64,000 bases of DNA from Gallionella sp. (GTDB lineage Bacteria > Pseudomonadota > Gammaproteobacteria > Burkholderiales > Gallionellaceae): positions 62,001-126,000 of the forward strand of contig JAQTYN010000001.1 of NCBI GenBank assembly GCA_028688275.1, read 5' to 3'. The notes beneath the pieces are model-generated. The model searched no databases. It had not been told where the DNA came from and saw only the letters and a program-made list of their open reading frames with translations. Each line of letters opens with the position of its first letter. Positions within the stretch are counted from its first letter, which is position 1. The position numbers and the translations under genes were made by a program. This document shows positions 1-64,000 of the stretch, one piece after another.

Positions 1-1
1 G

Positions 2-595
2 GGTTGGTTGGCGTGGGCGACTTTGGCGCGTTATGCCCAACGGCATGGCAAAACATGGGGCATTCGGCAAGCGATGCTTATCGTGATTGGTATGATGGCG
101 GTCATTGTCTTGGCATTGCAATTGTCTCCCCGTTTGCACGAACGGGTCAGCGCGGTGGTTTCGGAATATCAAGCCTGGCAACCCAATCACGGCGAAGGGA
201 CATCCACGGGCGAGCGGTTGGATTTTTATTACAACACTTTGCAAATCATCCAACAGCATCCGTTGGTTGGCGTGGGAACAGGCGGATTCGCCGCTGCATT
301 TGCCCAACAAACCGCAGGCACGGCTGCCAAAAAAACGCCTAATCCGCATAACGAATACTTGATGATGACCGCTCAAATTGGCTTGGCGGGGGGACTGTTG
401 TTGCTGTTTTTGTTCTACACCCAATGGCGATGCGCGCCGCGTTTAGCCACGCCTTATGCCCAAGATGCCGCTCGCGGCTTGGTGTTAGCGTACATGGTCA
501 ATTGTTCGTTTAACTCCGCGTTATTGGATCACGCCGACGGCTTGTTTTTCGCGTGGCTGACCGCGCTGCTTTTTGCCGACACCCGACATGACTAG
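2..595 (+). CDS. O-antigen ligase/polymerase family protein (WaaL/Wzy-like), C-terminal part
   Basis: The reading frame is already open at the left edge, so only the last ~197 residues are seen. They show a membrane helix near the start, a hydrophilic, presumably periplasmic, loop of about 75 residues, the sequence NPHNEYLMM followed by a helix, and further hydrophobic segments at the end. A large periplasmic loop followed by an H-N-E/D-x-L motif before a helix is typical of the Wzy_C domain found in O-antigen ligases (WaaL) and polymerases (Wzy). The enzyme would transfer or polymerise undecaprenyl-linked O-units in the inner membrane. Ligase and polymerase cannot be told apart from this fragment. 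The stop overlaps the next glycosyltransferase start, so they are co-transcribed. Confidence 0.8.
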   Translation, partial: GWLAWATLARYAQRHGKTWGIRQAMLIVIGMMAVIVLALQLSPRLHERVSAVVSEYQAWQPNHGEGTSTGERLDFYYNTLQIIQQHPLVGVGTGGFAAAFAQQTAGTAAKKTPNPHNEYLMMTAQIGLAGGLLLLFLFYTQWRCAPRLATPYAQDAARGLVLAYMVNCSFNSALLDHADGLFFAWLTALLFADTRHD

Positions 596-1340
596 CTTGT
601 CCATTATTCTGATTGCCAAAAATGAATCCGCCAATATCGACGCGTGTTTGGAGTCGGTCGCGTGGGCGGATGAAATCATTGTGGTGGATTCGGGCAGCAC
701 CGACGACACCATAGCGCGCTGCTTAGATCATGGCGCAAAAGTCTATGCGCATGATTGGCAAGGGTTTGGCATCCAAAAAAATCGCGCCTTAAGCTATGCC
801 ACGCAAGACTGGGTGTTTTCCATTGATGCTGATGAGCGTGTAACCCCCGAATTGCGTGATGCAATCGTAGCAGCGATGGCACAGCCAGATTTCTCTGCTT
901 ACCGTCTGTCCCGCTTATCCAATTATTGCGGACGATTTATGCGCCATTCGGGCTGGTATCCCGATCACATCCTGCGATTATTTAAACGCGGTGAAGCGCG
1001 CTTTAACGACGCCTTGGTGCACGAAACCATTGTCTTCAACGGCGAAGCAGGCATGTTGTCAGGCGAATTGCTGCATTATTCCTACGACAATTTTGAACAA
1101 GTTTTGAACAAAAACAACGCGTACTCCACCGCTGCCGCACAAATGAAATACCAACAAGGTAAGTCCGCCTCGCTGACAGGTGCGGTGCTGCGGGGGTTGT
1201 GGGCGTTTTTTAGAACCTATTGTTTACGCATGGGATTTCTGGATGGACGGCAAGGATTTATGGTCTCTGTGTCTAACGCGGAAGAAACCTATTATCGCTA
1301 TTTAAAGCTGATGTTATTAAACGAAAAGGCACGGCGATGA
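588..1340 (+). CDS. Family 2 glycosyltransferase, WaaE/KdtX-like (LPS core)
   Basis: A 250-residue GT-A glycosyltransferase. The N-terminus SIILIAKNESANI with VVDSGSTDDT about 30 residues later is the GT2 nucleotide-binding fold, and FSIDADERV carries the metal-binding D-x-D-like motif. The SGSTDDT/DADER combination is characteristic of the WaaE/KdtX group that adds a beta-1,4-glucose to the inner core heptose of LPS. The exact sugar is inferred from family only. The ATG at 588 is preferred over an upstream TTG because it overlaps the stop of the preceding ligase gene by 8 bp, in keeping with a tight operon. It overlaps the next gene by ATGA. Confidence 0.85.
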   Translation: MTSLSIILIAKNESANIDACLESVAWADEIIVVDSGSTDDTIARCLDHGAKVYAHDWQGFGIQKNRALSYATQDWVFSIDADERVTPELRDAIVAAMAQPDFSAYRLSRLSNYCGRFMRHSGWYPDHILRLFKRGEARFNDALVHETIVFNGEAGMLSGELLHYSYDNFEQVLNKNNAYSTAAAQMKYQQGKSASLTGAVLRGLWAFFRTYCLRMGFLDGRQGFMVSVSNAEETYYRYLKLMLLNEKARR

Positions 1341-2389
1341 AAATTATCCAAGTGGTACGCCGCTACGGTCCTGTCGGCGGCATGGAACGATATGTGTGGG
1401 AGTTGACCCACGAATTGCGCAATTTAGGGCATGAAGTCATCGTGATATGCGAAGTTTGCCGCGCAGAAAAACCGCAAGGCATTGCCGTGTATGAAACAGG
1501 CGAAATGGTCTATCGCCCGCGTTGGTTGTATTACTGGCGTTTCGGGCGGCGGGTGGCAAAATGGTTGCGCGCTCATCCGCAAGGGGATTGCCTGATTCAC
1601 AGTCATGAGCGTGCCAATATGCACCAAGTAACGACTTTTCATGGTCCCCCTTTCGCGACCGTGCATGACAAACCTTGGTGGAAAATGTTATCGCTGCGCG
1701 TGGTGATGCAGCTGTATATGGAACGGCGGGAGCTACGTGTGGCGCAGCGTATTGTCCCCAATTCCGAAATCATTGCCCGTCAGCTCGCCCATTACTATCC
1801 TGAATACACCCGTAAATTGACCGCACCCATCGTGCCTGGCGTAGCGGCTAATGTGATGCCACGCCTACCCAAAACGATCCCTCAACAAGGCGGTATCATC
1901 GGTTTTGTGGGCAAGGAGTGGCAGCGTAAAGGGCTGCCGTTGGCGGTAGAAATCGTTGCACAATTACGTCGTGAACGCCCAGAGCTGGAATTTTGGGTGG
2001 TGGGCGCGGATGAAGCGGAAATCAAACATTTGTTTGCGGATTGGGACGGCGGGTATAAATTGTTAGGTTGGCGCAAGGATGCCGCGCATTTTCAATCCAT
2101 CGACGTATTGCTGCACCCCGCCAAAGCCGAACCTTATGGCATGGTCATCAGCGAAGCCATGGCGACAGGCATCCCCGTGGTGATTTCCGATCAATGTGGT
2201 GCTGCGGCGCAAGTGAGTACTGACATCGGGGCTGTGTTGCCGCTGGCTGCGCCTATTACCAGTTGGATTGCTGCCTTACAGCAACAGCTTAATCGTAGCG
2301 AGTCTGTACAACCTTTTGTGCGCAGTTGGCAAGATATGGCGCGGGAATACCAAGTCGTTTATGCAGAAATTGTGGATTTGTCGGTGTGA
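1337..2389 (+). CDS. Family 4 glycosyltransferase (GT-B fold), LPS core/O-antigen
   Basis: A 350-residue GT-B glycosyltransferase. The N-terminal domain contains the flexible acceptor-side motif RRYGPVGGMERYV, and the C-terminal Glycos_transf_1 domain contains GFVGKEWQRKGL and the E-x7-E nucleotide-sugar motif around EPYGMVISEAMATG. RfaG-type enzymes that extend LPS core share this layout. Donor and acceptor cannot be read from sequence. It starts at an ATGA overlap with the GT2 gene upstream and is followed within about 30 bp by the MBOAT gene, so the five plus-strand genes from the left edge probably form one transcript. Confidence 0.85.
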   Translation: MKIIQVVRRYGPVGGMERYVWELTHELRNLGHEVIVICEVCRAEKPQGIAVYETGEMVYRPRWLYYWRFGRRVAKWLRAHPQGDCLIHSHERANMHQVTTFHGPPFATVHDKPWWKMLSLRVVMQLYMERRELRVAQRIVPNSEIIARQLAHYYPEYTRKLTAPIVPGVAANVMPRLPKTIPQQGGIIGFVGKEWQRKGLPLAVEIVAQLRRERPELEFWVVGADEAEIKHLFADWDGGYKLLGWRKDAAHFQSIDVLLHPAKAEPYGMVISEAMATGIPVVISDQCGAAAQVSTDIGAVLPLAAPITSWIAALQQQLNRSESVQPFVRSWQDMAREYQVVYAEIVDLSV

Positions 2390-2419
2390 TTGTCCCTATA
2401 TAAATTTGATTCGCTCATC

Positions 2420-3907
2420 ATGCTATTTAATTCATACGGTTTTATTTTTCTTTATCTGCCACTGGTGCTGCTGGGGTTTTTTCAGTTGGCGCGAGTCAAC
2501 CACGCATGGGCGGCGGCGTGGTTGGCGGCGGCTTCGTTGTTCTTTTACGGCTATTGGAATCCAGCTTATGTCGGATTATTGCTGGGTTCAATTGTATGCA
2601 ATTACGCCTTCGGGACATGGATTGCCAAGGCGGGGGTACAAGGCGCGTTAAGCCGCAAAAAACAGGTGTTAGTGTTCGCTATCGTCGCTAACCTCGCGCT
2701 GCTGTGCTATTACAAATACGCCAACTTCTTTTTAACCAGCGCGAACAGCTTCACGGGTGGGCACTTGTCCTTAGGTGACATTATTCTGCCGCTGGGCATT
2801 TCTTTTTTCACCTTTACCCAAATCGCTTTTTTGGTCGATACCTATCAAGGCAAAGTTAAAGAGTACAACTTTGTTCACTATGTGCTTTTTGTGACGTACT
2901 TCCCGCATTTGATTGCGGGTCCTGTGCTGCATCATAAAGAGATGATGCCGCAGTTTGCCCATGCTTCGACCTATAAAATCAATTGGGAGAATGTGGCGAC
3001 AGGGCTGTTGTTATTTACGTTGGGATTGTGCAAAAAAGTATTGTGGGCGGACTCGCTCGCGCCCTTTGCCACCGCCATTTTTGACGGCACACAGCATGGT
3101 ATGGCAATCGGTACGCTGCCCACAATATATGAAGCCTGGTCAGGTGCGTTGGCTTACACCTTGCAAATTTATTTTGATTTTTCAGGCTATACCGATATGG
3201 CACTGGGCATTGCGCTGATGTTCAACATTCGCCTACCAATCAACTTTAACTCTCCTTATCAATCCACCAGCATTATTGAGTTTTGGCGGCGTTGGCACAT
3301 CACGCTGTCTACCTTCCTGCGCGACTATTTGTATATTCCGTTGGGCGGCAATCGCAAAGGTAAAGTGCGCCGTTACCTCAATTTAATGGCGACCATGTTG
3401 CTGGGGGGCTTGTGGCATGGAGCGGGTTGGACATTTGTGGTGTGGGGCGCACTGCATGGGGTATATCTAGCGATTAACCATCTATGGCGCGAATGGGTTG
3501 CGACCAAATTGCCCTGCTGGATACCCTCTTGGTTAGGTGCGCTGACAGGCGGAATACTCACCTTTGTGGCAGTGGTCGTTGCATGGGTGGTGTTTCGCGC
3601 TAGTGATATGGCGCAAGCGAGGACGATCATTCAGGCGATGTTCGGCATTGCCGCGCGTCCGATTACTTTTGATTCAGTGTTGCATGGCAATCTACTGTTG
3701 TTGACCGATATGTCGGGGCGAGACTTGATTAAACTATTGATCCCCGCGCTGTTGTGGGTGTGGTTATTCCCCAACTCCACGCGACTGCGCTTTGTGTCGG
3801 GTAGTGTCATTTTGGCATTGTTGCAAGCGGGTGTGGTGCTGTACCTGTTGTACTACGTTATTGACCAATTCGGCAGCTATAGTCCTTTCCTCTATTTCCA
3901 ATTTTGA
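2420..3907 (+). CDS. MBOAT family membrane-bound O-acyltransferase (AlgI-like)
   Basis: A 495-residue polytopic membrane protein with many hydrophobic segments. The start MLFNSYGFIFLYLPLVLL is the usual N-terminus of AlgI/PatA-type MBOAT proteins, so I chose the ATG at 2420 instead of the TTG at 2390. The central FDFSGYTDMALGIALMF, followed by FWRRWHITLSTFLRDYLYIPLGG and later GGLWHGAGWTF with the catalytic His, are the conserved MBOAT blocks. These proteins pass acetyl groups across the inner membrane for polysaccharide O-acetylation. The SGNH protein directly downstream is the expected periplasmic partner. Confidence 0.9.
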   Translation: MLFNSYGFIFLYLPLVLLGFFQLARVNHAWAAAWLAAASLFFYGYWNPAYVGLLLGSIVCNYAFGTWIAKAGVQGALSRKKQVLVFAIVANLALLCYYKYANFFLTSANSFTGGHLSLGDIILPLGISFFTFTQIAFLVDTYQGKVKEYNFVHYVLFVTYFPHLIAGPVLHHKEMMPQFAHASTYKINWENVATGLLLFTLGLCKKVLWADSLAPFATAIFDGTQHGMAIGTLPTIYEAWSGALAYTLQIYFDFSGYTDMALGIALMFNIRLPINFNSPYQSTSIIEFWRRWHITLSTFLRDYLYIPLGGNRKGKVRRYLNLMATMLLGGLWHGAGWTFVVWGALHGVYLAINHLWREWVATKLPCWIPSWLGALTGGILTFVAVVVAWVVFRASDMAQARTIIQAMFGIAARPITFDSVLHGNLLLLTDMSGRDLIKLLIPALLWVWLFPNSTRLRFVSGSVILALLQAGVVLYLLYYVIDQFGSYSPFLYFQF

Positions 3908-3908
3908 T

Positions 3909-4925
3909 ATGAAACACACTAAGTTATTTTCAGTGCTGGTCGGGGTAATCTTGCTGGGTTATGGCGCGGTTGGATTTTATTTTTTGCCCATGGCCTCTTT
4001 TCAGGGGGATTTGACGCGCACAGGGTTATTACCTGAGACACAATTTGGTTGGCGCAAGCCGCAACCTGTTGTGGACATAAAATGGATGCAACAAGCGACT
4101 TGGGCACAAGCAGATGTATTGGTGATTGGGGATAGCTTTTCAGATTATCGTATTTGGCAAACGGTGTTGACCCAGCAAGGTTTAAAAGTACACACAGAGT
4201 CATGGGATGCCATGCGTGGTATTTGTGCGGATTTTACGCCTTGGCTACGCGCCCAAGGTTTTAATGGAAAATACGTAGTATTGGAATCAATTGAGCGCAA
4301 TGTACCCGAAATCCTTGCGAAATCGGTTTCATGCGACAAGATGCAAACGCATTCTAGTCTTCGTGCCGATACGCCGCGTATGTCGCCAGTAGTGCGCTTT
4401 GATCCAGATAGAAGGAGTTATGATGGACGATTGTCTATCGGCATAAAAGTAATGCGCAATTATCAGCAGTATGAACGTCTCAGCAGCTTACCTAGTTTTA
4501 AACCTACCATCTTGCCAAGTGGCATAAAAGTAGCCCGCATCGAACATGGCTGTGAGTTGTTTAGTCACACGCGCTGCAATGATGCCTTGTTTTTAGGGGG
4601 TGATAAAGCGGAGGAGATAGAAATGGGTGCGTTGGAAAATATCGGGATATTGAATCGTCGCATGTCAGGTATCACACCAATCTGGGCGTTTGTACCCAAT
4701 AAATCAACCGCCTACCTTTATCCCAATAAACAGTTCTGGAATCAAGCTGAACAACGCGTTTACGCGCCCAATTTACTGCGCATGAGCCAGCAAGCCATTC
4801 AAGCCAAAACGATAGATCTCTATCCCGCCAATAACACACATTTTTCTACCACAGGCTATTTACTGATGGGGAAGGAAATTTCCAAAACCATGCAGGATGC
4901 CGCAAATCAATCATTACCACACTAG
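3909..4925 (+). CDS. AlgX/AlgJ-like SGNH-fold O-acetyltransferase partner
   Basis: A 338-residue protein with an N-terminal membrane anchor or signal (KLFSVLVGVILLGYGAVGFYF), placing the rest in the periplasm. Near residue 80 is VLVIGDSFSDYRIW, the GDS block of SGNH hydrolases in the AlgX/AlgJ style, and a C-terminal NNTHFS could hold the Asx/His part of the triad. With the MBOAT protein one base upstream it would form a two-component system that O-acetylates exported or LPS-linked polysaccharide. The acceptor is unknown. It ends about 160 bp before the end of the convergent minus-strand operon. Confidence 0.75.
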   Translation: MKHTKLFSVLVGVILLGYGAVGFYFLPMASFQGDLTRTGLLPETQFGWRKPQPVVDIKWMQQATWAQADVLVIGDSFSDYRIWQTVLTQQGLKVHTESWDAMRGICADFTPWLRAQGFNGKYVVLESIERNVPEILAKSVSCDKMQTHSSLRADTPRMSPVVRFDPDRRSYDGRLSIGIKVMRNYQQYERLSSLPSFKPTILPSGIKVARIEHGCELFSHTRCNDALFLGGDKAEEIEMGALENIGILNRRMSGITPIWAFVPNKSTAYLYPNKQFWNQAEQRVYAPNLLRMSQQAIQAKTIDLYPANNTHFSTTGYLLMGKEISKTMQDAANQSLPH

Positions 4926-5084
4926 GATTGTATTTGGCGCGCGCCCTTAATCAGCTGACCCAATGCCTCTGTAGCCTGATTGCGACTTTGTCTACCATAC
5001 GAGACCACTTCGCCAATTCACTCGGTGGAGTAAGGCTCAAACCAACTCTTTATGATCGTTGATGCGCTATGAGCTGACCCGTCA

Positions 5085-6161
5085 TTATCCATGGTTGCTC
5101 GCGACATAATGCGATGACTTTCTCAAAAATGGTTTTTCAATAAAATGCCAAAGTAGAAAAGAAGAGAGTAGAACCAATATCGTTGCTAACAGCAAACCCA
5201 CCCAAGGATTAGGTTGAAACAAGTGATAACCAACCATTATTTGTAAAATTGGGAAGTGCACGATGTAGATTCCATAGGAAAAATCACCATATTTATCAAA
5301 ATTCCCCAGCGGGGGAATGACGCATGCCGCATAAACAACCAGTATGGCCAATACCAGCGGTTCAATTGCCACCCATGGCAACCAAGATTGGCAGGCAACT
5401 GCAAACAAGGCAAAGATGACTAAAGCCGTTGCATATTTCACAAAGGTGGCTAAGTAGTAATAAGCCATTGCACCCGCAATAAAATAGGTCAGTTGGCCAG
5501 GGAGTTGTACTTGCAATTCACGATATACACCTGAGCCTGTTTTTTCGGTTAAGTAGGTCATAGCCATCCAGAAGATAGATGACAGAACGTATAAGGTGAG
5601 CAGTAGTGGTAACTTACCCCATTTCCGAAAGGTCATTACAGCCAATGGCACAAACACGTAAAACATGACTTCAATTTTTAAGCTCCACAATGCGCCATTC
5701 ACGGCGTGCAAGGTATTACTTTCAAATAGTCCTGGTAAATTTGCTTGTAAAAATCCTAGAAAAAGCAAATTAGCCGCAAGATATTTTACAAAACCAAGCG
5801 AAAAATAATCTGCCATGGAATAGGTGCTTAACAGGCCTCCGATAAATGCGAAGGCTACGACGACAAAAAAGTAGGCGGGGTAAATTCGCCGTATCCTTTT
5901 AACCAAGTAATGCCGAGTGCTGTGCGATTTTTCGTAGCTCATAAAAATGAGGAATCCACTCACCACAAAGAAGCATTTGACGGCTATGCCTGATGAAACA
6001 AGTTCACTAAAGATTGAAAGTGGCTCGGCATCAGACAGTAGGTGAGCATGAACAAGGAATACGACAAAGGCAAAAAGAAAGCGCAATAAATCAAAGTTAT
6101 TGCTCTTCAGCCTGGTCTCTAGAGAAGTGCTCGCGGGGGAGTTAAAAAGAAAAGAGAGCAT
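5085..6161 (-). CDS. Acyltransferase family 3 membrane protein (OafA/YrhL-type)
   Basis: A 358-residue protein with about ten hydrophobic segments. The N-terminal FDLLRFLFAFVVFLVHAH contains the R-x10-H motif of acyltransferase-3 proteins, and FFVVSGFLIFMSY and KRIRRIYPAYFFVV are further family blocks. It would transfer acetyl or another acyl group onto an O-antigen or exopolysaccharide sugar from the cytoplasmic membrane. It lacks a C-terminal SGNH domain, so it is the short form. It is the last gene of the long minus-strand polysaccharide operon, 5 bp after the glycosyltransferase gene. Confidence 0.9.
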   Translation of the reverse strand: MLSFLFNSPASTSLETRLKSNNFDLLRFLFAFVVFLVHAHLLSDAEPLSIFSELVSSGIAVKCFFVVSGFLIFMSYEKSHSTRHYLVKRIRRIYPAYFFVVVAFAFIGGLLSTYSMADYFSLGFVKYLAANLLFLGFLQANLPGLFESNTLHAVNGALWSLKIEVMFYVFVPLAVMTFRKWGKLPLLLTLYVLSSIFWMAMTYLTEKTGSGVYRELQVQLPGQLTYFIAGAMAYYYLATFVKYATALVIFALFAVACQSWLPWVAIEPLVLAILVVYAACVIPPLGNFDKYGDFSYGIYIVHFPILQIMVGYHLFQPNPWVGLLLATILVLLSSFLLWHFIEKPFLRKSSHYVASNHG

Positions 6162-6166
6162 ATTAA

Positions 6167-6943
6167 CTACTTATGGGCTGGATTGATCCACTTCCGATAC
6201 TGCAATCGCCAGCAAGCAAATGATAGGAAGAAACGCAGCATACTGGTGAGATGCCAGCGTAAGTATTTTAGATTGCGATGACTACTTCGTTGTGCATGAT
6301 GTATCACTTTTGAAAGAGGAGTCATGGTGACCTCATATCCCAATAACCGTAGGCGTGCACATAAATCAACATCTTCGTAGTACAGGAAGTATTGTTCGTT
6401 AAAGCCAGCTAACTCCTTGAATATTTCACTGCGAAATAGCATACACATCCCACCTACCCAATCAGGGGTGATCGGCGCATTACCGACAATATAGTCACTC
6501 CCTTTGCACTTGCCGAATGCTTTACATAGTATTTTGAACGGGGTAGGAAAGTGGCGAGCACTGTCCTCAATCGCACCTTGGGCGTTGAGCACCACAGGTG
6601 CAACCACACCAATTGTTGCGTCATCCAAACATTGCATTAAAATCTGAAAAGGGTCGGAATCAAAGCGGATATCGGGATTGATAACACAGAAGAAATCTCC
6701 TTTTGCCTGTGTAAAAGCCTGATTGTGATTGGCTCCAAATCCTAAAGGCAAAGGATTGCTAATACAGTGTATGGGGAATGAGAATTCCTTGACATCATAA
6801 GGTAATGTTTCGGGCAAGTTCAATGTGAGCAGCACTTCTAAGAGCCGCGAGTGACAATGCGCCTCAATGTCATGTAGCAAATCCAAAATGAGATGAATTT
6901 GCCCGTGACTTACCACAGAAATGGAAAGCATTACGTTGGGCAT
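6167..6943 (-). CDS. Family 2 glycosyltransferase, rhamnosyltransferase-like (WbbL/RfbN type)
   Basis: A 258-residue GT2 enzyme starting MPNVMLSISVVSHGQ. It contains NPDIRF (DxD-like metal site), then WVGGMCMLFR and FLYYEDVDLCARLRLLGYEV. The GG-x-M-x-x-R and YYEDVDL blocks are typical of WbbL/RfbN-like dTDP-rhamnosyltransferases, although no rml genes lie in the window. The ATG at 6943 overlaps the preceding gene's TAA (TAATG), which fixes the start over a longer upstream alternative. The sugar assignment is by family only. Confidence 0.85.
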   Translation of the reverse strand: MPNVMLSISVVSHGQIHLILDLLHDIEAHCHSRLLEVLLTLNLPETLPYDVKEFSFPIHCISNPLPLGFGANHNQAFTQAKGDFFCVINPDIRFDSDPFQILMQCLDDATIGVVAPVVLNAQGAIEDSARHFPTPFKILCKAFGKCKGSDYIVGNAPITPDWVGGMCMLFRSEIFKELAGFNEQYFLYYEDVDLCARLRLLGYEVTMTPLSKVIHHAQRSSHRNLKYLRWHLTSMLRFFLSFACWRLQYRKWINPAHK

Positions 6944-7761
6944 TATTTTTTCCACCGCATATATCCCCAATAGATGAACAATCGCCTGATAAATTTAAGT
7001 CCTGAATAAAGAGCTAAAGATATCTCTTGCGCTAAATTGATATATCCCATTCGGTATAGGCGTTGATAGTTTCTTAAATCGCTTTTACCCATAGACCAGA
7101 TTTGCGAGCTGAGACCAGCTTCACCATAGGGACTTTTGTATATGGCAGCCAACTCAGCTGAAAGTTTAGTCGCCTTGCCTCCTTCACATACGATGGTTAA
7201 CCACAGCATATGATCTTCCATGTGGCGTTGTTTCTCGACAAAACGGGGTTTAATATCTCGACGAAGCATGACAGAGGGTGTGACAAACTGGTTGGACAAT
7301 AGTAATTTCCATCTAATGACAGCTTGAGCTTCAACGTTAGGTTGAATATCCCAATGGGGCAATTCGTCTTTTTGTATCAAAATGCGACGGGCATGTCCGC
7401 AAAGAGAAATTTCGGGATGCTGCTGCATATAGGCATATTGCACTTCTAATTTTTGTGGATGCCAAGCATCATCAGCATCCAGAAAGGCGATATAAGGCTG
7501 CGTTGCTACTGCCCAACCCGCATTTCTAGCACTCCCTGCCCCCATATTATTTTCTAATGAAAGCACTTTAATAAGGTTGATATGTTGACGTTCTATATCT
7601 CGTAGCATGTCTAATGTTTCATCACCACCCGCGTCATCAACCAAAATGACTTCAACAGGTTGGGCGGTTTGATTCAGAATGGAATTGATCGCGCGCCAAA
7701 TTGTTTTCGTACACCGAAAACAAGGAATGACTACGGATACGGAGGCTTTATTGCTGTGCAT
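6943..7761 (-). CDS. Family 2 glycosyltransferase
   Basis: A 272-residue GT-A enzyme. SVVIPCFRCTKTIWRAI and VILVDDAGGDET form the nucleotide-binding half, and AFLDADDAWHP is the D-x-D metal site. The pattern resembles O-antigen glycosyltransferases that use UDP- or GDP-sugars, but the donor cannot be predicted. Two ATGs are possible, at 7761 and six codons upstream at 7779. I prefer 7761 because the SVVIP core then begins at residue 8 as usual and a purine-rich stretch precedes it. The stop is coupled (TAATG) to the next glycosyltransferase. Confidence 0.85.
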   Translation of the reverse strand: MHSNKASVSVVIPCFRCTKTIWRAINSILNQTAQPVEVILVDDAGGDETLDMLRDIERQHINLIKVLSLENNMGAGSARNAGWAVATQPYIAFLDADDAWHPQKLEVQYAYMQQHPEISLCGHARRILIQKDELPHWDIQPNVEAQAVIRWKLLLSNQFVTPSVMLRRDIKPRFVEKQRHMEDHMLWLTIVCEGGKATKLSAELAAIYKSPYGEAGLSSQIWSMGKSDLRNYQRLYRMGYINLAQEISLALYSGLKFIRRLFIYWGYMRWKK

Positions 7762-7838
7762 TGTTTCTATCTTTCGCATAGATTAAAAGAGCCGTTTCGT
7801 GCCATTAGAGTAGTCCCATGGGAACAGTTTGGTCATGA

Positions 7839-8903
7839 TTAACCCAAATGGAGGTGTATTTTTTTCAGTTTCTGAAAAAATCTATTTTTTGGCGAGCATT
7901 TAAACATAGATAAGAATGCGAGTTCCAATACAGTAGTAAAGCCTGTTCGATCTCCGAAACGCTGGTTCAATTTATGCCATCTTATGGCAACACTGGGACA
8001 CGTCGCTGCTGCTCTAAAATAGAGTCGAGTCGCATGTTCAAGGATTGTTGCTCGCGCCTCATCTTGATTTTCCTGAAGGAGTTTTGTAAAAACAGAATCG
8101 ACAACATTCATATTGACAGTCGGTGGTGAAGGTTCGCGCAACTTCAGAACTTCATCAACCCATTCTTTTTTTAAAAGCATTGAATCAGATACAAACTCCC
8201 AGTATCTGCGCCTTATTTGCTGGGTGAGAGCTTGTTGTTTGGGGGACATGGTATTTGAAATTTGCGCTTCGTGTAAACGATAATGAAGCAGAACCTCTGG
8301 CACATTCGTCATTTTCCAATTGGCTCGCGCTGCCCTTTCCCATAAGTCATAATCTTCGCATTTTTCCCATGTTTTGTCATAGCGCAACTGCTTCACTAAT
8401 TCTGTTTTCATGATCACCGTCGGATGCGCAAAAGCACAACCAAACAACAATTCCACTTTGTTTGCGGCATCGCTTTGAGGGTGTTTTAGAACACGATGAC
8501 TTGCGGCACCAAAGAGCAGTGCCCAGCTACCACAAATATCAGCCTCTGTTTGCGTTAGCCATGCCAATTGCCGCGCAAAGCGATGTGGGAGTGCGATGTC
8601 ATCCTGATCCATGCGCGCCACCCATTTGCCGCGAGCCATGTCAATAATGTCATTCAATGTCGTAGCGAGATTTCTATTCTCACGGGCGACTAAGCGAATT
8701 CGTGCATCACGCTTTTCGAACTCTCGTAGTACGCGTAGAGAATCATCTGTTGAACCATCATCAATAATGATGAGTTCAAAGTTGGTAAAAGATTGTGCGA
8801 GGATTGAGTCTACTGCTTCCGCTAAATATGCCTCACCGTTATACACAGGTAAGGCCACTGAAATCAGAGGGATTGTATTTTGATCAGATGTGGTTTTAAG
8901 CAT
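7839..8903 (-). CDS. Family 2 glycosyltransferase
   Basis: A 354-residue GT2 enzyme. It opens with LISVALPVYNGEAYLAEAVDSIL and LIIIDDGSTDDSL, followed by the metal-binding WVARMDQDDIALPHR. The QDD-x-A-x-P-x-R block is common to GT2 enzymes of O-antigen clusters that add galactose, GlcNAc or rhamnose, so no single donor is implied. The C-terminal ~110 residues are not recognised. ATG at 8903 is favoured over a TTG two codons earlier, and the start overlaps the stop of the epimerase gene by 8 bp. Confidence 0.85.
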   Translation of the reverse strand: MLKTTSDQNTIPLISVALPVYNGEAYLAEAVDSILAQSFTNFELIIIDDGSTDDSLRVLREFEKRDARIRLVARENRNLATTLNDIIDMARGKWVARMDQDDIALPHRFARQLAWLTQTEADICGSWALLFGAASHRVLKHPQSDAANKVELLFGCAFAHPTVIMKTELVKQLRYDKTWEKCEDYDLWERAARANWKMTNVPEVLLHYRLHEAQISNTMSPKQQALTQQIRRRYWEFVSDSMLLKKEWVDEVLKLREPSPPTVNMNVVDSVFTKLLQENQDEARATILEHATRLYFRAAATCPSVAIRWHKLNQRFGDRTGFTTVLELAFLSMFKCSPKNRFFQKLKKIHLHLG

Positions 8904-9840
8904 TTTCAATCATCCTTAACCATTCGTAAGTTAACCCCAACCCATCTTCAAATGTCACTTTTGTTTCCCAGCCCGTGTGTTCTTTTAATTTGGTTGAATC
9001 AAGAATATTGGTTTTTACATCGAATATTCTTTCGGGCAAATGCTCTATTTGTACTTTGTATCCAAAATCTTGCAAGAGTGGCTTGAAGGCATGAACAATG
9101 TCCATATTGCTCATTCCCTGCCCCGAACTTAGATTATATATTTCTGAGAGACGTCCATTTTCCAAAGCAGCTACAATTCCCGCTGCTAAGTCGCTGACGT
9201 ACAGATAATCTCGAATAGCACCATGTTGCCCGAAAACTTTAATGGGTACACTGCGAATAGCGGAAGCCATTGCAGTTGCAATGAATCCTTGTCCCGCAAA
9301 TGGACGCTGTCCGACTCCGTAAGCATTGGATGGGCGTAAGCATACGAACTTTAAGCCGTGTGTAGCTGCGTATAAATACGCATAATTTTCTAACGTAAGC
9401 TTCGTTACCCCATAAGGTGAAATAGGTTTAGTTGGATGTGTTTCGCGTATTGGCAATTCAAGTGATTCACCATAAACAGTGCCACCTGACGAAACCAAAA
9501 CAAGTTTCACGCCTCGATGAGCTGCTTCAGTAAAAAGTTGAACCGAAGGGGGTAGGTTTTGTAATAGGTCGGTCAAAGGATTTTCAAAAGAGGTGTTGGG
9601 TACGGTTGCATAGGCTAAATCAATTACTTCTTGATGTTCATCCAGCAAACATTTAAGCAACGCTGCTTGCGCAAAGTCCCCTGATATATAGGTTGTTCCA
9701 ACGGGTAATACATAACGAGGTTCGGCACTTCGTCCTAGCACGGTCACTCGCCTACCCGTCGAAATAAGTTGTGCTACAAGGTGCGCACCTATGTATCCTC
9801 CCCCGCCAATAACGAGTGTATAGATTAAATCTGCTTTCAC
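8896..9840 (-). CDS. NAD-dependent epimerase/dehydratase (extended SDR)
   Basis: A 314-residue extended short-chain dehydrogenase. VIGGGGYIGAHLVAQL is the Rossmann glycine motif, a LVSSGGTVYGE block supplies the Ser of the active site, and SPYGVTKL carries the YxxxK catalytic pair. It most resembles UDP-sugar 4-epimerases of the GalE/WbpP type that make galactose or GalNAc precursors, but the substrate is not determinable. It starts with GTG in a GTGA overlap with the fucosyltransferase-like gene upstream. Its location among transferases suggests it makes a precursor for one of the O-unit sugars. Confidence 0.85.
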   Translation of the reverse strand: MKADLIYTLVIGGGGYIGAHLVAQLISTGRRVTVLGRSAEPRYVLPVGTTYISGDFAQAALLKCLLDEHQEVIDLAYATVPNTSFENPLTDLLQNLPPSVQLFTEAAHRGVKLVLVSSGGTVYGESLELPIRETHPTKPISPYGVTKLTLENYAYLYAATHGLKFVCLRPSNAYGVGQRPFAGQGFIATAMASAIRSVPIKVFGQHGAIRDYLYVSDLAAGIVAALENGRLSEIYNLSSGQGMSNMDIVHAFKPLLQDFGYKVQIEHLPERIFDVKTNILDSTKLKEHTGWETKVTFEDGLGLTYEWLRMIENA

Positions 9841-10721
9841 AAGCGCAACCAGTTTTGAGGAATCAGGTCTTGTGTATTGGTGTCATTCGCAAACCAGCGT
9901 TTGGGCGCAATCACACACTTTTTATCATCTGGATTCAGCCATGCCCCCCACCAACTGAACGAGCTATTCGCGATGATGTGATGCTGACACATACTCATCA
10001 AACGCATGTCGTTGTAGCTCTCGGCACCTTGGTTATGAGTAATGTATTGATGTGGGTAGTCAATTTTTAGGTTGTCTTTCACCCATCCAATGTCATCAGA
10101 AAAGACAAAGAAATGCGGCGCATTCACACGTCTGGAAGTGCAGTCAATTGCTTCACGATAATAGTCCAATGAACATACACCATGCGTTGCAGTCGTTTTG
10201 GCATTGTTTACATAATCACCTCGTCGCACATGCAAACTCACCGCATTAACGGCAAGTATTTTTTTTTCTGCAATTACGTTCAATGAACTCATCGGCAAAC
10301 GAAATAAGAAATCGGCGCGTATCTGCTGTGCAACATCGGCGAAGTACTTTTCACTTTGCCAATAACCTACCAGATAGCTGTTTTTTGAGAGGAGGTTAAT
10401 ACCTTGCCAATAATTGAAATGTGGCTCAACCACTAAACTATTACGGCGCAGCCGTGCCATGTTTGAACGTAGTACAAGGCGTTGAACCAAGGGGTTGGAT
10501 TGCCACCCTAATGTTTGTTGCACATCCTGCCGAGTCGCTATTTCGGGCGTGAAATTAAAAATTTTCTGCAATTCAAATCCTTGATGCAGTGGATAGTTCG
10601 CAAATCCAGAAATATCCAAGCGTAGTCTCCCCCCTGTTCTGATAGACACCGCGCGAGCTGCCGCATATTGAAACATCTGGTTTCCAAGACCGCCGATGAT
10701 TTGACTAATTACCATACTCAT
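9837..10721 (-). CDS. GT11 family alpha-1,2-fucosyltransferase-like enzyme (possible colitosyltransferase)
   Basis: A 294-residue GT11 protein. Motifs are IIGGLGNQMFQYAAARA near the N-terminus, the donor-binding VSLHVRRGDYV in the middle, and SNSSFSWWGAWL near the C-terminus (the segment IIANSSFSWWGAW). GT11 enzymes use GDP-L-fucose, and relatives in colitose-containing O-antigens such as E. coli O55 use GDP-L-colitose. Because this operon carries colD and a ColC-like reductase, colitose transfer is a good alternative to fucose transfer. The ATG start overlaps the flippase stop (ATGA). Confidence 0.9.
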   Translation of the reverse strand: MSMVISQIIGGLGNQMFQYAAARAVSIRTGGRLRLDISGFANYPLHQGFELQKIFNFTPEIATRQDVQQTLGWQSNPLVQRLVLRSNMARLRRNSLVVEPHFNYWQGINLLSKNSYLVGYWQSEKYFADVAQQIRADFLFRLPMSSLNVIAEKKILAVNAVSLHVRRGDYVNNAKTTATHGVCSLDYYREAIDCTSRRVNAPHFFVFSDDIGWVKDNLKIDYPHQYITHNQGAESYNDMRLMSMCQHHIIANSSFSWWGAWLNPDDKKCVIAPKRWFANDTNTQDLIPQNWLRL

Positions 10722-12169
10722 TCATTTTTTAGTTGCACACGGAGCAATCTCATCGTGGCGGGATTGTTTTTAAGCAAAGCGAAAACTATAGTAGCGGTAA
10801 CTATCCCCAGTGTGATTAACATCGCAATACTCGCGAACACACCTGAGATGATAGGCAGCCAGACACTCAATAAAAACATTGCTAACATTACCGCAAGCCC
10901 GACCATGCAGCGTGTAGGATGGAGCGAGAAGTGTATTTGTTGATACATCCCCCCCCCCATTGCCAATAGCATTGCGCAAGCACCTATCAACAAGCCAACA
11001 GCAGCCCAATTGGTTTTCATCTGATTTATTCCTGCCAAGTAAATCAGGGCTAATGATACCACTGCACCCACCGCGTAAGGAAAGGTCAGCGAAATGGTAT
11101 GACGCTTTACATGTGCGGCATTACTTAACAAATTACCCAATACGCGACACATTTCAACTATTGCGCCTAACATGACAAATGTTACAGCATCTTGATATTG
11201 AGCTGACACTAACACGTTAAGTAAATATGGCGCAGCCAAAACCAAGCAACCTGTCAGTAAGCAATACACGGGAACTAGCGTGTTTAACAAGTCGGAATAA
11301 GCTAACTCAACCGCCGAATGATTTTGATACTCCATTACGCGTCGGTAAAACAAAGGATACAGGAACTGCATAGCCACAGATTCAGCAAGAGACCAAATCT
11401 GTCCAGCCAGCTGCAATCCTACAACCAAAAAACCTAATTGAGCCAATCCCCAATAACTTTCAATCAAAAAACGATACCCGCTCAATTGTAGCCACATCAG
11501 GCCTGTCGCCAAAGCGAGCGGAAAACAGTAGGTCAATACCACCTGTTTATTGAATAAAGGCATGCTATCTTCCGCAAAATTAGCTGCGCTCACATGCCGT
11601 TGCAAAACGTATTTCGCGCCCCAAGCTCCTATCAGCATACCAAGTGCCTGCCCAGTAAACCACGCTGTTGCAGCTGTAACCCAAAGTGTCAAAACGATAG
11701 AAGCCACTAAACCTACTAGCACCGTTACGACCCCCCACCCAACCGATTCGGCACGAAATCCCAGCATATTTAACATTGGGATCAACGTTGCATTCCACGT
11801 CCCTGCTGCAACCATAATAAACATTGCAGCCGCAGCCCAAAATGAACTTTCAAATGAATTTTGTTTGTTCATGCCCAATACGACAGCAGCACCTACGAGC
11901 GACACGATAAAGAGGTAACGTCGATAAGACTTCAATCTCGCAATCAGCGTACCGTCATCCCACCAAGTGTGCGTATGCAAATTTATGTGCTGACCGACAG
12001 GGTTGACTAAAAATAAGCCACAAAACATTTGTACCGAAATTAAAAGAGCAAGCTCGCCATATTGCTCTGGCGTTAAAAAGGTGGTCACGGCACGAATTGC
12101 TATCAACGCCAAAAGAGCGGAAGCCACACGTCCGCCACCTACCCATAATAAATCACGTTTAATTGCCAA
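10718..12169 (-). CDS. Wzx-type O-antigen flippase / polysaccharide transporter (MOP superfamily)
   Basis: A ~480-residue polytopic membrane protein with about 12 to 14 hydrophobic segments and no long loops. The start region [19 protein letters not shown] followed by RAVTTFLTPEQYGELALL is typical of Wzx-like flippases that move undecaprenyl-PP-linked O-units across the inner membrane. The start is uncertain: a TTG at 12169 places the protein start right before this motif and overlaps the GT10 stop by 11 bp, while ATGs at 12235 and 12274 would extend 22 or 35 residues into the GT10 gene. A flippase here means Wzx/Wzy-dependent assembly. Confidence 0.85.
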   Translation of the reverse strand: MAIKRDLLWVGGGRVASALLALIAIRAVTTFLTPEQYGELALLISVQMFCGLFLVNPVGQHINLHTHTWWDDGTLIARLKSYRRYLFIVSLVGAAVVLGMNKQNSFESSFWAAAAMFIMVAAGTWNATLIPMLNMLGFRAESVGWGVVTVLVGLVASIVLTLWVTAATAWFTGQALGMLIGAWGAKYVLQRHVSAANFAEDSMPLFNKQVVLTYCFPLALATGLMWLQLSGYRFLIESYWGLAQLGFLVVGLQLAGQIWSLAESVAMQFLYPLFYRRVMEYQNHSAVELAYSDLLNTLVPVYCLLTGCLVLAAPYLLNVLVSAQYQDAVTFVMLGAIVEMCRVLGNLLSNAAHVKRHTISLTFPYAVGAVVSLALIYLAGINQMKTNWAAVGLLIGACAMLLAMGGGMYQQIHFSLHPTRCMVGLAVMLAMFLLSVWLPIISGVFASIAMLITLGIVTATIVFALLKNNPATMRLLRVQLKNE

Positions 12170-13169
12170 GGTCTTGAACAATCGTATTGACGACTGTTTC
12201 CGCAAAAAATTCCGAGCTAAACGGGTAGGCTGCATCGCTTTGCAAGAATGTAGCGATGCGTTCTTGATAGCCATAAAATTCTTGTTCTGTCATGGCTTTG
12301 AGGAAGGCATACACTGCCGCAATGTCGTGAAACTTGCGGCGATCAATAAAACAATCGGAAGGGATGTATTTGGCGATGTTTGCAGCCCCCCAATAGACGG
12401 GGACGCATCCCGCAAAAAAACAATCAAATATTTTTTCGGTGATGTAACCAGGTAAATCACGCACATTTTCATAACAAATTGAAAAACGCGTGCGCGTTAG
12501 CACGTCACGCTTATGCTCAACCTTGCCGCGATAACTGGGGAAAGGGCGCAATGTAAAATATTTCCCGCCATATCGCCATAAACGCCGCTCAATTTTCCCA
12601 AGTAAGCCTGGGTGTAGCACGGGCAAGTGCCAATCCACGCCGTATAGGTCGAAATCCTGTGGCGCATGTTGTTCAAACCAGCGAATCGCTTTGACTCGTT
12701 CAGGATAAAGGTTGCGTTCATCTTGAGTTTGCAGCGTTTTATTGCCCGCAATTAAACAGCAAAAGCGATCTCGCGCAGCATATCCATCTGCGGGATGAAT
12801 ATGAATAGGATTGGGAAAGTTAAACTTTATAAAGGAGATTCCATCGACGAGCTCATCATTCCATGTAAATATTTTTTTATATTTAGCCCATTCATTTTGG
12901 TCACCATTCTCACTTTTCACCAATACAGTCTCAAACATAAGCAAATAGCTCACGGCACTTATTGAGTCTGGCTGAATATCTTGATGAAGTTCAAAACTTA
13001 TATTGTCCATGTTTGCTTGATCGACAGTGTTGAGTTGTACAGAAAATGAAGCAAACTTCTCTCTCAGCAACACATAAGGCGCGAAACAATCATCCCTATT
13101 GGCTGGATGGATCCGATTAAAAATGGTATTTTTAGTCAAGCCTTGCCCGCGCAAGGTGGCAAACATCAT
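12159..13169 (-). CDS. GT10 family alpha-1,3/4-fucosyltransferase-like enzyme
   Basis: A 336-residue protein with the GT10 signature near residues 225 to 275: [20 protein letters not shown], then [12 protein letters not shown]. The E-N, G-Y-x-T-E-K and P-V-Y-W-G residues are the GDP-fucose binding core of Helicobacter-type alpha-1,3-fucosyltransferases. It may use GDP-fucose or, given the neighbouring genes, GDP-colitose. No signal or membrane segment is seen, so it acts in the cytoplasm on lipid-linked O-units. The start overlaps the acetyltransferase stop (ATGA); a second Met follows immediately. Confidence 0.88.
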
Positions 13170-13774
13170 GATGTCATTTCCAAGTCATATTCAAGTTGTT
13201 GTATTAAATTACTCGCTTGATGGGAGTCTTGCTCCCACCAGCGCGAAGCTAAAATTTGTTGCTGTTTTTCCAGTGGAAAACGGTATCGAATGAGCCGTGC
13301 AGGTACACCGCCTACAATAGCAAAGGCTGGAACATCCTTCGTTACAACAGCATTCGCTGCCACAACCGCTCCGACCCCAATTTTGATGCCTCGTAAAATA
13401 ACGGCATCTACGCCTATCCAAACATCGCTCTCAATACAACACTCACCCGTCGTTAATATGTCCCAAGGATTTTCATAAAATCGTGCAGAAGTTGAAATGT
13501 GGTCTAACAGATGCTCCCCTTGACCAATAGATACATTATTGGCAATTGAGCAATAACGTCCAATGGTACTTTTAGTGATATTGGTTCGACATCCAATGTA
13601 AGTGTAACTGCCGATTTTGCTGAAGGCATCTACACTGACTTGTTTCAGCGTTTCAACTTGATAAGCATCATTGATTGCGTAAGCAGAAACCGCTATCGAA
13701 CGGATACGACACCCTCGTTTTAGTCGAGCGTTAATCAAACCGAAAAAGTTTTTCATGCGTAAAAATAAAAACAT
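13166..13774 (-). CDS. Hexapeptide-repeat (LbetaH) acetyltransferase, WbbJ/CatB-like
   Basis: A 202-residue left-handed beta-helix acyltransferase. Hexapeptide repeats run from about residue 60 ([16 protein letters not shown]) to about 160 ([34 protein letters not shown]). The terminal GGVPAR-x-IRYRF block is typical of acetyl-CoA-dependent O- or N-acetyltransferases in O-antigen clusters. It is the third acyltransferase type in this locus. It is the first gene after the 733-bp gap and may have its own promoter. A GGAG lies about 14 bp upstream of the ATG at 13774. Confidence 0.87.
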
Positions 13775-13960
13775 AGAACGTTCCGAATCTCCTTAAATGC
13801 TGAGAGTATTTAAGTTTGAAGTGCAACCACTTTCTGAACCATGTCCAAAAGTGACTGAGGAATGGTTGTGACAGAGAGATATATGGTTAGGTGTTTGGTC
13901 TTCGCCTGTTAATTCAATCTCATCCATCAAGCGAAATATTCGTTGAATGAGTAAATTTGC

Positions 13961-14131
13961 CTATTTTACAATACAGCTAGAAAGCGACTCAAGTCTATCC
14001 AATTGTTCGGGAGGTGTGTCTTTTGGGTTCTGAAAACTGAGGTGTTGAACTAAAGAGTACTCCCAATATTGGGCGGCAAGTTGCAATTCAATCCGCTCGT
14101 CTTGAAGGGGCTTAGTTCTGATGTTTGTCAT
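13961..14131 (-). CDS. Small unrecognised ORF, probably relic of a two-gene module
   Basis: An intact 56-residue frame beginning MTNIRTKPLQDERIELQL, acidic and without membrane segments. Its ATG overlaps by ATGA the stop of a frameshifted nucleotidyltransferase-like remnant, the arrangement expected of a two-gene toxin-antitoxin-like unit. I do not recognise the family. It may be expressed or simply a surviving piece of the decayed module that fills the gap between the sugar-synthesis and transferase blocks of the polysaccharide operon. Confidence 0.35.
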   Translation of the reverse strand: MTNIRTKPLQDERIELQLAAQYWEYSLVQHLSFQNPKDTPPEQLDRLESLSSCIVK

Positions 14132-14390
14132 AACCACAAACCCGTTTGCAGCGCGAGTTGAGTAAAGGCACTAGTGTCCAGATAGACGGAAATATCAACT
14201 TTTCGAGAACCGAGCTTGTTGTGTAATTTTTCAAAAATGTCCAGTTTAATTATTAGACCTATTTTTTAGACAAGACTAATTTTTTAGTGTCATCATTGAC
14301 ACGTGAAGTAAAAAGATAAACTGCAACATTAACATCCGCCTGATGGCTCGAGTCACTGATGGCTAGTTTCTCTTCATAGATTAAACGCAT
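14128..14390 (-). pseudogene. Frameshifted remnant resembling a minimal nucleotidyltransferase (MNT)
   Basis: Two consecutive minus-strand pieces in different frames. The first (14390 to 14259) reads MRLIYEEKLAISDSSHQADVNVAVYL in its first 26 residues; its ADVNVAVYL looks like the SDxDIAVYL active-site strand of MNT-family proteins with one Asp changed to Asn. After the frame shift, the second (about 14265 to 14128) ends with IFEKLHNKLGSRKVDISVYL, like the second conserved strand of these proteins. The GS part of the catalytic motif is missing. It is followed in ATGA overlap by a small ORF. The family link is my inference from motif resemblance only. Confidence 0.35.
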
Positions 14391-14392
14391 AT

Positions 14393-14510
14393 CTTATTCC
14401 GTTTTCATTTCAATACAGCAATCATTCGTAGGGTGCATTCGATGCACCATGGTGCGCACAGCGCACCCTATTATATTTTCAACTTCACTTTTGATTTTGA
14501 AATGGCATTA
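14393..14510. repeat. 118-bp direct repeat, left copy (flanks yerE-yerF)
   Basis: Read base by base, this block is identical to 17218-17335. It contains a REP-like double hairpin: GTAG at 14428 followed by the stem GGTGCA/TGCACC, then GGTGCGC-ACA-GCGCACC ending CTAT. Its last three bases, TTA, are the reverse complement of the stop codon of the yerF-like gene. Confidence 0.97.
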
Positions 14511-15479
14511 CTTCGCTTTATTCAGATCATCTGTATGGTTAGTAATGTGCTTTGGAGTCAAAATATCGCACATTTTCACTTCCTGTAGCACTCCTTGTAA
14601 AGAAGTGAGTGTTGGGTGGTAACCAAGCGCGGTCGCTTTTTTATTCAACGAGTAATAATGCGGCTTGCTGCCTGTGGCATTGACACTGGCGGCGGCTCCA
14701 CTCATCTCATAGCGCAAACCAAACTTTTCCTGCATCGCAGCCAGCAAAGTGGGTTTATCGATAGGTGCGAGGCTATAGCAATCTACCGCTGCATTATCAG
14801 CAGGTGCGTTGAGCAAGGCGGTCACGAGGCCATAAAAATCTGAGGGGTGCAAATAATCTCGCACCATAAAGTCGGACGAGGTTTGCAGCACCGTGTTATC
14901 CCGAATAGCGCGCAGGATGTCGGTCATTAAAAACCGTGCAGACATATCTTGGGTGTGGCTAAAATAATTAAATACGCGAATGTCGATAATGGCTAAATCA
15001 GGGTGCGCACGATGACGACATTCAGCATGCAGTTTCGCCACGCCATACCAATCCTGCGGTTTGAGATGATTGAGATCAATGCGGGCGGGTGTGTCCTGAT
15101 TGGCGGGGTCGGCAAAGTTTGAACCATAAGCTGCGCCACTGCTTAAGAACAAATAACGGCAGTTTGGGTGAGTCTGCAAATAATCCAGCACCAATTCATC
15201 GAAGCGCAAGGTGACATCAAAGATGGTATTGCCCATCGCCACCGCTTGCGCAGGGTTGCCAACTCCGACGAAGTTCATCACCGCATCATAAGTGTTGCTG
15301 CCAAAGACTGAAAAATCATCGACTAAATAGCGTCCAGCCAGTCCTACGCTTTCCAACCATAGTCTCACCTCATCAGGGCGACGCGCAAAGAGATGCAGTC
15401 GTTTGTCCGTTTCGACGGAAAACGACAGAATCAAATCTTTGGCAATTTGACTGGTTGCCCCAAGGATAGCGATTTTCAT
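14508..15479 (-). CDS. yerF: CDP-yersiniose synthesis NAD(P)H-dependent reductase, YerF-like
   Basis: A 323-residue extended SDR protein. MKIAILGATSQIAKDL is a Rossmann dinucleotide site, LFLSSGAAYG provides the active-site Ser region, and WYGVAKLHAE has the YxxxK pair. Generic family assignment is NAD-dependent epimerase/dehydratase. The YerF role, reducing the acetyl side chain of the branched CDP-sugar to give CDP-yersiniose, is inferred from its position directly after a YerE-like ThDP enzyme and after ddhA-ddhB-ddhC, the order known from Yersinia pseudotuberculosis O:VI. The ATG at 15479 is preferred; a GTG at 15485 abuts the yerE stop. Its stop codon lies in the left copy of the 118-bp repeat. 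Confidence 0.72.
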   Translation of the reverse strand: MKIAILGATSQIAKDLILSFSVETDKRLHLFARRPDEVRLWLESVGLAGRYLVDDFSVFGSNTYDAVMNFVGVGNPAQAVAMGNTIFDVTLRFDELVLDYLQTHPNCRYLFLSSGAAYGSNFADPANQDTPARIDLNHLKPQDWYGVAKLHAECRHRAHPDLAIIDIRVFNYFSHTQDMSARFLMTDILRAIRDNTVLQTSSDFMVRDYLHPSDFYGLVTALLNAPADNAAVDCYSLAPIDKPTLLAAMQEKFGLRYEMSGAAASVNATGSKPHYYSLNKKATALGYHPTLTSLQGVLQEVKMCDILTPKHITNHTDDLNKAK

Positions 15480-15484
15480 GGGCA

Positions 15485-17194
15485 CTAATTGCTTAATTTA
15501 GGCAGTTGTTCGTCCAACTTTGCGCCAAATGCCAAACGGGGGCGACATTCCGTTGCACCTACCATCATCACTTCAATTAAGCGTGGGGTATGTTGCTCTG
15601 CGGTTTGTTCTAATAGCTGAATCAAATCCGCCTCGTTCTCAACCCGATGCGCTTCGATACCATAAGCCTCGGCAATTTTGCTAAAAGCGGGGCTGCTATA
15701 ACCTTTGCGCGTGGATTGATCGCGCCCATCAAAGTACATATCTTGGAAATTCTTAACCATGCCTAACACAGTGTTATTCATCACGACAATGGTGACATCT
15801 AGCCCCAAGCGATTGAGGGTATCTAGCTCTTGAATGTTGATTTGCAGACTGCCGTCGCCTGTAATCACCACCACTTTGCGTTGTGATTGAATCGCAACAC
15901 CCAATGCGGTCGGGAGCGCGAAGCCCATCGCGCCCATGCCGCCGCTGTAATGCACCGCTTGGTTGATAGACAAGCGCAGACTTTGCGCCGCCCACATTTG
16001 GTGATTGCCGACATCACACACATAATCAACGTGTTGATGCTGCAACGTGCGATTCAAAGTGTTGAACAACACGCTGGGACTAACGACCCAATCGGCATAT
16101 TCATTACGCTGCGCTTGCTCACGTTGCTGCGCAAGCTGACTAAACCAAGTGTTATCCAAACAAGGAAAGGTATCCGCACGCAAAGGAAAGGCAGCAAAGA
16201 AGCGGCTGGCAGTCGTACAAATATTCAAATCCGCTTGCACGCGATTATTGAGCTGAGCGGGATCAATGTCGATCTGCACCACTATTGCCTGACGGGCAAA
16301 GTCTGCCATGTCCGACCCCGTTTGACGCACATCTAATCGCGCCCCAATCACGATCAACAAGTCACAATGCTGCACCGCAAAGTTCGCTTCACGATTGCCA
16401 TAACTGCCGATCAGATTAAAGTAATGTGGTCGCGCCACGACCCGTTCATGCCCCATCAACGTGGATACGTAAGGAATGCCCAAGGTATCGGCTGCTTGTA
16501 GCCAGTCATCCATCGCATCCGCCCGGCGCGCACCGCCCCCGATGCAAATCAACGGACGTTGGGCTGTCGCGCATAATTCTGCTAGCGCATTCAACGCATT
16601 GCGATCCACCTCGGCTGCTGTCTCGATGTTGAGCGGCGCACTTAACCACTGCGCTACCAGTGCATCGGGAATGTCGGCACGTTGCACATCATTGGGAATG
16701 TCAATCAGCACGGGACCTTGCCTGCCACTTAAGGCTAAAGACAAAGCCTGATGCAATGCGGGCAACAAGTCCTCTAGGCTATCCACTCTCACTGCATATT
16801 TGGTCAGCGAACGTGAGACTTCAACTATGTCCAGCTCTTGGAAACCTTGTTGGCGAATGGCGCGGTCGCCCTTGAGTTCACGCGTATTAACTTGTCCTGT
16901 AATAAACAAGCAAGGTACAGAATCAAACCAGCAACTGCCTATCCCTGTGATGAGATTGGTTGCCCCAGGGCCGCTTGTCCCCATCGCCACCGCCACGGTT
17001 TTGCCTTGGGTGTAACGCGCCACGCCCTCGGCAGCGAAGGCGGCGGATTGCTCATGGTGCATGGACACGATGTTGAATTGTCCTGACTCGGCAAAACTAT
17101 CCAGTAAATGGGTAATCATCCCGCCCACCAGTTCAAAACACGTTTGAACTCGATGGGCGATTAAAAATTGGGCGAGTGCGTCTGATGCTTTCAC
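15485..17194 (-). CDS. yerE: Thiamine-diphosphate flavoenzyme, YerE-like (CDP-4-aceto-3,6-dideoxygalactose synthase)
   Basis: A 569-residue member of the acetolactate synthase-like ThDP family. The N-terminal domain has the catalytic Glu in SMHHEQSAAFAAEG, the central domain covers about residues 190 to 340, and the C-terminal ThDP domain carries VITGDGSLQINIQEL with NN downstream. YerE couples the two-carbon unit of pyruvate to C4 of CDP-3,6-dideoxy-4-keto-glucose. The specific call rests on the neighbours: CDP-3,6-dideoxyhexose genes lie directly upstream and a reductase gene follows. A true acetolactate synthase large subunit is less likely because no small subunit or amino-acid genes are near. 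Confidence 0.75.
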   Translation of the reverse strand: MKASDALAQFLIAHRVQTCFELVGGMITHLLDSFAESGQFNIVSMHHEQSAAFAAEGVARYTQGKTVAVAMGTSGPGATNLITGIGSCWFDSVPCLFITGQVNTRELKGDRAIRQQGFQELDIVEVSRSLTKYAVRVDSLEDLLPALHQALSLALSGRQGPVLIDIPNDVQRADIPDALVAQWLSAPLNIETAAEVDRNALNALAELCATAQRPLICIGGGARRADAMDDWLQAADTLGIPYVSTLMGHERVVARPHYFNLIGSYGNREANFAVQHCDLLIVIGARLDVRQTGSDMADFARQAIVVQIDIDPAQLNNRVQADLNICTTASRFFAAFPLRADTFPCLDNTWFSQLAQQREQAQRNEYADWVVSPSVLFNTLNRTLQHQHVDYVCDVGNHQMWAAQSLRLSINQAVHYSGGMGAMGFALPTALGVAIQSQRKVVVITGDGSLQINIQELDTLNRLGLDVTIVVMNNTVLGMVKNFQDMYFDGRDQSTRKGYSSPAFSKIAEAYGIEAHRVENEADLIQLLEQTAEQHTPRLIEVMMVGATECRPRLAFGAKLDEQLPKLSN

Positions 17195-17217
17195 AATAAA
17201 TTCCTGTCTGACACCAA

Positions 17218-17335
17218 CTTATTCCGTTTTCATTTCAATACAGCAATCATTCGTAGGGTGCATTCGATGCACCATGGTGCGCACAGCGCACCCTATTATA
17301 TTTTCAACTTCACTTTTGATTTTGAAATGGCATTA
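17218..17335. repeat. 118-bp direct repeat, right copy
   Basis: Identical to 14393-14510, with a unit spacing of 2825 bp. The TTA at its right end is the reverse complement of the ddhC stop codon, so both flanking genes borrow their stop from the repeat. It contains the same GTAG-marked double hairpin (17253 to about 17296). Confidence 0.97.
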
Positions 17336-18646
17336 GAAGTTCACGCCAAAGAAGGTTTCGATTTTCTCGACCACGAAGCTGAGCATCTCCTCGGTCAAAC
17401 CTGGATAGACGCCGATCCAAAGGGTGTTGTTCATCACGCTGTCGGTATGGGTGAGTTCGCCACTGATGCGGTAGGTGCGACCTTCAAAATACGGTTGGCG
17501 AGTCAAATTGCCCGCAAACAATAAACGCGTGCCGATTTTGTATTGATCCAAGTATTTCAGCAGTTCTACGCGCGCCACACCTGCGTCGTCGCGCAAGGTG
17601 ATGGGGAAGCCAAACCATGAAGGTTCGCTGTTAGCGGTCGCTTCGGGCAATATTAAAAACTCTGCACAGGATTGCAAATGTGCTTTGAGGAAGGCGAAGT
17701 TGTGCTGACGTGCGGCGATAAAATCGGGCAGTCTATCCATTTGCGCTAAAGCACAGGCGGCTTGCATATCCGTGATTTTGAGGTTGTAGCCCAAATGCGA
17801 ATAGGTATATTTGTGGTCGTAGCCCATCGGCAAGGAGCCCAATTGCTGACCAAAACGTTTGCCGCAGGTGTTGTCGCAACCTGATCCGCAGTAGCAATCG
17901 CGTCCCCAATCACGGAAGGATTCAATAATCGTGCGCAGTTCGCGGTCTTTGGTGAAGACCATGCCACCTTCGCCCATGGTGATATGGTGCGCGGGGTAAA
18001 AGCTGCACGTGGCGATATGTCCAAAGGTGCCAACGTGTTGACCTTTGTAGCGCGAACCTAGCGCGTCGCAGCAATCTTCTATTACCCAAAGATTGTACTT
18101 TGCGGCAATCGCCATCACCGTGTCCAAATCAAAGGGGTTGCCCAAAGTATGTGCCACCATGATGGCGCGGGTTTTGTCCGTGACAGCGGCTTCAATTTTG
18201 GCAGGGTCAATGTTGTAAGTGGGAATATCCACATCCACAAAGACAGGCACCATGCCGTTTTGTAACATCGGGTTTACCGTGGTGGGGAAACCTGCCGCTA
18301 CGGTGATGACTTCATCGCCTGCTTTCAAAGCGCGTTCGCCCAACTTGTGCGAAGTCAAGGCGGTAAACGCCAACAAATTTGCCGATGAACCCGATGTCGT
18401 GGTCAATGCGTACGGCACACCGACGAATTCGGCAAAGCGTTTTTCGAAGGCTTCGTTAAAACGTCCCGTGGTCAACCAGCCATCTAGCGAGGCTTCGACC
18501 ATGTTCTTGAGTTCAGGTGCGCCAAGCACTTTTCCTGAGGGTGGAACCACGCTCGTGCCCGCCACAAAGGGCTTTTCGGCATATTGCAGCGCGCTGTATT
18601 GTTCAACTAAATCTAAAATTTGATGTTTTATTGTTGTTTTGTCCAC
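17333..18646 (-). CDS. rfbH: CDP-6-deoxy-4-keto-D-glucose 3-dehydrase (E1), RfbH/DdhC
   Basis: A 437-residue PMP-dependent dehydrase of the aminotransferase fold. It removes the C3 hydroxyl of CDP-4-keto-6-deoxyglucose on the route to 3,6-dideoxyhexoses. Two features distinguish it from true aminotransferases: the PLP Lys is replaced by His ([12 protein letters not shown], His220), and it has the [2Fe-2S] cysteine pattern C193-x57-C251-x-C253-x7-C261 (segment [16 protein letters not shown]). Both match E1 from Yersinia. The reductase E3 (ddhD/rfbI) needed to regenerate the cluster is not in this window. It lies 12 bp after rfbG. Confidence 0.96.
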
Positions 18647-18658
18647 AAGAACCTCTAC

Positions 18659-19738
18659 TTAGTTTTGCTTAGTGCTGTTGTTATAGGTGTCAATTTGGTA
18701 CAAGGTGAAGGCACGCATGTCTTCTCCGCCTTGGTATGCTCGTTGCCATTCGATAATGGCGCGCAGCGCGTCGGCTAAGTGCCAGCGGGGTTGCCAATGC
18801 AACCGCATTTTGGCTTTGGAGCAATCCAGTTTCAGATAATGCGCTTCGTGCGGATGATTGCCGCCGTCTAACGCCCAGCTTGCACCGTCGCCCCATAATT
18901 CGGTGAGTTGTTCAACAATCCATTGCACGGGTTTTGCATCTTCATCACGGGGTCCAAAGTTCCAACCTTCGGCATAATGTGTGCCGTCGGTGTAGAGCTT
19001 TTCCGCCAATTCTAAATAGCCAGACAAGGGTTCTAACACGTGCTGCCACGGGCGAATCGCGTGCGGGGCGCGGATATTAACGGGTTTTCCTTGGGTAATG
19101 GCGCGCAAAATATCGGGAATCAAGCGATCTTCTGCCCAATCGCCACCGCCAATGACATTGCCCGCCCGTCCTGAAGCAATCGCCACGCCGTGCTGGGCGT
19201 ATTGGTCAGGATGGAAAAAGGAGTTGCGATACGCCGCTGTGACGAGCTCTGCGCAGCCTTTGCTGTTGCTATACGGATCATAACCACCCATGGCTTCATT
19301 TTCACGATAGCCCCACGCCCATTCTCGGTTTTCATAGCATTTGTCGCTCGTCACATTGACCACGGCTTTGACACTAGGAGTATGCCGCACGGCTTCAAGC
19401 AAATTCACCGAGCCCATGACGTTGGTGGAATAGGTTTCCACTGGCGCGTGGTAGGAGTAGCGCACCAAGGCTTGCGCAGCCAAGTGCAGCACAATGTCAG
19501 GTTGATGTTCCGTCATCACCGCTTGCAGCTTCACCAAATCACGTACATCGCCGATGATGCTGGTCATGCCTGCGCCCACTTGGGCGACTTCAAACAAACT
19601 AGGTGAACTGGGGGGCGACAACGCGTAGCCTATCACTTGCGCGCCCATAGACTGCAACCACAATGCCAACCAGCTGCCCTTAAAGCCCGTGTGTCCCGTC
19701 AGGAGTACACGTTTGCCTTGCCAGAAAGCGGGATTCAT
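18659..19738 (-). CDS. rfbG: CDP-glucose 4,6-dehydratase, RfbG/DdhB
   Basis: A 359-residue SDR enzyme that converts CDP-glucose to CDP-4-keto-6-deoxyglucose with bound NAD. The start [20 protein letters not shown] is the hallmark N-terminus of CDP-glucose dehydratases, and [15 protein letters not shown] holds the YxxxK catalytic pair. Length agrees with the family. The ATG at 19738 overlaps the rfbF stop (ATGA), so a longer in-frame start at 19774 is not needed. It sits between rfbF and rfbH in the standard order. Confidence 0.95.
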
Positions 19739-20508
19739 GGCCACACCTTCCAAGGTGCTTTGCCCGATTGCCATAACTCTTCTAGGTGAATCTTATCGCG
19801 TAGGGTATCCATCGGTTGCCAAAAATCGTAATGGTGAAATGCGGATAGTTGACCTTCTTCTGCCAAGCGTTCTAGTGGTTCACGTTCCCAGATGGTTTTG
19901 TCGTCGGCAATATAATCCAGTACCGAGGGTGATAATACAAAGAAGCCTCCGTTAATCATCGCACCATCACCTTGAGGTTTTTCGCGGAAGCTATTGACCT
20001 TGTTACCTGTCATATCTAGTGCACCAAAACGCCCAGGTGGGATGGTGGCGGTCAAGGTTGCTTTCACGCCTTGCGCTTGATGGAAGGCAATTAGCTCGGT
20101 GATATTGACATCACTTACCCCATCGCCGTAGGTTAAACAAAATGCTGCTTCGTCTTTGACGTAATCTGTCACGCGCTTCAGTCGCCCGCCCGTCATGGTT
20201 TCTTCACCCGTATCAACCAAGGTGACTTTCCACGGTTCAGCATAGCGTTGATGTACCTGCATCTCGTTATTTTGCATATCAAATGTCACATCAGACGTGT
20301 GCAAGAAGTAATTGGCAAAATACTCTTTGATGACATAACCTTTATAACCACAGCAAATTACAAACTCATGAATCCCGTGGTGTGAGTATGTTTTCATAAT
20401 GTGCCACAAAATCGGCTTACCACCGATTTCAACCATAGGCTTAGGACGAACCGAGGTTTCCTCGCTAATCCGTGTGCCTAATCCTCCAGCGAGGATGACT
20501 GCTTTCAT
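19735..20508 (-). CDS. rfbF: Glucose-1-phosphate cytidylyltransferase, RfbF/DdhA
   Basis: A 257-residue nucleotidyltransferase that makes CDP-glucose from CTP and glucose 1-phosphate, the first step to 3,6-dideoxyhexoses. [18 protein letters not shown], followed by [17 protein letters not shown], is the G-G-x-G-T-R and sugar-phosphate binding region with the exact wording of RfbF proteins. [10 protein letters not shown] carries the metal-binding Asp. Length is as expected. It begins 9 bp after the colD-like gene, joining the GDP-sugar and CDP-sugar halves of the operon. Confidence 0.96.
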
Positions 20509-20516
20509 AGCTTCCC

Positions 20517-21683
20517 CTATAGCGTCGCCAAGGCAGCGAACGCATCAGGAATAGGGTAATGGTGATTACCCACAAATAAGCCATTCTGGTCAATATGTTC
20601 AGCGTTCTTCAATGTGCCGTGCACTTCGGAGTCAAAATATTTCACGACTTCGTTTTTGGCAAAGTTCCCCGCAACAATGGGGCGGCATTCGAAGCCCAGT
20701 TCATTGAGCTTGCTGACTAGGTCTTTTCGCTTTAAGGAGCTGCTAGGGCGAATGACGAGGCTGAAACCAAACCAACTACTTTCGCCAACTTCTTGTTGAA
20801 TCAAAATGTCAGGGTGATTGCTAAGTGCCGCTTGTAACAATTGACCATTTTTGCGACGCTCTGTGATTAAAGCAGGTAGTCGTTTTACTTGTTCTACACC
20901 TAATGCGCCTTCTAACTCCAAGGGGCGGACGTTATAGCCAGGCAATACAAAGCGGAATGATTCTTCAAACGGATCATCACTTTTCTCGCCGCATACCAAA
21001 TTGCGTTTTGGCAGATTTCGTGTCCAACCATGGGCGCGTAGCGACAATAAAATTTGGTGCGACTCTTCGTCATCCGTGACGATTAGCCCGCCTTCCATGG
21101 TGGAAATATGGTGACTGAAGAATGAACTGAATGTGCCCATCACGCCAAAAGTACCTGCCATTTTGCCTTGATACGTCGCCCCCATGGATTCGCAATTATC
21201 TTCTATGAGTACAATGTTGCGACCACCGATAATGTCCTGAATGCGTCCGAAATCATTGGGGTTGCCCAATAAATTCACCGCCATAATGGCGCGAGTTTGG
21301 TCGGTAACCGCTTGCTCCAGTTGGTCAAGATCGTAATTCAGGGTGTTTAAATCAATATCCACAAATTTAATTTTCAAGCCATATTGGTACAAAGGATAGT
21401 AAGTGGTACTCCATGATACCGCTGGTACGATGACCTCATCACCGCGTTTCAGCTTTAATAAAGGATTTTGGGTGTAAAACAGAGCCGCGACCATCAGCAA
21501 ATTCGCGGACGAACCCGAATTGACCATCACACAATATTTGCTGCCAATGTATTGCGCAAAGTCACGCTCAAAAGCTTGTACCTTTGCGCCCATGGTAAAC
21601 ATACCTGAGGCAATGACGCGTTGCATGGCTTCTGTTTCTTCACTGCCCCATGAGGCGGTGGCCAAAGGAAATTTAAAACTCAT
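20517..21683 (-). CDS. colD: GDP-4-keto-6-deoxy-D-mannose 3-dehydratase, ColD
   Basis: A 388-residue PLP enzyme of the aminotransferase fold that removes the C3 hydroxyl of GDP-4-keto-6-deoxymannose in colitose synthesis. The N-terminus [15 protein letters not shown] then [13 protein letters not shown], the block [14 protein letters not shown], and [13 protein letters not shown], where His replaces the PLP-binding Lys, are ColD features. No Cys cluster like that of RfbH is present, in keeping with ColD, which uses glutamate rather than an iron-sulfur reductase. The ATG at 21683 overlaps the colC stop (ATGA). Confidence 0.93.
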
Positions 21684-22606
21684 CACTGCCCATCCTTCAA
21701 ATAAAAGTCGTAGATTTTTTCAATGCCTGCACGCAAAGTATGCTGCGCTTCCCATCCCCATGCCTTTTGTTTTTCCACGCTAACCAGCTTGCGCGCCATC
21801 CCGACAGGTTTGCTCAAGTCATGCACAAATTTGCCCGTGTAGCCCATCACTTCGGCAGCCGCTTGGTAGTATTCGTTGATGGTGTAGTCGTAGCCCAATC
21901 CGACATTCATGTAGGTAGGTAGCGCGTCAAATTTGTGAATGGCGTGGACAATGGCATCGGCCAAATCACCTGCATACATAAATTCACGCCGCGCGGTACC
22001 ATCGCCCCAGATTTCAACCGAAGATAAGCCTTTACATTTGGCTTGATGGACTTTGTGAATAATCGCTGGGACGAGGTGAGAGTGCGCAGGGTCAAATTTA
22101 TCATGACGACCATAGATATTACACGGAATCAATGTTTTATATTGATAAGTGGCATCTTCTCGCATGATGTAGTCGCACAAGCGAGCGGTCATTACTTTGG
22201 CAAGTGCGTAACCTTCATTGGTGGGTTCTAACTCGCCTTTCAGCACTAATTCCTCGCGCAGTGGCTCGTTATGGTTGCGGGGATACATACAAGAGCTGCC
22301 TAAGTTAATAAGCTGCTTCACGCCTGTTTGCCGCGCTGCCCACACAATATTGCGTCCCATATCAAGGTTGTCGAGCAAGAAGCCGACAGGTTCACGCATA
22401 TTAGCTTGAATACCGCCGACTTTGCCTGCCGCATGAATAATCATGTCAGGTTGGTGCTGCTCAAGATAATGTTGCACCGCACTAAAATCGCGCAAATCCA
22501 GCTCATGACTGCGTGGTGCAAGCATCTCGAACTTCTCTATCTCAGGATGTTCGAGCAAATTTTGCCCGACCATCCCGCCGCCGCCCGTTAATAAAATACG
22601 CTTCAT
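21683..22606 (-). CDS. colC: GDP-L-colitose synthase (ColC-like; Fcl family epimerase-reductase)
   Basis: A 307-residue SDR protein homologous to GDP-L-fucose synthase. It has ILLTGGGGMVGQNLLEH, HAAGKVGGIQANMREP, NLGSSCMYPRN with the active-site Ser and Cys, and YALAKVMTARLCDY. These enzymes epimerise C5 and reduce C4. The ColC role (acting on the 3-deoxy product of ColD) is favoured because it overlaps colD and because the GGIQAN-REPV wording is closer to what I recall of ColC than of Fcl. A GDP-fucose synthase, or an enzyme doing both, cannot be excluded. Confidence 0.8.
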   Translation of the reverse strand: MKRILLTGGGGMVGQNLLEHPEIEKFEMLAPRSHELDLRDFSAVQHYLEQHQPDMIIHAAGKVGGIQANMREPVGFLLDNLDMGRNIVWAARQTGVKQLINLGSSCMYPRNHNEPLREELVLKGELEPTNEGYALAKVMTARLCDYIMREDATYQYKTLIPCNIYGRHDKFDPAHSHLVPAIIHKVHQAKCKGLSSVEIWGDGTARREFMYAGDLADAIVHAIHKFDALPTYMNVGLGYDYTINEYYQAAAEVMGYTGKFVHDLSKPVGMARKLVSVEKQKAWGWEAQHTLRAGIEKIYDFYLKDGQ

Positions 22607-22611
22607 GCCGT

Positions 22612-23706
22612 TTATTCGTAGTTGTTGAGCGTGGCATAGCCATGCTTTTTCACTAATTCATCGCGTTGAGCCGATTTGAGATCTTCGCGTACCATTTCAC
22701 TGACCAGCTCGTCGAAGCTGATTTTGGGGGTCCAGCCCAGCTTGGTTTTGGCTTTGGTGGCATCGCCCAGTAATGTTTCCACTTCGGTCGGGCGGAAGTA
22801 GCGTGGGTCAACGGCGACAATACATTTGCCATTCGCATCGTAGCCTTTTTCATCCACGCCTTCACCTTGCCAAGTGATGCTCATGCCTAATTCTTTGGCA
22901 GCGGCATTGACGAAATCGCGCACGCTGTATTGCACGCCTGTGGCAATCACGAAATCTTCGGGTTTGTCTTGTTGCAACATCAACCATTGCATTTCTACAT
23001 AATCTTTGGCGTGTCCCCAGTCGCGCAACGAATTCATATTGCCCAAATACAGGCATTCTTGCAGTCCGAGTTTGATACGCGCCAAGGCGCGCGTAATTTT
23101 GCGGGTGACGAAGGTTTCGCCGCGAATCGGGCTTTCGTGGTTAAACAAAATGCCATTACAGGCATAAATTCCATAAGCCTCACGGTAGTTAATGGTAATC
23201 CAGTACGCGTACAGTTTCGCCACGGCGTAGGGGCTGCGCGGGTAAAACGGCGTGGTTTCCTTTTGGGGGGTTTCTTGTACCAAACCGTATAGCTCAGAGG
23301 TGGAGGCCTGATAGAAGCGGGTTTTTTTAGCTAGCCCCAAAATGCGAATCGCTTCCAAAATCCGCAACGCGCCCAGCGCATCGGAATTGGCGGTATATTC
23401 AGGTTCTTCAAACGATACCGCAACATGGCTTTGTGCGGCGAGATTGTAAATTTCGTCAGGTTGTACTTTTTGAATGATTTGCGTCAGGCTGGATGAGTCG
23501 GTCATGTCACCGTGATGTAGGAAAAACGGCTTGCCCGTTTCATGCACATCATGGAATAAATGGTCAATCCGCGCCGTATTGAACAATGAGCTGCGGCGTT
23601 TAATGCCATGCACTTCGTAGCCTTTATCTAACAATAATTCGGCAAGATACGCGCCATCTTGTCCTGTGACACCTGTAATCAGAGCCACTTTTTTCGTTTG
23701 AGTCAT
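22612..23706 (-). CDS. gmd: GDP-mannose 4,6-dehydratase
   Basis: A 364-residue SDR enzyme that makes GDP-4-keto-6-deoxy-D-mannose, the branch point for fucose, colitose, perosamine and rhamnose. [19 protein letters not shown] and [14 protein letters not shown] are signature Gmd sequences, and [15 protein letters not shown] contains the YxxxK pair. Length fits. It follows manC by 24 bp and precedes colC by 5 bp, so its product probably goes to ColD/ColC. Confidence 0.97.
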
Positions 23707-23730
23707 GTTGTATTCCTTTTGCGAATGAGC

Positions 23731-25140
23731 TTATCGCCCGTAATTATCTTCGTAACGTTGAATATCGTCTTCACCTACATAGCTGCCGACTTGAATTTCG
23801 ACGATATGTAGCGGCTCAGTACCGCGATTTTCTAGGCGGTGTTTTGTCCCCATGGGGATGTAGGTGCTTTGATTTTTATACACCGTGATGATTTCATCGC
23901 CGTTGGTGACCGTTGCCACGCCTGATACTACCACCCAGTGTTCTGAGCGATGTTGATGGCTTTGCAAGCTCAGCCGCGCCCCGGGTGCAACTTCAATTCG
24001 TTTGAGCTTGAAGCCTTCAGGGTCTTCCTCCAGTACCGTGTAGCTCCCCCACGGGCGATTCACTTTGGCATGATAAACGTGCTCGGTCGCGCCACGTTGT
24101 TGCAAAGTATCGACCACTTCGCGCACGCGTTGGGTTTGGTCATTTTGAGCAATCAGAATGGCATCGGTGGTTTCAATGATGCACAAATTCTCTACACCTA
24201 TCGCAGCAACCAGCCTTTTTTCAGCACGAATTAAGCTGTTTGTGCAGTCAATTGCAATGACATTGCCTTGTAGCGCATTGCCGTTTTCATCTTTAAGGGA
24301 AATTTCATGCACCGCCTGCCAGCTTCCCACGTCATTCCAACCAATATCACAAGGGATGAGGGACACGCGATCAGATTTTTCTAACACACCATAATCAATG
24401 GAAATGGAGGGTGATGACGCAAAGTGCTTTTCAATGGCTTGTTGAAAATCGCCATTAATTTTGCTGTCACGCACAATCATCTGAATGATTTGATAAACGT
24501 CTGGCAGGTGTTGCTGGATTTCTGCCAAGATGACCGAGGCGCGCCAGACAAACATCCCCGAATTCCAGTAGTAATTGCCCTCACGAAGGAATTGCTCTGC
24601 CGTGGAGAGGTCTGGTTTTTCGGTAAAACGTTCAACGGTCTGCACAGGAGCATCTGATTTAGCAACAGTCTTAATATAACCAAAGCCCGTATCGGGGCGA
24701 GTGGGCTGAATGCCGAACGTTACGAGTTGACCATTTTGCGCCGCTTCAATAGCCGTCTGTAAATGGGTGCGGAAGCGTGCTTCATCTTTGATAATATGGT
24801 CGGAGGGCAGAACAACCATCATTGGGTCATCCCCTTTTCTCATCAAATAAGTGGCCGCCAAAGCAATTGCAGGTGCGGTATTGCGCCCGACAGGCTCGTA
24901 TAAGCTTTGGTAGGGGCGCAAGGCATGATACGACTCACCTTTGGCGTGGGTTTCTTGGGTGACAATGAGTACGTTATCTGCTGCAATCAGTGGCGCAAGT
25001 CGGTTAATCGTGGTTTGTAGTAACGAGTATTCACCATCCAACGCCAAAAATTGCTTAGGCAAGTCTTGGCGCGACAATGGCCACAACCGACTACCTGTCC
25101 CCCCCGCCAAAATCACTGCGTTTACTGGACTATTACTCAC
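23731..25140 (-). CDS. manC: Mannose-1-phosphate guanylyltransferase / mannose-6-phosphate isomerase (ManC)
   Basis: A 469-residue bifunctional type II PMI-GMP. The N-terminal pyrophosphorylase has VILAGGTGSRLWPLSRQDLP, FTEKPDLSTA and YYWNSGMFVWRA; the C-terminal cupin isomerase domain starts near residue 350 with NRPWGSYTVLEED and SLQSHQHRSEHWVVV supplies the metal ligands. It yields GDP-mannose for gmd. Phosphomannomutase (manB) is not in the window. The start is GTG in a GTGA overlap with the regulator gene, so regulator and sugar operon are translationally coupled. Confidence 0.95.
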   Translation of the reverse strand: MSNSPVNAVILAGGTGSRLWPLSRQDLPKQFLALDGEYSLLQTTINRLAPLIAADNVLIVTQETHAKGESYHALRPYQSLYEPVGRNTAPAIALAATYLMRKGDDPMMVVLPSDHIIKDEARFRTHLQTAIEAAQNGQLVTFGIQPTRPDTGFGYIKTVAKSDAPVQTVERFTEKPDLSTAEQFLREGNYYWNSGMFVWRASVILAEIQQHLPDVYQIIQMIVRDSKINGDFQQAIEKHFASSPSISIDYGVLEKSDRVSLIPCDIGWNDVGSWQAVHEISLKDENGNALQGNVIAIDCTNSLIRAEKRLVAAIGVENLCIIETTDAILIAQNDQTQRVREVVDTLQQRGATEHVYHAKVNRPWGSYTVLEEDPEGFKLKRIEVAPGARLSLQSHQHRSEHWVVVSGVATVTNGDEIITVYKNQSTYIPMGTKHRLENRGTEPLHIVEIQVGSYVGEDDIQRYEDNYGR

Positions 25141-25475
25141 TGCACTGCCCCTTGTTGATTATGTGCTTCGTATTCTAATACAGCTATTTCCATGCGTAGC
25201 CGCTCATATTCTGCTACCTTAAATTGGAGGAACTCGACGGTCACGCGCGCCTTTTCCTCCATCCCTTCTGGGGTCAGCAAATAAGAATAGGCTCGCTTAT
25301 TGTCACTGCTCCGAAAATTGTTGACCTTAATGCAGCCTTTACGAATAAGCGCGTTCAAGCAGAAATTCACCTTTCCTAGGCTAAGCCCCAGTTGTTTTGC
25401 AAGGCCTCTTTGGGAAAGTGTTGGGTTTTCTGCTAGAATTTTCAGCAGACCATAGTTCGTTGCATGGCTAAGCAT
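25137..25475 (-). CDS. MarR-family EPS-associated transcriptional regulator
   Basis: A 112-residue winged-helix protein: MLSHATNYGLLKILAENP, LSQRGLAKQLGLSLGKVNF (recognition helix) and KRAYSYLLTPEGMEEKARV. This matches the EPS-associated MarR group found at the head of exopolysaccharide and O-antigen operons. The ATG at 25475 fits the usual N-terminus; a longer in-frame start at 25532 would read into the promoter. It is the first gene of the operon and probably controls or tunes it. Its mode of action is unknown. Confidence 0.85.
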   Translation of the reverse strand: MLSHATNYGLLKILAENPTLSQRGLAKQLGLSLGKVNFCLNALIRKGCIKVNNFRSSDNKRAYSYLLTPEGMEEKARVTVEFLQFKVAEYERLRMEIAVLEYEAHNQQGAVQ

Positions 25476-25496
25476 TGAGGCGTGTTCATAAAGTGA

Positions 25497-25532
25497 ACGC
25501 GCATTGAAACCGCGAAAGGTAGTTGCTGTCAA
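25497..25532 (-). promoter_or_regulatory. Probable sigma-70 promoter of the polysaccharide operon
   Basis: On the minus strand, a perfect TTGACA (25532 to 25527) is followed after 18 bp by TTCAAT (25508 to 25503, four of six consensus bases), about 28 bp before the regulator ATG. Just downstream (about 25480 to 25500) lies an imperfect palindrome GTTCA-N5-TGAAC that could be an operator. This is inferred from sequence only. Confidence 0.4.
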
Positions 25533-25637
25533 GTTTATAACATCGCGAGCTGAATCGCATGAAGAACGTCTTTACAATAATTCGAAAGCTCGGCATCATG
25601 CCCAGCACACTTTCACGTTGACACTAAGGGATACATC

Positions 25638-26864
25638 ATGGCTGTTGCTGCAAAACCTCCCGTTAAAAAAAACAAAGAAATTACTTTCTTGTGGGAAGGG
25701 AAAGATAAAACAGGCAAGAATGCAAGGGGGGAGATGCGTGCGATTAGTGAAACCATTGCACGAGCCAACTTGCGGCGAAGTGGGGTTAATGTTGTCAAAA
25801 TCAAAAAATTAAAAACGGGGGGGGGCTCGTCAGTAACCGCCAAAGATATTTCGTTGTTTACTCGACAACTCGCCACGATGATGAAATCGGGCGTGCCTTT
25901 GCTGCAAGCCTTTGATATCGTCGGCAAGGGGCACGACAACCCCAAGGTCGCCAAACTTTTATTCGACATCAAAACAGATGTTGAAACGGGTAGTAGTTTG
26001 CAACAGGCATTCAGGAAATACCCATTGTTTTTTGATGACTTATATTGCAACTTGATTGGTGCAGGGGAATCCGCAGGGATTTTGGACAGTTTGCTTGATC
26101 GTCTGGCGACCTATCAGGAAAAGATTCAAGCGATCAAAGGCAAGATCAAATCTGCACTTTTTTACCCTATTTCCATTATCGTGGTTGCGTTCGTCATTAC
26201 GGCGGTGATTATGATTTTTGTGATTCCAGCCTTTAAGGAGTTGTTTTCTAGCTTCGGGGCAAACTTGCCCGCGCCCACTTTGATTTTGATGGGTATTTCT
26301 GATTATTTTGTTGCGTATTGGTATTTGATTATTGGTGGAACGGTGGGCGGTATTTACACCTTTTTCTACTTCTGGAAGCGCAGTAAAAAAATGCAGGATA
26401 CGATGGATAGAATCATGCTGAAACTGCCCGTTTTTGGCACGCTGATCCGTAAAGCCAGTATCGCGCGCTGGAGTCGTACTTTGGCAACCATGTTCGCAGC
26501 AGGTGTGCCGCTGGTAGAAGCTTTTGATTCGGTTGCGGGTGCAGCGGGGAATGTGGTGTATTTCGATGCCACCAAACAAATTCAACGCGAAGTGATGAAT
26601 GGTAATTCGCTCACCTCCGCGATGACGGAAACAGGTGTTTTCCCTAGTATGGTGTTACAAATGGTGACGATTGGGGAAGAAGCGGGGTCGTTGGATGCGA
26701 TGCTCAGTAAGGTGGCTGACTTTTTTGAAGCGGAAGTAGATGATGCTGTGGAGGCTTTGTCGAGCTTGATGGAGCCTGTCATTATGGTGGTGCTAGGTAC
26801 CTTGATTGGCGGCATGGTCGTTGCGATGTATTTGCCAATCTTCAAAATGGGCGAAGCGATCTAA
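25638..26864 (+). CDS. pilC: Type IV pilus inner-membrane platform protein PilC
   Basis: A 408-residue member of the GspF/PilC family with two T2SSF domains. The N-terminal soluble part (WEGKDKTGKNARGEM; SLFTRQLATMMKSGVPLLQAF) is followed by a membrane helix near residues 175 to 200, a repeat of the domain (ARWSRTLATMFAAGVPLVEAF) and C-terminal helices ending IFKMGEAI. It anchors the PilB/PilT motors at the pilus base. An AGGGA precedes the ATG by about 7 bp. The usual upstream neighbour pilB is missing; instead the divergent polysaccharide operon starts here. Confidence 0.95.
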   Translation: MAVAAKPPVKKNKEITFLWEGKDKTGKNARGEMRAISETIARANLRRSGVNVVKIKKLKTGGGSSVTAKDISLFTRQLATMMKSGVPLLQAFDIVGKGHDNPKVAKLLFDIKTDVETGSSLQQAFRKYPLFFDDLYCNLIGAGESAGILDSLLDRLATYQEKIQAIKGKIKSALFYPISIIVVAFVITAVIMIFVIPAFKELFSSFGANLPAPTLILMGISDYFVAYWYLIIGGTVGGIYTFFYFWKRSKKMQDTMDRIMLKLPVFGTLIRKASIARWSRTLATMFAAGVPLVEAFDSVAGAAGNVVYFDATKQIQREVMNGNSLTSAMTETGVFPSMVLQMVTIGEEAGSLDAMLSKVADFFEAEVDDAVEALSSLMEPVIMVVLGTLIGGMVVAMYLPIFKMGEAI

Positions 26865-26909
26865 GCATCTAATACGCTCAGGGGTGGTCGGTATATCCCC
26901 GTCCAGTTC

Positions 26910-26946
26910 GTGAAAGGTGAAATGTAATAGCACCTTTCACTTTTTT
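26910..26946 (+). terminator. Rho-independent terminator between pilC and pilD
   Basis: A perfect 10-bp stem GTGAAAGGTG (26910-26919) / CACCTTTCAC (26931-26940) with an 11-nt loop is followed by six T. It lies only 28 bp upstream of the pilD start, so it may attenuate transcription into pilD-coaE instead of fully ending it. Confidence 0.85.
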
Positions 26947-26973
26947 ATCTTTCATTTTTACCAAAAACAAACA

Positions 26974-27843
26974 ATGAGTTTTCTTCAACTTTTAGAGGCT
27001 ATTCCCCCCGCATTTTATGTGATGTGTTTGATTGTGGGCTTGCTTGTCGGCAGTTTTCTCAATGTTGTCATTCATCGTCTGCCCAAGATCATGGAGCGTG
27101 GCTGGCAACAGCAATGTGCTGAGCTGCGTGGCGAAGCGGTGGATGAACCTGAGAAGTACAACTTGGTATTTCCCCATTCAGCTTGTCCGCATTGCAACCA
27201 TCGTATTCGCGCATGGGAAAACATCCCCATTTTCAGCTATATATTGCTACGCGGAAAATGCAAAGGCTGCGGTGCGCGGATTTCACCCCGCTACCCTATT
27301 ATTGAGGCGGTTAGTGGCGCACTGTCTTGCTATGCAGCCGTACACTTTGGTTTTGGCTGGATGGCGGTCGGTGCCATTGTGCTGATATGGGCATTACTGG
27401 CTTTAACGGCGATTGATATTGACACCCAATTATTGCCTGATGACATTACCCTACCTTTGCTGTGGCTGGGGCTATTGTTCAATAGTTATCACACTTATAC
27501 CTCACTCAGTAGTGCCGTCATGGGCGCGGTGTTCGGCTATTTATCCTTGTGGAGCGTTTACTGGTTGTTTAAGTTGATACGCAATAAAGAAGGCATGGGC
27601 TATGGTGACTTTAAATTGCTTGCTGCGTTGGGCGCATGGCTGGGTTGGCAAATGCTACCACTGATTATTTTATCCTCCTCAGTCGTGGGGGCGGTGGTGG
27701 GGATTGCCATGATGGTTGCGTGCAAAAAGGGCAGCGAAGTGCCCATTCCTTTTGGTCCCTATCTGGCTGGTGGCGGTCTGATCGCGCTCTTTTGGGGGCA
27801 AACCATTACGCAAAGTTATCTGCAAATTGCCGCTGCCCCATAA
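26974..27843 (+). CDS. pilD: Prepilin peptidase / N-methyltransferase PilD
   Basis: A 289-residue membrane enzyme that cleaves and N-methylates type IV pilins and type II secretion pseudopilins. The N-terminal cytoplasmic domain has the zinc tetrad CPHC (71-74) and CKGC (96-99); the aspartyl protease residues are in TAIDIDTQLLPD (about 148-150) and GMGYGDFKLL (Asp212). GSFLNVVIHRLP at residue 26 is another family block. The ATG at 26974 lies beyond the terminator stem; upstream in-frame codons fall inside it. It would also serve the gspDEF system elsewhere in the window. The stop overlaps coaE (TAATG). Confidence 0.96.
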   Translation: MSFLQLLEAIPPAFYVMCLIVGLLVGSFLNVVIHRLPKIMERGWQQQCAELRGEAVDEPEKYNLVFPHSACPHCNHRIRAWENIPIFSYILLRGKCKGCGARISPRYPIIEAVSGALSCYAAVHFGFGWMAVGAIVLIWALLALTAIDIDTQLLPDDITLPLLWLGLLFNSYHTYTSLSSAVMGAVFGYLSLWSVYWLFKLIRNKEGMGYGDFKLLAALGAWLGWQMLPLIILSSSVVGAVVGIAMMVACKKGSEVPIPFGPYLAGGGLIALFWGQTITQSYLQIAAAP

Positions 27844-28460
27844 TGCCAGCGTTGTGCATTGGTTTGACGGGGGGTATTGGTAGCGGAAAAAGCACCGTGG
27901 CTAGACTATTTTCTGATCTAGGTGCAGGTATCGTGGATGCCGATCTTATTGCTCACGAGCTCACTCGCACCGATGGAGCGGCCATCCCGCTGATTGCGGC
28001 GCAATTTGGCAATGACTACCTAAATGTGGAAGGTGCATTAAATCGCGAAAAAATGCGCACGCTCATCTTTTCGGATCCTATTGCGAAACAGGCATTGGAA
28101 GGCATATTACATCCGCTCATTTTCAGCGAAGCACGTAGGCAATTAGTCGCGTACGCATCACCACCCTATACCTTGTTAGTGGTGCCACTCTTGTTCGAGC
28201 AGCCTCTTTTTCAATCTCTGGTACAACGCATACTGGTGGTGGACTGTCCTGAGGCATTGCAAATTCAACGCACTATGCAGCGCAGCCAGCTCAGTGAAGC
28301 TGAGGTGCAGGCGATTATTGCACAACAAATGCCTCGCGCTGAAAGGATTCGTCTAGCAGACGCTCTCATTGACAATACAACAGGGATGGAGCAACTTGAA
28401 AATGCAGTAAAATATCAACATAAAGTCTATGTCACGTTAGCGCAAAAAAACAAACATTGA
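27843..28460 (+). CDS. coaE: Dephospho-CoA kinase CoaE
   Basis: A 205-residue P-loop kinase performing the last step of coenzyme A synthesis. IGLTGGIGSGKSTVARLF (Walker A) is at residues 6 to 23, DADLIAHELT is the substrate Asp region, and LLVVPLLFEQPLF and QIQRTMQRSQLSEAEVQAII are typical family blocks. The ATG at 27843 overlaps the pilD stop. Conserved linkage pilD-coaE-zapD-yacG supports the assignment. Confidence 0.97.
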   Translation: MPALCIGLTGGIGSGKSTVARLFSDLGAGIVDADLIAHELTRTDGAAIPLIAAQFGNDYLNVEGALNREKMRTLIFSDPIAKQALEGILHPLIFSEARRQLVAYASPPYTLLVVPLLFEQPLFQSLVQRILVVDCPEALQIQRTMQRSQLSEAEVQAIIAQQMPRAERIRLADALIDNTTGMEQLENAVKYQHKVYVTLAQKNKH

Positions 28461-28533
28461 CTTGGACATATATTTCAAATATCTTAATGCCCTTTGATTT
28501 TCAAATAGTACCTAATTTCGCCATTATTACAAC

Positions 28534-29292
28534 ATGATTAACTACGAATTCCCTCTCAATGAAAAAGTCCGTACATGGTTGCGGCTTGAGGATTTATTCG
28601 GGCGAATTTTTCATTTTATTGCGCAAGAAGAAGGTATAGATCATCACGATGCGCTCACGACTTTATTTGAAATTTTGGAAGCCAGTAGTCGAGCGGACTT
28701 GAAGTCAGAGCTGTTGCAGGAGCTTGAACGTCAAAAACGCGCACTCACTATACGATGCGACAATCAAGTTGCTATTAAATCTGGCGGGGAAAGCGTACTG
28801 CTTGAGTTAGAACAGTCATCGGCAGAGTTGTTGGCACTCCTTGGCAAAGTAGGGCAGCACTTACGCAAGAATGAATGGTTGATGGTGATTAAGCAGCGCG
28901 CCAGTATGCCTGGGGGTACGTGTGAATTCGACCTGCCCTCCTATCACTATTGGCTACAACAAGATGTCGCGACTCGTCGCGCCGACTTGGAGGCTTGGCT
29001 TGCCCCTTTGCTGCCGATACAGGTCGGCATTAGCATCGCCCTGAGATTATTACGTGCAGAGGGGAAAACAATGAAATTCGTTGCCCATAAAGGTAATTTT
29101 CAGCAAATGCAGGGCGGAAAAGGCACGCAAATGTTGCGTCTCGCGATTAGTCGGGAATACCCCTGTGTGCCTGAAGTCGGCGCGAACAAATATGCCCTGA
29201 ATATTCGCTTTTTGGTGGCAGATTACGCGACCAAGCCCTCTCTGTACTCGCAAGATATTCCGTTTGAACTCACTTTTTGCAGCTTAAGTTAA
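28534..29292 (+). CDS. zapD: Cell division protein ZapD (YacF)
   Basis: A 252-residue cytosolic protein that cross-links FtsZ filaments. The N-terminus INYEFPLNEKVRTWLRLE and LFGRIFHF, with a largely helical N-terminal half and a beta-rich second half (SMPGGTCEFDLPSYHYWL), match ZapD/DUF1342. It sits between coaE and yacG as in other Gammaproteobacteria. The ATG is 73 bp after coaE, so it may have an additional promoter. Its stop overlaps yacG (TAATG). Confidence 0.95.
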   Translation: MINYEFPLNEKVRTWLRLEDLFGRIFHFIAQEEGIDHHDALTTLFEILEASSRADLKSELLQELERQKRALTIRCDNQVAIKSGGESVLLELEQSSAELLALLGKVGQHLRKNEWLMVIKQRASMPGGTCEFDLPSYHYWLQQDVATRRADLEAWLAPLLPIQVGISIALRLLRAEGKTMKFVAHKGNFQQMQGGKGTQMLRLAISREYPCVPEVGANKYALNIRFLVADYATKPSLYSQDIPFELTFCSLS

Positions 29293-29486
29293 TGGCCACT
29301 GCTCCCATCGTCACTTGCCCGCACTGCGGCAAGGCTCATCCTTACGACACGACCAATCCCTACCGTCCTTTTTGTTGCGAACGCTGCAAAATGATTGACT
29401 TAGGAAAATGGGCAAACGAAGACTATCGCGTTGCCGTGGCGGAAGAGGAGCAAGATTTCCAGTCCCCTGTTCAGCACACGCATTAG
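29292..29486 (+). CDS. yacG: DNA gyrase inhibitor / zinc-binding protein YacG
   Basis: A 64-residue protein with four zinc cysteines: CPHC near residue 9 and C-CERC near residue 28, followed by MIDLGKWANEDYRV, the classic YacG motif. YacG binds GyrB and blocks DNA binding. The ATG at 29292 overlaps the zapD stop, so the longer upstream frame is not used. It ends 13 bp before the convergent pyrD stop. Confidence 0.95.
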   Translation: MATAPIVTCPHCGKAHPYDTTNPYRPFCCERCKMIDLGKWANEDYRVAVAEEEQDFQSPVQHTH

Positions 29487-29499
29487 TTTCAAATCCCGA

Positions 29500-30516
29500 C
29501 TACATCGCCGCAATTGCGTCGCAACACTCCTGCACCAACTCGCCGCCGCGATAAATGAGTCCGCTATAGACTTGCACCAAACTCGCGCCTGCTTGAATTT
29601 TTTCTACTGCATCCGCGCCATTTAATATCCCACCCACGCCAATAATGGGCAATGCACCTTGTATTTCATTGGCTAATTGACGTATCACAGCCGTAGATTT
29701 ATCGCGTACAGGTGCGCCACTCAATCCGCCTGTTTCCGCGCCATGTGGCATGTTTTCTACGCCCACGCGGGACAATGTAGTGTTGGTGGCAATCACGCCA
29801 TCCAGCTCGTGTTGCATCAACAAACGCGCGATATGGTTAATCTGTTCGCTTTCCATGTCGGGAGCAATCTTTAATGCAATTGGCACATATTTTCCATGTT
29901 GATCCGCCAGCTTTGCTTGTTCCGCTTTAAGCTGTATCAACAACATATTCAAGGCTTCTTCATCCTGCAACTGACGTAGATTTTTGGTGTTAGGCGAAGA
30001 AATATTCACGGTTACATAGCTGGCGTGGGCATACACTTTACGTAAACAAATCAGGTAGTCATCTGCCGCGCGCTCGATAGGCGTAGCCGCATTTTTACCA
30101 ATATTGATACCCAACACCCCTTTAAATTGGGCGCGTTGCACATTCTCCAACAAGGTATCCACGCCTTCGTTATTGAAGCCCATGCGGTTGATAATGGCGT
30201 TCGCTTGCGGCAAGCGAAACAGACGCGGCTTCGGATTGCCAAGCTGAGGCAAGGGCGTGATCGTACCAATCTCAATAAATCCAAAACCCAGTGCCGCCAG
30301 CCCATTGATGCACTCGCCATTTTTGTCTAACCCTGCTGCCAGCCCCACAGGATTGGGAAAGTTGATGCCCATCACCGTGCGAGGGTTGGGTGCAGGATTT
30401 GCGCCCACCAATCCACTTAACCCCAGTGTGTGAGCCAAATTCAACCCCTGTAAAGTCAAGTGATGCGCGGTTTCGGGATCCAGCGTAAACAGGGCAGGGC
30501 GTAGTAAGTTATACAT
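29500..30516 (-). CDS. pyrD: Dihydroorotate dehydrogenase (quinone), class 2
   Basis: A 338-residue FMN enzyme of pyrimidine synthesis that passes electrons to quinone at the inner membrane. [20 protein letters not shown] is the membrane-associating N-terminal extension of class 2 enzymes; [46 protein letters not shown] (active-site Ser) and [21 protein letters not shown] are the barrel and FMN-phosphate motifs. Another Met four codons upstream (30528) is a possible start; much longer extensions read into the neighbour's end and are unlikely. Confidence 0.97.
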
Positions 30517-30577
30517 AGTTTTTAGCATTGAAAGTGAATTATTCCATGTCCTTAAAGCGAGATAAGGGCACTGAAGA

Positions 30578-31474
30578 TTATTTGCGGCAGCCTGTTTTTT
30601 CGACCACCACGGGAATCGGGAATTTTTTCTTGGCGGGGAACAAATCCGAGCGTTGCTTACCGCGCCAGAATTCGGCGATGACATCGCCCAATTGCACGCA
30701 CAGCCAGCCAAATAAAATATAACCCAGTTGGCTCACCATGGGGTGAGGCAGGTTGATTGCCAAGATGCCGCCATTATTTTGATAAATGATGGCAACAAAA
30801 TTGCCTACAATTGTGCCAGCCAGTGCGCTACACACTACTCGCCCCCAGTCGCCCGTCGGCAAGCCTGAAAATATATTGCCTTCATGCCACAAGCCTTGCA
30901 AGGCAATGAGCAGCAACAACGGCGCGCTCCAATACAGCCAAAACAGCTTATCGACCCATGCCGCCCCTGCTAACAAACCGAATGCGCCCAAGATAAACCA
31001 TAGCAACACTTGTGCTTCGTGTTTGAGCGCGGGGACGGGGATGCCCGCCGCCAGACGTTTGAGAAAATTTGGCATCGCGCCCAGCACGGCGCGCGTGATT
31101 AACACGGCGGGAGCCAGCAGGGCGAAGAGCGGCGTAAACAGCAAAAATGCCACGAAAGGATGAACCGCTTGTGCTCCCCAGCTCGTCACATATCCATTGA
31201 GATAAACCAGTAGCCAACTCAACACCACACTGGCAGCCGCCATTGCCCAAAAGAAATTTCGCTGTAAGTTCAGCAGATTGTTTTCGGTATAACGTCTCAA
31301 CAGAAAGTTCATCCAAACGATATAACCCGCCAGCATGAGCGTGGTGAGCAGCAAGGCGGGGGGATTCACTTCTCCGCTTAATCCTTGCTCAATATCCGCT
31401 CCTGTAAGCCAGATGCCGATAAGTGGCAAAAGCAACAAAGCGGCGACAAAAATTGCCAAACGGGTTTTCATCAT
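30578..31474 (-). CDS. Conserved-type multi-pass membrane protein, function unknown
   Basis: A 298-residue protein with seven or eight hydrophobic segments, starting with a signal-anchor-like [20 protein letters not shown]. Polar segments between helices include [14 protein letters not shown] and a C-terminal basic tail after [21 protein letters not shown] do not recognise the family. Its helix pattern does not show transporter or enzyme motifs. It is transcribed in the same direction as pyrD, 61 bp upstream of it, and could be co-transcribed. No function is assigned. Confidence 0.7.
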
Positions 31475-31689
31475 AAACTCCTTGGTCTCGTGAAAGCGGT
31501 GATTTTACCTGTTAAGTACCCGTACCTAAATTTTCGGGGATTTTAAGCCATTAGTCGCTAGTCGTTAGTTAATGCAGGGAAGCTGCCCTCCACCATATCT
31601 TTTACAATCTATTCAATTAGATGAGAAAAATTTGCACACCAGCAACTAAAAACTAGCAACTCAATATCCAATTATTTGTACGCAACCAC

Positions 31690-32427
31690 TTACGCGCTTG
31701 CCGCCCGATCAATTGTGCGCCAAACCCCTTCAAAAAGCCCTTCGGAAGGTTGATACTGAGTTTTGTATGCCATTTTGCGACTATTTTCAATCCAATAGCC
31801 TAGGTACACATAATCCAGCTGCAATTGTCGGCACAATTCAATTTGCCACAACACGTTATACACACCGAAGCTGCTATTGGGTACATCAGGATCGAAAAAA
31901 GTATAGACCGCAGACAAACCATCGCTCAGCGCATCGACCACACTCACCATGCGCAGCACACCTTGCTCACGAAAGGTAACCAGCACCGAATCCACATGAC
32001 TTTCCAGCAAGAAATGTTGATAAGACGCGTAATCATCATTATCCATGCCTCCCCCCGCGTGGCGGGCGTGTTGATAGCGTTGGTATAACGCGTAGTATTC
32101 TGGACTATCTTGCAGCGTGTGCGCACTCACTTCCATCTGCGCATAGCGTTTCCAAACCCGCCGTTGGGTTCGATTAGGTTGAAAGGCCGACACGACTATG
32201 CGCAAAGGGATGCACGCCTGACAACCATCACACAACGGGCGATAGGTATGCGTACCACTCCGTCTAAATCCATGGTGCACCAGCTGCGAATAGATCGCCC
32301 CATCTATCAAAATCGAGGGTGTGGCGACTTGAGAGCGCGCCTCTTGCGTCGCCAAATAGCTGCATTCATAAGGCGAAGTCAGGTAAAAATTCAGCGCAGT
32401 TAAGGGAATATCGTTGAGTTGGCTCAT
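31690..32427 (-). CDS. bpt: Aspartate/glutamate leucyltransferase (Bpt)
   Basis: A 245-residue aminoacyl-tRNA-protein transferase that adds Leu to N-terminal Asp/Glu, feeding the ClpAP N-degron route. The N-terminal [18 protein letters not shown] carries family Cys and Ala residues, [24 protein letters not shown] has the conserved Cys cluster, and [24 protein letters not shown] is the C-terminal signature. It shares the ATE fold with eukaryotic arginyltransferases. Start ATG overlaps the aat stop (ATGA), so aat-bpt are one operon. About 215 bp downstream without a clear gene separate it from the membrane protein. Confidence 0.95.
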
Positions 32428-33092
32428 GTAAATAAATTGGCATCAAATTGCCAGCAATCGACGGGTGGACGGGAAATCAATTCGGTTAATTCACGGATAA
32501 ACCCCTCGCGGGGAATTTCCGCTGCGCCCAAAGACGCAAGGTGCGCGGTATTCATCTGACAGTCAATCATACCAAAATCCCAGCGCGTCAACTGCGCGCA
32601 CAAATGCGCTATCGCCACTTTAGACGCATTGCTCATGGTACAAAACATGGATTCCCCATAAAACATCCGCCCAATGGCGACACCATACAAGCCGCCAACC
32701 AGCTCGCCCTGATACCAAGTTTCCACCGAATGCGCATAACCCAGCGCATGCAATCCACTATAACCCGACACAATCTCCTCGCTGATCCAAGTGCTTTCAC
32801 GATTCACTTTCGGTGCCGCGCAGGCATACATCACCTGCGAAAATGCCGTATCGACGCGGACTTCAAATCCGCCCATGCGCAAGACCTTCGCCAACGATTT
32901 TGACAATTTAAAGTGCTGGGGACGCAGCACCATGCGCGGATCAGGACTCCACCACAGAATCGGATCATCCTCATTAAACCAAGGAAAAATCCCCCGCTGA
33001 TACGCCGCCAGCAACCGCAGCGGCGACAAATCGCCCCCCATCGCCAATAATCCATCGGGGGTGGCAAGTTCTACAGATGGAAAATCATACAT
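32424..33092 (-). CDS. aat: Leucyl/phenylalanyl-tRNA-protein transferase (Aat)
   Basis: A 222-residue enzyme that adds Leu/Phe to N-terminal Lys/Arg for N-degron proteolysis. [25 protein letters not shown] and [12 protein letters not shown] are the standard N-terminal blocks; [21 protein letters not shown] and [17 protein letters not shown] follow. ATG at 33092 has a strong GAGGAAG ribosome site 6 bp upstream; an extra 24 codons to 33164 would cross that site and are rejected. It pairs with the downstream bpt gene. Confidence 0.96.
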
Positions 33093-33302
33093 GCACACTT
33101 CCTCGTAATCATCATGGTTCGCAAACCCAATGCGCACGTTACCGCACACAGGGCTGGGAGGCAATCATAACCATATCTACTGTGAATCGATTACTGAGCC
33201 TTGCAACCCAATGGCAACCCCACCTTAAAAACACTGCTGGAGGTGGAGTCTTAACCATGATGGCTTTCGTCGATACGAAGAAAGTGATGAAGTATCAATT
33301 GA

Positions 33303-33352
33303 TTGCCATTTATACCGTCGCCCACTATACTTGTGCAACTTAAAGTACAAGT
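33303..33352 (+). promoter_or_regulatory. Promoter and operator-like palindrome of yefM-yoeB
   Basis: TTGCCA (33303-33308) and TATACT (33326-33331) are spaced by 17 bp. Overlapping and following the -10 box, ACTTGT (33329-33334) and ACAAGT (33347-33352) form an inverted repeat where an autorepressing YefM/YoeB complex could bind. The ATG follows 11 bp later with GAGGT as ribosome site. Confidence 0.6.
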
Positions 33353-33362
33353 GAGGTGCAAA

Positions 33363-33620
33363 ATGAAAGTTGTCAGCTATTCTCATGCGCGCAACGCGCT
33401 CAAGTCGGTTTTAGATGGGGTGGTGCAAGATGCCGACGTGACCATCATCAGCCGCCGCGATGCCGAAGGAGATGCGGTGGTCATGTCGTTGGACAGCTAC
33501 AACAGCATCATGGAAACCCTGCATCTGCTCAGTACACCCGCCAACGCCGCTCACCTAGCCCGTTCTATTCGTGAACTGCGCGCGGGTAAAGCGCAAGTGC
33601 GTGAATTGTTGAGCGACTGA
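33363..33620 (+). CDS. yefM: Antitoxin YefM (Phd/YefM family)
   Basis: An 85-residue antitoxin. MKVVSYSHARNALKSVLDGV is the N-terminal DNA-binding fold, ISRRDAEGDAVVMSLDSYNSI is the Phd/YefM core, and the C-terminal tail LARSIRELRAGKAQVREL would cover the toxin. The ATG at 33363 is preceded by GAGGT and a good promoter. It would bind YoeB and repress the operon. The next gene starts within its stop (TGATG). Confidence 0.93.
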   Translation: MKVVSYSHARNALKSVLDGVVQDADVTIISRRDAEGDAVVMSLDSYNSIMETLHLLSTPANAAHLARSIRELRAGKAQVRELLSD

Positions 33621-33886
33621 TGGCGCGCCTGCTCACGTTTACGCCCGCCGCATGGGCAGACTATGTTGATTGGCAAGGGCAAGACCAAAAAACTTTGCGC
33701 AGAATCAACAGCTTAATCACCGCATCCCTAGACGATCCCTTCAACGGTATCGGCAAACCCGAATCCCTGCGCAACGACCTCTCAGGCTTTTGCTCAAGAC
33801 GCATAGACGAAACCAATCGACTGGTTTATCAAGCCACGGATAGCGAGTTGATGGTGATTGCTTGTTGGTTTTATTATGATGGGTGA
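33620..33886 (+). CDS. yoeB: YoeB-family mRNA interferase with altered catalytic C-terminus
   Basis: An 88-residue RelE-fold toxin aligning with E. coli YoeB over its whole length: WADYVDWQGQD, GIGKPESLRNDLSGFCSRRI and NRLVYQATD. Glu48 and Arg67 match the catalytic Glu46 and Arg65. The C-terminal active-site segment, CRYHY in E. coli, reads CWFYYDG here, so Arg81 is Trp and the general acid His83 is Tyr. Each change is explained by a single C-to-T transition compared with the partial second copy at 34591. The protein may keep antitoxin binding but lose ribosome-dependent cleavage. Start codon overlaps the yefM stop. Confidence 0.9.
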   Translation: MARLLTFTPAAWADYVDWQGQDQKTLRRINSLITASLDDPFNGIGKPESLRNDLSGFCSRRIDETNRLVYQATDSELMVIACWFYYDG

Positions 33887-33957
33887 TAAACAAAAAAGGT
33901 GGATTGCCTGACGGCGAATCTATATTGCAGATTGACAAGGTAAACTATAATCCTCTC

Positions 33958-34302
33958 ATGTTAAACACCATCGCTGAACTTCCCGCTTACCTCGCCTTTG
34001 CAGAAAAGCATCTGTCTGACGAAGAGCGGCAAGCGATCATTGATTATCTCGCCGAATATCCCAAGGCGGGGGATGTGATGCGCGGCACGGGCGGGGTACG
34101 AAAGTTGCGTTGGGGGAAAGGCGGGCGTGGCAAAAGTGGCGGTGTGCGGGTGATTTATTACTTCCATGACGAACGCTTGCCTTTGTATTTATTGACCTTA
34201 TTTGCCAAAAATGAACAAGCTAATTTGACGATGAAAGAGTGCAACCTACTTGCCAACTTGGTTGATACGCTCGTCGCTACGGCACTGGAGAAAAAACCAT
34301 GA
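33958..34302 (+). CDS. higB: RelE/HigB-type toxin (HigB2-like)
   Basis: A 114-residue toxin of the RelE/ParE superfamily. LSDEERQAIIDYLAEYPKAGDVM then GTGGVRKLRWGKGGRGKSGG and VIYYFHDERLPLYLLTLFAKNE follow the HigB2 pattern, in which the basic GGxRKxRW loop and YYF strand bind ribosome and mRNA. The ATG at 33958 has a TATAAT only 7 bp upstream and no evident ribosome site, suggesting a leaderless transcript or translation from upstream. It overlaps the antitoxin gene by ATGA, in the toxin-first order. Confidence 0.9.
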   Translation: MLNTIAELPAYLAFAEKHLSDEERQAIIDYLAEYPKAGDVMRGTGGVRKLRWGKGGRGKSGGVRVIYYFHDERLPLYLLTLFAKNEQANLTMKECNLLANLVDTLVATALEKKP

Positions 34303-34574
34303 AAGCATTTGACCGTATTCGCGAAGGACTAGAACAAGCGATTAGCCACGCAGCGGGTGACCCTGTTGATGCCGTGATTCATCGCCCACGCATCCAAAAT
34401 GTAAAAAGCATTCGTGAAAAAACAGGCATGACCCAAGCCCAATTTGCCGCCCGTTGCCGCGTCAGCGTCAACACCCTACGCCACTGGGAACGCGGCGACC
34501 GCCAACCTCGCGGCACGGCAATGGCGTTGCTGCAATTGGTTGAGCGGCATCCGCAATGGGTGGCGGAACCTTAA
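34299..34574 (+). CDS. higA: HigA-type helix-turn-helix antitoxin
   Basis: A 91-residue protein with a C-terminal Xre-type helix-turn-helix: KSIREKTGMTQAQFAARCRVSVNTLRHWERG (helix 2 and 3 around MTQAQFA and VSVNTLRHW). The N-terminal ~35 residues probably wrap the toxin. The family also includes NadS-like regulators, but the ATGA overlap with a HigB2-like toxin makes an antitoxin/autorepressor the best reading. Downstream comes a truncated yoeB copy after 16 bp. Confidence 0.92.
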   Translation: MKAFDRIREGLEQAISHAAGDPVDAVIHRPRIQNVKSIREKTGMTQAQFAARCRVSVNTLRHWERGDRQPRGTAMALLQLVERHPQWVAEP

Positions 34575-34590
34575 TCATTAAAATTTTGTT

Positions 34591-34777
34591 CAGAATCAAC
34601 AGCCTAATCACGGTAGCCCGACGCGATCCCTTCAGCGGTATCGGTAAACCCGAACCCCTGCGCAACGACCTATCAGGTTTTTACTCAAGACGCATAGACG
34701 AAACCAATCGACTGGTTTATCAAGCTACGGATAGCGAACTGACCGTGATTGCTTGTCGGTTTCATTATGATGTGTGA
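34591..34777 (+). pseudogene. 5'-truncated second copy of yoeB with the canonical catalytic end
   Basis: From 34591 the sequence matches 33700-33889 of the intact yoeB-like gene with about 23 differences by eye. It encodes GIGKPEPLRNDLSGFYSRRI and ends ACRFHYDV, keeping Arg and His where the upstream copy has Trp and Tyr. The first ~27 codons are missing, and no start codon or ribosome site of its own is evident, although the frame is open for 73 codons. It could serve as a donor for gene conversion that repairs the upstream copy. Confidence 0.85.
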
Positions 34778-34979
34778 AGAACGCACCTATTTATTCTAGA
34801 GACTATGGCGATATTTACTCGACGGGACATCCAAGCAACCATCAGTTTTTTGGTGGGACTAAACACCTACTTCGCACAAGTCAAACGAAATTTATTTTTG
34901 CAATCCCCTTTAAAGGACAAGGACTCGCCCCCACTACCCGAAACATGATGGTATTTTCCATTTCAACGAGATTTAAATT

Positions 34980-35189
34980 ATGACAAGAGATAAAGCACAA
35001 GATGACAAAATGTTCAATTGTTCTCAAACGTGGGAAATGGATCAAGTCGTCAATCATTATGGAAATAATGCGTCCAAGGTAAGGACATTCGTAGAAGCGT
35101 GTTGTAAGAATAACACCATCAAAAATTCAACACATCTTCAGGTTTATTCTTTAATAAAAAAACACTTAGGGTATGACATTCCAGTGTAA
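34980..35189 (+). CDS. Small hypothetical protein
   Basis: A 69-residue frame with ATG at 34980: MTRDKAQDDKMFNCSQTWEM, then a helical region (NNASKVRTFVEACCKNN) and a conserved-looking end (YSLIKKHLGYDIPV). Composition is normal for a soluble protein, and AT-rich sequence precedes it. No family is recognised. It follows the toxin-antitoxin island and may be accessory. A frame directly upstream (34774-34983) looks like chance. Confidence 0.4.
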   Translation: MTRDKAQDDKMFNCSQTWEMDQVVNHYGNNASKVRTFVEACCKNNTIKNSTHLQVYSLIKKHLGYDIPV

Positions 35190-35651
35190 AACCTAGCTTT
35201 ATAATTGCGGGCTAAATATCCGCCCGCTTTGTTTCGTCCAGCTGGTACCGTGATTTGATTTTGCCTTTTGTGGTCGCAAGCTGACCAATTATCAAACGCG
35301 TCTTTTAAGAAGCTTTCGTGCGTTTTGAATAGGAAGTGATCCGTAACCTGCTTAAGTTCTGGGGTAGTGTGGATGAATTACATAATCACCCGCTCCGTGT
35401 GTTCGTGACGGAAAACAAACAAACCCATATGCCCTCATAACGCTGGTCGAGGCTGTACCCTAGCTTTTTCCTAGAAAAAGCAGTCTCACGCGGAGACGCT
35501 GCGATCGCGGAGAAAAATCAATAGGTTGCATTGAACAGGTAGTCACCGAACGGGCGAAAAACAAATCAACGCTATCTTTTTGTTTTTATTGTCATCTTTG
35601 CGTCTTAATGCGATCAAATGAGGTTTTTAGGCTGATTGATTCAGCGTGCAC
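35190..35651. other. 462-bp intergenic stretch with palindromes
   Basis: No convincing gene. It holds the palindrome cluster at 35463-35508 and a short frame around 35336-35440 that might be a gene fragment (VIRNLLKFWGSVDELHNHPL), not recognised. It separates the toxin-antitoxin island from the HerA-like ATPase gene. Confidence 0.5.
35463..35508. repeat. Cluster of three perfect palindromes
   Basis: GCTTTTTC-CTA-GAAAAAGC (35463-35481), GTCTC-ACGCG-GAGAC (35483-35497) and GCGATCGC (35501-35508) follow one another almost without spacers. GCGATCGC is the HIP1 octamer abundant in many cyanobacteria. The cluster could be a small mobile palindromic element. Confidence 0.7.
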
Positions 35652-37217
35652 TTATCGTTTCCCCCCCAACAACGATCCCAACACGCCACGAATAATCTCA
35701 CGTCCGACGGCGGAACCAATGGAGCGGGCGGCACTTTTGGCGAGGGTTTCGCCTAGTCCTTGGCGGTTGCTGCGGGTATTGTTGCCGCCGCCAAATAATC
35801 CGCCTCCGTTGCCGAGTAAGTTGTCGAAGAAGCCTGGTTTTTCGGCTTCAGGTTCAGGGGTGCGTGCGTTGGGGCGATAGCTGTCTGGTGTGGCTGCTGG
35901 GGTGAATCCTTTGGGGGCTTCTGCTTCAGTCTTGGCAGGTTCGGCATGTCCTTTGAGCAATTCGTAGGCGGATTCGCGGTCAAGGACTTTTTCGTAATAG
36001 CCTGCAATCAGCGATTCGGCGAGTAAAGTGCTGCGTTGCGCGGGGGTAATGGGGCCGATTTGGGCTTGCGGTGGGACGATCAGGGCGCGTTGGACGATGC
36101 TGGGCGTGCCGTGTTCGTCTAGGCAGGAAACCAGTGCTTCGCCTACGCCCAAGTGGGTGATGATGTCGGCTTCGTCCAAATCGGGGTTGTCGCGCATGGT
36201 GTCGGCGGCGGCTTTGACGGCTTTTTGGTCACGCGGCGAGAAGGCGCGCAGGGCGTGTTGCACGCGGTTGCCGAGTTGTCCTAACACTTTGTCTGGCACG
36301 TCAGCGGGGTTTTGGGTAACGAAATACACGCCCACGCCTTTGGAGCGAATCAGCCGCACGACTTGTTCGACTTTTTCCAGCAACACGGCGGGCGCGTCGC
36401 TGAATAACAGATGCGCTTCATCGAAGAAAAACACCAGTTTGGGTTTATCCAAATCGCCCGCTTCGGGCAAGTTTTCATACAATTCGGACAACAGCCATAG
36501 CAATAAAGTCGAATACACTTTGGGCGAGGTCATCAGCGCGTCGGCGGCGAGGATGTTGACCATGCCAAATCCGTTGCCGTCGGTCTGCATCAAATCGGCG
36601 ATGTTGAGCATGGGTTCACCGAATAAGTTGTCGCCGCCTTGCATCTCAATTTGCAATAACCCGCGCTGAATCGCGCCCACGCTGGCGGTGGAAATATTGC
36701 CGTATTCGCTGGTGAAGTCGCTGGCGTTTTCGCCCACCATCTGCACCATCGCACGCAAGTCTTTCAAATCTAACAACAATAACCCATTGTCATCGGCGAT
36801 TTTAAACACCAACGCCAACACGCCTTGTTGCACTTCGTTCAAATTCAACATCCGCCCCAACAGCAACGGCCCCATGTCCGAAATCGTGGCGCGCAGCGGG
36901 TGACCTTGTTTGCCGAACACATCCCACAAGGTCACGGGATAAGCGCGATGGGCGAAGTCGTCTAAGCCCAATTGTGCCACGCGGGCGGTGATTTTGGCAT
37001 TGCCGCCGCCGACTTGGCTAATGCCCGATAAATCGCCTTTGATGTCGGACATAAACACAGGCACGCCGATGCGACTGAACGATTCGGCGAGACTTTGCAG
37101 CGTGACGGTTTTGCCCGTCCCCGTCGCGCCTGTGATGAGACCGTGGCGATTCGCCATTTGGGACAATAAAAAGACTTCGTGTTCGGTGTTTTTAGCAATC
37201 AGCAATGGCGTGGACAT
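35652..37217 (-). CDS. HerA-like helicase/ATPase, DUF853 family (YjgR-like)
   Basis: A 521-residue ATPase. [21 protein letters not shown] is the Walker A region near residue 25, [15 protein letters not shown] the Walker B, and [33 protein letters not shown] a conserved block with an arginine finger candidate. The C-terminus is glycine-rich ([14 protein letters not shown]) as usual in DUF853. The cellular role of this family is not settled. ATG at 37217 has AAGGA about 8 bp upstream; the ATG at 37226 would sit on that ribosome site. It is divergent from yebC. Confidence 0.92.
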
Positions 37218-37282
37218 AGTGCGCATCCTTGGGTTAAAGAGGCGAAAATGATACCATCGCGCAAACTTTTCTGGAGAACATC

Positions 37283-38008
37283 ATGGCAGGTCATAGCAAA
37301 TGGGCAAACATTCAACACCGCAAAGGCAAACAAGATGCCAAGCGCGGCAAAATTTTCACCCGACTGATTAAAGAAATCACCGTCGCGGCGCGCATGGGCG
37401 GCGGCGATCCCACGGGCAATCCGCGTCTGCGCTTGGCGATGGACAAGGCGTATGACAACAATATGCCGAAAGACAACGTGGAACGCGCCGTTAAACGCGG
37501 CAGCGGCGAGTTGGAAGGCGTGGTTTATCTGGAATTGCGCTACGAAGGCTACGGCATCAACGGCGCGGCGGTGATGGTCGATTGCATGACCGACAACAAA
37601 ACCCGCACTGTAGCGGACGTGCGCCATGCCTTTAGCAAATACGGCGGCAATTTGGGCACAGATGGTTCGGTGGCGTTTATGTTCAACCACTGCGGACAAA
37701 TGCTGTTCGCCCCAGGCACGGACGAAGACGCGCTGATGGAAGCCGCCTTGGACGCAGGCGCGGAAGACATCATCAACCACGACGATGGTAGCATCGAAGT
37801 GATTACCCCAGCCAATGACTTTGCCAAAATCAAACAAGCCTTAGAAGCAGCGGGCTACAAAGCGGCTTTCGCGGAAGTCATTATGAAACCTGAAAGCGAA
37901 GTGATCTTTACAGGCGACGATGCCGTCAAAATGCAAAAACTCCTCGACGCGCTGGAAGACTTGGACGACGTGCAAGAAGTCTATACTACGGCGGTGATTG
38001 AAGAGTAA
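37283..38008 (+). CDS. yebC: YebC/PmpR family transcription/translation factor
   Basis: A 241-residue TACO1/YebC protein. [20 protein letters not shown] at the N-terminus and [20 protein letters not shown] are diagnostic; an acidic C-terminal domain ends [14 protein letters not shown]. Described roles are regulation of transcription and relief of ribosome stalling at proline stretches. A GGAG ribosome site lies about 8 bp upstream. It usually precedes ruvC; here a GNAT gene sits between them. Confidence 0.97.
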
Positions 38009-38012
38009 TACG

Positions 38013-38573
38013 ATGGGCTTTGATGGTTTTCGTCTCGCGACGGTGGACGATGTCGAGTCGATAGCTCGACTGGTCAACCAAGCATATCGCCCCGATACCC
38101 AGACATTAGGCTGGACTCACGAAGCTGAACTGGTGTCTGGTAAACGAACCAACCAGAGTCAAGTCAAAGAAATGATTTCCAAGCCTGACTCTTTGGTGCT
38201 TATTGGTCTCAATGATTCAAACATTGAGGCCTGTGTGCATGTTGAAAAAGAGGGTGACAATAGCTACATCGGGATGCTTTCCGTTGATCCGCAGCGACAA
38301 GGCACGGGTGTCGGGAAGCGAATGCTTGCCTATGCAGAAGAATATGCTGCTCATTGTTTTGAATCAAAAAAATTTGTCATGGTCGTGGTGTCAGCAAGAG
38401 TTGAGTTGATCGCCTTCTATTTACGGCGTGGCTACCAAAAAACGGGGGTGGTCATGGATTATCCGCTGTCGGCAGGTGCGGGCATACCAAAACAAACTGA
38501 CCTCAAAATTGAAATGCTTGAAAAACAATCCCTCCATGCCGTCAAACAAGACGCACGGGTGGATTGCTATTGA
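38013..38573 (+). CDS. GNAT family N-acetyltransferase
   Basis: A 186-residue acetyltransferase. [20 protein letters not shown] is the typical GNAT start, [20 protein letters not shown] is motif A with the Q-x-x-G-x-G acetyl-CoA loop, and [11 protein letters not shown] is motif B. The substrate, possibly a small amine or protein, is unknown. ATG at 38013 lies 4 bp after yebC, and ruvC starts 2 bp after its stop, so it has been inserted cleanly into the usual yebC-ruvC pair. Confidence 0.88.
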
Positions 38574-38575
38574 AA

Positions 38576-39076
38576 ATGCGCATCCTCGGCATTGATCCTG
38601 GATTAAGGGTAACAGGATTTGGAGTGATTGATAAAGTCGGGCAGCAGATTTTCTACGTTGCCAGCGGCTGTATCAAAACCCCTGCGGGCGAATTGCCAGC
38701 GCGCTTGAGCGTGATTTTGCAAGGCTTGGGCGAAGTCATCGCCCAGCATTCCCCCAATCAAGTTGCCGTCGAAAAAGTCTTCGTCAACGTCAATCCCCAA
38801 TCCACTTTGTTGCTCGGACAAGCCCGTGGCGCGGCGATTTGCGCGGCGGTTTTGGCACAACTCCCCGTCGCCGAATACACCGCCCTACAAGTCAAACAAG
38901 CCGTGGTCGGACACGGTCACGCCGAAAAAATGCAAGTCCAACTCATGGTGCAACGCTTGTTGAGTTTATCTGGTGTGCCCAGCTCCGATGCCGCCGATGC
39001 CTTAGCGTGCGCGATTTGCCATGCGCATAGCGGTGCGTTGGCGGGCAGAAGAATGAAAAATGGACGGTTGGTGTAG
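38576..39076 (+). CDS. ruvC: Holliday junction resolvase RuvC
   Basis: A 166-residue RNase H-fold endonuclease. [19 protein letters not shown] contains catalytic Asp7, [23 protein letters not shown] holds the catalytic Glu and conserved FVN, and [16 protein letters not shown] has the C-terminal Asp pair and His. It cuts four-way junctions with RuvAB, which are not in the window. ATG at 38576 follows the GNAT gene by 2 bp. Confidence 0.97.
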
Positions 39077-39077
39077 G

Positions 39078-39165
39078 CTGTCAATAAGCGGAGCGCATCG
39101 CACTCATTGTTTGATGACAAAACAATCACATACGGCGCAAACATGATTGCGTGCTACGCGGGCTG
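39078..39165. repeat. Dispersed ~85-bp repeat, copy 1 of 3
   Basis: Related by eye to 40791-40873 and 42328-42415. Shared pieces are GTCAATAAGCG-AGCGCAT near the left, TTTGAT in the middle, then CATA-GGCGCAA and GATTGCG at the right. It lies immediately downstream of ruvC; the rest of the gap to the CZB gene has no visible gene. Confidence 0.65.
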
Positions 39166-39422
39166 CAAAAATAGTTCTACTCAGGGACAAAAACAGCACA
39201 AAATCATCCATGTTTAAAATAGTGTGTGTAGAATCATCACAGGAGCCTTCATGTGTGATTAAAGTCTGTAGTTTTTCAATTTTTTGAGGTGGCGGCTTTT
39301 TTTGATCGAACTGGAGGTTAGTCCTTGTATTTTTAGCGATTTTAGCCTATGCGTTGTTTAGTTTATCTGCAACGCATTTGTAAAATGGGTGTGTCCTAAC
39401 ATTATTGGTAAGGAGAAAAATC

Positions 39423-39881
39423 ATGGCAAGCTGGTGGAGAACTATATTCGGCAGTACTGAAAAAGAACCTGAACATATTGCTGATGATGAAGATAAAGAA
39501 ATCGGTGGGCTGAATTTTAAAACAGCTCTTGAAGCGCATCTCAAATGGAAAGTCCGTCTCATGGGCATTATTGACGGTACCAGCACTGAAACGATAAACC
39601 CGAATATCGTGTCTCGTGACGATCAGTGCGTTTTAGGGAAATGGCTGCATGGCGAAGGCGAAAAGCAATATCAAGGGCAGCTAGGATTTCAAAATCTCGT
39701 GAGTTCACATGCGCATTTTCATCGTTGCGCAGGAAATACTTTGAATTTGGCATTAGATGGTAAAACGCAAGAAGCCGCCACCGAAATTGCCAATGGCGAT
39801 TTTGCCAAAGCATCGCTAGACGTGTCGCGACACTTAATGCGCTTGTGGCGCGATTTGGGTATCGAGAAAAATCAAAATTGA
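39423..39881 (+). CDS. Free-standing CZB (chemoreceptor zinc-binding) domain protein
   Basis: A 152-residue soluble protein consisting of one CZB domain plus short ends. The ligand pattern is visible: His39 in EAHLKWKVRL, Cys69 in DDQCVLGKWLHGEGE, and His96/His100 in SHAHFHRCAG. CZB domains usually sit at the end of chemoreceptors or diguanylate cyclases and sense zinc, pH or hypochlorite. Here no receptor or signalling gene is adjacent, so it may act as a free regulatory subunit. An AAGGAG site precedes the ATG. Confidence 0.88.
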   Translation: MASWWRTIFGSTEKEPEHIADDEDKEIGGLNFKTALEAHLKWKVRLMGIIDGTSTETINPNIVSRDDQCVLGKWLHGEGEKQYQGQLGFQNLVSSHAHFHRCAGNTLNLALDGKTQEAATEIANGDFAKASLDVSRHLMRLWRDLGIEKNQN

Positions 39882-39913
39882 AACCCAACGCCCCGTAGTC
39901 GCACCGTTTTTAA

Positions 39914-40047
39914 GGAAACGCTGATTAAATCCGTTCGTCCTGAGCCGTGAGCTTGTCGAACGGTCGAAGGGGTGAATTTAACACACTGATTTTATTAAAT
40001 CTTCCGTTCATGGTTCGACAGGCTCACCACGAACGGAAGATTTAATC
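39914..40047. repeat. Dispersed imperfect palindrome (CCGTTCG...CGAACGG family), copy 1
   Basis: Starts GGAAACGCTGATTAAATC, exactly as at 60691, and contains inverted arms CCGTTCG-TCCTGAG / GGTTCGACAGGCTCACCACGAACGG. It lies between two convergent genes. The rest of the 321-bp gap shows no gene. Confidence 0.85.
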
Positions 40048-40202
40048 ACCCCCACTAATCTGACGGCGGGGTTGTTAAGTCACCAACAATTGACCGCTTT
40101 CCTGTAACTGAACCAACCCCCTGCGCTTCCCGCGCCATAAAGTGAAAAGCGACTATCGCCGCCCGCCAGAAATAATTGTTGAGCATTACACCCTAGTACG
40201 GG

Positions 40203-40697
40203 CTAGTCAATATAACCCCATGATTGACGGTTGAAATTATAGGTAACTCTGCCAAATGGCGGTGTCGCCACATAAAAAAGCAAAGTGGTGTCTTTAGAGT
40301 TTGAGTACCTGAACTCAGTTGGAAATACTGCGAATTTTGCAGTTGGCACTTCGGGAATATAAGCGGGGACAAGATCTTCTAAATTTTCAGGATAGTGACC
40401 TGTTGATTGATGATATTTCTCTATGACAATAACCAAATTCTCTGCGCGGTGTTTTGCCAGCATATTATTCGCAGCGTTCGCGATCATCACCGCCAAAATC
40501 ATTGCGCTATAGATGGCTATCTTGGTGAGCGGAACCTTTGGCGACTGTTTGCGGTATTTTAATAGCACCACTTCTGGCAAGAACCAAAAGAGAATTACCA
40601 ATGCCATGATGAAAGCCATCGCGCCCATACTCAGGACCAAGGCATCTACCACAAATAAGCCTATCGCTATCCAAATCGTCTTTTTCATTGGGTACAT
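40203..40697 (-). CDS. Hypothetical membrane protein with pilin/GspG-like tail motif
   Basis: A 164-residue protein with three N-terminal hydrophobic segments (IWIAIGLFVVDALVL; AFIMALVILFWFLPEVVLL; IAIYSAMILAVMIANAA) and a polar C-terminal half. The stretch YHQSTGHYPENLEDLVPAYI followed by IPEVP resembles the loop after the helix in GspG-type pseudopilins (YKxxxGxYPxxLxxLVPxYLPxxP). The ATG at 40697 has GAGG 6 bp upstream. Family otherwise unrecognised; a lone, non-pilin membrane protein is equally possible. Confidence 0.6.
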   Translation of the reverse strand: MYPMKKTIWIAIGLFVVDALVLSMGAMAFIMALVILFWFLPEVVLLKYRKQSPKVPLTKIAIYSAMILAVMIANAANNMLAKHRAENLVIVIEKYHQSTGHYPENLEDLVPAYIPEVPTAKFAVFPTEFRYSNSKDTTLLFYVATPPFGRVTYNFNRQSWGYID

Positions 40698-40790
40698 AAG
40701 CTGCCTCTATTGAGTGGGATGGCAAAATAAATGACCTGCTGCGCGATAACGAGTCGTCGTACCCTCGCGGGCTTTTTATTGCAGCGTGCA

Positions 40791-40873
40791 GGGTGTCAAT
40801 AAGCGAAGCGCATTGCACCAATGTTTGATTAAAAAATACATATGGTGCAATAAAGATTGCGGGCTAAATCAAC
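40791..40873. repeat. Dispersed ~85-bp repeat, copy 2 of 3
   Basis: Clearest copy: GTCAATAAGCGAAGCGCATT, then an inverted pair ATTGCACCA (about 40812) and TGGTGCAAT (about 40843), ending GATTGCGGGCT. It sits between the hypothetical membrane-protein gene and the 306-residue unknown gene. Confidence 0.7.
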
Positions 40874-40905
40874 GTGACCCGCATGTTAGACCGCGTTTGC
40901 TCCTG

Positions 40906-41826
40906 CTAGTAGTAGACACTCGCAAGACGCGCATTGGATTTCTCAATAACAACTTTATACGCGGCTCCCATCGCGGATAGCCTTTTGATAGCAAGGCGAA
41001 CAACTTCTTGGTTTACCGCCGAACCCGTCGCAAACGAGTGCTGGACAGGTGCGCCGAAGCCAGCCGATCTCATCAACATAAGTGGCTTGGTAGTGTCAAA
41101 TTTGTCGGCGGCGAGGCGATCCTCAATCCTTTTGATCCCTATGGAGAACTGTTCGTCCTTCTTCATCCATTCGTCAATACTGAGTTTACCAGACGCGAGA
41201 TCATCAGTGAGTGCCGCTTGAATCGTCTTCATGTTCAAGAGATTTTTGGCATCGATAACAGCTGCACCAAACTTGGCATCATTTTTCACATCATCAATAC
41301 TTTGCATGAATCGATAGTAGATAGCGGTCGTGGTCACCGCTTCAGTTCCGAAAGTATCCTCGTCTTTAATGTTTGTTGATGACGCGTACAGAAATGCAAA
41401 TAGGCCAGGGGACAAGCGGTTCATCGAAAATGACAGGCTCGCTGAGGAGGTCGATGAAGACTTGGCTGCCTCGGCAACTGTATTGACAACATCAGTATAA
41501 GCTGCGATAGCCGCTGGACTCATTGCGGGTACTTTAGCTGTCGGATCTTGTGACGCTGCGACGGCTTTTAGTGCCGAAGTTACAACGGCCGCGATCTTGT
41601 CTAGGCTGAACTCACTCGTGTACTCCGTCTTAATGTCCGAGCTGTAACTGATCTCCCTTGCATCTGTCACGTTGGCATCGGCTAAGTGCGTCGTGATGGC
41701 CTCAAAAAAAAAGGCCTTGCTGACACTATCTTGCTCCTTAATTAGTGATTGCAGTTTATCAATCTGTGCTTTAGCCGCTACGGTTTTGTCAGCAACGGTT
41801 TGAACCGATCCAGAAGTGCATGCCAT
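40906..41826 (-). CDS. Unknown 306-residue protein, no recognised domain
   Basis: A soluble protein beginning MACTSGSVQTVADKTVAAKA with a strong AAGGAGA ribosome site. The first ~130 residues look helical and rich in Ala, Lys, Asp and Glu; residues about 125 to 180 are Ser/Thr-rich with an aromatic segment (LSFSMNRLSPGLFAFLYASS); the last part is again helical (IKRLSAMGAAYKVVIEKSN). There is no signal peptide or membrane helix of typical length. It stands alone between two copies of the same dispersed repeat, with a 617-bp leader region, which suggests an accessory gene. I cannot assign a function. Confidence 0.7.
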   Translation of the reverse strand: MACTSGSVQTVADKTVAAKAQIDKLQSLIKEQDSVSKAFFFEAITTHLADANVTDAREISYSSDIKTEYTSEFSLDKIAAVVTSALKAVAASQDPTAKVPAMSPAAIAAYTDVVNTVAEAAKSSSTSSASLSFSMNRLSPGLFAFLYASSTNIKDEDTFGTEAVTTTAIYYRFMQSIDDVKNDAKFGAAVIDAKNLLNMKTIQAALTDDLASGKLSIDEWMKKDEQFSIGIKRIEDRLAADKFDTTKPLMLMRSAGFGAPVQHSFATGSAVNQEVVRLAIKRLSAMGAAYKVVIEKSNARLASVYY

Positions 41827-42443
41827 TTTATGTCTCCTTTGTTGTGATTCCTACTCATATGGCTTTTCGGATTCCGCCCCGTTTTTTTAGTGGTATCTGG
41901 TCTCCACTAATTCAATTTTATTTGTGCATACACGAACGTGCCGCAAAGAGGTACACCAAAGGCACATTCCAGCGACCAGAGGGAGAGAACTTCGTAGGAT
42001 TATGGCTGTAACGCTCACATTTATCATCCCTTTTAAGATTCGCAATGAGCTGCAATCGATCAAGTTCACTCGATGGTTTAATACGGTCTAGTTATTCTTG
42101 GGAGGTCATTTGTATTTGCATTAGAACGCAAATACCTTTTGCGTAAATCAAAAATGAGAAAAGACAAACCCAAGACTTATTTCAACCACCCTTTGTATGA
42201 CGCTAAAATAAACGCTGAACGACTGGTTCAGAGCGAGACTAGAGACAGCCACGATTAGTCCAAGTACAAGTAAGTTCACGCATCGTTTTAAGTTGAAAGC
42301 CTCATGATGCATGTGGTATACACCTAGGATGTCAACAAGCGAAGGGTGTTTCGCCAATTATATGATTTAACAGTAAATTTACATGCGGCGCAATAACAAT
42401 CACACCCTGCGCAGACTATTGTGCATTCCAGTTCAGCGACGGA
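41827..42443. other. 617-bp intergenic region with hairpin and repeat
   Basis: No gene seen. It contains a perfect 8-bp hairpin GTATTTGC-N8-GCAAATAC (42112-42135) and repeat copy 3 (42328-42415). It presumably holds the promoter of the unknown 306-residue protein, but no clear -35/-10 pair was found. Confidence 0.5.
42328..42415. repeat. Dispersed ~85-bp repeat, copy 3 of 3
   Basis: Begins GGATGTCAACAAGCGAAGGG and ends ACATGCGGCGCAATAACAAT followed by CACACCCTGCG. Same layout as copies 1 and 2 with more differences. It sits just downstream of the HELVH-protein gene. Confidence 0.6.
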
Positions 42444-42911
42444 TCAAGCACATAGTCTCTCAGCGGTCATGATCGCCTCTTGTTCCATCGGTCCATATGG
42501 ATAACCAGGTGGCGTGAGACACTCCAACAAGTATGGTTGGAGAAAAGCCTCGAATCCGCCGAGCCGCTCATACTGTGACGTGTGAACAAGCTCGTGTGCA
42601 ACGAGCGGACGTTGCCCCCAACAATCGGTGCGGATAAAAATACCATAACGAAGCGTCATGCCCGCAGTAGATGGTGAAATGAGGTTGGTCATTGCTGCTA
42701 TCGCTGCTAATTCTTGATGGTTGGGTTTAGGAATCTGATTAACCTGAAGTAAACGCACTCGCTCAGGGTGAGTGACACCAACCTGTCTTGCGTCTGCAAG
42801 CTGTGCCTCGGTGAGTGGCACTCCTAATTGAAGAATGATACGTTCCTGCTCTGCTGCCCATGTTGCCGCATACGGCAACAACGTTTCGAACTCTTGTGGT
42901 GTGACGCTCAT
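42444..42911 (-). CDS. Putative zincin-like metallopeptidase (HELVH motif), small
   Basis: A 155-residue protein with VAHELVHTSQYERLGGFEAF: H106-E-L-V-H110 fits the HExxH zinc site, and the C-terminal PMEQEAIMTAE offers Glu145 as a third ligand in gluzincin style. Neither a signal peptide nor a prodomain is visible. Similar short HELVH-TxQYERLGG proteins occur widely as hypothetical proteins, so catalytic activity is inference. It is transcribed towards the unknown 306-residue protein, 617 bp away. Confidence 0.7.
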   Translation of the reverse strand: MSVTPQEFETLLPYAATWAAEQERIILQLGVPLTEAQLADARQVGVTHPERVRLLQVNQIPKPNHQELAAIAAMTNLISPSTAGMTLRYGIFIRTDCWGQRPLVAHELVHTSQYERLGGFEAFLQPYLLECLTPPGYPYGPMEQEAIMTAERLCA

Positions 42912-43056
42912 AGTGTATGCATGCCTAACGTTAAATAAACACTCTAAAAAGTGCCGTAAAATGCACCTTCGATGTGCATCAAATGAGATTTGATGCGAGC
43001 TGGATTAGACGCTTTATTTCGCACTACCGCAAGTCACGTCCATGCGAAAAAATACC

Positions 43057-44262
43057 TCAATGCACCAACTGATTCATCTCAAAAATCGGCAATAAAATCG
43101 CTAACACAATCAGCAACACCACCACGCCCATGACCAAAATCAGCAGGGGTTCAAACAAGCCTGTTATCACGGCGGCGCGGGTTTCGAGTTCTTGGGTTTG
43201 TTGGGTGGCGGCGCGGTCTAGCATGTGTTCGAGTTTGCCGCTGGCTTCACCGCTGGCGATTAAATGCACGAATAGCGGGGGGAAGGCTTTGCTTTGTTGG
43301 ATGGCGCGGCTGAGGCTGCCGCCTTCGCGGACTTTGCGGGCGGCTTCTTCGATGGCGTGGCGCATGGGTAAATTGGTGACTACGCCAGCACCCGCGCCCA
43401 AGGCGTGTAGCAACGGCACGCCGCTGCCAACCAAAATTGCCATGGTGCTGGCGAAGCGGGCGGTGTTCATGCCGCGTATCAGTTTGCCGACCAGCGGCAG
43501 GCGCAATATCCATGCGTCAAAGCGGAGGCGATACGCGGGGATTTGCAGCAATTTTTGCAGGGCGTAGCCGCCGCCCGCTAACAGGATTGCGCCGTAAATG
43601 CCGTATTCTTTCAATGTGTTGCTCGTCCATAACAGGGCGCGCGTTAAAAAAGGCAGCACTTGTTTAGTGTCGTGGAATACGTTGACCACTTGCGGGACGA
43701 CGTAGGTGAGCAGGGCGAGGACGACGATGACCGCGACCAGACTGATGATGGCGGGGTAAATCAGGGCTAATCCGATTTTTTGGCGCAGGGCGTGGCGGGC
43801 TTCGAGGTAATCGGCGAGGCGCAACAACACTTGTCCTAATTTGCCCGTTTGTTCGCCAGCGGCGATCAGGGTGCGGTAGATTTCGGGGAACGCGCCTTTG
43901 TGGTTTTCCAAGGCGCGGGCGAGCGGTTGTCCTGCCAAAATATCGCCACGTATGGCGGCTAAAATTTGACGCATCGCGGGGGCTTCGGCTTGTTCAATCA
44001 AAGCGTTGAGTGATTGCTCGATGGTCAAGCCTGCTTCGAGTAACACCGCGAATTGACGGGTGAATAGGCTGAGTTCCACAGCGGGCAAGCTGCGGGAAAA
44101 ACGAAACTTGTTGCTCTCGCCCGATAACGCGCTGATTTCTAAGCCGATCAGCCCTTGTTCGCGCAATTTGCTGCGCGCCAGTTTCGCGCTGTCGGCCTCG
44201 ATCACGCCACTCTTGGCGCGCCCACTTTCGATTTCAACTGCTTCGTATTGATAGCCTGCCAT
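43057..44262 (-). CDS. gspF: Type II secretion inner-membrane protein GspF
   Basis: A 401-residue member of the GspF/PilC family. MAGYQYEAVEIESGRAKSGV is the GspF N-terminus (PilC at 25638 starts differently), followed by two T2SSF domains (LSLFTRQFAVLLEAGLTIEQSL; TARFASTMAILVGSGVPLLHAL) and three membrane helices ending in ILLPIFEMNQLVH. It forms the secretion platform with GspE, GspL and GspM. Gene order gspD-gspE-gspF is kept, but gspG and the rest of the system do not follow. Confidence 0.95.
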   Translation of the reverse strand: MAGYQYEAVEIESGRAKSGVIEADSAKLARSKLREQGLIGLEISALSGESNKFRFSRSLPAVELSLFTRQFAVLLEAGLTIEQSLNALIEQAEAPAMRQILAAIRGDILAGQPLARALENHKGAFPEIYRTLIAAGEQTGKLGQVLLRLADYLEARHALRQKIGLALIYPAIISLVAVIVVLALLTYVVPQVVNVFHDTKQVLPFLTRALLWTSNTLKEYGIYGAILLAGGGYALQKLLQIPAYRLRFDAWILRLPLVGKLIRGMNTARFASTMAILVGSGVPLLHALGAGAGVVTNLPMRHAIEEAARKVREGGSLSRAIQQSKAFPPLFVHLIASGEASGKLEHMLDRAATQQTQELETRAAVITGLFEPLLILVMGVVVLLIVLAILLPIFEMNQLVH

Positions 44263-44294
44263 TACACACCCGACGCAATAGCCACCCCAGCCAA

Positions 44295-44394
44295 CCGTTC
44301 GTCCTGAGCGTGTCGAAGGATGAATGGTTGGATGTGAAGCGAATTTTTTATCCGCTCACCCTTCGACAGGCTCAGGGCGAACGGATTAAAAATC
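44295..44394. repeat. Dispersed imperfect palindrome (CCGTTCG...CGAACGG family), copy 2
   Basis: Arms CCGTTCGTCCTGAGCGTGTC and GACAGGCTCAGGGCGAACGG enclose about 60 bp. It lies between gspE and gspF, so it is transcribed within the gsp operon and might affect mRNA processing or relative expression of gspF. Confidence 0.85.
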
Positions 44395-44422
44395 AAAGTA
44401 TTGAAAAGTGAGTGCATTGAAA

Positions 44423-45910
44423 CTACCCTTCCCGCGTCACGCGCAGCACTTCTTCCAATGCGGTTTCGCCTGCCATGACCCAGCGCATACCGTCGTCGCG
44501 CATGGCGCGCATTCCGCCTGCGCGAGCGGTATCACGCAAAGTTGCTTCGTCCGTGCCGCTGTGCATCAAACGGCGCAATTCGTCGTTAATGGTGAGTAAT
44601 TCATAAATTCCTGAACGCCCTGCGTAGCCTGTTTGGTTGCAACTGGGGCAACCGACAGGCGCGTAGAGCACATTGACTGCTTGAGGTAATACGGCAAGTT
44701 CCGCTGCGTCAGGGGTGTAAGCGCGTTTGCAATGCGGGCAAAGCTTGCGGATGAGTCGTTGCGCCAATACCCCCAACAAGCCTGACGACAGCAAGAATGG
44801 CTCAACGCCCATATCCACCAAGCGCGTGACGGCAGCGGCGGCATCGTTGGTATGCAAAGTCGCCAACACCAAATGCCCTGTCAGCGAGGCTTGCACGGCA
44901 ATTTGTGCGGTTTCCAAATCGCGAATTTCGCCGACCATAATCACGTCGGGATCTTGGCGCAAAATAGCGCGCAGCGCGACCGCAAAGCTCATGTCAATTT
45001 TGCTGTTGACTTGGGTTTGCCCCACGCCGTCGAGGTCGTATTCAATCGGGTCTTCGACCGTCACAATGTTCATGCTTTGCGCGTCTAGCCCAGACAACGC
45101 GGCATACAGCGAGGTGGTTTTGCCTGAACCTGTCGGCCCTGTCACCAGCACAATGCCGTGTGGTTGGCGGATCAAAGCTTCCAAGCTGTCGCGCAGCTCA
45201 GGATTCATACCCAAGACCGACAAAGTTAGCCGCCCCGCTTCTTTGTCCAACAAACGCAACACCACGCGTTCGCCGTGTCCCGTGGGCAAAGTGGAAACCC
45301 GCACATCCACCGCATGACCCGCCAGCCGTAACGCCATACGTCCGTCTTGTGGTAAACGTTTTTCGGCGATGTCCAACTGCGCCATGACTTTGATGCGCGA
45401 CACAATCGCGGCGTGCAGCGCGCGTTGCGGCTGGAGAATATCGCGCAACATGCCATCCACGCGGAAACGCACCACGGAGCGGGTTTCAAAGGCTTCGATG
45501 TGAATGTCGGAGGCGTGTTCGCGCAAGGCTTGACTGAGCAGCGCGTTAATCAAGCGGATGATGGGCGCGTCATCTTCGGCTTCTAATAAATCGGAGATGT
45601 GCGGCATTTCCTGTGCCAATTGTTGTAGATCGTATTCCTGCTCCAAATCGTCGATCAAACTGGCGGCGTGTCCATCGACGCTGCCATAGACTTGCGCCAG
45701 GCAACGGTCGAATTCATCGGGTGTTTTCAATAAAGGTAGCAAAGGCTGTTGCAACACGCGCCGCGCTTCGGCAAGGGCGGTGGGTTTAACATCATTACGC
45801 ACCCACGTTTCGATACCCTGTTCGACATGTTGTGCCGCAATCACTCCGTGGGCGCGGGCGAAGGAATAGCTCAGTTTTTTAACCAGTTGCGGCTCAAAAG
45901 GGCGGGTCAT
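44423..45910 (-). CDS. gspE: Type II secretion ATPase GspE
   Basis: A 495-residue secretion ATPase. The N1 domain is followed by ASDIHIEAFETRSVVRFRVDG, Walker A at VLVTGPTGSGKTTSLYAAL, the Asp box in VEDPIEYDLDGVGQTQVN, Walker B at RQDPDVIMVGEIRD, and a C4 zinc motif (CPHC...CPSC). It powers pseudopilus assembly from the cytoplasm. It lies 45 bp downstream of gspD, with a short GTAG-type hairpin in that gap. Confidence 0.96.
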   Translation of the reverse strand: MTRPFEPQLVKKLSYSFARAHGVIAAQHVEQGIETWVRNDVKPTALAEARRVLQQPLLPLLKTPDEFDRCLAQVYGSVDGHAASLIDDLEQEYDLQQLAQEMPHISDLLEAEDDAPIIRLINALLSQALREHASDIHIEAFETRSVVRFRVDGMLRDILQPQRALHAAIVSRIKVMAQLDIAEKRLPQDGRMALRLAGHAVDVRVSTLPTGHGERVVLRLLDKEAGRLTLSVLGMNPELRDSLEALIRQPHGIVLVTGPTGSGKTTSLYAALSGLDAQSMNIVTVEDPIEYDLDGVGQTQVNSKIDMSFAVALRAILRQDPDVIMVGEIRDLETAQIAVQASLTGHLVLATLHTNDAAAAVTRLVDMGVEPFLLSSGLLGVLAQRLIRKLCPHCKRAYTPDAAELAVLPQAVNVLYAPVGCPSCNQTGYAGRSGIYELLTINDELRRLMHSGTDEATLRDTARAGGMRAMRDDGMRWVMAGETALEEVLRVTREG

Positions 45911-45929
45911 GGGCGGAGATTCCTAACCC

Positions 45930-45951
45930 GTGCGAATAAATTCGCACCTAC
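45930..45951 (-). repeat. Single REP-like hairpin with GTAG tag
   Basis: On the minus strand GTAG (45951-45948) is followed by the perfect stem GTGCGAAT-TT-ATTCGCAC. It lies between gspD and gspE and has the same architecture as the other GTAG/CTAC palindromes in the window. Confidence 0.7.
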
Positions 45952-45955
45952 CCAA

Positions 45956-47908
45956 TTACTTAGGCTTAACATCAAACGTCACCTCTGGCAGCACTGGCAT
46001 TTTCATATTAGGCAGCAAATTACCCGTGAGTCGTTCTTCACCTTGCAAATTGCGGATAAATTCGTAGCGATCACCCGTGATCGTGGCGGATGCCTCTGCA
46101 TTTTTCAGCACAAAGGGACGCAGGAATACCATCAAATTGGTCTTAACTTGTTGACGTTTTTGGTATTTGAACAAATTACCCAGAATGGGAATGTCACCCA
46201 AGATAGGCACTTTTTCTTCGCTGTCCTTCACATCATCTTGAATCAAGCCGCCCAACACAATGATACGCCCGTCATCGACTAACACCGTGGAATCAATCGA
46301 ACGTTTGTTGGTGACGACTCCCGCCGTGTTGGTGGTCAAGGTGTCGATGCTGGAGACTTCTTGGTAAATTTGCAGGCGGACGGTGCCGCCTTCGGAAATT
46401 TGCGGTTTCACCCGCAAGGTCAGCCCCACATCTTTGCGCTCTATGGTTTGGAACGGCGTTGCCGTCGCTGCCGTCCCCGTTTGAGCGTATTGTCCTGTGA
46501 CAAAGGGCACATTTTTACCGATAACGATTTTGGCTTCTTCATTATCCAGCGTCAGCAAATTCGGTGTGGACAGGATATTGGCATTGGCATCCGCTTGTAA
46601 TGCGCGCGCCAGTACGCCTAAGTTGGCGACTAACCCCAGCCCTGGGATATTGACCTGACCTTTGACGATGCCGATGTTAATCCCGCGCCCGACGCTGGTG
46701 ATATTGGTCGCTGCACCAATGATATTGGTTCCTGCGCCGCCTAAGTTTGTGCCACCAATAACACTCGGTGTGGTGCCATTTAAACCATTCATGTTTTGCC
46801 ATTGAATGCCGAACTCTGCCGCTTTGTCCGTGGTCACTTCGGCGATCAACGCTTCGACATACACTTGTGCGCGGCGCGCATCCAACTTGTCGATCACCGC
46901 CCGCAAGGTGTTATACAAATTATCGGGCGCGGTGATAATCAAGGAATTCGTGGCGACGTCCGCCTGTATCACACCCGCGCCCCCTGTCGGCAGGGCTCCC
47001 GTTTGTCCTGCCGCAGGTGCAGCCGCCGTTGTGGTGTCGCCATTCATAATAGCGCGCAAAGTTTGGGCTAACTTGGGTGCTTCAGCATTGCGCAAATACA
47101 CCACATGGATATTACCCGCGCTGCTGGTCGGCACATCCAAGCCGATCACTAAAGTGCGCGCTCGCGCCATCAGTGCAGGATTGTCACTCCGCACCAACAA
47201 GCTATTGGTTCGCGCATCCGCTGTAATTTGCACCCGTCGCCCCGCTTCTGCTGCAACCCCTGGCGTGGCACTTTCAGCAAACAACTTATTTAACATTTGC
47301 GCCAAATCTACCGCAGAGGCATAGGTCAGTTTCAGGGTAATAAACTCGCCGTTATTGGGTTGGTCTATCGCGTCGATGATTTTGTTGAGGCGGCGAATAT
47401 TGTCGGCATAGTCAGTCATCACCAGCGTATTGGTATTGGGATAGGCGACGATGCTATTATTCGGACCGATGAGCGGACGTAATACAGGAATCAGTTGGCT
47501 GGCAGACTCATAACGCAAAGGATAAACCTGCGTGATAATTTTATCCCCCGAAACGGTATTGTTGCGATCACTGACGGGTGTGCTGCTTTGTTTGGCATCG
47601 GCTTCAGGAATAATGCGCACGACATTGCCATTTTCAATCGCACTAAACCCCTGCAAACGCAAGGCTGACAGCAAAATTTGGTAGGTTAGGTCTTTAGAAA
47701 CAGGGCTGGACGATACGATGTTAATGTTGCCCTTTACGCGTGGGTCGATGATGAAATTTTTTCCACTAATCATCCCCACTGCTTTAATCACCGACTCAAT
47801 ATCTGTATTCACGAAATTCAACGTGATTTTATCTTCCTCACGCGCAATACTCGTTGGTATCAACAAGACCGACAGTAACAAGAACACAACAATTTTGAGT
47901 TTGAGCAT
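45956..47908 (-). CDS. gspD: Type II secretion secretin GspD
   Basis: A 650-residue outer-membrane secretin. An N-terminal signal peptide (LKIVVFLLLSVLLIPTSIA) is followed by the N0 domain (ITLNFVNTDIESVIKAVG), N1-N3 repeats (e.g. VYPLRYESASQLIPVL; VVYLRNAEAPKLAQTL) and the C-terminal secretin domain with VPFVTGQY near residue 490, VGLTLRVKPQISEGGTV and LGGLIQDDV. A short S-domain-like tail ends the protein. It forms the outer-membrane channel for folded exoproteins. First gene of gspDEF. Confidence 0.96.
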   Translation of the reverse strand: MLKLKIVVFLLLSVLLIPTSIAREEDKITLNFVNTDIESVIKAVGMISGKNFIIDPRVKGNINIVSSSPVSKDLTYQILLSALRLQGFSAIENGNVVRIIPEADAKQSSTPVSDRNNTVSGDKIITQVYPLRYESASQLIPVLRPLIGPNNSIVAYPNTNTLVMTDYADNIRRLNKIIDAIDQPNNGEFITLKLTYASAVDLAQMLNKLFAESATPGVAAEAGRRVQITADARTNSLLVRSDNPALMARARTLVIGLDVPTSSAGNIHVVYLRNAEAPKLAQTLRAIMNGDTTTAAAPAAGQTGALPTGGAGVIQADVATNSLIITAPDNLYNTLRAVIDKLDARRAQVYVEALIAEVTTDKAAEFGIQWQNMNGLNGTTPSVIGGTNLGGAGTNIIGAATNITSVGRGINIGIVKGQVNIPGLGLVANLGVLARALQADANANILSTPNLLTLDNEEAKIVIGKNVPFVTGQYAQTGTAATATPFQTIERKDVGLTLRVKPQISEGGTVRLQIYQEVSSIDTLTTNTAGVVTNKRSIDSTVLVDDGRIIVLGGLIQDDVKDSEEKVPILGDIPILGNLFKYQKRQQVKTNLMVFLRPFVLKNAEASATITGDRYEFIRNLQGEERLTGNLLPNMKMPVLPEVTFDVKPK

Positions 47909-48047
47909 AGTTTAAAGAAGCGAAGAAATAAGCTACAGGGGCGGGATTTTACCTGCAATGCAGCAGCGCAGGTAACGCGTGTTCGTTATCTACATCCCTA
48001 CTGGCGGGTGTGCCGATATGACGGGTTAAAACGCACCCCGCCCCGCA

Positions 48048-48056
48048 TGGTAGAAT
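48048..48056 (+). promoter_or_regulatory. Possible extended -10 element upstream of metH
   Basis: TGG-TAGAAT matches the extended -10 form TGn-TATAAT. No good -35 box lies 17 bp upstream, as can be the case for extended -10 promoters. It would start transcription about 20 bp before the metH ATG. Confidence 0.35.
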
Positions 48057-48083
48057 CTGCCCTCATTTTTTGAGTACGCGACC

Positions 48084-51000
48084 ATGAATCATCCTATTCC
48101 CCATCCCATTGAAACCCTGTTAAAACAACGTATTCTCATCCTCGACGGCGCGATGGGGACGATGATACAACGTTATAAATTGACCGAAGCGGATTATCGC
48201 GGGACGCAGTTTGCGGATTGGCATCGCGATTTGAAAGGCAATAACGACTTGTTGGTGTTGACCAAACCCGAAGTCATTAAGGCGATTCATTGCGAGTATT
48301 TGGTGGCTGGCGCGGACATTCTGGAAACGAATACGTTTGGCGCGAATGCGACCACGTTGAATGCTTACGGCATGTCGGCGTTGAATTATGAGCTGAATGT
48401 GGCAGGCGCACGCTTGGCGCGGGAAGCTTGCGATCAATACGCCACCGCCGACAAACCGCGTTTCGTGGCAGGCGTACTCGGCCCAACCGATAAAACCGCC
48501 ACGATTTCGCCTGACGTGAACAATCCTGCGGCGCGTAATATCCATTTTGATCAATTGGTTGCGGATTACAGCGATGCGACACGCGGCTTGATGGACGGCG
48601 GCGCGGATTTGATTTTGATTGAAACCATTTTCGACACGCTGAATGCCAAGGCGGCGATTTTTGCGGTGCAAGCGGTGTTTGATGAACGCGGTACACGTTT
48701 GCCGATTATGATTTCGGGCACGATTACGGATGCGTCGGGGCGCACGCTGACGGGGCAAGTGACCGAAGCGTTTTACAACTCGCTGGCGCACGCGCAACCG
48801 TTGTCCATCGGGCTAAATTGCGCGCTGGGCGCGGAAGAATTGCGCCAATATGTCGCCGAATTGTCCCGCGTCGCCAATTGTTATGTGTCCGCGCATCCCA
48901 ACGCGGGCTTGCCCAATCCGCTGGCCGAAAGTGGTTATGACGATACGCCTGAAAACATGGCGGGGCATATCAAAGAATGGGCGGAAAGCGGTTTTCTCAA
49001 CATCATCGGCGGCTGCTGCGGCACGTCGCCCGCGTTTATCCAAGCGATTGCCGAAACCGTCAAAGACATCGCGCCGCGCCAAATCCCTAGCAATCCAGTC
49101 GAATGTCGCTTGTCGGGCTTAGAGCCGTTCAACATCGGCGATCAATCGCTGTTCGTCAACGTCGGCGAGCGCGCCAACGTCACAGGTTCAGCAAAATTTA
49201 AACGCTTGATTTTGGAAGGGAAATACGAAGAAGCCCTCGATATTTGCAAACAGCAAGTGGAAACGGGCGCGCAAGTTATCGACGTGAATATGGACGAAGC
49301 CATGTTGGACGGCGAAGCGGCGATGGTGACGTTTTTGAACTTAATCGCCTCCGAACCCGATATTTCCAAAGTGCCGTTGATGATTGATTCCTCGAAGTGG
49401 AACATCATCGAAGCGGGGCTGAAATGCGCGCAAGGCAAGTGCATCGTCAATTCGATTTCGCTGAAAGAAGGCGAAGCAAACTTTATCAAATACGCTACCT
49501 TGGTGCGTCGCTACGGCGCGGCGGCGGTGGTGATGGCGTTTGACGAAGCGGGGCAGGCGGACACTTACCAACGTAAAATCGACATTTGCCAGCGCAGCTA
49601 CGATATTTTGGTCAACAAAATCGGCTTCCCGCCTGAAGACATCATCTTCGATCCCAACATTTTCGCGGTGGCAACAGGGATTGAAGAGCACAACAACTAC
49701 GCGGTGGATTTCATCCAAGCCTGCGCGTGGATCCGCAAAAATCTGCCTTACGCCAAAATCAGCGGCGGCGTGTCCAACGTGTCGTTTAGCTTCCGTGGCA
49801 ACGAGCCGATGCGCGAAGCGATTCACACCGTGTTTTTGTACCACGCCATTCAAGCGGGCATGAACATGGGCATCGTCAACGCGGGGCAGTTGGGCGTGTA
49901 TCAAGAAATCCCTAAAGACTTGCGCGACGCGGTGGAAGATGTGGTGTTGAACCGCCATCCCGACGCGGGTGAAAAGCTGGTGGCGATGGCGGAAAACGTC
50001 AAAGGCGGCGGCAAAGCTCAAGTCGAAGATTTGGCATGGCGCAACGGCACGGTGCAGGCACGCTTGACCCACGCGCTGGTGCGCGGCATCACCACCTACA
50101 TCGTGGAAGACACCGAAGCCGCCCGTTTGGAAGCCGCGTTCCCCGTCGATGTCATTGAAGGTCCGTTGATGACGGGTATGAACGTGGTCGGCGATTTGTT
50201 CGGCGCGGGCAAAATGTTCTTGCCGCAAGTGGTCAAATCCGCCCGCGTGATGAAACAAGCCGTGGCGCATCTGATTCCCTACATCGAAGCCGAAAAATTG
50301 CGCACGGGCAACACCAGCGCGAAGGGCAAAATCGTCATGGCGACGGTCAAAGGCGACGTGCACGACATCGGCAAAAACATCGTCACGGTCGTGCTGCAAT
50401 GCAACAACTTTGAAGTGGTCAACATGGGCGTGATGGTGCCGTGCCAACAAATTTTGGACACCGCCCGCGAACACAATGCCGACATCATCGGCTTGTCGGG
50501 GCTGATTACCCCGTCGCTGGAAGAAATGGCGCACGTCGCCAAAGAAATGCAGCGTCAAGGCTTCAAAATCCCGTTGCTGATTGGCGGCGCGACCACCTCG
50601 CGGGTGCACACGGCGGTGAAAATCGAACCAAATTATCCTGATGGTTCAGTGATTTATGTGACGGATGCCTCGCGTGCCGTGGGCGTGTGTAGCAATTTGC
50701 TGTCCGACACTTTGCGCGATGATTATGTCGCGGGCATCAAAGCCGATTACGTCGAAGCGCGTGCCAAACATGAAAGCAGCAAAGGCAAAGCCGCGCACGT
50801 TGGGCTGGCAGAAGCGCGTGCGCATGGACTGAAAACCGATTGGGCAAACTACACCCCGCCCAAACCCGCCGCGCTGGGCGTGCAAAGTTTGCGCGATTAT
50901 TCGCTGGCGGAAATCGCCGAATTCATTGATTGGACACCATTTTTCCAAGCGTGGGAGTTGGCGGGACGCTATCCGAAAATTTTGCAAGACGAAGTGGTGG

Positions 51001-51767
51001 GCGAAGAAGCCACCAAGTTATTTGCCGACGCGCAAGCCATGTTGAAGCAGATCATCGCTGAGAAATGGTTGACCGCGAATGGCGTGTTTGGCTTGTTCCC
51101 AGCTAACCAAGTGAACCACGACGACATCGAAATTTACACCGACGCGACGCGTAGTTCAGTGGCGATGACGTGGCACAATCTGCGTCAGCAAACCAAAAAA
51201 CCTGTATCTATCCCCAATTTCTGCCTCGCGGATTACATCGCGCCTAAAGGCACGGACGACTACATCGGCGCGTTTGCCGTCACCACGGGCATCGGCATCG
51301 ACGCACGCGTGGAAGCGTTTGAAGCAGACAATGACGACTACAACGCCATTCTGCTCAAAGCCTTGGCAGACCGCTTGGCAGAAGCCTTCGCCGAATTGCT
51401 GCACGCCAAAATTCGCCGTGAATACTGGGGTTACGCCAGCGACGAAGGCTTGGACAATGACAGCTTGATTGCAGAGAGCTATCGCGGCATCCGCCCCGCC
51501 CCAGGCTACCCCGCCTGCCCCGATCATACCGAAAAAGGCGCGCTGTTCGACTTATTGCAAGCCCCTGCCAACGCCGACATCACATTGACTGAAAGCTGCG
51601 CCATGTTGCCCACCGCAGCCGTGTCAGGCTTCTACTTCTCCCACCCCGAAGCCAAATACTTCGCCACGGGTAAGGTTGATAAAGACCAAGTGGAAGATTA
51701 TGCCCAACGCAAAGGCATGACGGTAGAAGAGGCGGAACGGTGGTTAGCTCCTGTGTTGAGTTATTGA
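48084..51767 (+). CDS. metH: Cobalamin-dependent methionine synthase MetH
   Basis: A 1227-residue four-module enzyme that methylates homocysteine from methyltetrahydrofolate. Homocysteine domain: [15 protein letters not shown] and the zinc ligands GGCCGTSP near residue 310. Pterin domain from about 355: [16 protein letters not shown] and [12 protein letters not shown]. Cobalamin cap and binding domain: [11 protein letters not shown] with the Co-ligating His760, plus [13 protein letters not shown]. Reactivation domain with AdoMet site: [15 protein letters not shown]. Full length with no frame break. The B12 dependence suggests cobalamin uptake or synthesis; no cobalamin riboswitch is seen upstream. 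Confidence 0.98.
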
Positions 51768-51781
51768 TTTAGGAGAAAATT

Positions 51782-52378
51782 ATGGACGCTGGAAATTGGA
51801 CATGGCTTGAATTGGCAAAACTTGTGGCAAGTTTATTTATACCGATGACGCTTGCAATCTTTGGTATTTATATCCATCGAGTAACGAAACGATTCGAGCA
51901 TATCCAATGGCGCAGTCAGAAGCTTATCGAGAAGAGATTAGCTATTTACGATGATTTAGCCCCCCAATTTAATGATCTTATGTGTTATTTCACTTATGTG
52001 GGGTGCTGGAAAGAATTAAATCCTCTTGATGTTGTTGCGTTGAAAAGAAAGTTGGATAAGAAGATACATTTAGCATCTCCCCTGCTTTCACCAACGTTTT
52101 TTGAAGTTTGTCAGAAATTTCAAAGCCTATGTTTTGAAACCTATACTGGATGGGGGCAAGATGCTCGATTGAAGACGCAATTTCAGCGACGCAAGGAGGC
52201 TAGGAAAGACTGGATCGAGGAGTGGGAGTTATGCTTTAGCGGCTCAGAGGCTTGCACAAATCCACAGGAAATTAAAGCAGCATATGCGAACATTATGAAA
52301 TTATTTGCTGAGGATATTGGAGTTCACCCCTCTTTTTTAATTCCAAATTCTGGCAGAGTGCCTTCTGGGGTGCAGTAA
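51782..52378 (+). CDS. Hypothetical membrane-anchored protein
   Basis: A 198-residue protein with one N-terminal membrane helix (LAKLVASLFIPMTLAIFGIYI) and a long, mostly helical cytoplasmic part rich in charged and aromatic residues (SQKLIEKRLAIYDDLAPQFN). An AGGAG site precedes the ATG, 14 bp after metH. The layout resembles small single-helix proteins of unknown function. AT-rich compared with metH, suggesting an independent origin. No family recognised. Confidence 0.65.
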   Translation: MDAGNWTWLELAKLVASLFIPMTLAIFGIYIHRVTKRFEHIQWRSQKLIEKRLAIYDDLAPQFNDLMCYFTYVGCWKELNPLDVVALKRKLDKKIHLASPLLSPTFFEVCQKFQSLCFETYTGWGQDARLKTQFQRRKEARKDWIEEWELCFSGSEACTNPQEIKAAYANIMKLFAEDIGVHPSFLIPNSGRVPSGVQ

Positions 52379-52467
52379 TTGTTCCAAACCATCGAAGTGG
52401 TAGTGATGCACAAGGCGGATACATCCGTTGCAAGCCTTGCCCTTTGCTGTCGAGCTGAGGGCTTTGT
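52379..52467 (+). pseudogene. Degenerate copy of the start of the VapB-like antitoxin gene
   Basis: The sequence CCAAACCATCGAAGTGG and following ~70 bp match the first part of the antitoxin gene at 53040-53130 with many differences and short gaps. The original frame is lost. It begins right after the stop of the preceding gene. Confidence 0.65.
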
Positions 52468-52537
52468 AGGCGGGGCATCTTTGTTGATATTCGCTGACGT
52501 TCAATCTACAACAGGTTATTTTTATCTTTTATTCAAC

Positions 52538-52918
52538 ATGTTAACCAACTTATTTTCAAATGTCATGTACGTAAAAGTACGGCGGAATCAATTTCAAGTT
52601 CGGAGCTTGAAGTCAGGAGTCGATACGATCAGTGTCTCCCAGACACCCTTTACCACGACAAGGCTGCTTATTGGTCAGTTCGGTGTGGCTGAAAAAGCGT
52701 TGAAAGATGCCTTGAAACAAGTATCGCAGGGCTATCTGCGATTTTTTTCACCTGCCATTGTCATTCATCCTTTAGAAATGGTTGAAGGCGGGCTATCAGA
52801 AATTGAGGAGCGTATCATCCACGAGATTGCCATTGGTGCGGGTGCCAAAAAGGTTGTTGTCTGGGTCGGACACGCGCTCAATGATGACGAAGTGAAGAAG
52901 ATGCTAGGTGGCTCATAA
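52538..52918 (+). CDS. Small conserved-looking protein, possibly MreB-related
   Basis: A 126-residue protein from ATG 52538 (an alternative ATG at 52565 is possible). The N-terminus MLTNLFSNVMYVKVRRNQFQ and the C-terminal block IVIHPLEMVEGGLSEIEERI, then IHEIAIGAGAKKVVVW, resemble short proteins often labelled as rod shape-determining (MreB-like) fragments. The actin-type phosphate loops are absent, so any link to MreB is uncertain. The upstream ORF continuation to 52379 is the degenerate antitoxin piece and not part of this gene. Confidence 0.6.
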   Translation: MLTNLFSNVMYVKVRRNQFQVRSLKSGVDTISVSQTPFTTTRLLIGQFGVAEKALKDALKQVSQGYLRFFSPAIVIHPLEMVEGGLSEIEERIIHEIAIGAGAKKVVVWVGHALNDDEVKKMLGGS

Positions 52919-52938
52919 AACATCGTACAGTGTGTAGC

Positions 52939-52993
52939 GTAGCGCAGCCCAACATTCACCGCGTGGTTGGGCATATTTGTTGGGCTTCGCTAC
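52939..52993. repeat. REP-like inverted pair (GTAG...CTAC)
   Basis: GTAGCG-CAGCCCAAC on the left and GTTGGGC-TTCGCTAC on the right form an imperfect inverted repeat bounded by GTAG and CTAC. It lies in the gap before the VapBC-type pair. Confidence 0.75.
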
Positions 52994-53039
52994 GCTCAAG
53001 CCAAGTCACAAACTGATTGATAAACAAAGAGGATTCATC

Positions 53040-53267
53040 ATGTTACAAACCATCGAAGTGGAAATTGATGCGCAAGGGGGGATACATCCGCTGCAAGCTT
53101 TGCCCTTCGCGGCAGAGCGGCGGGCTTTGTTAACCTTGGTTGTACCTGATCGAAAGCCGTCTGCACCAACCGATTGGCGCAGTTTTGCAGGGCGGTTGCG
53201 CGGTACGGCTAACTTTAACGGCGATGCGGTAGAGATTCAACGGAAGATGCGTGATGAATGGAGCTAA
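53040..53267 (+). CDS. VapB-like antitoxin
   Basis: A 75-residue protein: MLQTIEVEIDAQGGIHPLQA at the N-terminus resembles a swapped-hairpin (AbrB/SpoVT-type) strand, and the C-terminal DWRSFAGRLRGTANFNGDAVEIQRKMRDEW is a typical toxin-wrapping tail. It overlaps the PIN-domain gene by 14 bp. A GAGG ribosome site lies about 10 bp upstream. Antitoxin function is inferred from this pairing. Confidence 0.82.
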   Translation: MLQTIEVEIDAQGGIHPLQALPFAAERRALLTLVVPDRKPSAPTDWRSFAGRLRGTANFNGDAVEIQRKMRDEWS

Positions 53268-53631
53268 ATGGTTGCTGGACACCAATGTGGTGATCGGTTT
53301 GTTGAAAATGCAGCCCGCTGTCATCGCACTGCTTGAAGCGCAAAAATTGGACTTTGGGCAAATTGCGGTCAGCCAAATTACGCGCATGGAGTTGCTGGGT
53401 TTTCCTAATTTGGAAAAAGAGGAAGAGTCCACTATTCTGGAATTTTTGCAGCATTGCCAAGTGATTTTGCTGGACGAACCGATTGAGCAACAAGCCACGC
53501 GATTGCGTCGCACCCGCCCGTGCAAGCTACCCGATGCCATTATCGCCGCCACCGCGCAGGTGCATCAACTGGTGTTGTTGACGCTGGATCAACGGCTGGC
53601 GGATATATTTGCAATGCGCAGTCTACAATAA
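53254..53631 (+). CDS. vapC: PIN-domain ribonuclease toxin (VapC family)
   Basis: A 125-residue PIN protein. The acidic metal-binding residues are visible: Asp9 in WLLDTNVVIGLL, Glu46 in TRMELLGF, Asp94 in KLPDAIIAATA and Asp112 in LTLDQRLA. Such toxins cut tRNA or rRNA. All four key residues are kept, so it is likely active. The ATG at 53254 is inside the antitoxin gene, one codon after a GTG alternative. Confidence 0.92.
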   Translation: MNGAKWLLDTNVVIGLLKMQPAVIALLEAQKLDFGQIAVSQITRMELLGFPNLEKEEESTILEFLQHCQVILLDEPIEQQATRLRRTRPCKLPDAIIAATAQVHQLVLLTLDQRLADIFAMRSLQ

Positions 53632-53676
53632 AAAGCGCGTAGATCATGGCGACGCATCACGGGAAGTCAGGAGACG

Positions 53677-53835
53677 ATGCGGTATTGGGAACGTCTCAAT
53701 ACCGTCAAACATGGTTATGTGCAACGGGCGATAGACTGGGAGTATTCGACTTTATCCCGCTATGTCCATCAGGGATGGTTACCTGAAAACTGGGGTGGGG
53801 ATGGGGTGAAATTTGACGGGCAGTTTGGTGAGTAA
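53677..53835 (+). pseudogene. 3' remnant of a REP-associated tyrosine transposase (RAYT, TnpA_REP)
   Basis: The open frame from 53677 reads RYWERL, then NTVKHGYVQRAIDWEYSTLS and RYVHQGWLPENW. It matches the end of RAYT/Y1_Tnp proteins (WEH-...-NPVKHGYV-x-DW-YSS-x-RYV-x-G-x-Y-P-x-NW), with an internal deletion just before VKHG. The catalytic HUH and Tyr parts are missing, so it is dead. It sits among GTAG-tagged palindromes that such enzymes mobilise. Confidence 0.85.
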
Positions 53836-53876
53836 ATTGCAGAGGTCAACCAAATAACGGGGCTAGGGGGATTAAA

Positions 53877-54314
53877 ATGCAGCGACAAGCGACATCATTG
53901 AAGAGAATAATTATTTCCATGCTGCTGCTTGTCTTGCTCAGTAGCGGCATTTGGTCTTACGGGGCGGCGTCCTATTTTGAATATTTAAAGCAAGAACAAG
54001 TCGTTGCGGACATGATACGTTCTGCTGAGGAGCAGGCTAGTATCAACACAGGGACAAGTATTGAGTTATTACGCCGACGATCCGAAGCCAATGCCAAGTT
54101 GCAGATTGAACTCACGCAATGTCAAGTCGCGGCGGAGAAAGCGAAAGTTAACTATTTGAATCTCAATCAACAACCCATGCCAAACCAATCAGGCGAATAC
54201 TTCGTCACGCGAACTGTCATGGACGAAGCGGACAAAATACGGCAGAGTGGTATGCAAAAATGTGAGGGAATGTTTTATATGGGTATGGACTTGCAAAAAA
54301 GTCAAAGTCTGTGA
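53877..54314 (+). CDS. Hypothetical single-pass membrane protein with coiled coil
   Basis: A 145-residue protein: a basic N-terminus, one membrane helix (IIISMLLLVLLSSGIWSYG) and a charged helical region (LLRRRSEANAKLQIELTQCQ) predicted to lie in the periplasm. Two Cys (about positions 81 and 129) might form a disulfide. No family recognised. It follows the RAYT fossil by 41 bp. Confidence 0.6.
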   Translation: MQRQATSLKRIIISMLLLVLLSSGIWSYGAASYFEYLKQEQVVADMIRSAEEQASINTGTSIELLRRRSEANAKLQIELTQCQVAAEKAKVNYLNLNQQPMPNQSGEYFVTRTVMDEADKIRQSGMQKCEGMFYMGMDLQKSQSL

Positions 54315-54332
54315 AGGCATCTTTTAACCAGC

Positions 54333-54416
54333 GTAGGTTGGTGAGGTACGCGGCCCAACCTTCACCATGTGCTTGTGCGTAATTTGTTGGACTTCGCTGA
54401 TGCTCACCCAGCCTAC
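54333..54416. repeat. REP-like inverted pair (GTAGGTTGG...CCTAC)
   Basis: GTAGGTTGGTGAG at the left and CTCACCCAGCCTAC at the right are inverted and again bounded by GTAG and CTAC. It lies between the membrane-protein gene and the M16 peptidase pair. Confidence 0.75.
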
Positions 54417-54508
54417 GATCATGGCGGTGCAGGGTGGAAAGTGAGAGGAGTACACGTTATCGGTGGGTGAATGTGGTGATAGCGGCAATCAATTTTAGGA
54501 TAAGCGAG

Positions 54509-55864
54509 ATGAAGATTTTCTGGATGGTTTTGGGTGTGTTATGCGCACACGTGGCGCAGGCGGCGGTGTTTGAACACACCTTGGCGAATGGCTTGAAAGT
54601 GGTGGTAAAGGAAGATCACCGCGCGCCAGTGGTGGTGCAGCAAATTTGGTACAAAGCGGGCAGCATGGACGAAGTCACAGGTAAAACTGGGGTGGCGCAC
54701 GTCTTAGAACATCTGATGTTTAAAGGCACGAAGCGCGTGCCAGTCGGCGAGTTTTCCAAGCGCATTGCCGCCGCAGGAGGGCGAGAAAACGCCTTTACCA
54801 ATACCGATTACACTGCTTATTTCCAGCAATTACACAAATCCAAATTGCCGTTGGCGATGCAGTTGGAAGCCGATCGTATGCACAACTTGCAGTTTTCGGC
54901 GGGTGAATTCGCCAAAGAAATTCAAGTGGTGATGGAGGAGCGTCGCTGGCGCACGGAAGATAACCCCAATAGTCTGTTGCAAGAAAAGATGATGGCGGCG
55001 ATTTTCCAAGAGCATCCGTATCAGCATCCTATCGTGGGCTGGATGAGCGATTTGCAGGCGATGACGGTGCGGGATGCGCAGGATTGGTATCGGCATTGGT
55101 ATGCGCCGAATAACGCCACGCTGGTGATTGCGGGCGATGTTCAAGCAAAAGAAGTGTTTGCCTTGGCACAACGCTATTACGGCGGCATTCCCAAACAAAC
55201 TCAAGCCCCGCGTCGGGTTTATACCGAAATGCCTCAAGTGGGCATCAAACGCTTGGTGGTTAAAGCCCCTGCTGAGTTGCCGCAGTTGATGATGGCGTAT
55301 CAAGTGCCTGTGATTCGCGATCCGCAAAAAGATACCACCCCTTACGCGCTGGAAATTTTAGCGGGCATTTTGGATGGTAATGAAGCGGCGCGCTTGAACA
55401 AAGCTTTGGTGCGCGAGCAAAAAGTCGCCAGCGATGTGGGAGTTGGTTATGACAGCAACTCGCGCGGACCAGGCTTGTTTATCATTGAAGCCACGCCCAG
55501 CGAAGGCAAAACGGCGGCGGAGGTTGAACTGGCGTTGCGTCAACAATTGCTGCGCTTGGCCAAAGAGGGCGTGAGTGCCGAAGAGTTAAATCGCGTCAAA
55601 GCGCAAGTGGTCGCGAGTGAAGTGTACAAACTGGATTCGGTATTTTATCAGGCGATGCAAATTGGACAAATTGAAAGCATAGGCTTGAGTCATCGCACCC
55701 TTGCCGTGATGCTAGAAAAATTGCACGCGGTCACCGCCGAGCAGGTACAGCAAGTGGCGGCTACTTATTTGCAAGATGACCAATTGACCGTGGCGGTGTT
55801 GGATCCTCAACCGCTACCCAAACAAGGTAAACCCCATTCGGCAGGAGAATTTCATGCGCATTAG
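54509..55864 (+). CDS. M16 family zinc peptidase, active subunit, exported
   Basis: A 451-residue protein with a signal peptide (KIFWMVLGVLCAHVAQA). The inverted zinc motif HVLEHLMFKGT (HxxEH) is near residue 68, followed by the downstream Glu ligand in the ENAFTNTDYTAY region and EIQVVMEERRWRTEDNPN. It belongs to the insulinase/processing-peptidase family and likely degrades peptides in the periplasm with the next protein. The ATG at 54509 gives the clean signal peptide; AGGATAAG precedes it. Confidence 0.93.
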   Translation: MKIFWMVLGVLCAHVAQAAVFEHTLANGLKVVVKEDHRAPVVVQQIWYKAGSMDEVTGKTGVAHVLEHLMFKGTKRVPVGEFSKRIAAAGGRENAFTNTDYTAYFQQLHKSKLPLAMQLEADRMHNLQFSAGEFAKEIQVVMEERRWRTEDNPNSLLQEKMMAAIFQEHPYQHPIVGWMSDLQAMTVRDAQDWYRHWYAPNNATLVIAGDVQAKEVFALAQRYYGGIPKQTQAPRRVYTEMPQVGIKRLVVKAPAELPQLMMAYQVPVIRDPQKDTTPYALEILAGILDGNEAARLNKALVREQKVASDVGVGYDSNSRGPGLFIIEATPSEGKTAAEVELALRQQLLRLAKEGVSAEELNRVKAQVVASEVYKLDSVFYQAMQIGQIESIGLSHRTLAVMLEKLHAVTAEQVQQVAATYLQDDQLTVAVLDPQPLPKQGKPHSAGEFHAH

Positions 55865-57159
55865 TTCAATCTTGATGGTTGTTTGGTGTTGCGTCAGCAG
55901 CCAAGTGTTCGCCACGCCGCACATTCAAACGTGGCGCACCGCGCAGGGCGCGAAAGTGTTATTTGTGGAAAACCACGATCTACCGATGCTGGATGTATCG
56001 GTCAAATTCCCTGCTGGCAGTGGTTATGACGCAGCAGAAAAAGCGGGTGTTGCGGACTTGACCAATCAGTTGTTAAAGGCGGGTGCAACTGAGCTGAGTG
56101 AGGATGACATTGCGCGTGGCATGGCAGATGTGGGCGCGGAGTTGGGCATGGCGGTCGATCAAGATAGTGCGGGCGTCACCTTGCGCACCTTGAGTCAAGC
56201 GGCGCAGCGTGAGCAAGCTTTAGCAATTTTGGCGAAGTTGTTGCAGCATCCCGTGTTTCCAGAAGCTATTTTGGCGCGGGAAAAAGCGCGCACCATCGCG
56301 GCGTTGAAAGAAGCGGAAACGCAACCTGAAAGCATTGCGGATAAAGCTTTCAATAAAGCAGTTTTTGGCACGCATCCTTATGCTTTCGATGCCTATACCA
56401 CCCCAGCGACCGTGGAAGCCATTACGCAGCAAGCGGTGCAGGATTTTTATCGCGCTCATTACCAAGCCCGTTATGCGGTGGTGGCAATGATGGGGGATGT
56501 GACGCGTGCGCAAGCGGAAGCGATTGCTGAACAACTGACAGCCCAGCTGCCTGTGAGCGGTGAGGTGGCGGCGTTGCCCATGGTGGGTAGTTTGACGGCA
56601 GCCAGTGAGCAACGCATTACCCATCCCGCCAGCCAAAGTCATATTTTGATTGGTGCGCCTGGTGTTGCGCGCAACGACCCAGATTATGATGCGCTTTACG
56701 TGGGCAATTACATCTTGGGCGGAGGCGGTTTTGTGTCGCGGCTGATGGACGAAGTGCGCGAAAAACGGGGCTTGGCATACAGCGTGTATAGCTATTTTAT
56801 GCCGCTGAAATATACAGGGGTTTTCCAAATTGGCTTGCAAACCAAGAAAGATCAGGCGGAGCAAGCCTTGCAATTAGTACAGCAGGTATTTGCAAAATTT
56901 GTGGCGCAAGGTGTGACCGAAAAAGAATTACGCGCCGCCAAGCAAAACATCATTGGCGGTTTTCCCATGCGGATTGATAGCAATCGTAAAATTTTGGGCT
57001 ACCTCAGCCTAATTGGTTTTTATGATTTGCCGTTGACCTATCTGGATGATTTTACCCAGCGCATCGAACAAGTCAGCACAGTTCAGATACGCGCTGCGTT
57101 TGCCCGTCACCTTAACCCTCAAGCCATGGCGACCGTGATCGTCGGCGCACCTGAAATCC

Positions 57160-57173
<14 letters not shown>
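55854..57173 (+). CDS. M16 family peptidase-like, non-catalytic partner, exported
   Basis: A 439-residue homologue with a signal peptide (ISSILMVVWCCVSSQVFA). At the place of HxxEH it has ADLTNQLLKAG, so the zinc site is missing, while the C-terminal domain keeps IQSxx-type features such as LGGGGFVSRLMDEVREKRGLAYSVYS. Such pairs of active and inactive M16 subunits form heterodimers. It overlaps the active subunit gene by 11 bp, and rsmD starts 14 bp before its stop. Confidence 0.92.
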
Positions 57174-58450
<1,277 letters not shown>

Positions 58451-58518
58451 AAAACACTGATTTATTCGGCTTCCGTCGTTCTTAAAGGAGCAGGAATCCA
58501 GTTCAATCAACGTGCTGG

Positions 58519-58538
58519 ATCCCCGCCTTCGCGGGGAT
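58519..58538. repeat. Short perfect hairpin of a dispersed type
   Basis: ATCCCCGC-CTTC-GCGGGGAT is an 8-bp perfect stem within the widely seen CTGGATCCCCGCCTTCGCGG context. It lies 40 bp upstream of the rsxE ATG and may affect its expression. Confidence 0.8.
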
Positions 58539-58577
58539 GACGAATCGCACCTCCCTAATACTGCGGGAAAGATAGAA

Positions 58578-59282
58578 ATGACCTACCAAAATTTCAAAGA
58601 CATTTTGTTCAACGGCGTGTGGAAACAAAACACAGGCGTGGTGCAGTTGCTGGGCATGTGCCCTATTTTAGCGGTCAGTAGCTCGGTGGTGAATGGGGTG
58701 AGTCTGGGTTTGGCGACCGCAGTCGTAATGGCTTTGTCTGGCGCAGCCATTGCGCCGATCCGTCAAGCCGTCCCAAATGAAGCGCGTATTCCTGTGTTTA
58801 TTTTGATTATCGCGGTGCTGGTGACGGTGATTCAATTCGCCATGAATGCCTATATGTATTCGCTTTACATTGTCTTGGGCATTTTTATTCCGCTGATCGT
58901 CACGAACTGTATCGTGTTGGCGCGGGTGGAAGCTTTTGCCTCCAAAAATCCTCCGCTAGAATCTGCGCTGGATGGTTTCGCAATGGGCTTGGGTTTGACT
59001 GCAGTCTTGGCGGTGTTGGGCGGCATACGCGAAATTCTGGGACACGGCACATTGTTGTCAGGCATTGAAACCGTCTTTGGGGAAGGCGCAAAATCTTTAG
59101 TCATCACCGTTGTACCCAACTATCACGGCTTTTTGCTGGCGATTTTGCCACCAGGGGCATTTATCGTGCTTGGGTGCTTAATTGCAGGGAAAAACTGGTT
59201 GAATGCCCGTGCCGCCGAAAAAGCCGCACAAACGCCTGCGCCGATTGAGGGTGGTTGCACGCCAGCGGCACATGCAGGCTAG
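58578..59282 (+). CDS. rsxE: Ion-translocating oxidoreductase complex subunit RsxE/RnfE
   Basis: A 234-residue membrane protein with six helices. FNGVWKQNTGVVQLLGMCPILAVSSSV is the classical N-terminus, IFIPLIVTNCIVLARVEAFA is a conserved block, and GGIREILGHGTL is typical. Rsx/Rnf moves electrons between ferredoxin and NAD with ion transport, or reduces SoxR. The other subunits rsxABCDG normally precede it and are absent; only the downstream nth linkage is kept. The ATG at 58578 is chosen since the upstream frame reads through a repeat hairpin. Confidence 0.95.
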   Translation: MTYQNFKDILFNGVWKQNTGVVQLLGMCPILAVSSSVVNGVSLGLATAVVMALSGAAIAPIRQAVPNEARIPVFILIIAVLVTVIQFAMNAYMYSLYIVLGIFIPLIVTNCIVLARVEAFASKNPPLESALDGFAMGLGLTAVLAVLGGIREILGHGTLLSGIETVFGEGAKSLVITVVPNYHGFLLAILPPGAFIVLGCLIAGKNWLNARAAEKAAQTPAPIEGGCTPAAHAG

Positions 59283-59286
59283 TTAG

Positions 59287-59382
59287 GTGGGTACGACAAA
59301 TTCGTACGCTTTTGGGTGAAATCTCCCAGTCTTATCCTAGTTTTTCGCCCTGTCGGGCGATGTACGAATCTGTCGTACCCAC
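59287..59382. repeat. Long inverted repeat between rsxE and nth
   Basis: Left arm GTGGGTACGACAAATTCGTAC (59287-59307) and right arm GTACGAATCTGTCGTACCCAC (59362-59382) match at 20 of 21 positions, enclosing 54 bp that includes a smaller hairpin (TCGCCC-TGTC-GGGCGA). It resembles a small non-autonomous palindromic element or REP variant. Confidence 0.85.
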
Positions 59383-59422
59383 AAAAATGCGCTGTTAGCC
59401 AAAATGAGAATTACTGTACCCC

Positions 59423-60067
59423 ATGCGACCTAACAGCCTATCAAAATCAGCGCGCATCAAGCAGATTTTCCAACGTTTGCAAGCGGCGAATCCGCATCCC
59501 ACCACTGAGCTGGAATACCACTCCGCATTTGAATTATTGGTCGCCGTGATGTTGTCGGCACAAGCGACCGATGTCAGCGTCAACCTCGCCACCCGTCAAC
59601 TTTTCCCCATCGCGAACACCCCGCAAGCCATTTTAGACTTGGGTGAGTCGCGCTTGCGAGAGTATATTCAGCGCATCGGCTTGTACAAAACCAAAGCCAA
59701 ACACGTCATTGCCACTTGCCAGCTATTGCTAACGCGTCACGGCGGCGAAGTGCCACACACTCGCGCCGAATTGGAAGCCTTGCCAGGGGTAGGGCGTAAA
59801 ACCGCCAACGTCATTCTCAATACAGCCTTTGGACAACCCACTATTGCGGTGGATACCCATATTTTCCGTCTCGCCAACCGTTTGCAAATAGCCCCTGGCA
59901 AAACCGTGTTGGAAGTGGAAAACGGCTTGATGAAAGCCATTCCCAAAGCCTTTCAGCTAGATGCGCATCATTGGTTAATTCTGCATGGTCGATATATTTG
60001 CCAAGCGCGCAAACCTAAATGCGAGTCGTGTATGCTACGCGACCTGTGCCCAACGGAAGGCGTGTAG
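59423..60067 (+). CDS. nth: Endonuclease III (Nth)
   Basis: A 214-residue DNA glycosylase/AP lyase for oxidised pyrimidines. MLSAQATDVSVN is the substrate region, LEALPGVGRKTANVIL holds the helix-hairpin-helix and catalytic Lys, FGQPTIAVDTHIFRLANRL has the catalytic Asp, and the [4Fe-4S] cluster Cys are in ICQARKPKCESCMLRDLC (C-x6-C-x2-C-x5-C). Full length. Confidence 0.97.
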   Translation: MRPNSLSKSARIKQIFQRLQAANPHPTTELEYHSAFELLVAVMLSAQATDVSVNLATRQLFPIANTPQAILDLGESRLREYIQRIGLYKTKAKHVIATCQLLLTRHGGEVPHTRAELEALPGVGRKTANVILNTAFGQPTIAVDTHIFRLANRLQIAPGKTVLEVENGLMKAIPKAFQLDAHHWLILHGRYICQARKPKCESCMLRDLCPTEGV

Positions 60068-60073
60068 CCCACC

Positions 60074-60661
60074 ATGTCTCACTTTTCCACTCAAGATCGA
60101 GAAGACTTACGCGATGAGTGGTATGGCTTTGATCAGGCTTATATTCAAAATCTGCCCAAAATTTATTGGGTTGGCTTATGGCTCAGTGCGGGTTGGTTGG
60201 TCATGTATTTATTGATTTATCCGTCGATTCCGCTGCCGTGGGCGCAAACGCATTGGCAAGGATTGGGCGTGCCTAATGGTTGCCAAGCTTGGACTGCCAT
60301 TTGTGAAATGCGGCAAGGCGAACGCGCCTTCGCCGACGTGCGTGGTCGCTATTTAGACCAAATCAACGACCAGACGGTTGTCGAGTTAGCGGCTGACTTG
60401 GCACTATTGGAATTTATTGATCGAGCGGGTTACGTGACTTTTGCCGATCACTGCGCAGCCTGTCATGGGAAATTTGGGGCGGGTCTTCCCAATATGCCCG
60501 CCCCAGCATTAAATCAAGCCCATATCGATGACGTGTCTAGAATATACGCACAACTGCAAAACCCCGTGCGGCATTCCTTCGGTTTAACAAAACGATGGGA
60601 TGCCACACAGCTCAAATTGTTGGCGGTGTATGTACGCCAACTTGGTCACGATAAACGGTGA
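60074..60661 (+). CDS. CcoP-like monoheme membrane cytochrome c
   Basis: A 195-residue protein. The N-terminus DRPDEWYGFD-like region (residues 8-20), then a membrane helix (IYWVGLWLSAGWLVMYLLIY) and PSIPLPWAQTHWQGLG follow the N-terminal part of CcoP (cbb3 oxidase subunit III). The C-terminal cytochrome domain has one heme site, FADHCAACHGKFGAGLPNMPAP, with a likely Met ligand in NMPAP. Canonical CcoP has two hemes and about 300 residues, so one cytochrome domain is missing. No ccoNO genes are near. It starts 6 bp after nth. Confidence 0.85.
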   Translation: MSHFSTQDREDLRDEWYGFDQAYIQNLPKIYWVGLWLSAGWLVMYLLIYPSIPLPWAQTHWQGLGVPNGCQAWTAICEMRQGERAFADVRGRYLDQINDQTVVELAADLALLEFIDRAGYVTFADHCAACHGKFGAGLPNMPAPALNQAHIDDVSRIYAQLQNPVRHSFGLTKRWDATQLKLLAVYVRQLGHDKR

Positions 60662-60690
60662 ACCCCGTCGGAGATGCACCGTAAATTTAG

Positions 60691-60813
60691 GGAAACGCTG
60701 ATTAAATCTTCCGTTCGTGGTGAGCTTGTCGAACCATGAATGGAAGATATAATTAAATCAATAGATTAAATCCATTCACCCTTCGACAAGCTCAGGGCGA
60801 ACGGATTTAATCA
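60691..60813. repeat. Dispersed imperfect palindrome (CCGTTCG...CGAACGG family), copy 3
   Basis: Begins GGAAACGCTGATTAAATC as copy 1, contains CCGTTCGTGGTGAGCTTGTC and the opposite arm GACAAGCTCAGGGCGAACGG. It lies between convergent genes (cytochrome and creD), where it could act as a bidirectional transcript end. Confidence 0.85.
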
Positions 60814-60832
60814 TTACCACCTTAGCTGGCTG

Positions 60833-62137
60833 TTAGTCCGCAGTAGGTGTCGTACTTAATCCATACCAATCCATACGGCGCGTCAGCAACATCACGGCGG
60901 TGAGGGTGGCGAATAGGATCAAGGTGCCCATCAATAGCGCGTTATCTTCCGATTGCAATACACCATACAACACCGCATAGAGCAGCGCGATACAACCTGA
61001 GAAAGCCAGTGCAGGTTTACGGCTCTTGAGCAATCCCGCCAAATAACTGCCAATCAGTGCAACACATGCTGCACCTGACACCGCATAAGCAATCAAAAAG
61101 GACATGTGTTCGGACAGGCTGATGACCAGCAGGAAAAACATCGCCATTGCCAACCCAACCAGCAGATATTGCATAGGATGTATGCGCAGACTGCGCAGCA
61201 CCTCAAACATAAAGAACGAGGTGAAGACCAGTATGATGAACAGCACGCCGTACTTCACCGCGCGTTCCGACAGCAGGTAGATGTTGACGGGGTCGATGAA
61301 ATCAATGGAAAAAATATCCTCTGCGCCCGTGTTATTGCGCGCCAAATTCGTTACCAGCCATTGTGCGGTGAAACCTTTATCATCAACCACACGGCTACGC
61401 GGCAAATAGCTGCCCCCGAAGGAAGGATGCGGCCAAGTGGATTTAAGCGACATTTCAGTAGTGTTGCCAGCGGGGGTCACCGCCAGCGTGGTCATGCCTT
61501 GTAGCTCGAAGGGAAAATTGAATTTAAACTCAGGTGAGGTTGCCGCATCAATCACGCTTAACGGCACATGGATGCCATTGCCTCCCGCCGCGCTCACATT
61601 GCCAGGGGCGAAATCAAACTGACTGCCATTTAAGGTTAATTTTGGCGCATTACGTATGCCCCGTGAATCACTCACCTTAAGCACAAATGCAGCTGACACG
61701 GGAATAATATCAGCTAAGGGTTTGTTGATGCCATAGCCTACAGGGACAACAAAATCCCCCGCCAGCGTACTGTGCAGATTGAATAGCCGCGCTTGATAAA
61801 TCCCTCTGCTCCTAATTTCCACTTCCGCGTTGCCATCAATTTTGAGCGCGTGCGGCGCAATCACGGCTTCCTGAATATCAGATTCACTGAGGGTGGTTTT
61901 TTCCACGCCATTACTGTCTTTGGTGGTCTCGCGCTGGTGCAGTCTGTATTTAATCACTAAATACGGTCCCGAAATGGTTTGTGGTCCAGACGCACTGCGT
62001 GCAATGTCTTGCTGCACTTGCGTTTGCAGCATCTGGCGTTCGCTGATTTTGGACTGAATCATGCCCAGCGGAATCAGCAACAGCACCGCCAGAAAACAGA
62101 CCATCAGGATTTTGGAAAACAAGGGATTGCGTAACAT
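60833..62137 (-). CDS. creD: Inner membrane protein CreD
   Basis: A 434-residue protein: one N-terminal helix (ILMVCFLAVLLLIPLGMI), a large periplasmic domain (about 40 to 290; SISGPYLVIKYRL-like start, TISGPYLVIKY in the sequence) and five C-terminal helices with HPMQYLLVGLAMAMFFLLVISLSEH, the CreD signature. It is part of the CreBC regulon linked to envelope stress and beta-lactam tolerance. AGGAG precedes the ATG. It lies 216 bp downstream of creC with a 24-bp perfect inverted repeat between. Confidence 0.95.
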   Translation of the reverse strand: MLRNPLFSKILMVCFLAVLLLIPLGMIQSKISERQMLQTQVQQDIARSASGPQTISGPYLVIKYRLHQRETTKDSNGVEKTTLSESDIQEAVIAPHALKIDGNAEVEIRSRGIYQARLFNLHSTLAGDFVVPVGYGINKPLADIIPVSAAFVLKVSDSRGIRNAPKLTLNGSQFDFAPGNVSAAGGNGIHVPLSVIDAATSPEFKFNFPFELQGMTTLAVTPAGNTTEMSLKSTWPHPSFGGSYLPRSRVVDDKGFTAQWLVTNLARNNTGAEDIFSIDFIDPVNIYLLSERAVKYGVLFIILVFTSFFMFEVLRSLRIHPMQYLLVGLAMAMFFLLVISLSEHMSFLIAYAVSGAACVALIGSYLAGLLKSRKPALAFSGCIALLYAVLYGVLQSEDNALLMGTLILFATLTAVMLLTRRMDWYGLSTTPTAD

Positions 62138-62257
62138 GATGACTCCTAAGGGGTTTCAGGGAGGTGACATCATGCCAGCGTTGTGTGTGGAGAAGATGCG
62201 CTTGTGTGTGCTGTATGTGTGGTGGGCATACACATTTTTTGTGAGAGAACCATTGAT

Positions 62258-62319
62258 GTAGGAGCGCACAAATTGCGCGATTTAACGTGGAAATCATCGC
62301 GCAATTTGTGCGCTCCTAC
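62258..62319. repeat. Perfect 24-bp inverted repeat (REP pair, GTAG...CTAC) between creC and creD
   Basis: GTAGGAGCGCACAAATTGCG-CGAT (62258-62281) and its exact reverse complement (62296-62319) flank a 14-bp spacer. The ends are GTAG and CTAC. It is transcribed with the cre operon and could form a very stable hairpin that separates creC and creD expression. Confidence 0.95.
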
Positions 62320-62353
62320 GCACGGAATATACAAAAATTTAGGAAGTGACTGC

Positions 62354-63775
62354 TTAACCCGCTGGCAACACCAGGCTCACCTCCACCCCGCCATCAGGTA
62401 AATTGACAAGGGTGACGGTGCCGCCATGCAATTCCGCCACCTGTTTGACGAAGGGTAGCCCCAAGCCTGTGCTTTTGCGTTGCGTATTGGGGCGTGCTAA
62501 GGAATAGAAACGTTCAAAAACACGGGGCAGGGCGTAGTCGGGGATGCCGCTGCCGTGGTCGCGCAAGGTCAGCGTGTGTTTGCCTGTGGAGCTCGTCAGC
62601 GACAAGGTAATTTGACCGCCATCGGAAGAAAAGTCGATGGCATTTTCCAGCAAATTAGAGAGAGCTTGGCGCAATAAAAAAGTTTCGCCCATAACCTGTG
62701 CATCGGGCGGAATGGCGTGTTCGCAGCAAATACCCCGTTGTTGTATTGGCGCAGCGTGATCGGCGATCACGATTTCTGCCAATTCGCGCAAATTGATGAC
62801 GGTGGCATTTTCCAAGGTGGTGCGATGCTCCACTTTCGCCAAAGTCAGCAACTTATCCAGCATATCTTTCAAGCGGCGACTTTGTTCGCGGATATTGGCG
62901 GTGAAGGTGGCGCGGGCGGATTGCGGCATGTTTTCATCCAGCAATTCCGCCGCACCGATCAGCGCGGTAAGCGGGCTTTTCATCTCATGCGCCAGATGGT
63001 GAACGTAATTTTCCACATACTCGCGCCCATCCAGTTTTTCGCGCATATCGGCGAGTGCTTTGCCCAGCTCGTCCAATTCTGTGCTGCCCATTTTGGGTAA
63101 TTTAGTTTTCCTGCCTAAACTGACCTCCTTCGCATAACGACGCAGCAAATCGACCGAGCGCGTCAGCCACCAAGTGAACAACAGCCCAATCGCCAGTGCG
63201 CCGCCCATGAGCCAGCCCCCCGCCCGCTCGATGTGATGACGGCTGCGATCAATAAAGGGTTGCACGCTCAAAGTCGGCTTGGCGACGGTCAGTACACCGA
63301 TGGTTTTTCCCTCGCTCAAAATCGGCGCGGCAACGTGCATCACGGTGCTTCGGCTATCCTTGGGATCTTCTTGAGAACTGCGCACCCCATAGCGACCATG
63401 CAGCGTGAGATACACATCGTTCCACTTAGCAAAATTCTGCCCCACCGCTTTGTTTTCGGAGTCATAAAGCACAATGCCCTTCGCGTCGGTGATATACACG
63501 CGCAAGTTGGTCTTCTCTTTTTTAAAGCCCCAGATATTGGCATGTAGCTGACGCGTCTGATAACGGGCGAATGCAGCCGCAAAACGGGGAATGTCGATTT
63601 GAGTAGTGTCCTGCGTCGCCATTTCCGCCAGTAAATTGGCGGTATCTACCAGCGTTTCTTCCATGGTCTGACGCACGCCAGGTTTGACTTCTTCTGAGAA
63701 ACTATTGAGCACAAACCACGCGGCAAGCCCCACAATCAGAAAATAGCCCAGTAACAATCGCAGGGTAATGTTCAC
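62354..63775 (-). CDS. creC: Sensor histidine kinase CreC
   Basis: A 473-residue membrane kinase. An N-terminal helix (LLLGYFLIVGLAAWFVLNSF), a periplasmic sensor domain (about 35 to 185) and a second helix (MGGALAIGLLFTWWL) precede a HAMP segment, the phospho-acceptor HHLAHEMKSPLTAL (His263) and ATPase motifs (NLLENAIDFSSDGGQ, GSGIPDYALPRVFERFYS, STGLGLPFVKQVAE). It would phosphorylate CreB. ATGA-type overlap with creB. Confidence 0.95.
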   Translation of the reverse strand: MNITLRLLLGYFLIVGLAAWFVLNSFSEEVKPGVRQTMEETLVDTANLLAEMATQDTTQIDIPRFAAAFARYQTRQLHANIWGFKKEKTNLRVYITDAKGIVLYDSENKAVGQNFAKWNDVYLTLHGRYGVRSSQEDPKDSRSTVMHVAAPILSEGKTIGVLTVAKPTLSVQPFIDRSRHHIERAGGWLMGGALAIGLLFTWWLTRSVDLLRRYAKEVSLGRKTKLPKMGSTELDELGKALADMREKLDGREYVENYVHHLAHEMKSPLTALIGAAELLDENMPQSARATFTANIREQSRRLKDMLDKLLTLAKVEHRTTLENATVINLRELAEIVIADHAAPIQQRGICCEHAIPPDAQVMGETFLLRQALSNLLENAIDFSSDGGQITLSLTSSTGKHTLTLRDHGSGIPDYALPRVFERFYSLARPNTQRKSTGLGLPFVKQVAELHGGTVTLVNLPDGGVEVSLVLPAG

Positions 63776-64000
63776 TGTCCCGCCCCATTCACCACGCTGT
63801 AGCCCATGCCGCGATGGGTGACGATGGGATCGAGATCATCGCGCACCGCCTTGAGTTTGGCGCGCAGCGTTTTGATATGGGTATCCACCGTGCGGTCAGA
63901 CGTATCCAACGCGTCGCACCAAATCGCCTCCATCAGCACTTCGCGGGCATAAATCCGCCCCGTGTGCGCCAACAACATCTTGAGCAACAAAAATTCGTAG
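63772..64000 (-). CDS. creB: Response regulator CreB, C-terminal DNA-binding part (partial)
   Basis: The frame is open to the right edge; only the last ~75 residues are seen. YEFLLLKMLLAHTGRIYARE, then TVDTHIKTLRAKLKAV and VTHRGMGYSV form the OmpR-type winged helix. Together with creC and creD it forms a creBCD operon. The receiver domain lies outside the window. Confidence 0.9.
   Translation of the reverse strand, partial: YEFLLLKMLLAHTGRIYAREVLMEAIWCDALDTSDRTVDTHIKTLRAKLKAVRDDLDPIVTHRGMGYSVVNGAGQ

Follow-up and report, generated by a model that had tools for sequence, protein, structure and literature searches.

The window that we analysed, a 64,000-nucleotide stretch of Gallionella sp. 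DNA (positions 62001-126000 of contig C33, which is 174,723 bp long), carries genes resembling those that encode the synthesis of a branched dideoxy sugar. The ddhC/rfbH gene (17333..18646, minus strand), predicted to encode CDP-4-keto-6-deoxyglucose 3-dehydrase, matched the RfbH family model NF011936 at 758 bits against a cut-off of 423, and ddhB and ddhA likewise scored over the cut-offs of their families (TIGR02622 and TIGR02623). Next on the same strand are a gene for a yerE-like ThDP carboligase (15485..17194), which contains three TPP_enzyme domains and matches the Yersinia similis locus at 51%, and a gene for a yerF-like SDR reductase of the Epimerase family (14508..15485), which had no NCBIfam match and a relative of which follows yerE in many loci. 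The best PDB match of the carboligase was 5ahk, an acetolactate-synthase-like enzyme that is presumably a YerE homologue itself. This arrangement is like that of the yersiniose set ddhA-ddhB-ddhC-yerE-yerF in loci of Yersinia, Pseudomonas and Comamonas, where ddhC is followed by yerE and usually by yerF, but unlike that set the window's contig has no relative of ddhD. A Comamonas ddhD-like query found no match on this contig and matched only other contigs of the genome, the best being contig C6 at 39%.

Read along the minus strand, the order at this locus is ddhC, repeat, yerE, yerF, repeat. An earlier note on this DNA had described the two repeats as 118 bp long, identical base for base, and each ending with the stop codon of the gene that it follows, and these descriptions were confirmed: positions 14393-14510 and 17218-17335 are identical, lie in direct orientation 2825 bp apart (start to start), and both open on the minus strand with the TAA stop codon of the upstream gene (yerF, 14508-14510; ddhC, 17333-17335). 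Only two other direct repeats of at least 25 bp were reported between 10 and 22 kb, both imperfect and 27-28 bp long. The 118-bp repeat consists of a 111-bp element (TGCC...GGAA) with TAA on each side and one G that matches by chance. Copy 1 (14397..14507, minus strand) lies just downstream of yerF, and its boundaries are given by a family alignment and by TNA target duplications, here a TAA at 14508..14510 on its upstream side and another at 14394..14396 on its downstream side. The identical copy 2 (17222..17332, minus strand) lies between ddhC and yerE, with the corresponding TAA triplets at 17333..17335 and 17219..17221. The repeats end "at the stop" because in yerF and ddhC alike the stop codon is the upstream target duplication.

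We compared this arrangement with that of relatives by taking in 80 of 110 YerE relatives from genome contigs. In many of them ddhC, yerE and yerF are contiguous, with no repeat between them. The ddhC-yerE spacer of the window, stop codon included, measures 141 bp, and subtraction of the element and one triplet (111 + 3 bp) leaves 27 bp; in 17 of the 22 loci with a YerE match of at least 75% and a ddhC-yerE spacer below 200 bp, the spacer is 25-28 bp long (18, 19, 19, 33 and 176 bp in the remaining five). Judging from these comparisons, ddhC-yerE-yerF is an old gene order that predates the element. As the three genes stand together without repeats in so many relatives, the repeats did not bring the yerE-yerF pair in, for which reason we reject an imported cassette and do not find the earlier note's use of that term supported. 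When the element was searched by BLAST against 91 yerE loci, some of them duplicates of one another, a single locus contained it (L055/L110 of genome G013), where it lies some 4.8 kb past yerE and away from ddhC. The locus of Gallionella sp. STB_49, the closest relative (95% in YerE, 97-98% in ddhC), lacks the element; it has a 339-aa gene between ddhC and yerE, weakly similar to the glycosyltransferases of the window, and its yerF end differs. Loss of such a glycosyltransferase gene from the window by way of the repeats is not favoured, because the 27-bp insert-free spacer is the one usual in relatives that lack this gene.

Partial relatives of the 118-bp repeat were found elsewhere in the same genome, and a DNA search found matches in 30 of 76 genomes of the Gallionella genus group. 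A covariance model built from 15 copies found matches (E 1e-4) in 32 of these 76 genomes, the window's own included, with tens in several of them, in counts that may include near-palindromic copies on both strands. In the window's own genome the two copies described here are the only full-length DNA matches, and the covariance model counts five matches. A loose regular-expression scan returned mostly chance matches and was dropped, and Rfam gave no match within 12-19 kb of the window. The family ends in TTCC...GGAA, with the consensus inverted repeats TTCCATTTC... and ...AAATGGAA; the window copies have TGCC and not TTCC at the left terminus, and their inverted repeats are imperfect. In many aligned copies the same triplet stands directly outside both ends. 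We fetched 100 copies among the matches listed, mostly the top-ranked ones, leaving out the two window copies and about 12 others (contig-edge, partial or low-scoring). TNA was present on both sides of 50 of these, and the triplet was the same on the two sides in 45 (TAA in 25, TTA in 13, TGA in 5 and TCA in 2) and discordant in 5. Since about 19 concordant pairs would be expected if the flanks were independent, given the same marginal counts, the target duplication is a 3-bp TNA. In the other 50 fetched copies TNA is missing from at least one side, owing to decay or to ends that were misplaced.

Short, non-coding, multi-copy and dispersed, with terminal inverted repeats and a target-site duplication, the element has the features of a MITE. 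IS630 elements target the dinucleotide TA. The TA target of IS630 and of RUP elements differs from the one found here, which is a 3-bp TNA with its middle base matching on both sides, and we therefore describe the element as an IS630-like MITE and do not file it with RUP or Correia elements. In the accounts cited, RUP of pneumococcus and Correia/NEMIS of Neisseria are given as IS630-derived bacterial MITEs (PMC2229807, PMC2817692), with RUP inserting at TA targets (PMC2229807) and, according to a review, TA at the ends of most such repeats. As described there, they are like the present element in being dispersed non-coding units of about 100 bp with IS-like terminal inverted repeats and a target duplication, whereas the duplication here is 3-bp TNA and the middle of the element is formed by a GTAG REP doublet, of which there are several sequence types. 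The literature searched held no description of the element, and its family, which combines IS630-like ends, a TNA target and a REP doublet core, looks like a new variant.

That core occupies 14429..14470 in copy 1 and 17254..17295 in copy 2. It was recognised as an inverted repeat that folds into a pair of inverted hairpins, each headed by (G/A)TAG (the whole repeat has a z of -4.5), and near-identical cores without the arms are found in relatives. In the window one head is GTAG and the other ATAG, like the heads of GTAG REPs, so that the core consists of two inverted GTAG REPs, as in a REPIN or BIME. A pattern of TAGGGTGC, seven positions and GCACC occurs 10 times in the genome, four of these within the two window copies, and its reversed control does not occur. 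Similar arms carry different cores, and the core also occurs alone: of the 45 MITE copies with concordant TNA, 21 have a GGCGG-type core on at least one side and 20 a GGTGC-type core on at least one side, the rest being unclassed, while among 18 core loci in relatives both ends of the element were present in two (L068 and L077), a weak match to the left end in one, and neither end in 15. The core is thus like GTAG REPs, BIMEs and REPINs in its pair of inverted GTAG-headed hairpins that are also found alone, but here the inverted ends and target duplications that delimit the mobile unit lie outside the REPs. GTAG REPs are reported in many cases to provide neighbouring ORFs with a TAG stop codon (PMC3733652); the stop supplied here is a duplicated TAA or TGA target, not TAG.

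A candidate partner for the element was found in its own genome, where two contigs (C68 and C104) end inside an IS with a similar left end, TTCCATTTCCAATTC, which is flanked by TAA and TTA and followed by the start of an ORF. The first 32 residues of this ORF resemble winged-helix ORFs from two IS630-type elements on plasmids (none of 1000 shuffles scored as well); a plasmid-wide search with the same residues gave one weak, unannotated match (E 0.04), and Pfam gave no match for three IS pieces. In a relative, genome G040, eight contig ends show both ends of another IS, TTCCATTTC(C/T)AGTTA, the last 42 residues of which match six plasmid records at 48-55%, three of these being annotated as IS630 family transposase, one as transposase and two carrying no annotation there. 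An IS630-like element of Caballeronia has 20-bp inverted ends, TTCAATTTCTAATTCAATAG, with TTA on both sides; it was the one plasmid IS region of the three examined that had clear inverted ends, the other two having none. For the ends of the window MITE, IS ends at contig breaks were recovered but no complete transposase, and a 1422-bp pair of ends at one locus (L196), considered as an autonomous element, held no ORF that was recognised by eye as a transposase. There are thus IS630-type elements that share such ends and target TNA, and one of them is probably present in the window's own genome, although the latter's putative assignment to IS630 is drawn from fragments only, and the MITE would have been moved in trans by such elements.

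Taken together, these observations make it very probable that the repeats arose recently as two copies of a single non-autonomous transposon of 111 bp, a MITE served in trans by an IS630-type transposase, that lie inside the older ddhC-yerE-yerF operon. According to this model, the transposase would mobilise the MITE into TNA targets, which read as a TAA or TGA stop codon on one strand; the triplet would be duplicated on insertion, the stop codon restored and no harm done. One copy would have entered the stop codon of ddhC and one that of yerF, in the same orientation, in an operon for a yersiniose-like sugar. The order of these insertions is something that we infer, as is any deletion between the copies. 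The earlier note had taken the perfect identity of the copies as a sign of recent origin, and this is supported; identity might come from recent insertion, from local hopping or from gene conversion, and two independent insertions may have been homogenised in the last way. The distance of just 2.8 kb between the copies is not predicted by random insertion, and this distance, with the perfect identity, would be explained if the second copy had arisen not by transposition but by gene conversion or segmental duplication of sequence from the 3' end of yerF or ddhC. Both ends of the repeated unit nevertheless match the boundaries of the family, each of the two sites has its target duplications and the length of the empty site fits at ddhC-yerE, so that we consider such an origin quite improbable.

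REP sequences are usually credited to RAYT transposases, and the doublet could accordingly have been spread as a REPIN by such a tyrosine transposase, with the arms as hitchhiking flank. The GTAG-headed inverted REP pair of the core and its armless occurrence in relatives are what this reading would lead one to expect, and the genome does encode two Y1_Tnp proteins, with GTAGG words near both genes. Against it, the inverted ends and the TNA duplications are found where the arms end and not where the core ends, similar arms hold different cores, and the TAGGGTGC word is absent from the 4.8- and 5.9-kb stretches fetched around the two Y1_Tnp genes. As the whole story, RAYT mobility is rejected on account of target duplications lying outside the core, and we regard it as highly improbable that the repeats owe their spread to it. 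It is scarcely credible that the pair is an artefact of assembly. The assembly is a draft of 112 contigs, but the window's contig passes unbroken through both copies, which have different flanks and the structure of target duplications, and breaks are seen at longer repeats. Two further contigs of the assembly break off within an IS, at 126 and 157 bp into it, which suggests that repeats of about 118 bp are still resolved.

The MITE origin of the repeats is compatible with their acting as recombination sites of an excisable sugar cassette, through which yerE and yerF would be lost and regained and the O antigen would vary, as the earlier note had proposed. Its claim that recombination between the copies would remove yerE-yerF (2825 bp) and keep the ddhC stop codon was borne out when we checked the deletion junction, which leaves ddhC intact. 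Repeats of this length are described as supporting such a deletion at wzy of Salmonella Typhimurium, where two 113-bp direct repeats (attL/attR) flank a 2558-bp deletion, a circle was detected by PCR and both cultures and strains showed the deletion (PMC12074656). By that account the wzy locus is like the window in that a pair of short, identical direct repeats, some 2.5-2.8 kb apart, brackets an O-antigen gene; its repeats are described as without symmetry, however, whereas those of the window are MITEs of near-palindromic sequence, and the analysis found no deletion between them. Among 26 ddhC loci from 24 genus genomes, viewed over about 1.5 kb on either side where the contig allowed, the element was near ddhC in the window only (0 of the 25 other loci, of which L237 stops at the 3' end of ddhC and is uninformative), and therefore the single-repeat allele that excision would leave was not seen. 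A ddhC gene without a yerE of at least 65% was found in 13 of the 24 genomes; in the nine of these in which the sequence after ddhC was viewed, it held other ORFs and no element. With yerE-yerF standing beside ddhC without repeats in many relatives as well, we judge an excisable cassette improbable, and a designed sugar switch is not supported. Nor would the switch to an unbranched 3,6-dideoxyhexose follow readily, as it would need a 4-ketoreductase; the simpler outcome of a deletion would be loss of the branched sugar, with removal of the presumed branch-forming enzymes. The variation was also to have taken place "without mobile genes", but the repeats themselves are copies of a mobile element with a dispersed family and TNA duplications. 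In the MITE model, RecA-type deletion of the 2825-bp unit between the copies is possible and could occur occasionally, in which case it would be a by-product of the repeats and no built-in switch. An apparent antigen-switch cassette has in this way become a case of small mobile repeats that mimic one.

The similar arms with different GTAG cores (GGTGC, GGCGG and other types) raise the question of whether REP sequences can ride inside a MITE moved by a DDE transposase. We tentatively suggest, while holding it to be somewhat doubtful, that IS630-type MITEs serve genus-wide as a vehicle for REP doublets, which would then be spread by a DDE transposase and not by RAYT, and that their TNA target permits harmless entry into stop codons, seeding identical repeats at gene ends that may act as break points for the deletion or swap of operon genes, as in an O-antigen cluster.

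Whether the TNA target explains the seats of such elements in stop codons is a further question that the locus raises. Any TNA triplet reads TAA or TGA on one strand and is duplicated on insertion, so that a stop codon, when it is the target, is rebuilt and the insertion is harmless. Both window insertions sit in stop codons, and in a hand-picked set, these two among them, 12 of 18 did so. In the larger set of 45 targets, from which the window copies were excluded, the target was the exact stop codon of an ORF of at least 100 codons in 12; here and in the comparisons that follow, such crude ORFs stood in for genes and related insertions were kept in. Stop codons made up 12 of 31 non-genic targets as opposed to 78 of the 774 TNA sites that lie outside genes in those flanks (p = 2e-5), and when sites were limited to those at a stop or up to 100 bases past it the excess was about twofold (12 of 27 targets, 84 of 397 TNA sites; p = 0.006). 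Stop-codon targeting is thus weaker than the hand-picked set showed. Selection against damaging insertions explains part of the excess, although 14 of the 45 targets lie inside crude ORFs (compared with 84% of control sites), which speaks against every insertion avoiding genes, and a residual preference for stop codons is possible.

In the closest relative by YerE, Gallionella sp. STB_49, a gene encoding a 339-amino-acid protein with weak similarity to the glycosyltransferases of the window lies between ddhC and yerE (positions 4946-5965 of its locus, L100). Gaps of approximately 1.0-1.1 kb between these two genes were also present in the loci L104, L125, L126, L127, L133 and L166. The STB_49 gene and these gaps raise the possibility that insertions recur at the ddhC-yerE junction.

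The two genes are 1.77 kb apart in genome G032 (L053/L112), and the ORFs in that gap have the appearance, as judged by eye, of a nucleotidyltransferase/HEPN-type pair. In genome G053 (L049, 4690-5753), remnants of ddhC (its 3' end) and of yerE (25 residues of its start) lie approximately 650 bp from each other and are separated by an unrelated ORF that is possibly of PIN type (by eye); these remnants are apparently a decayed copy of the ddhC-yerE-yerF operon. In the window itself, the approximately 600 bp from yerF to the acetyltransferase gene (13775-14393) lack a long ORF and contain short broken frames, one of which begins 3 bases past the duplicated TAA of MITE copy 1.

Six full-length copies of the MITE in genome G016 (contigs C62, C66, C139, C157, C193 and C200) share an equal model score and have concordant TNA duplications, which suggests recent activity of the element in that genome. 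Another Gallionella yerE locus (L055/L110, genome G013) carries a MITE-family copy at approximately 10548-10661, about 4.8 kb downstream of yerE. A 61-bp version in genome G044 (L211, 1504-1564) has the TTA duplications and lacks the REP doublet. In the locus L196 (1501-2922), a 5' and a 3' MITE end at a distance of 1422 bp enclose other ORFs, and TTA flanks the pair at either side; these ends could represent two decayed copies or one composite unit.
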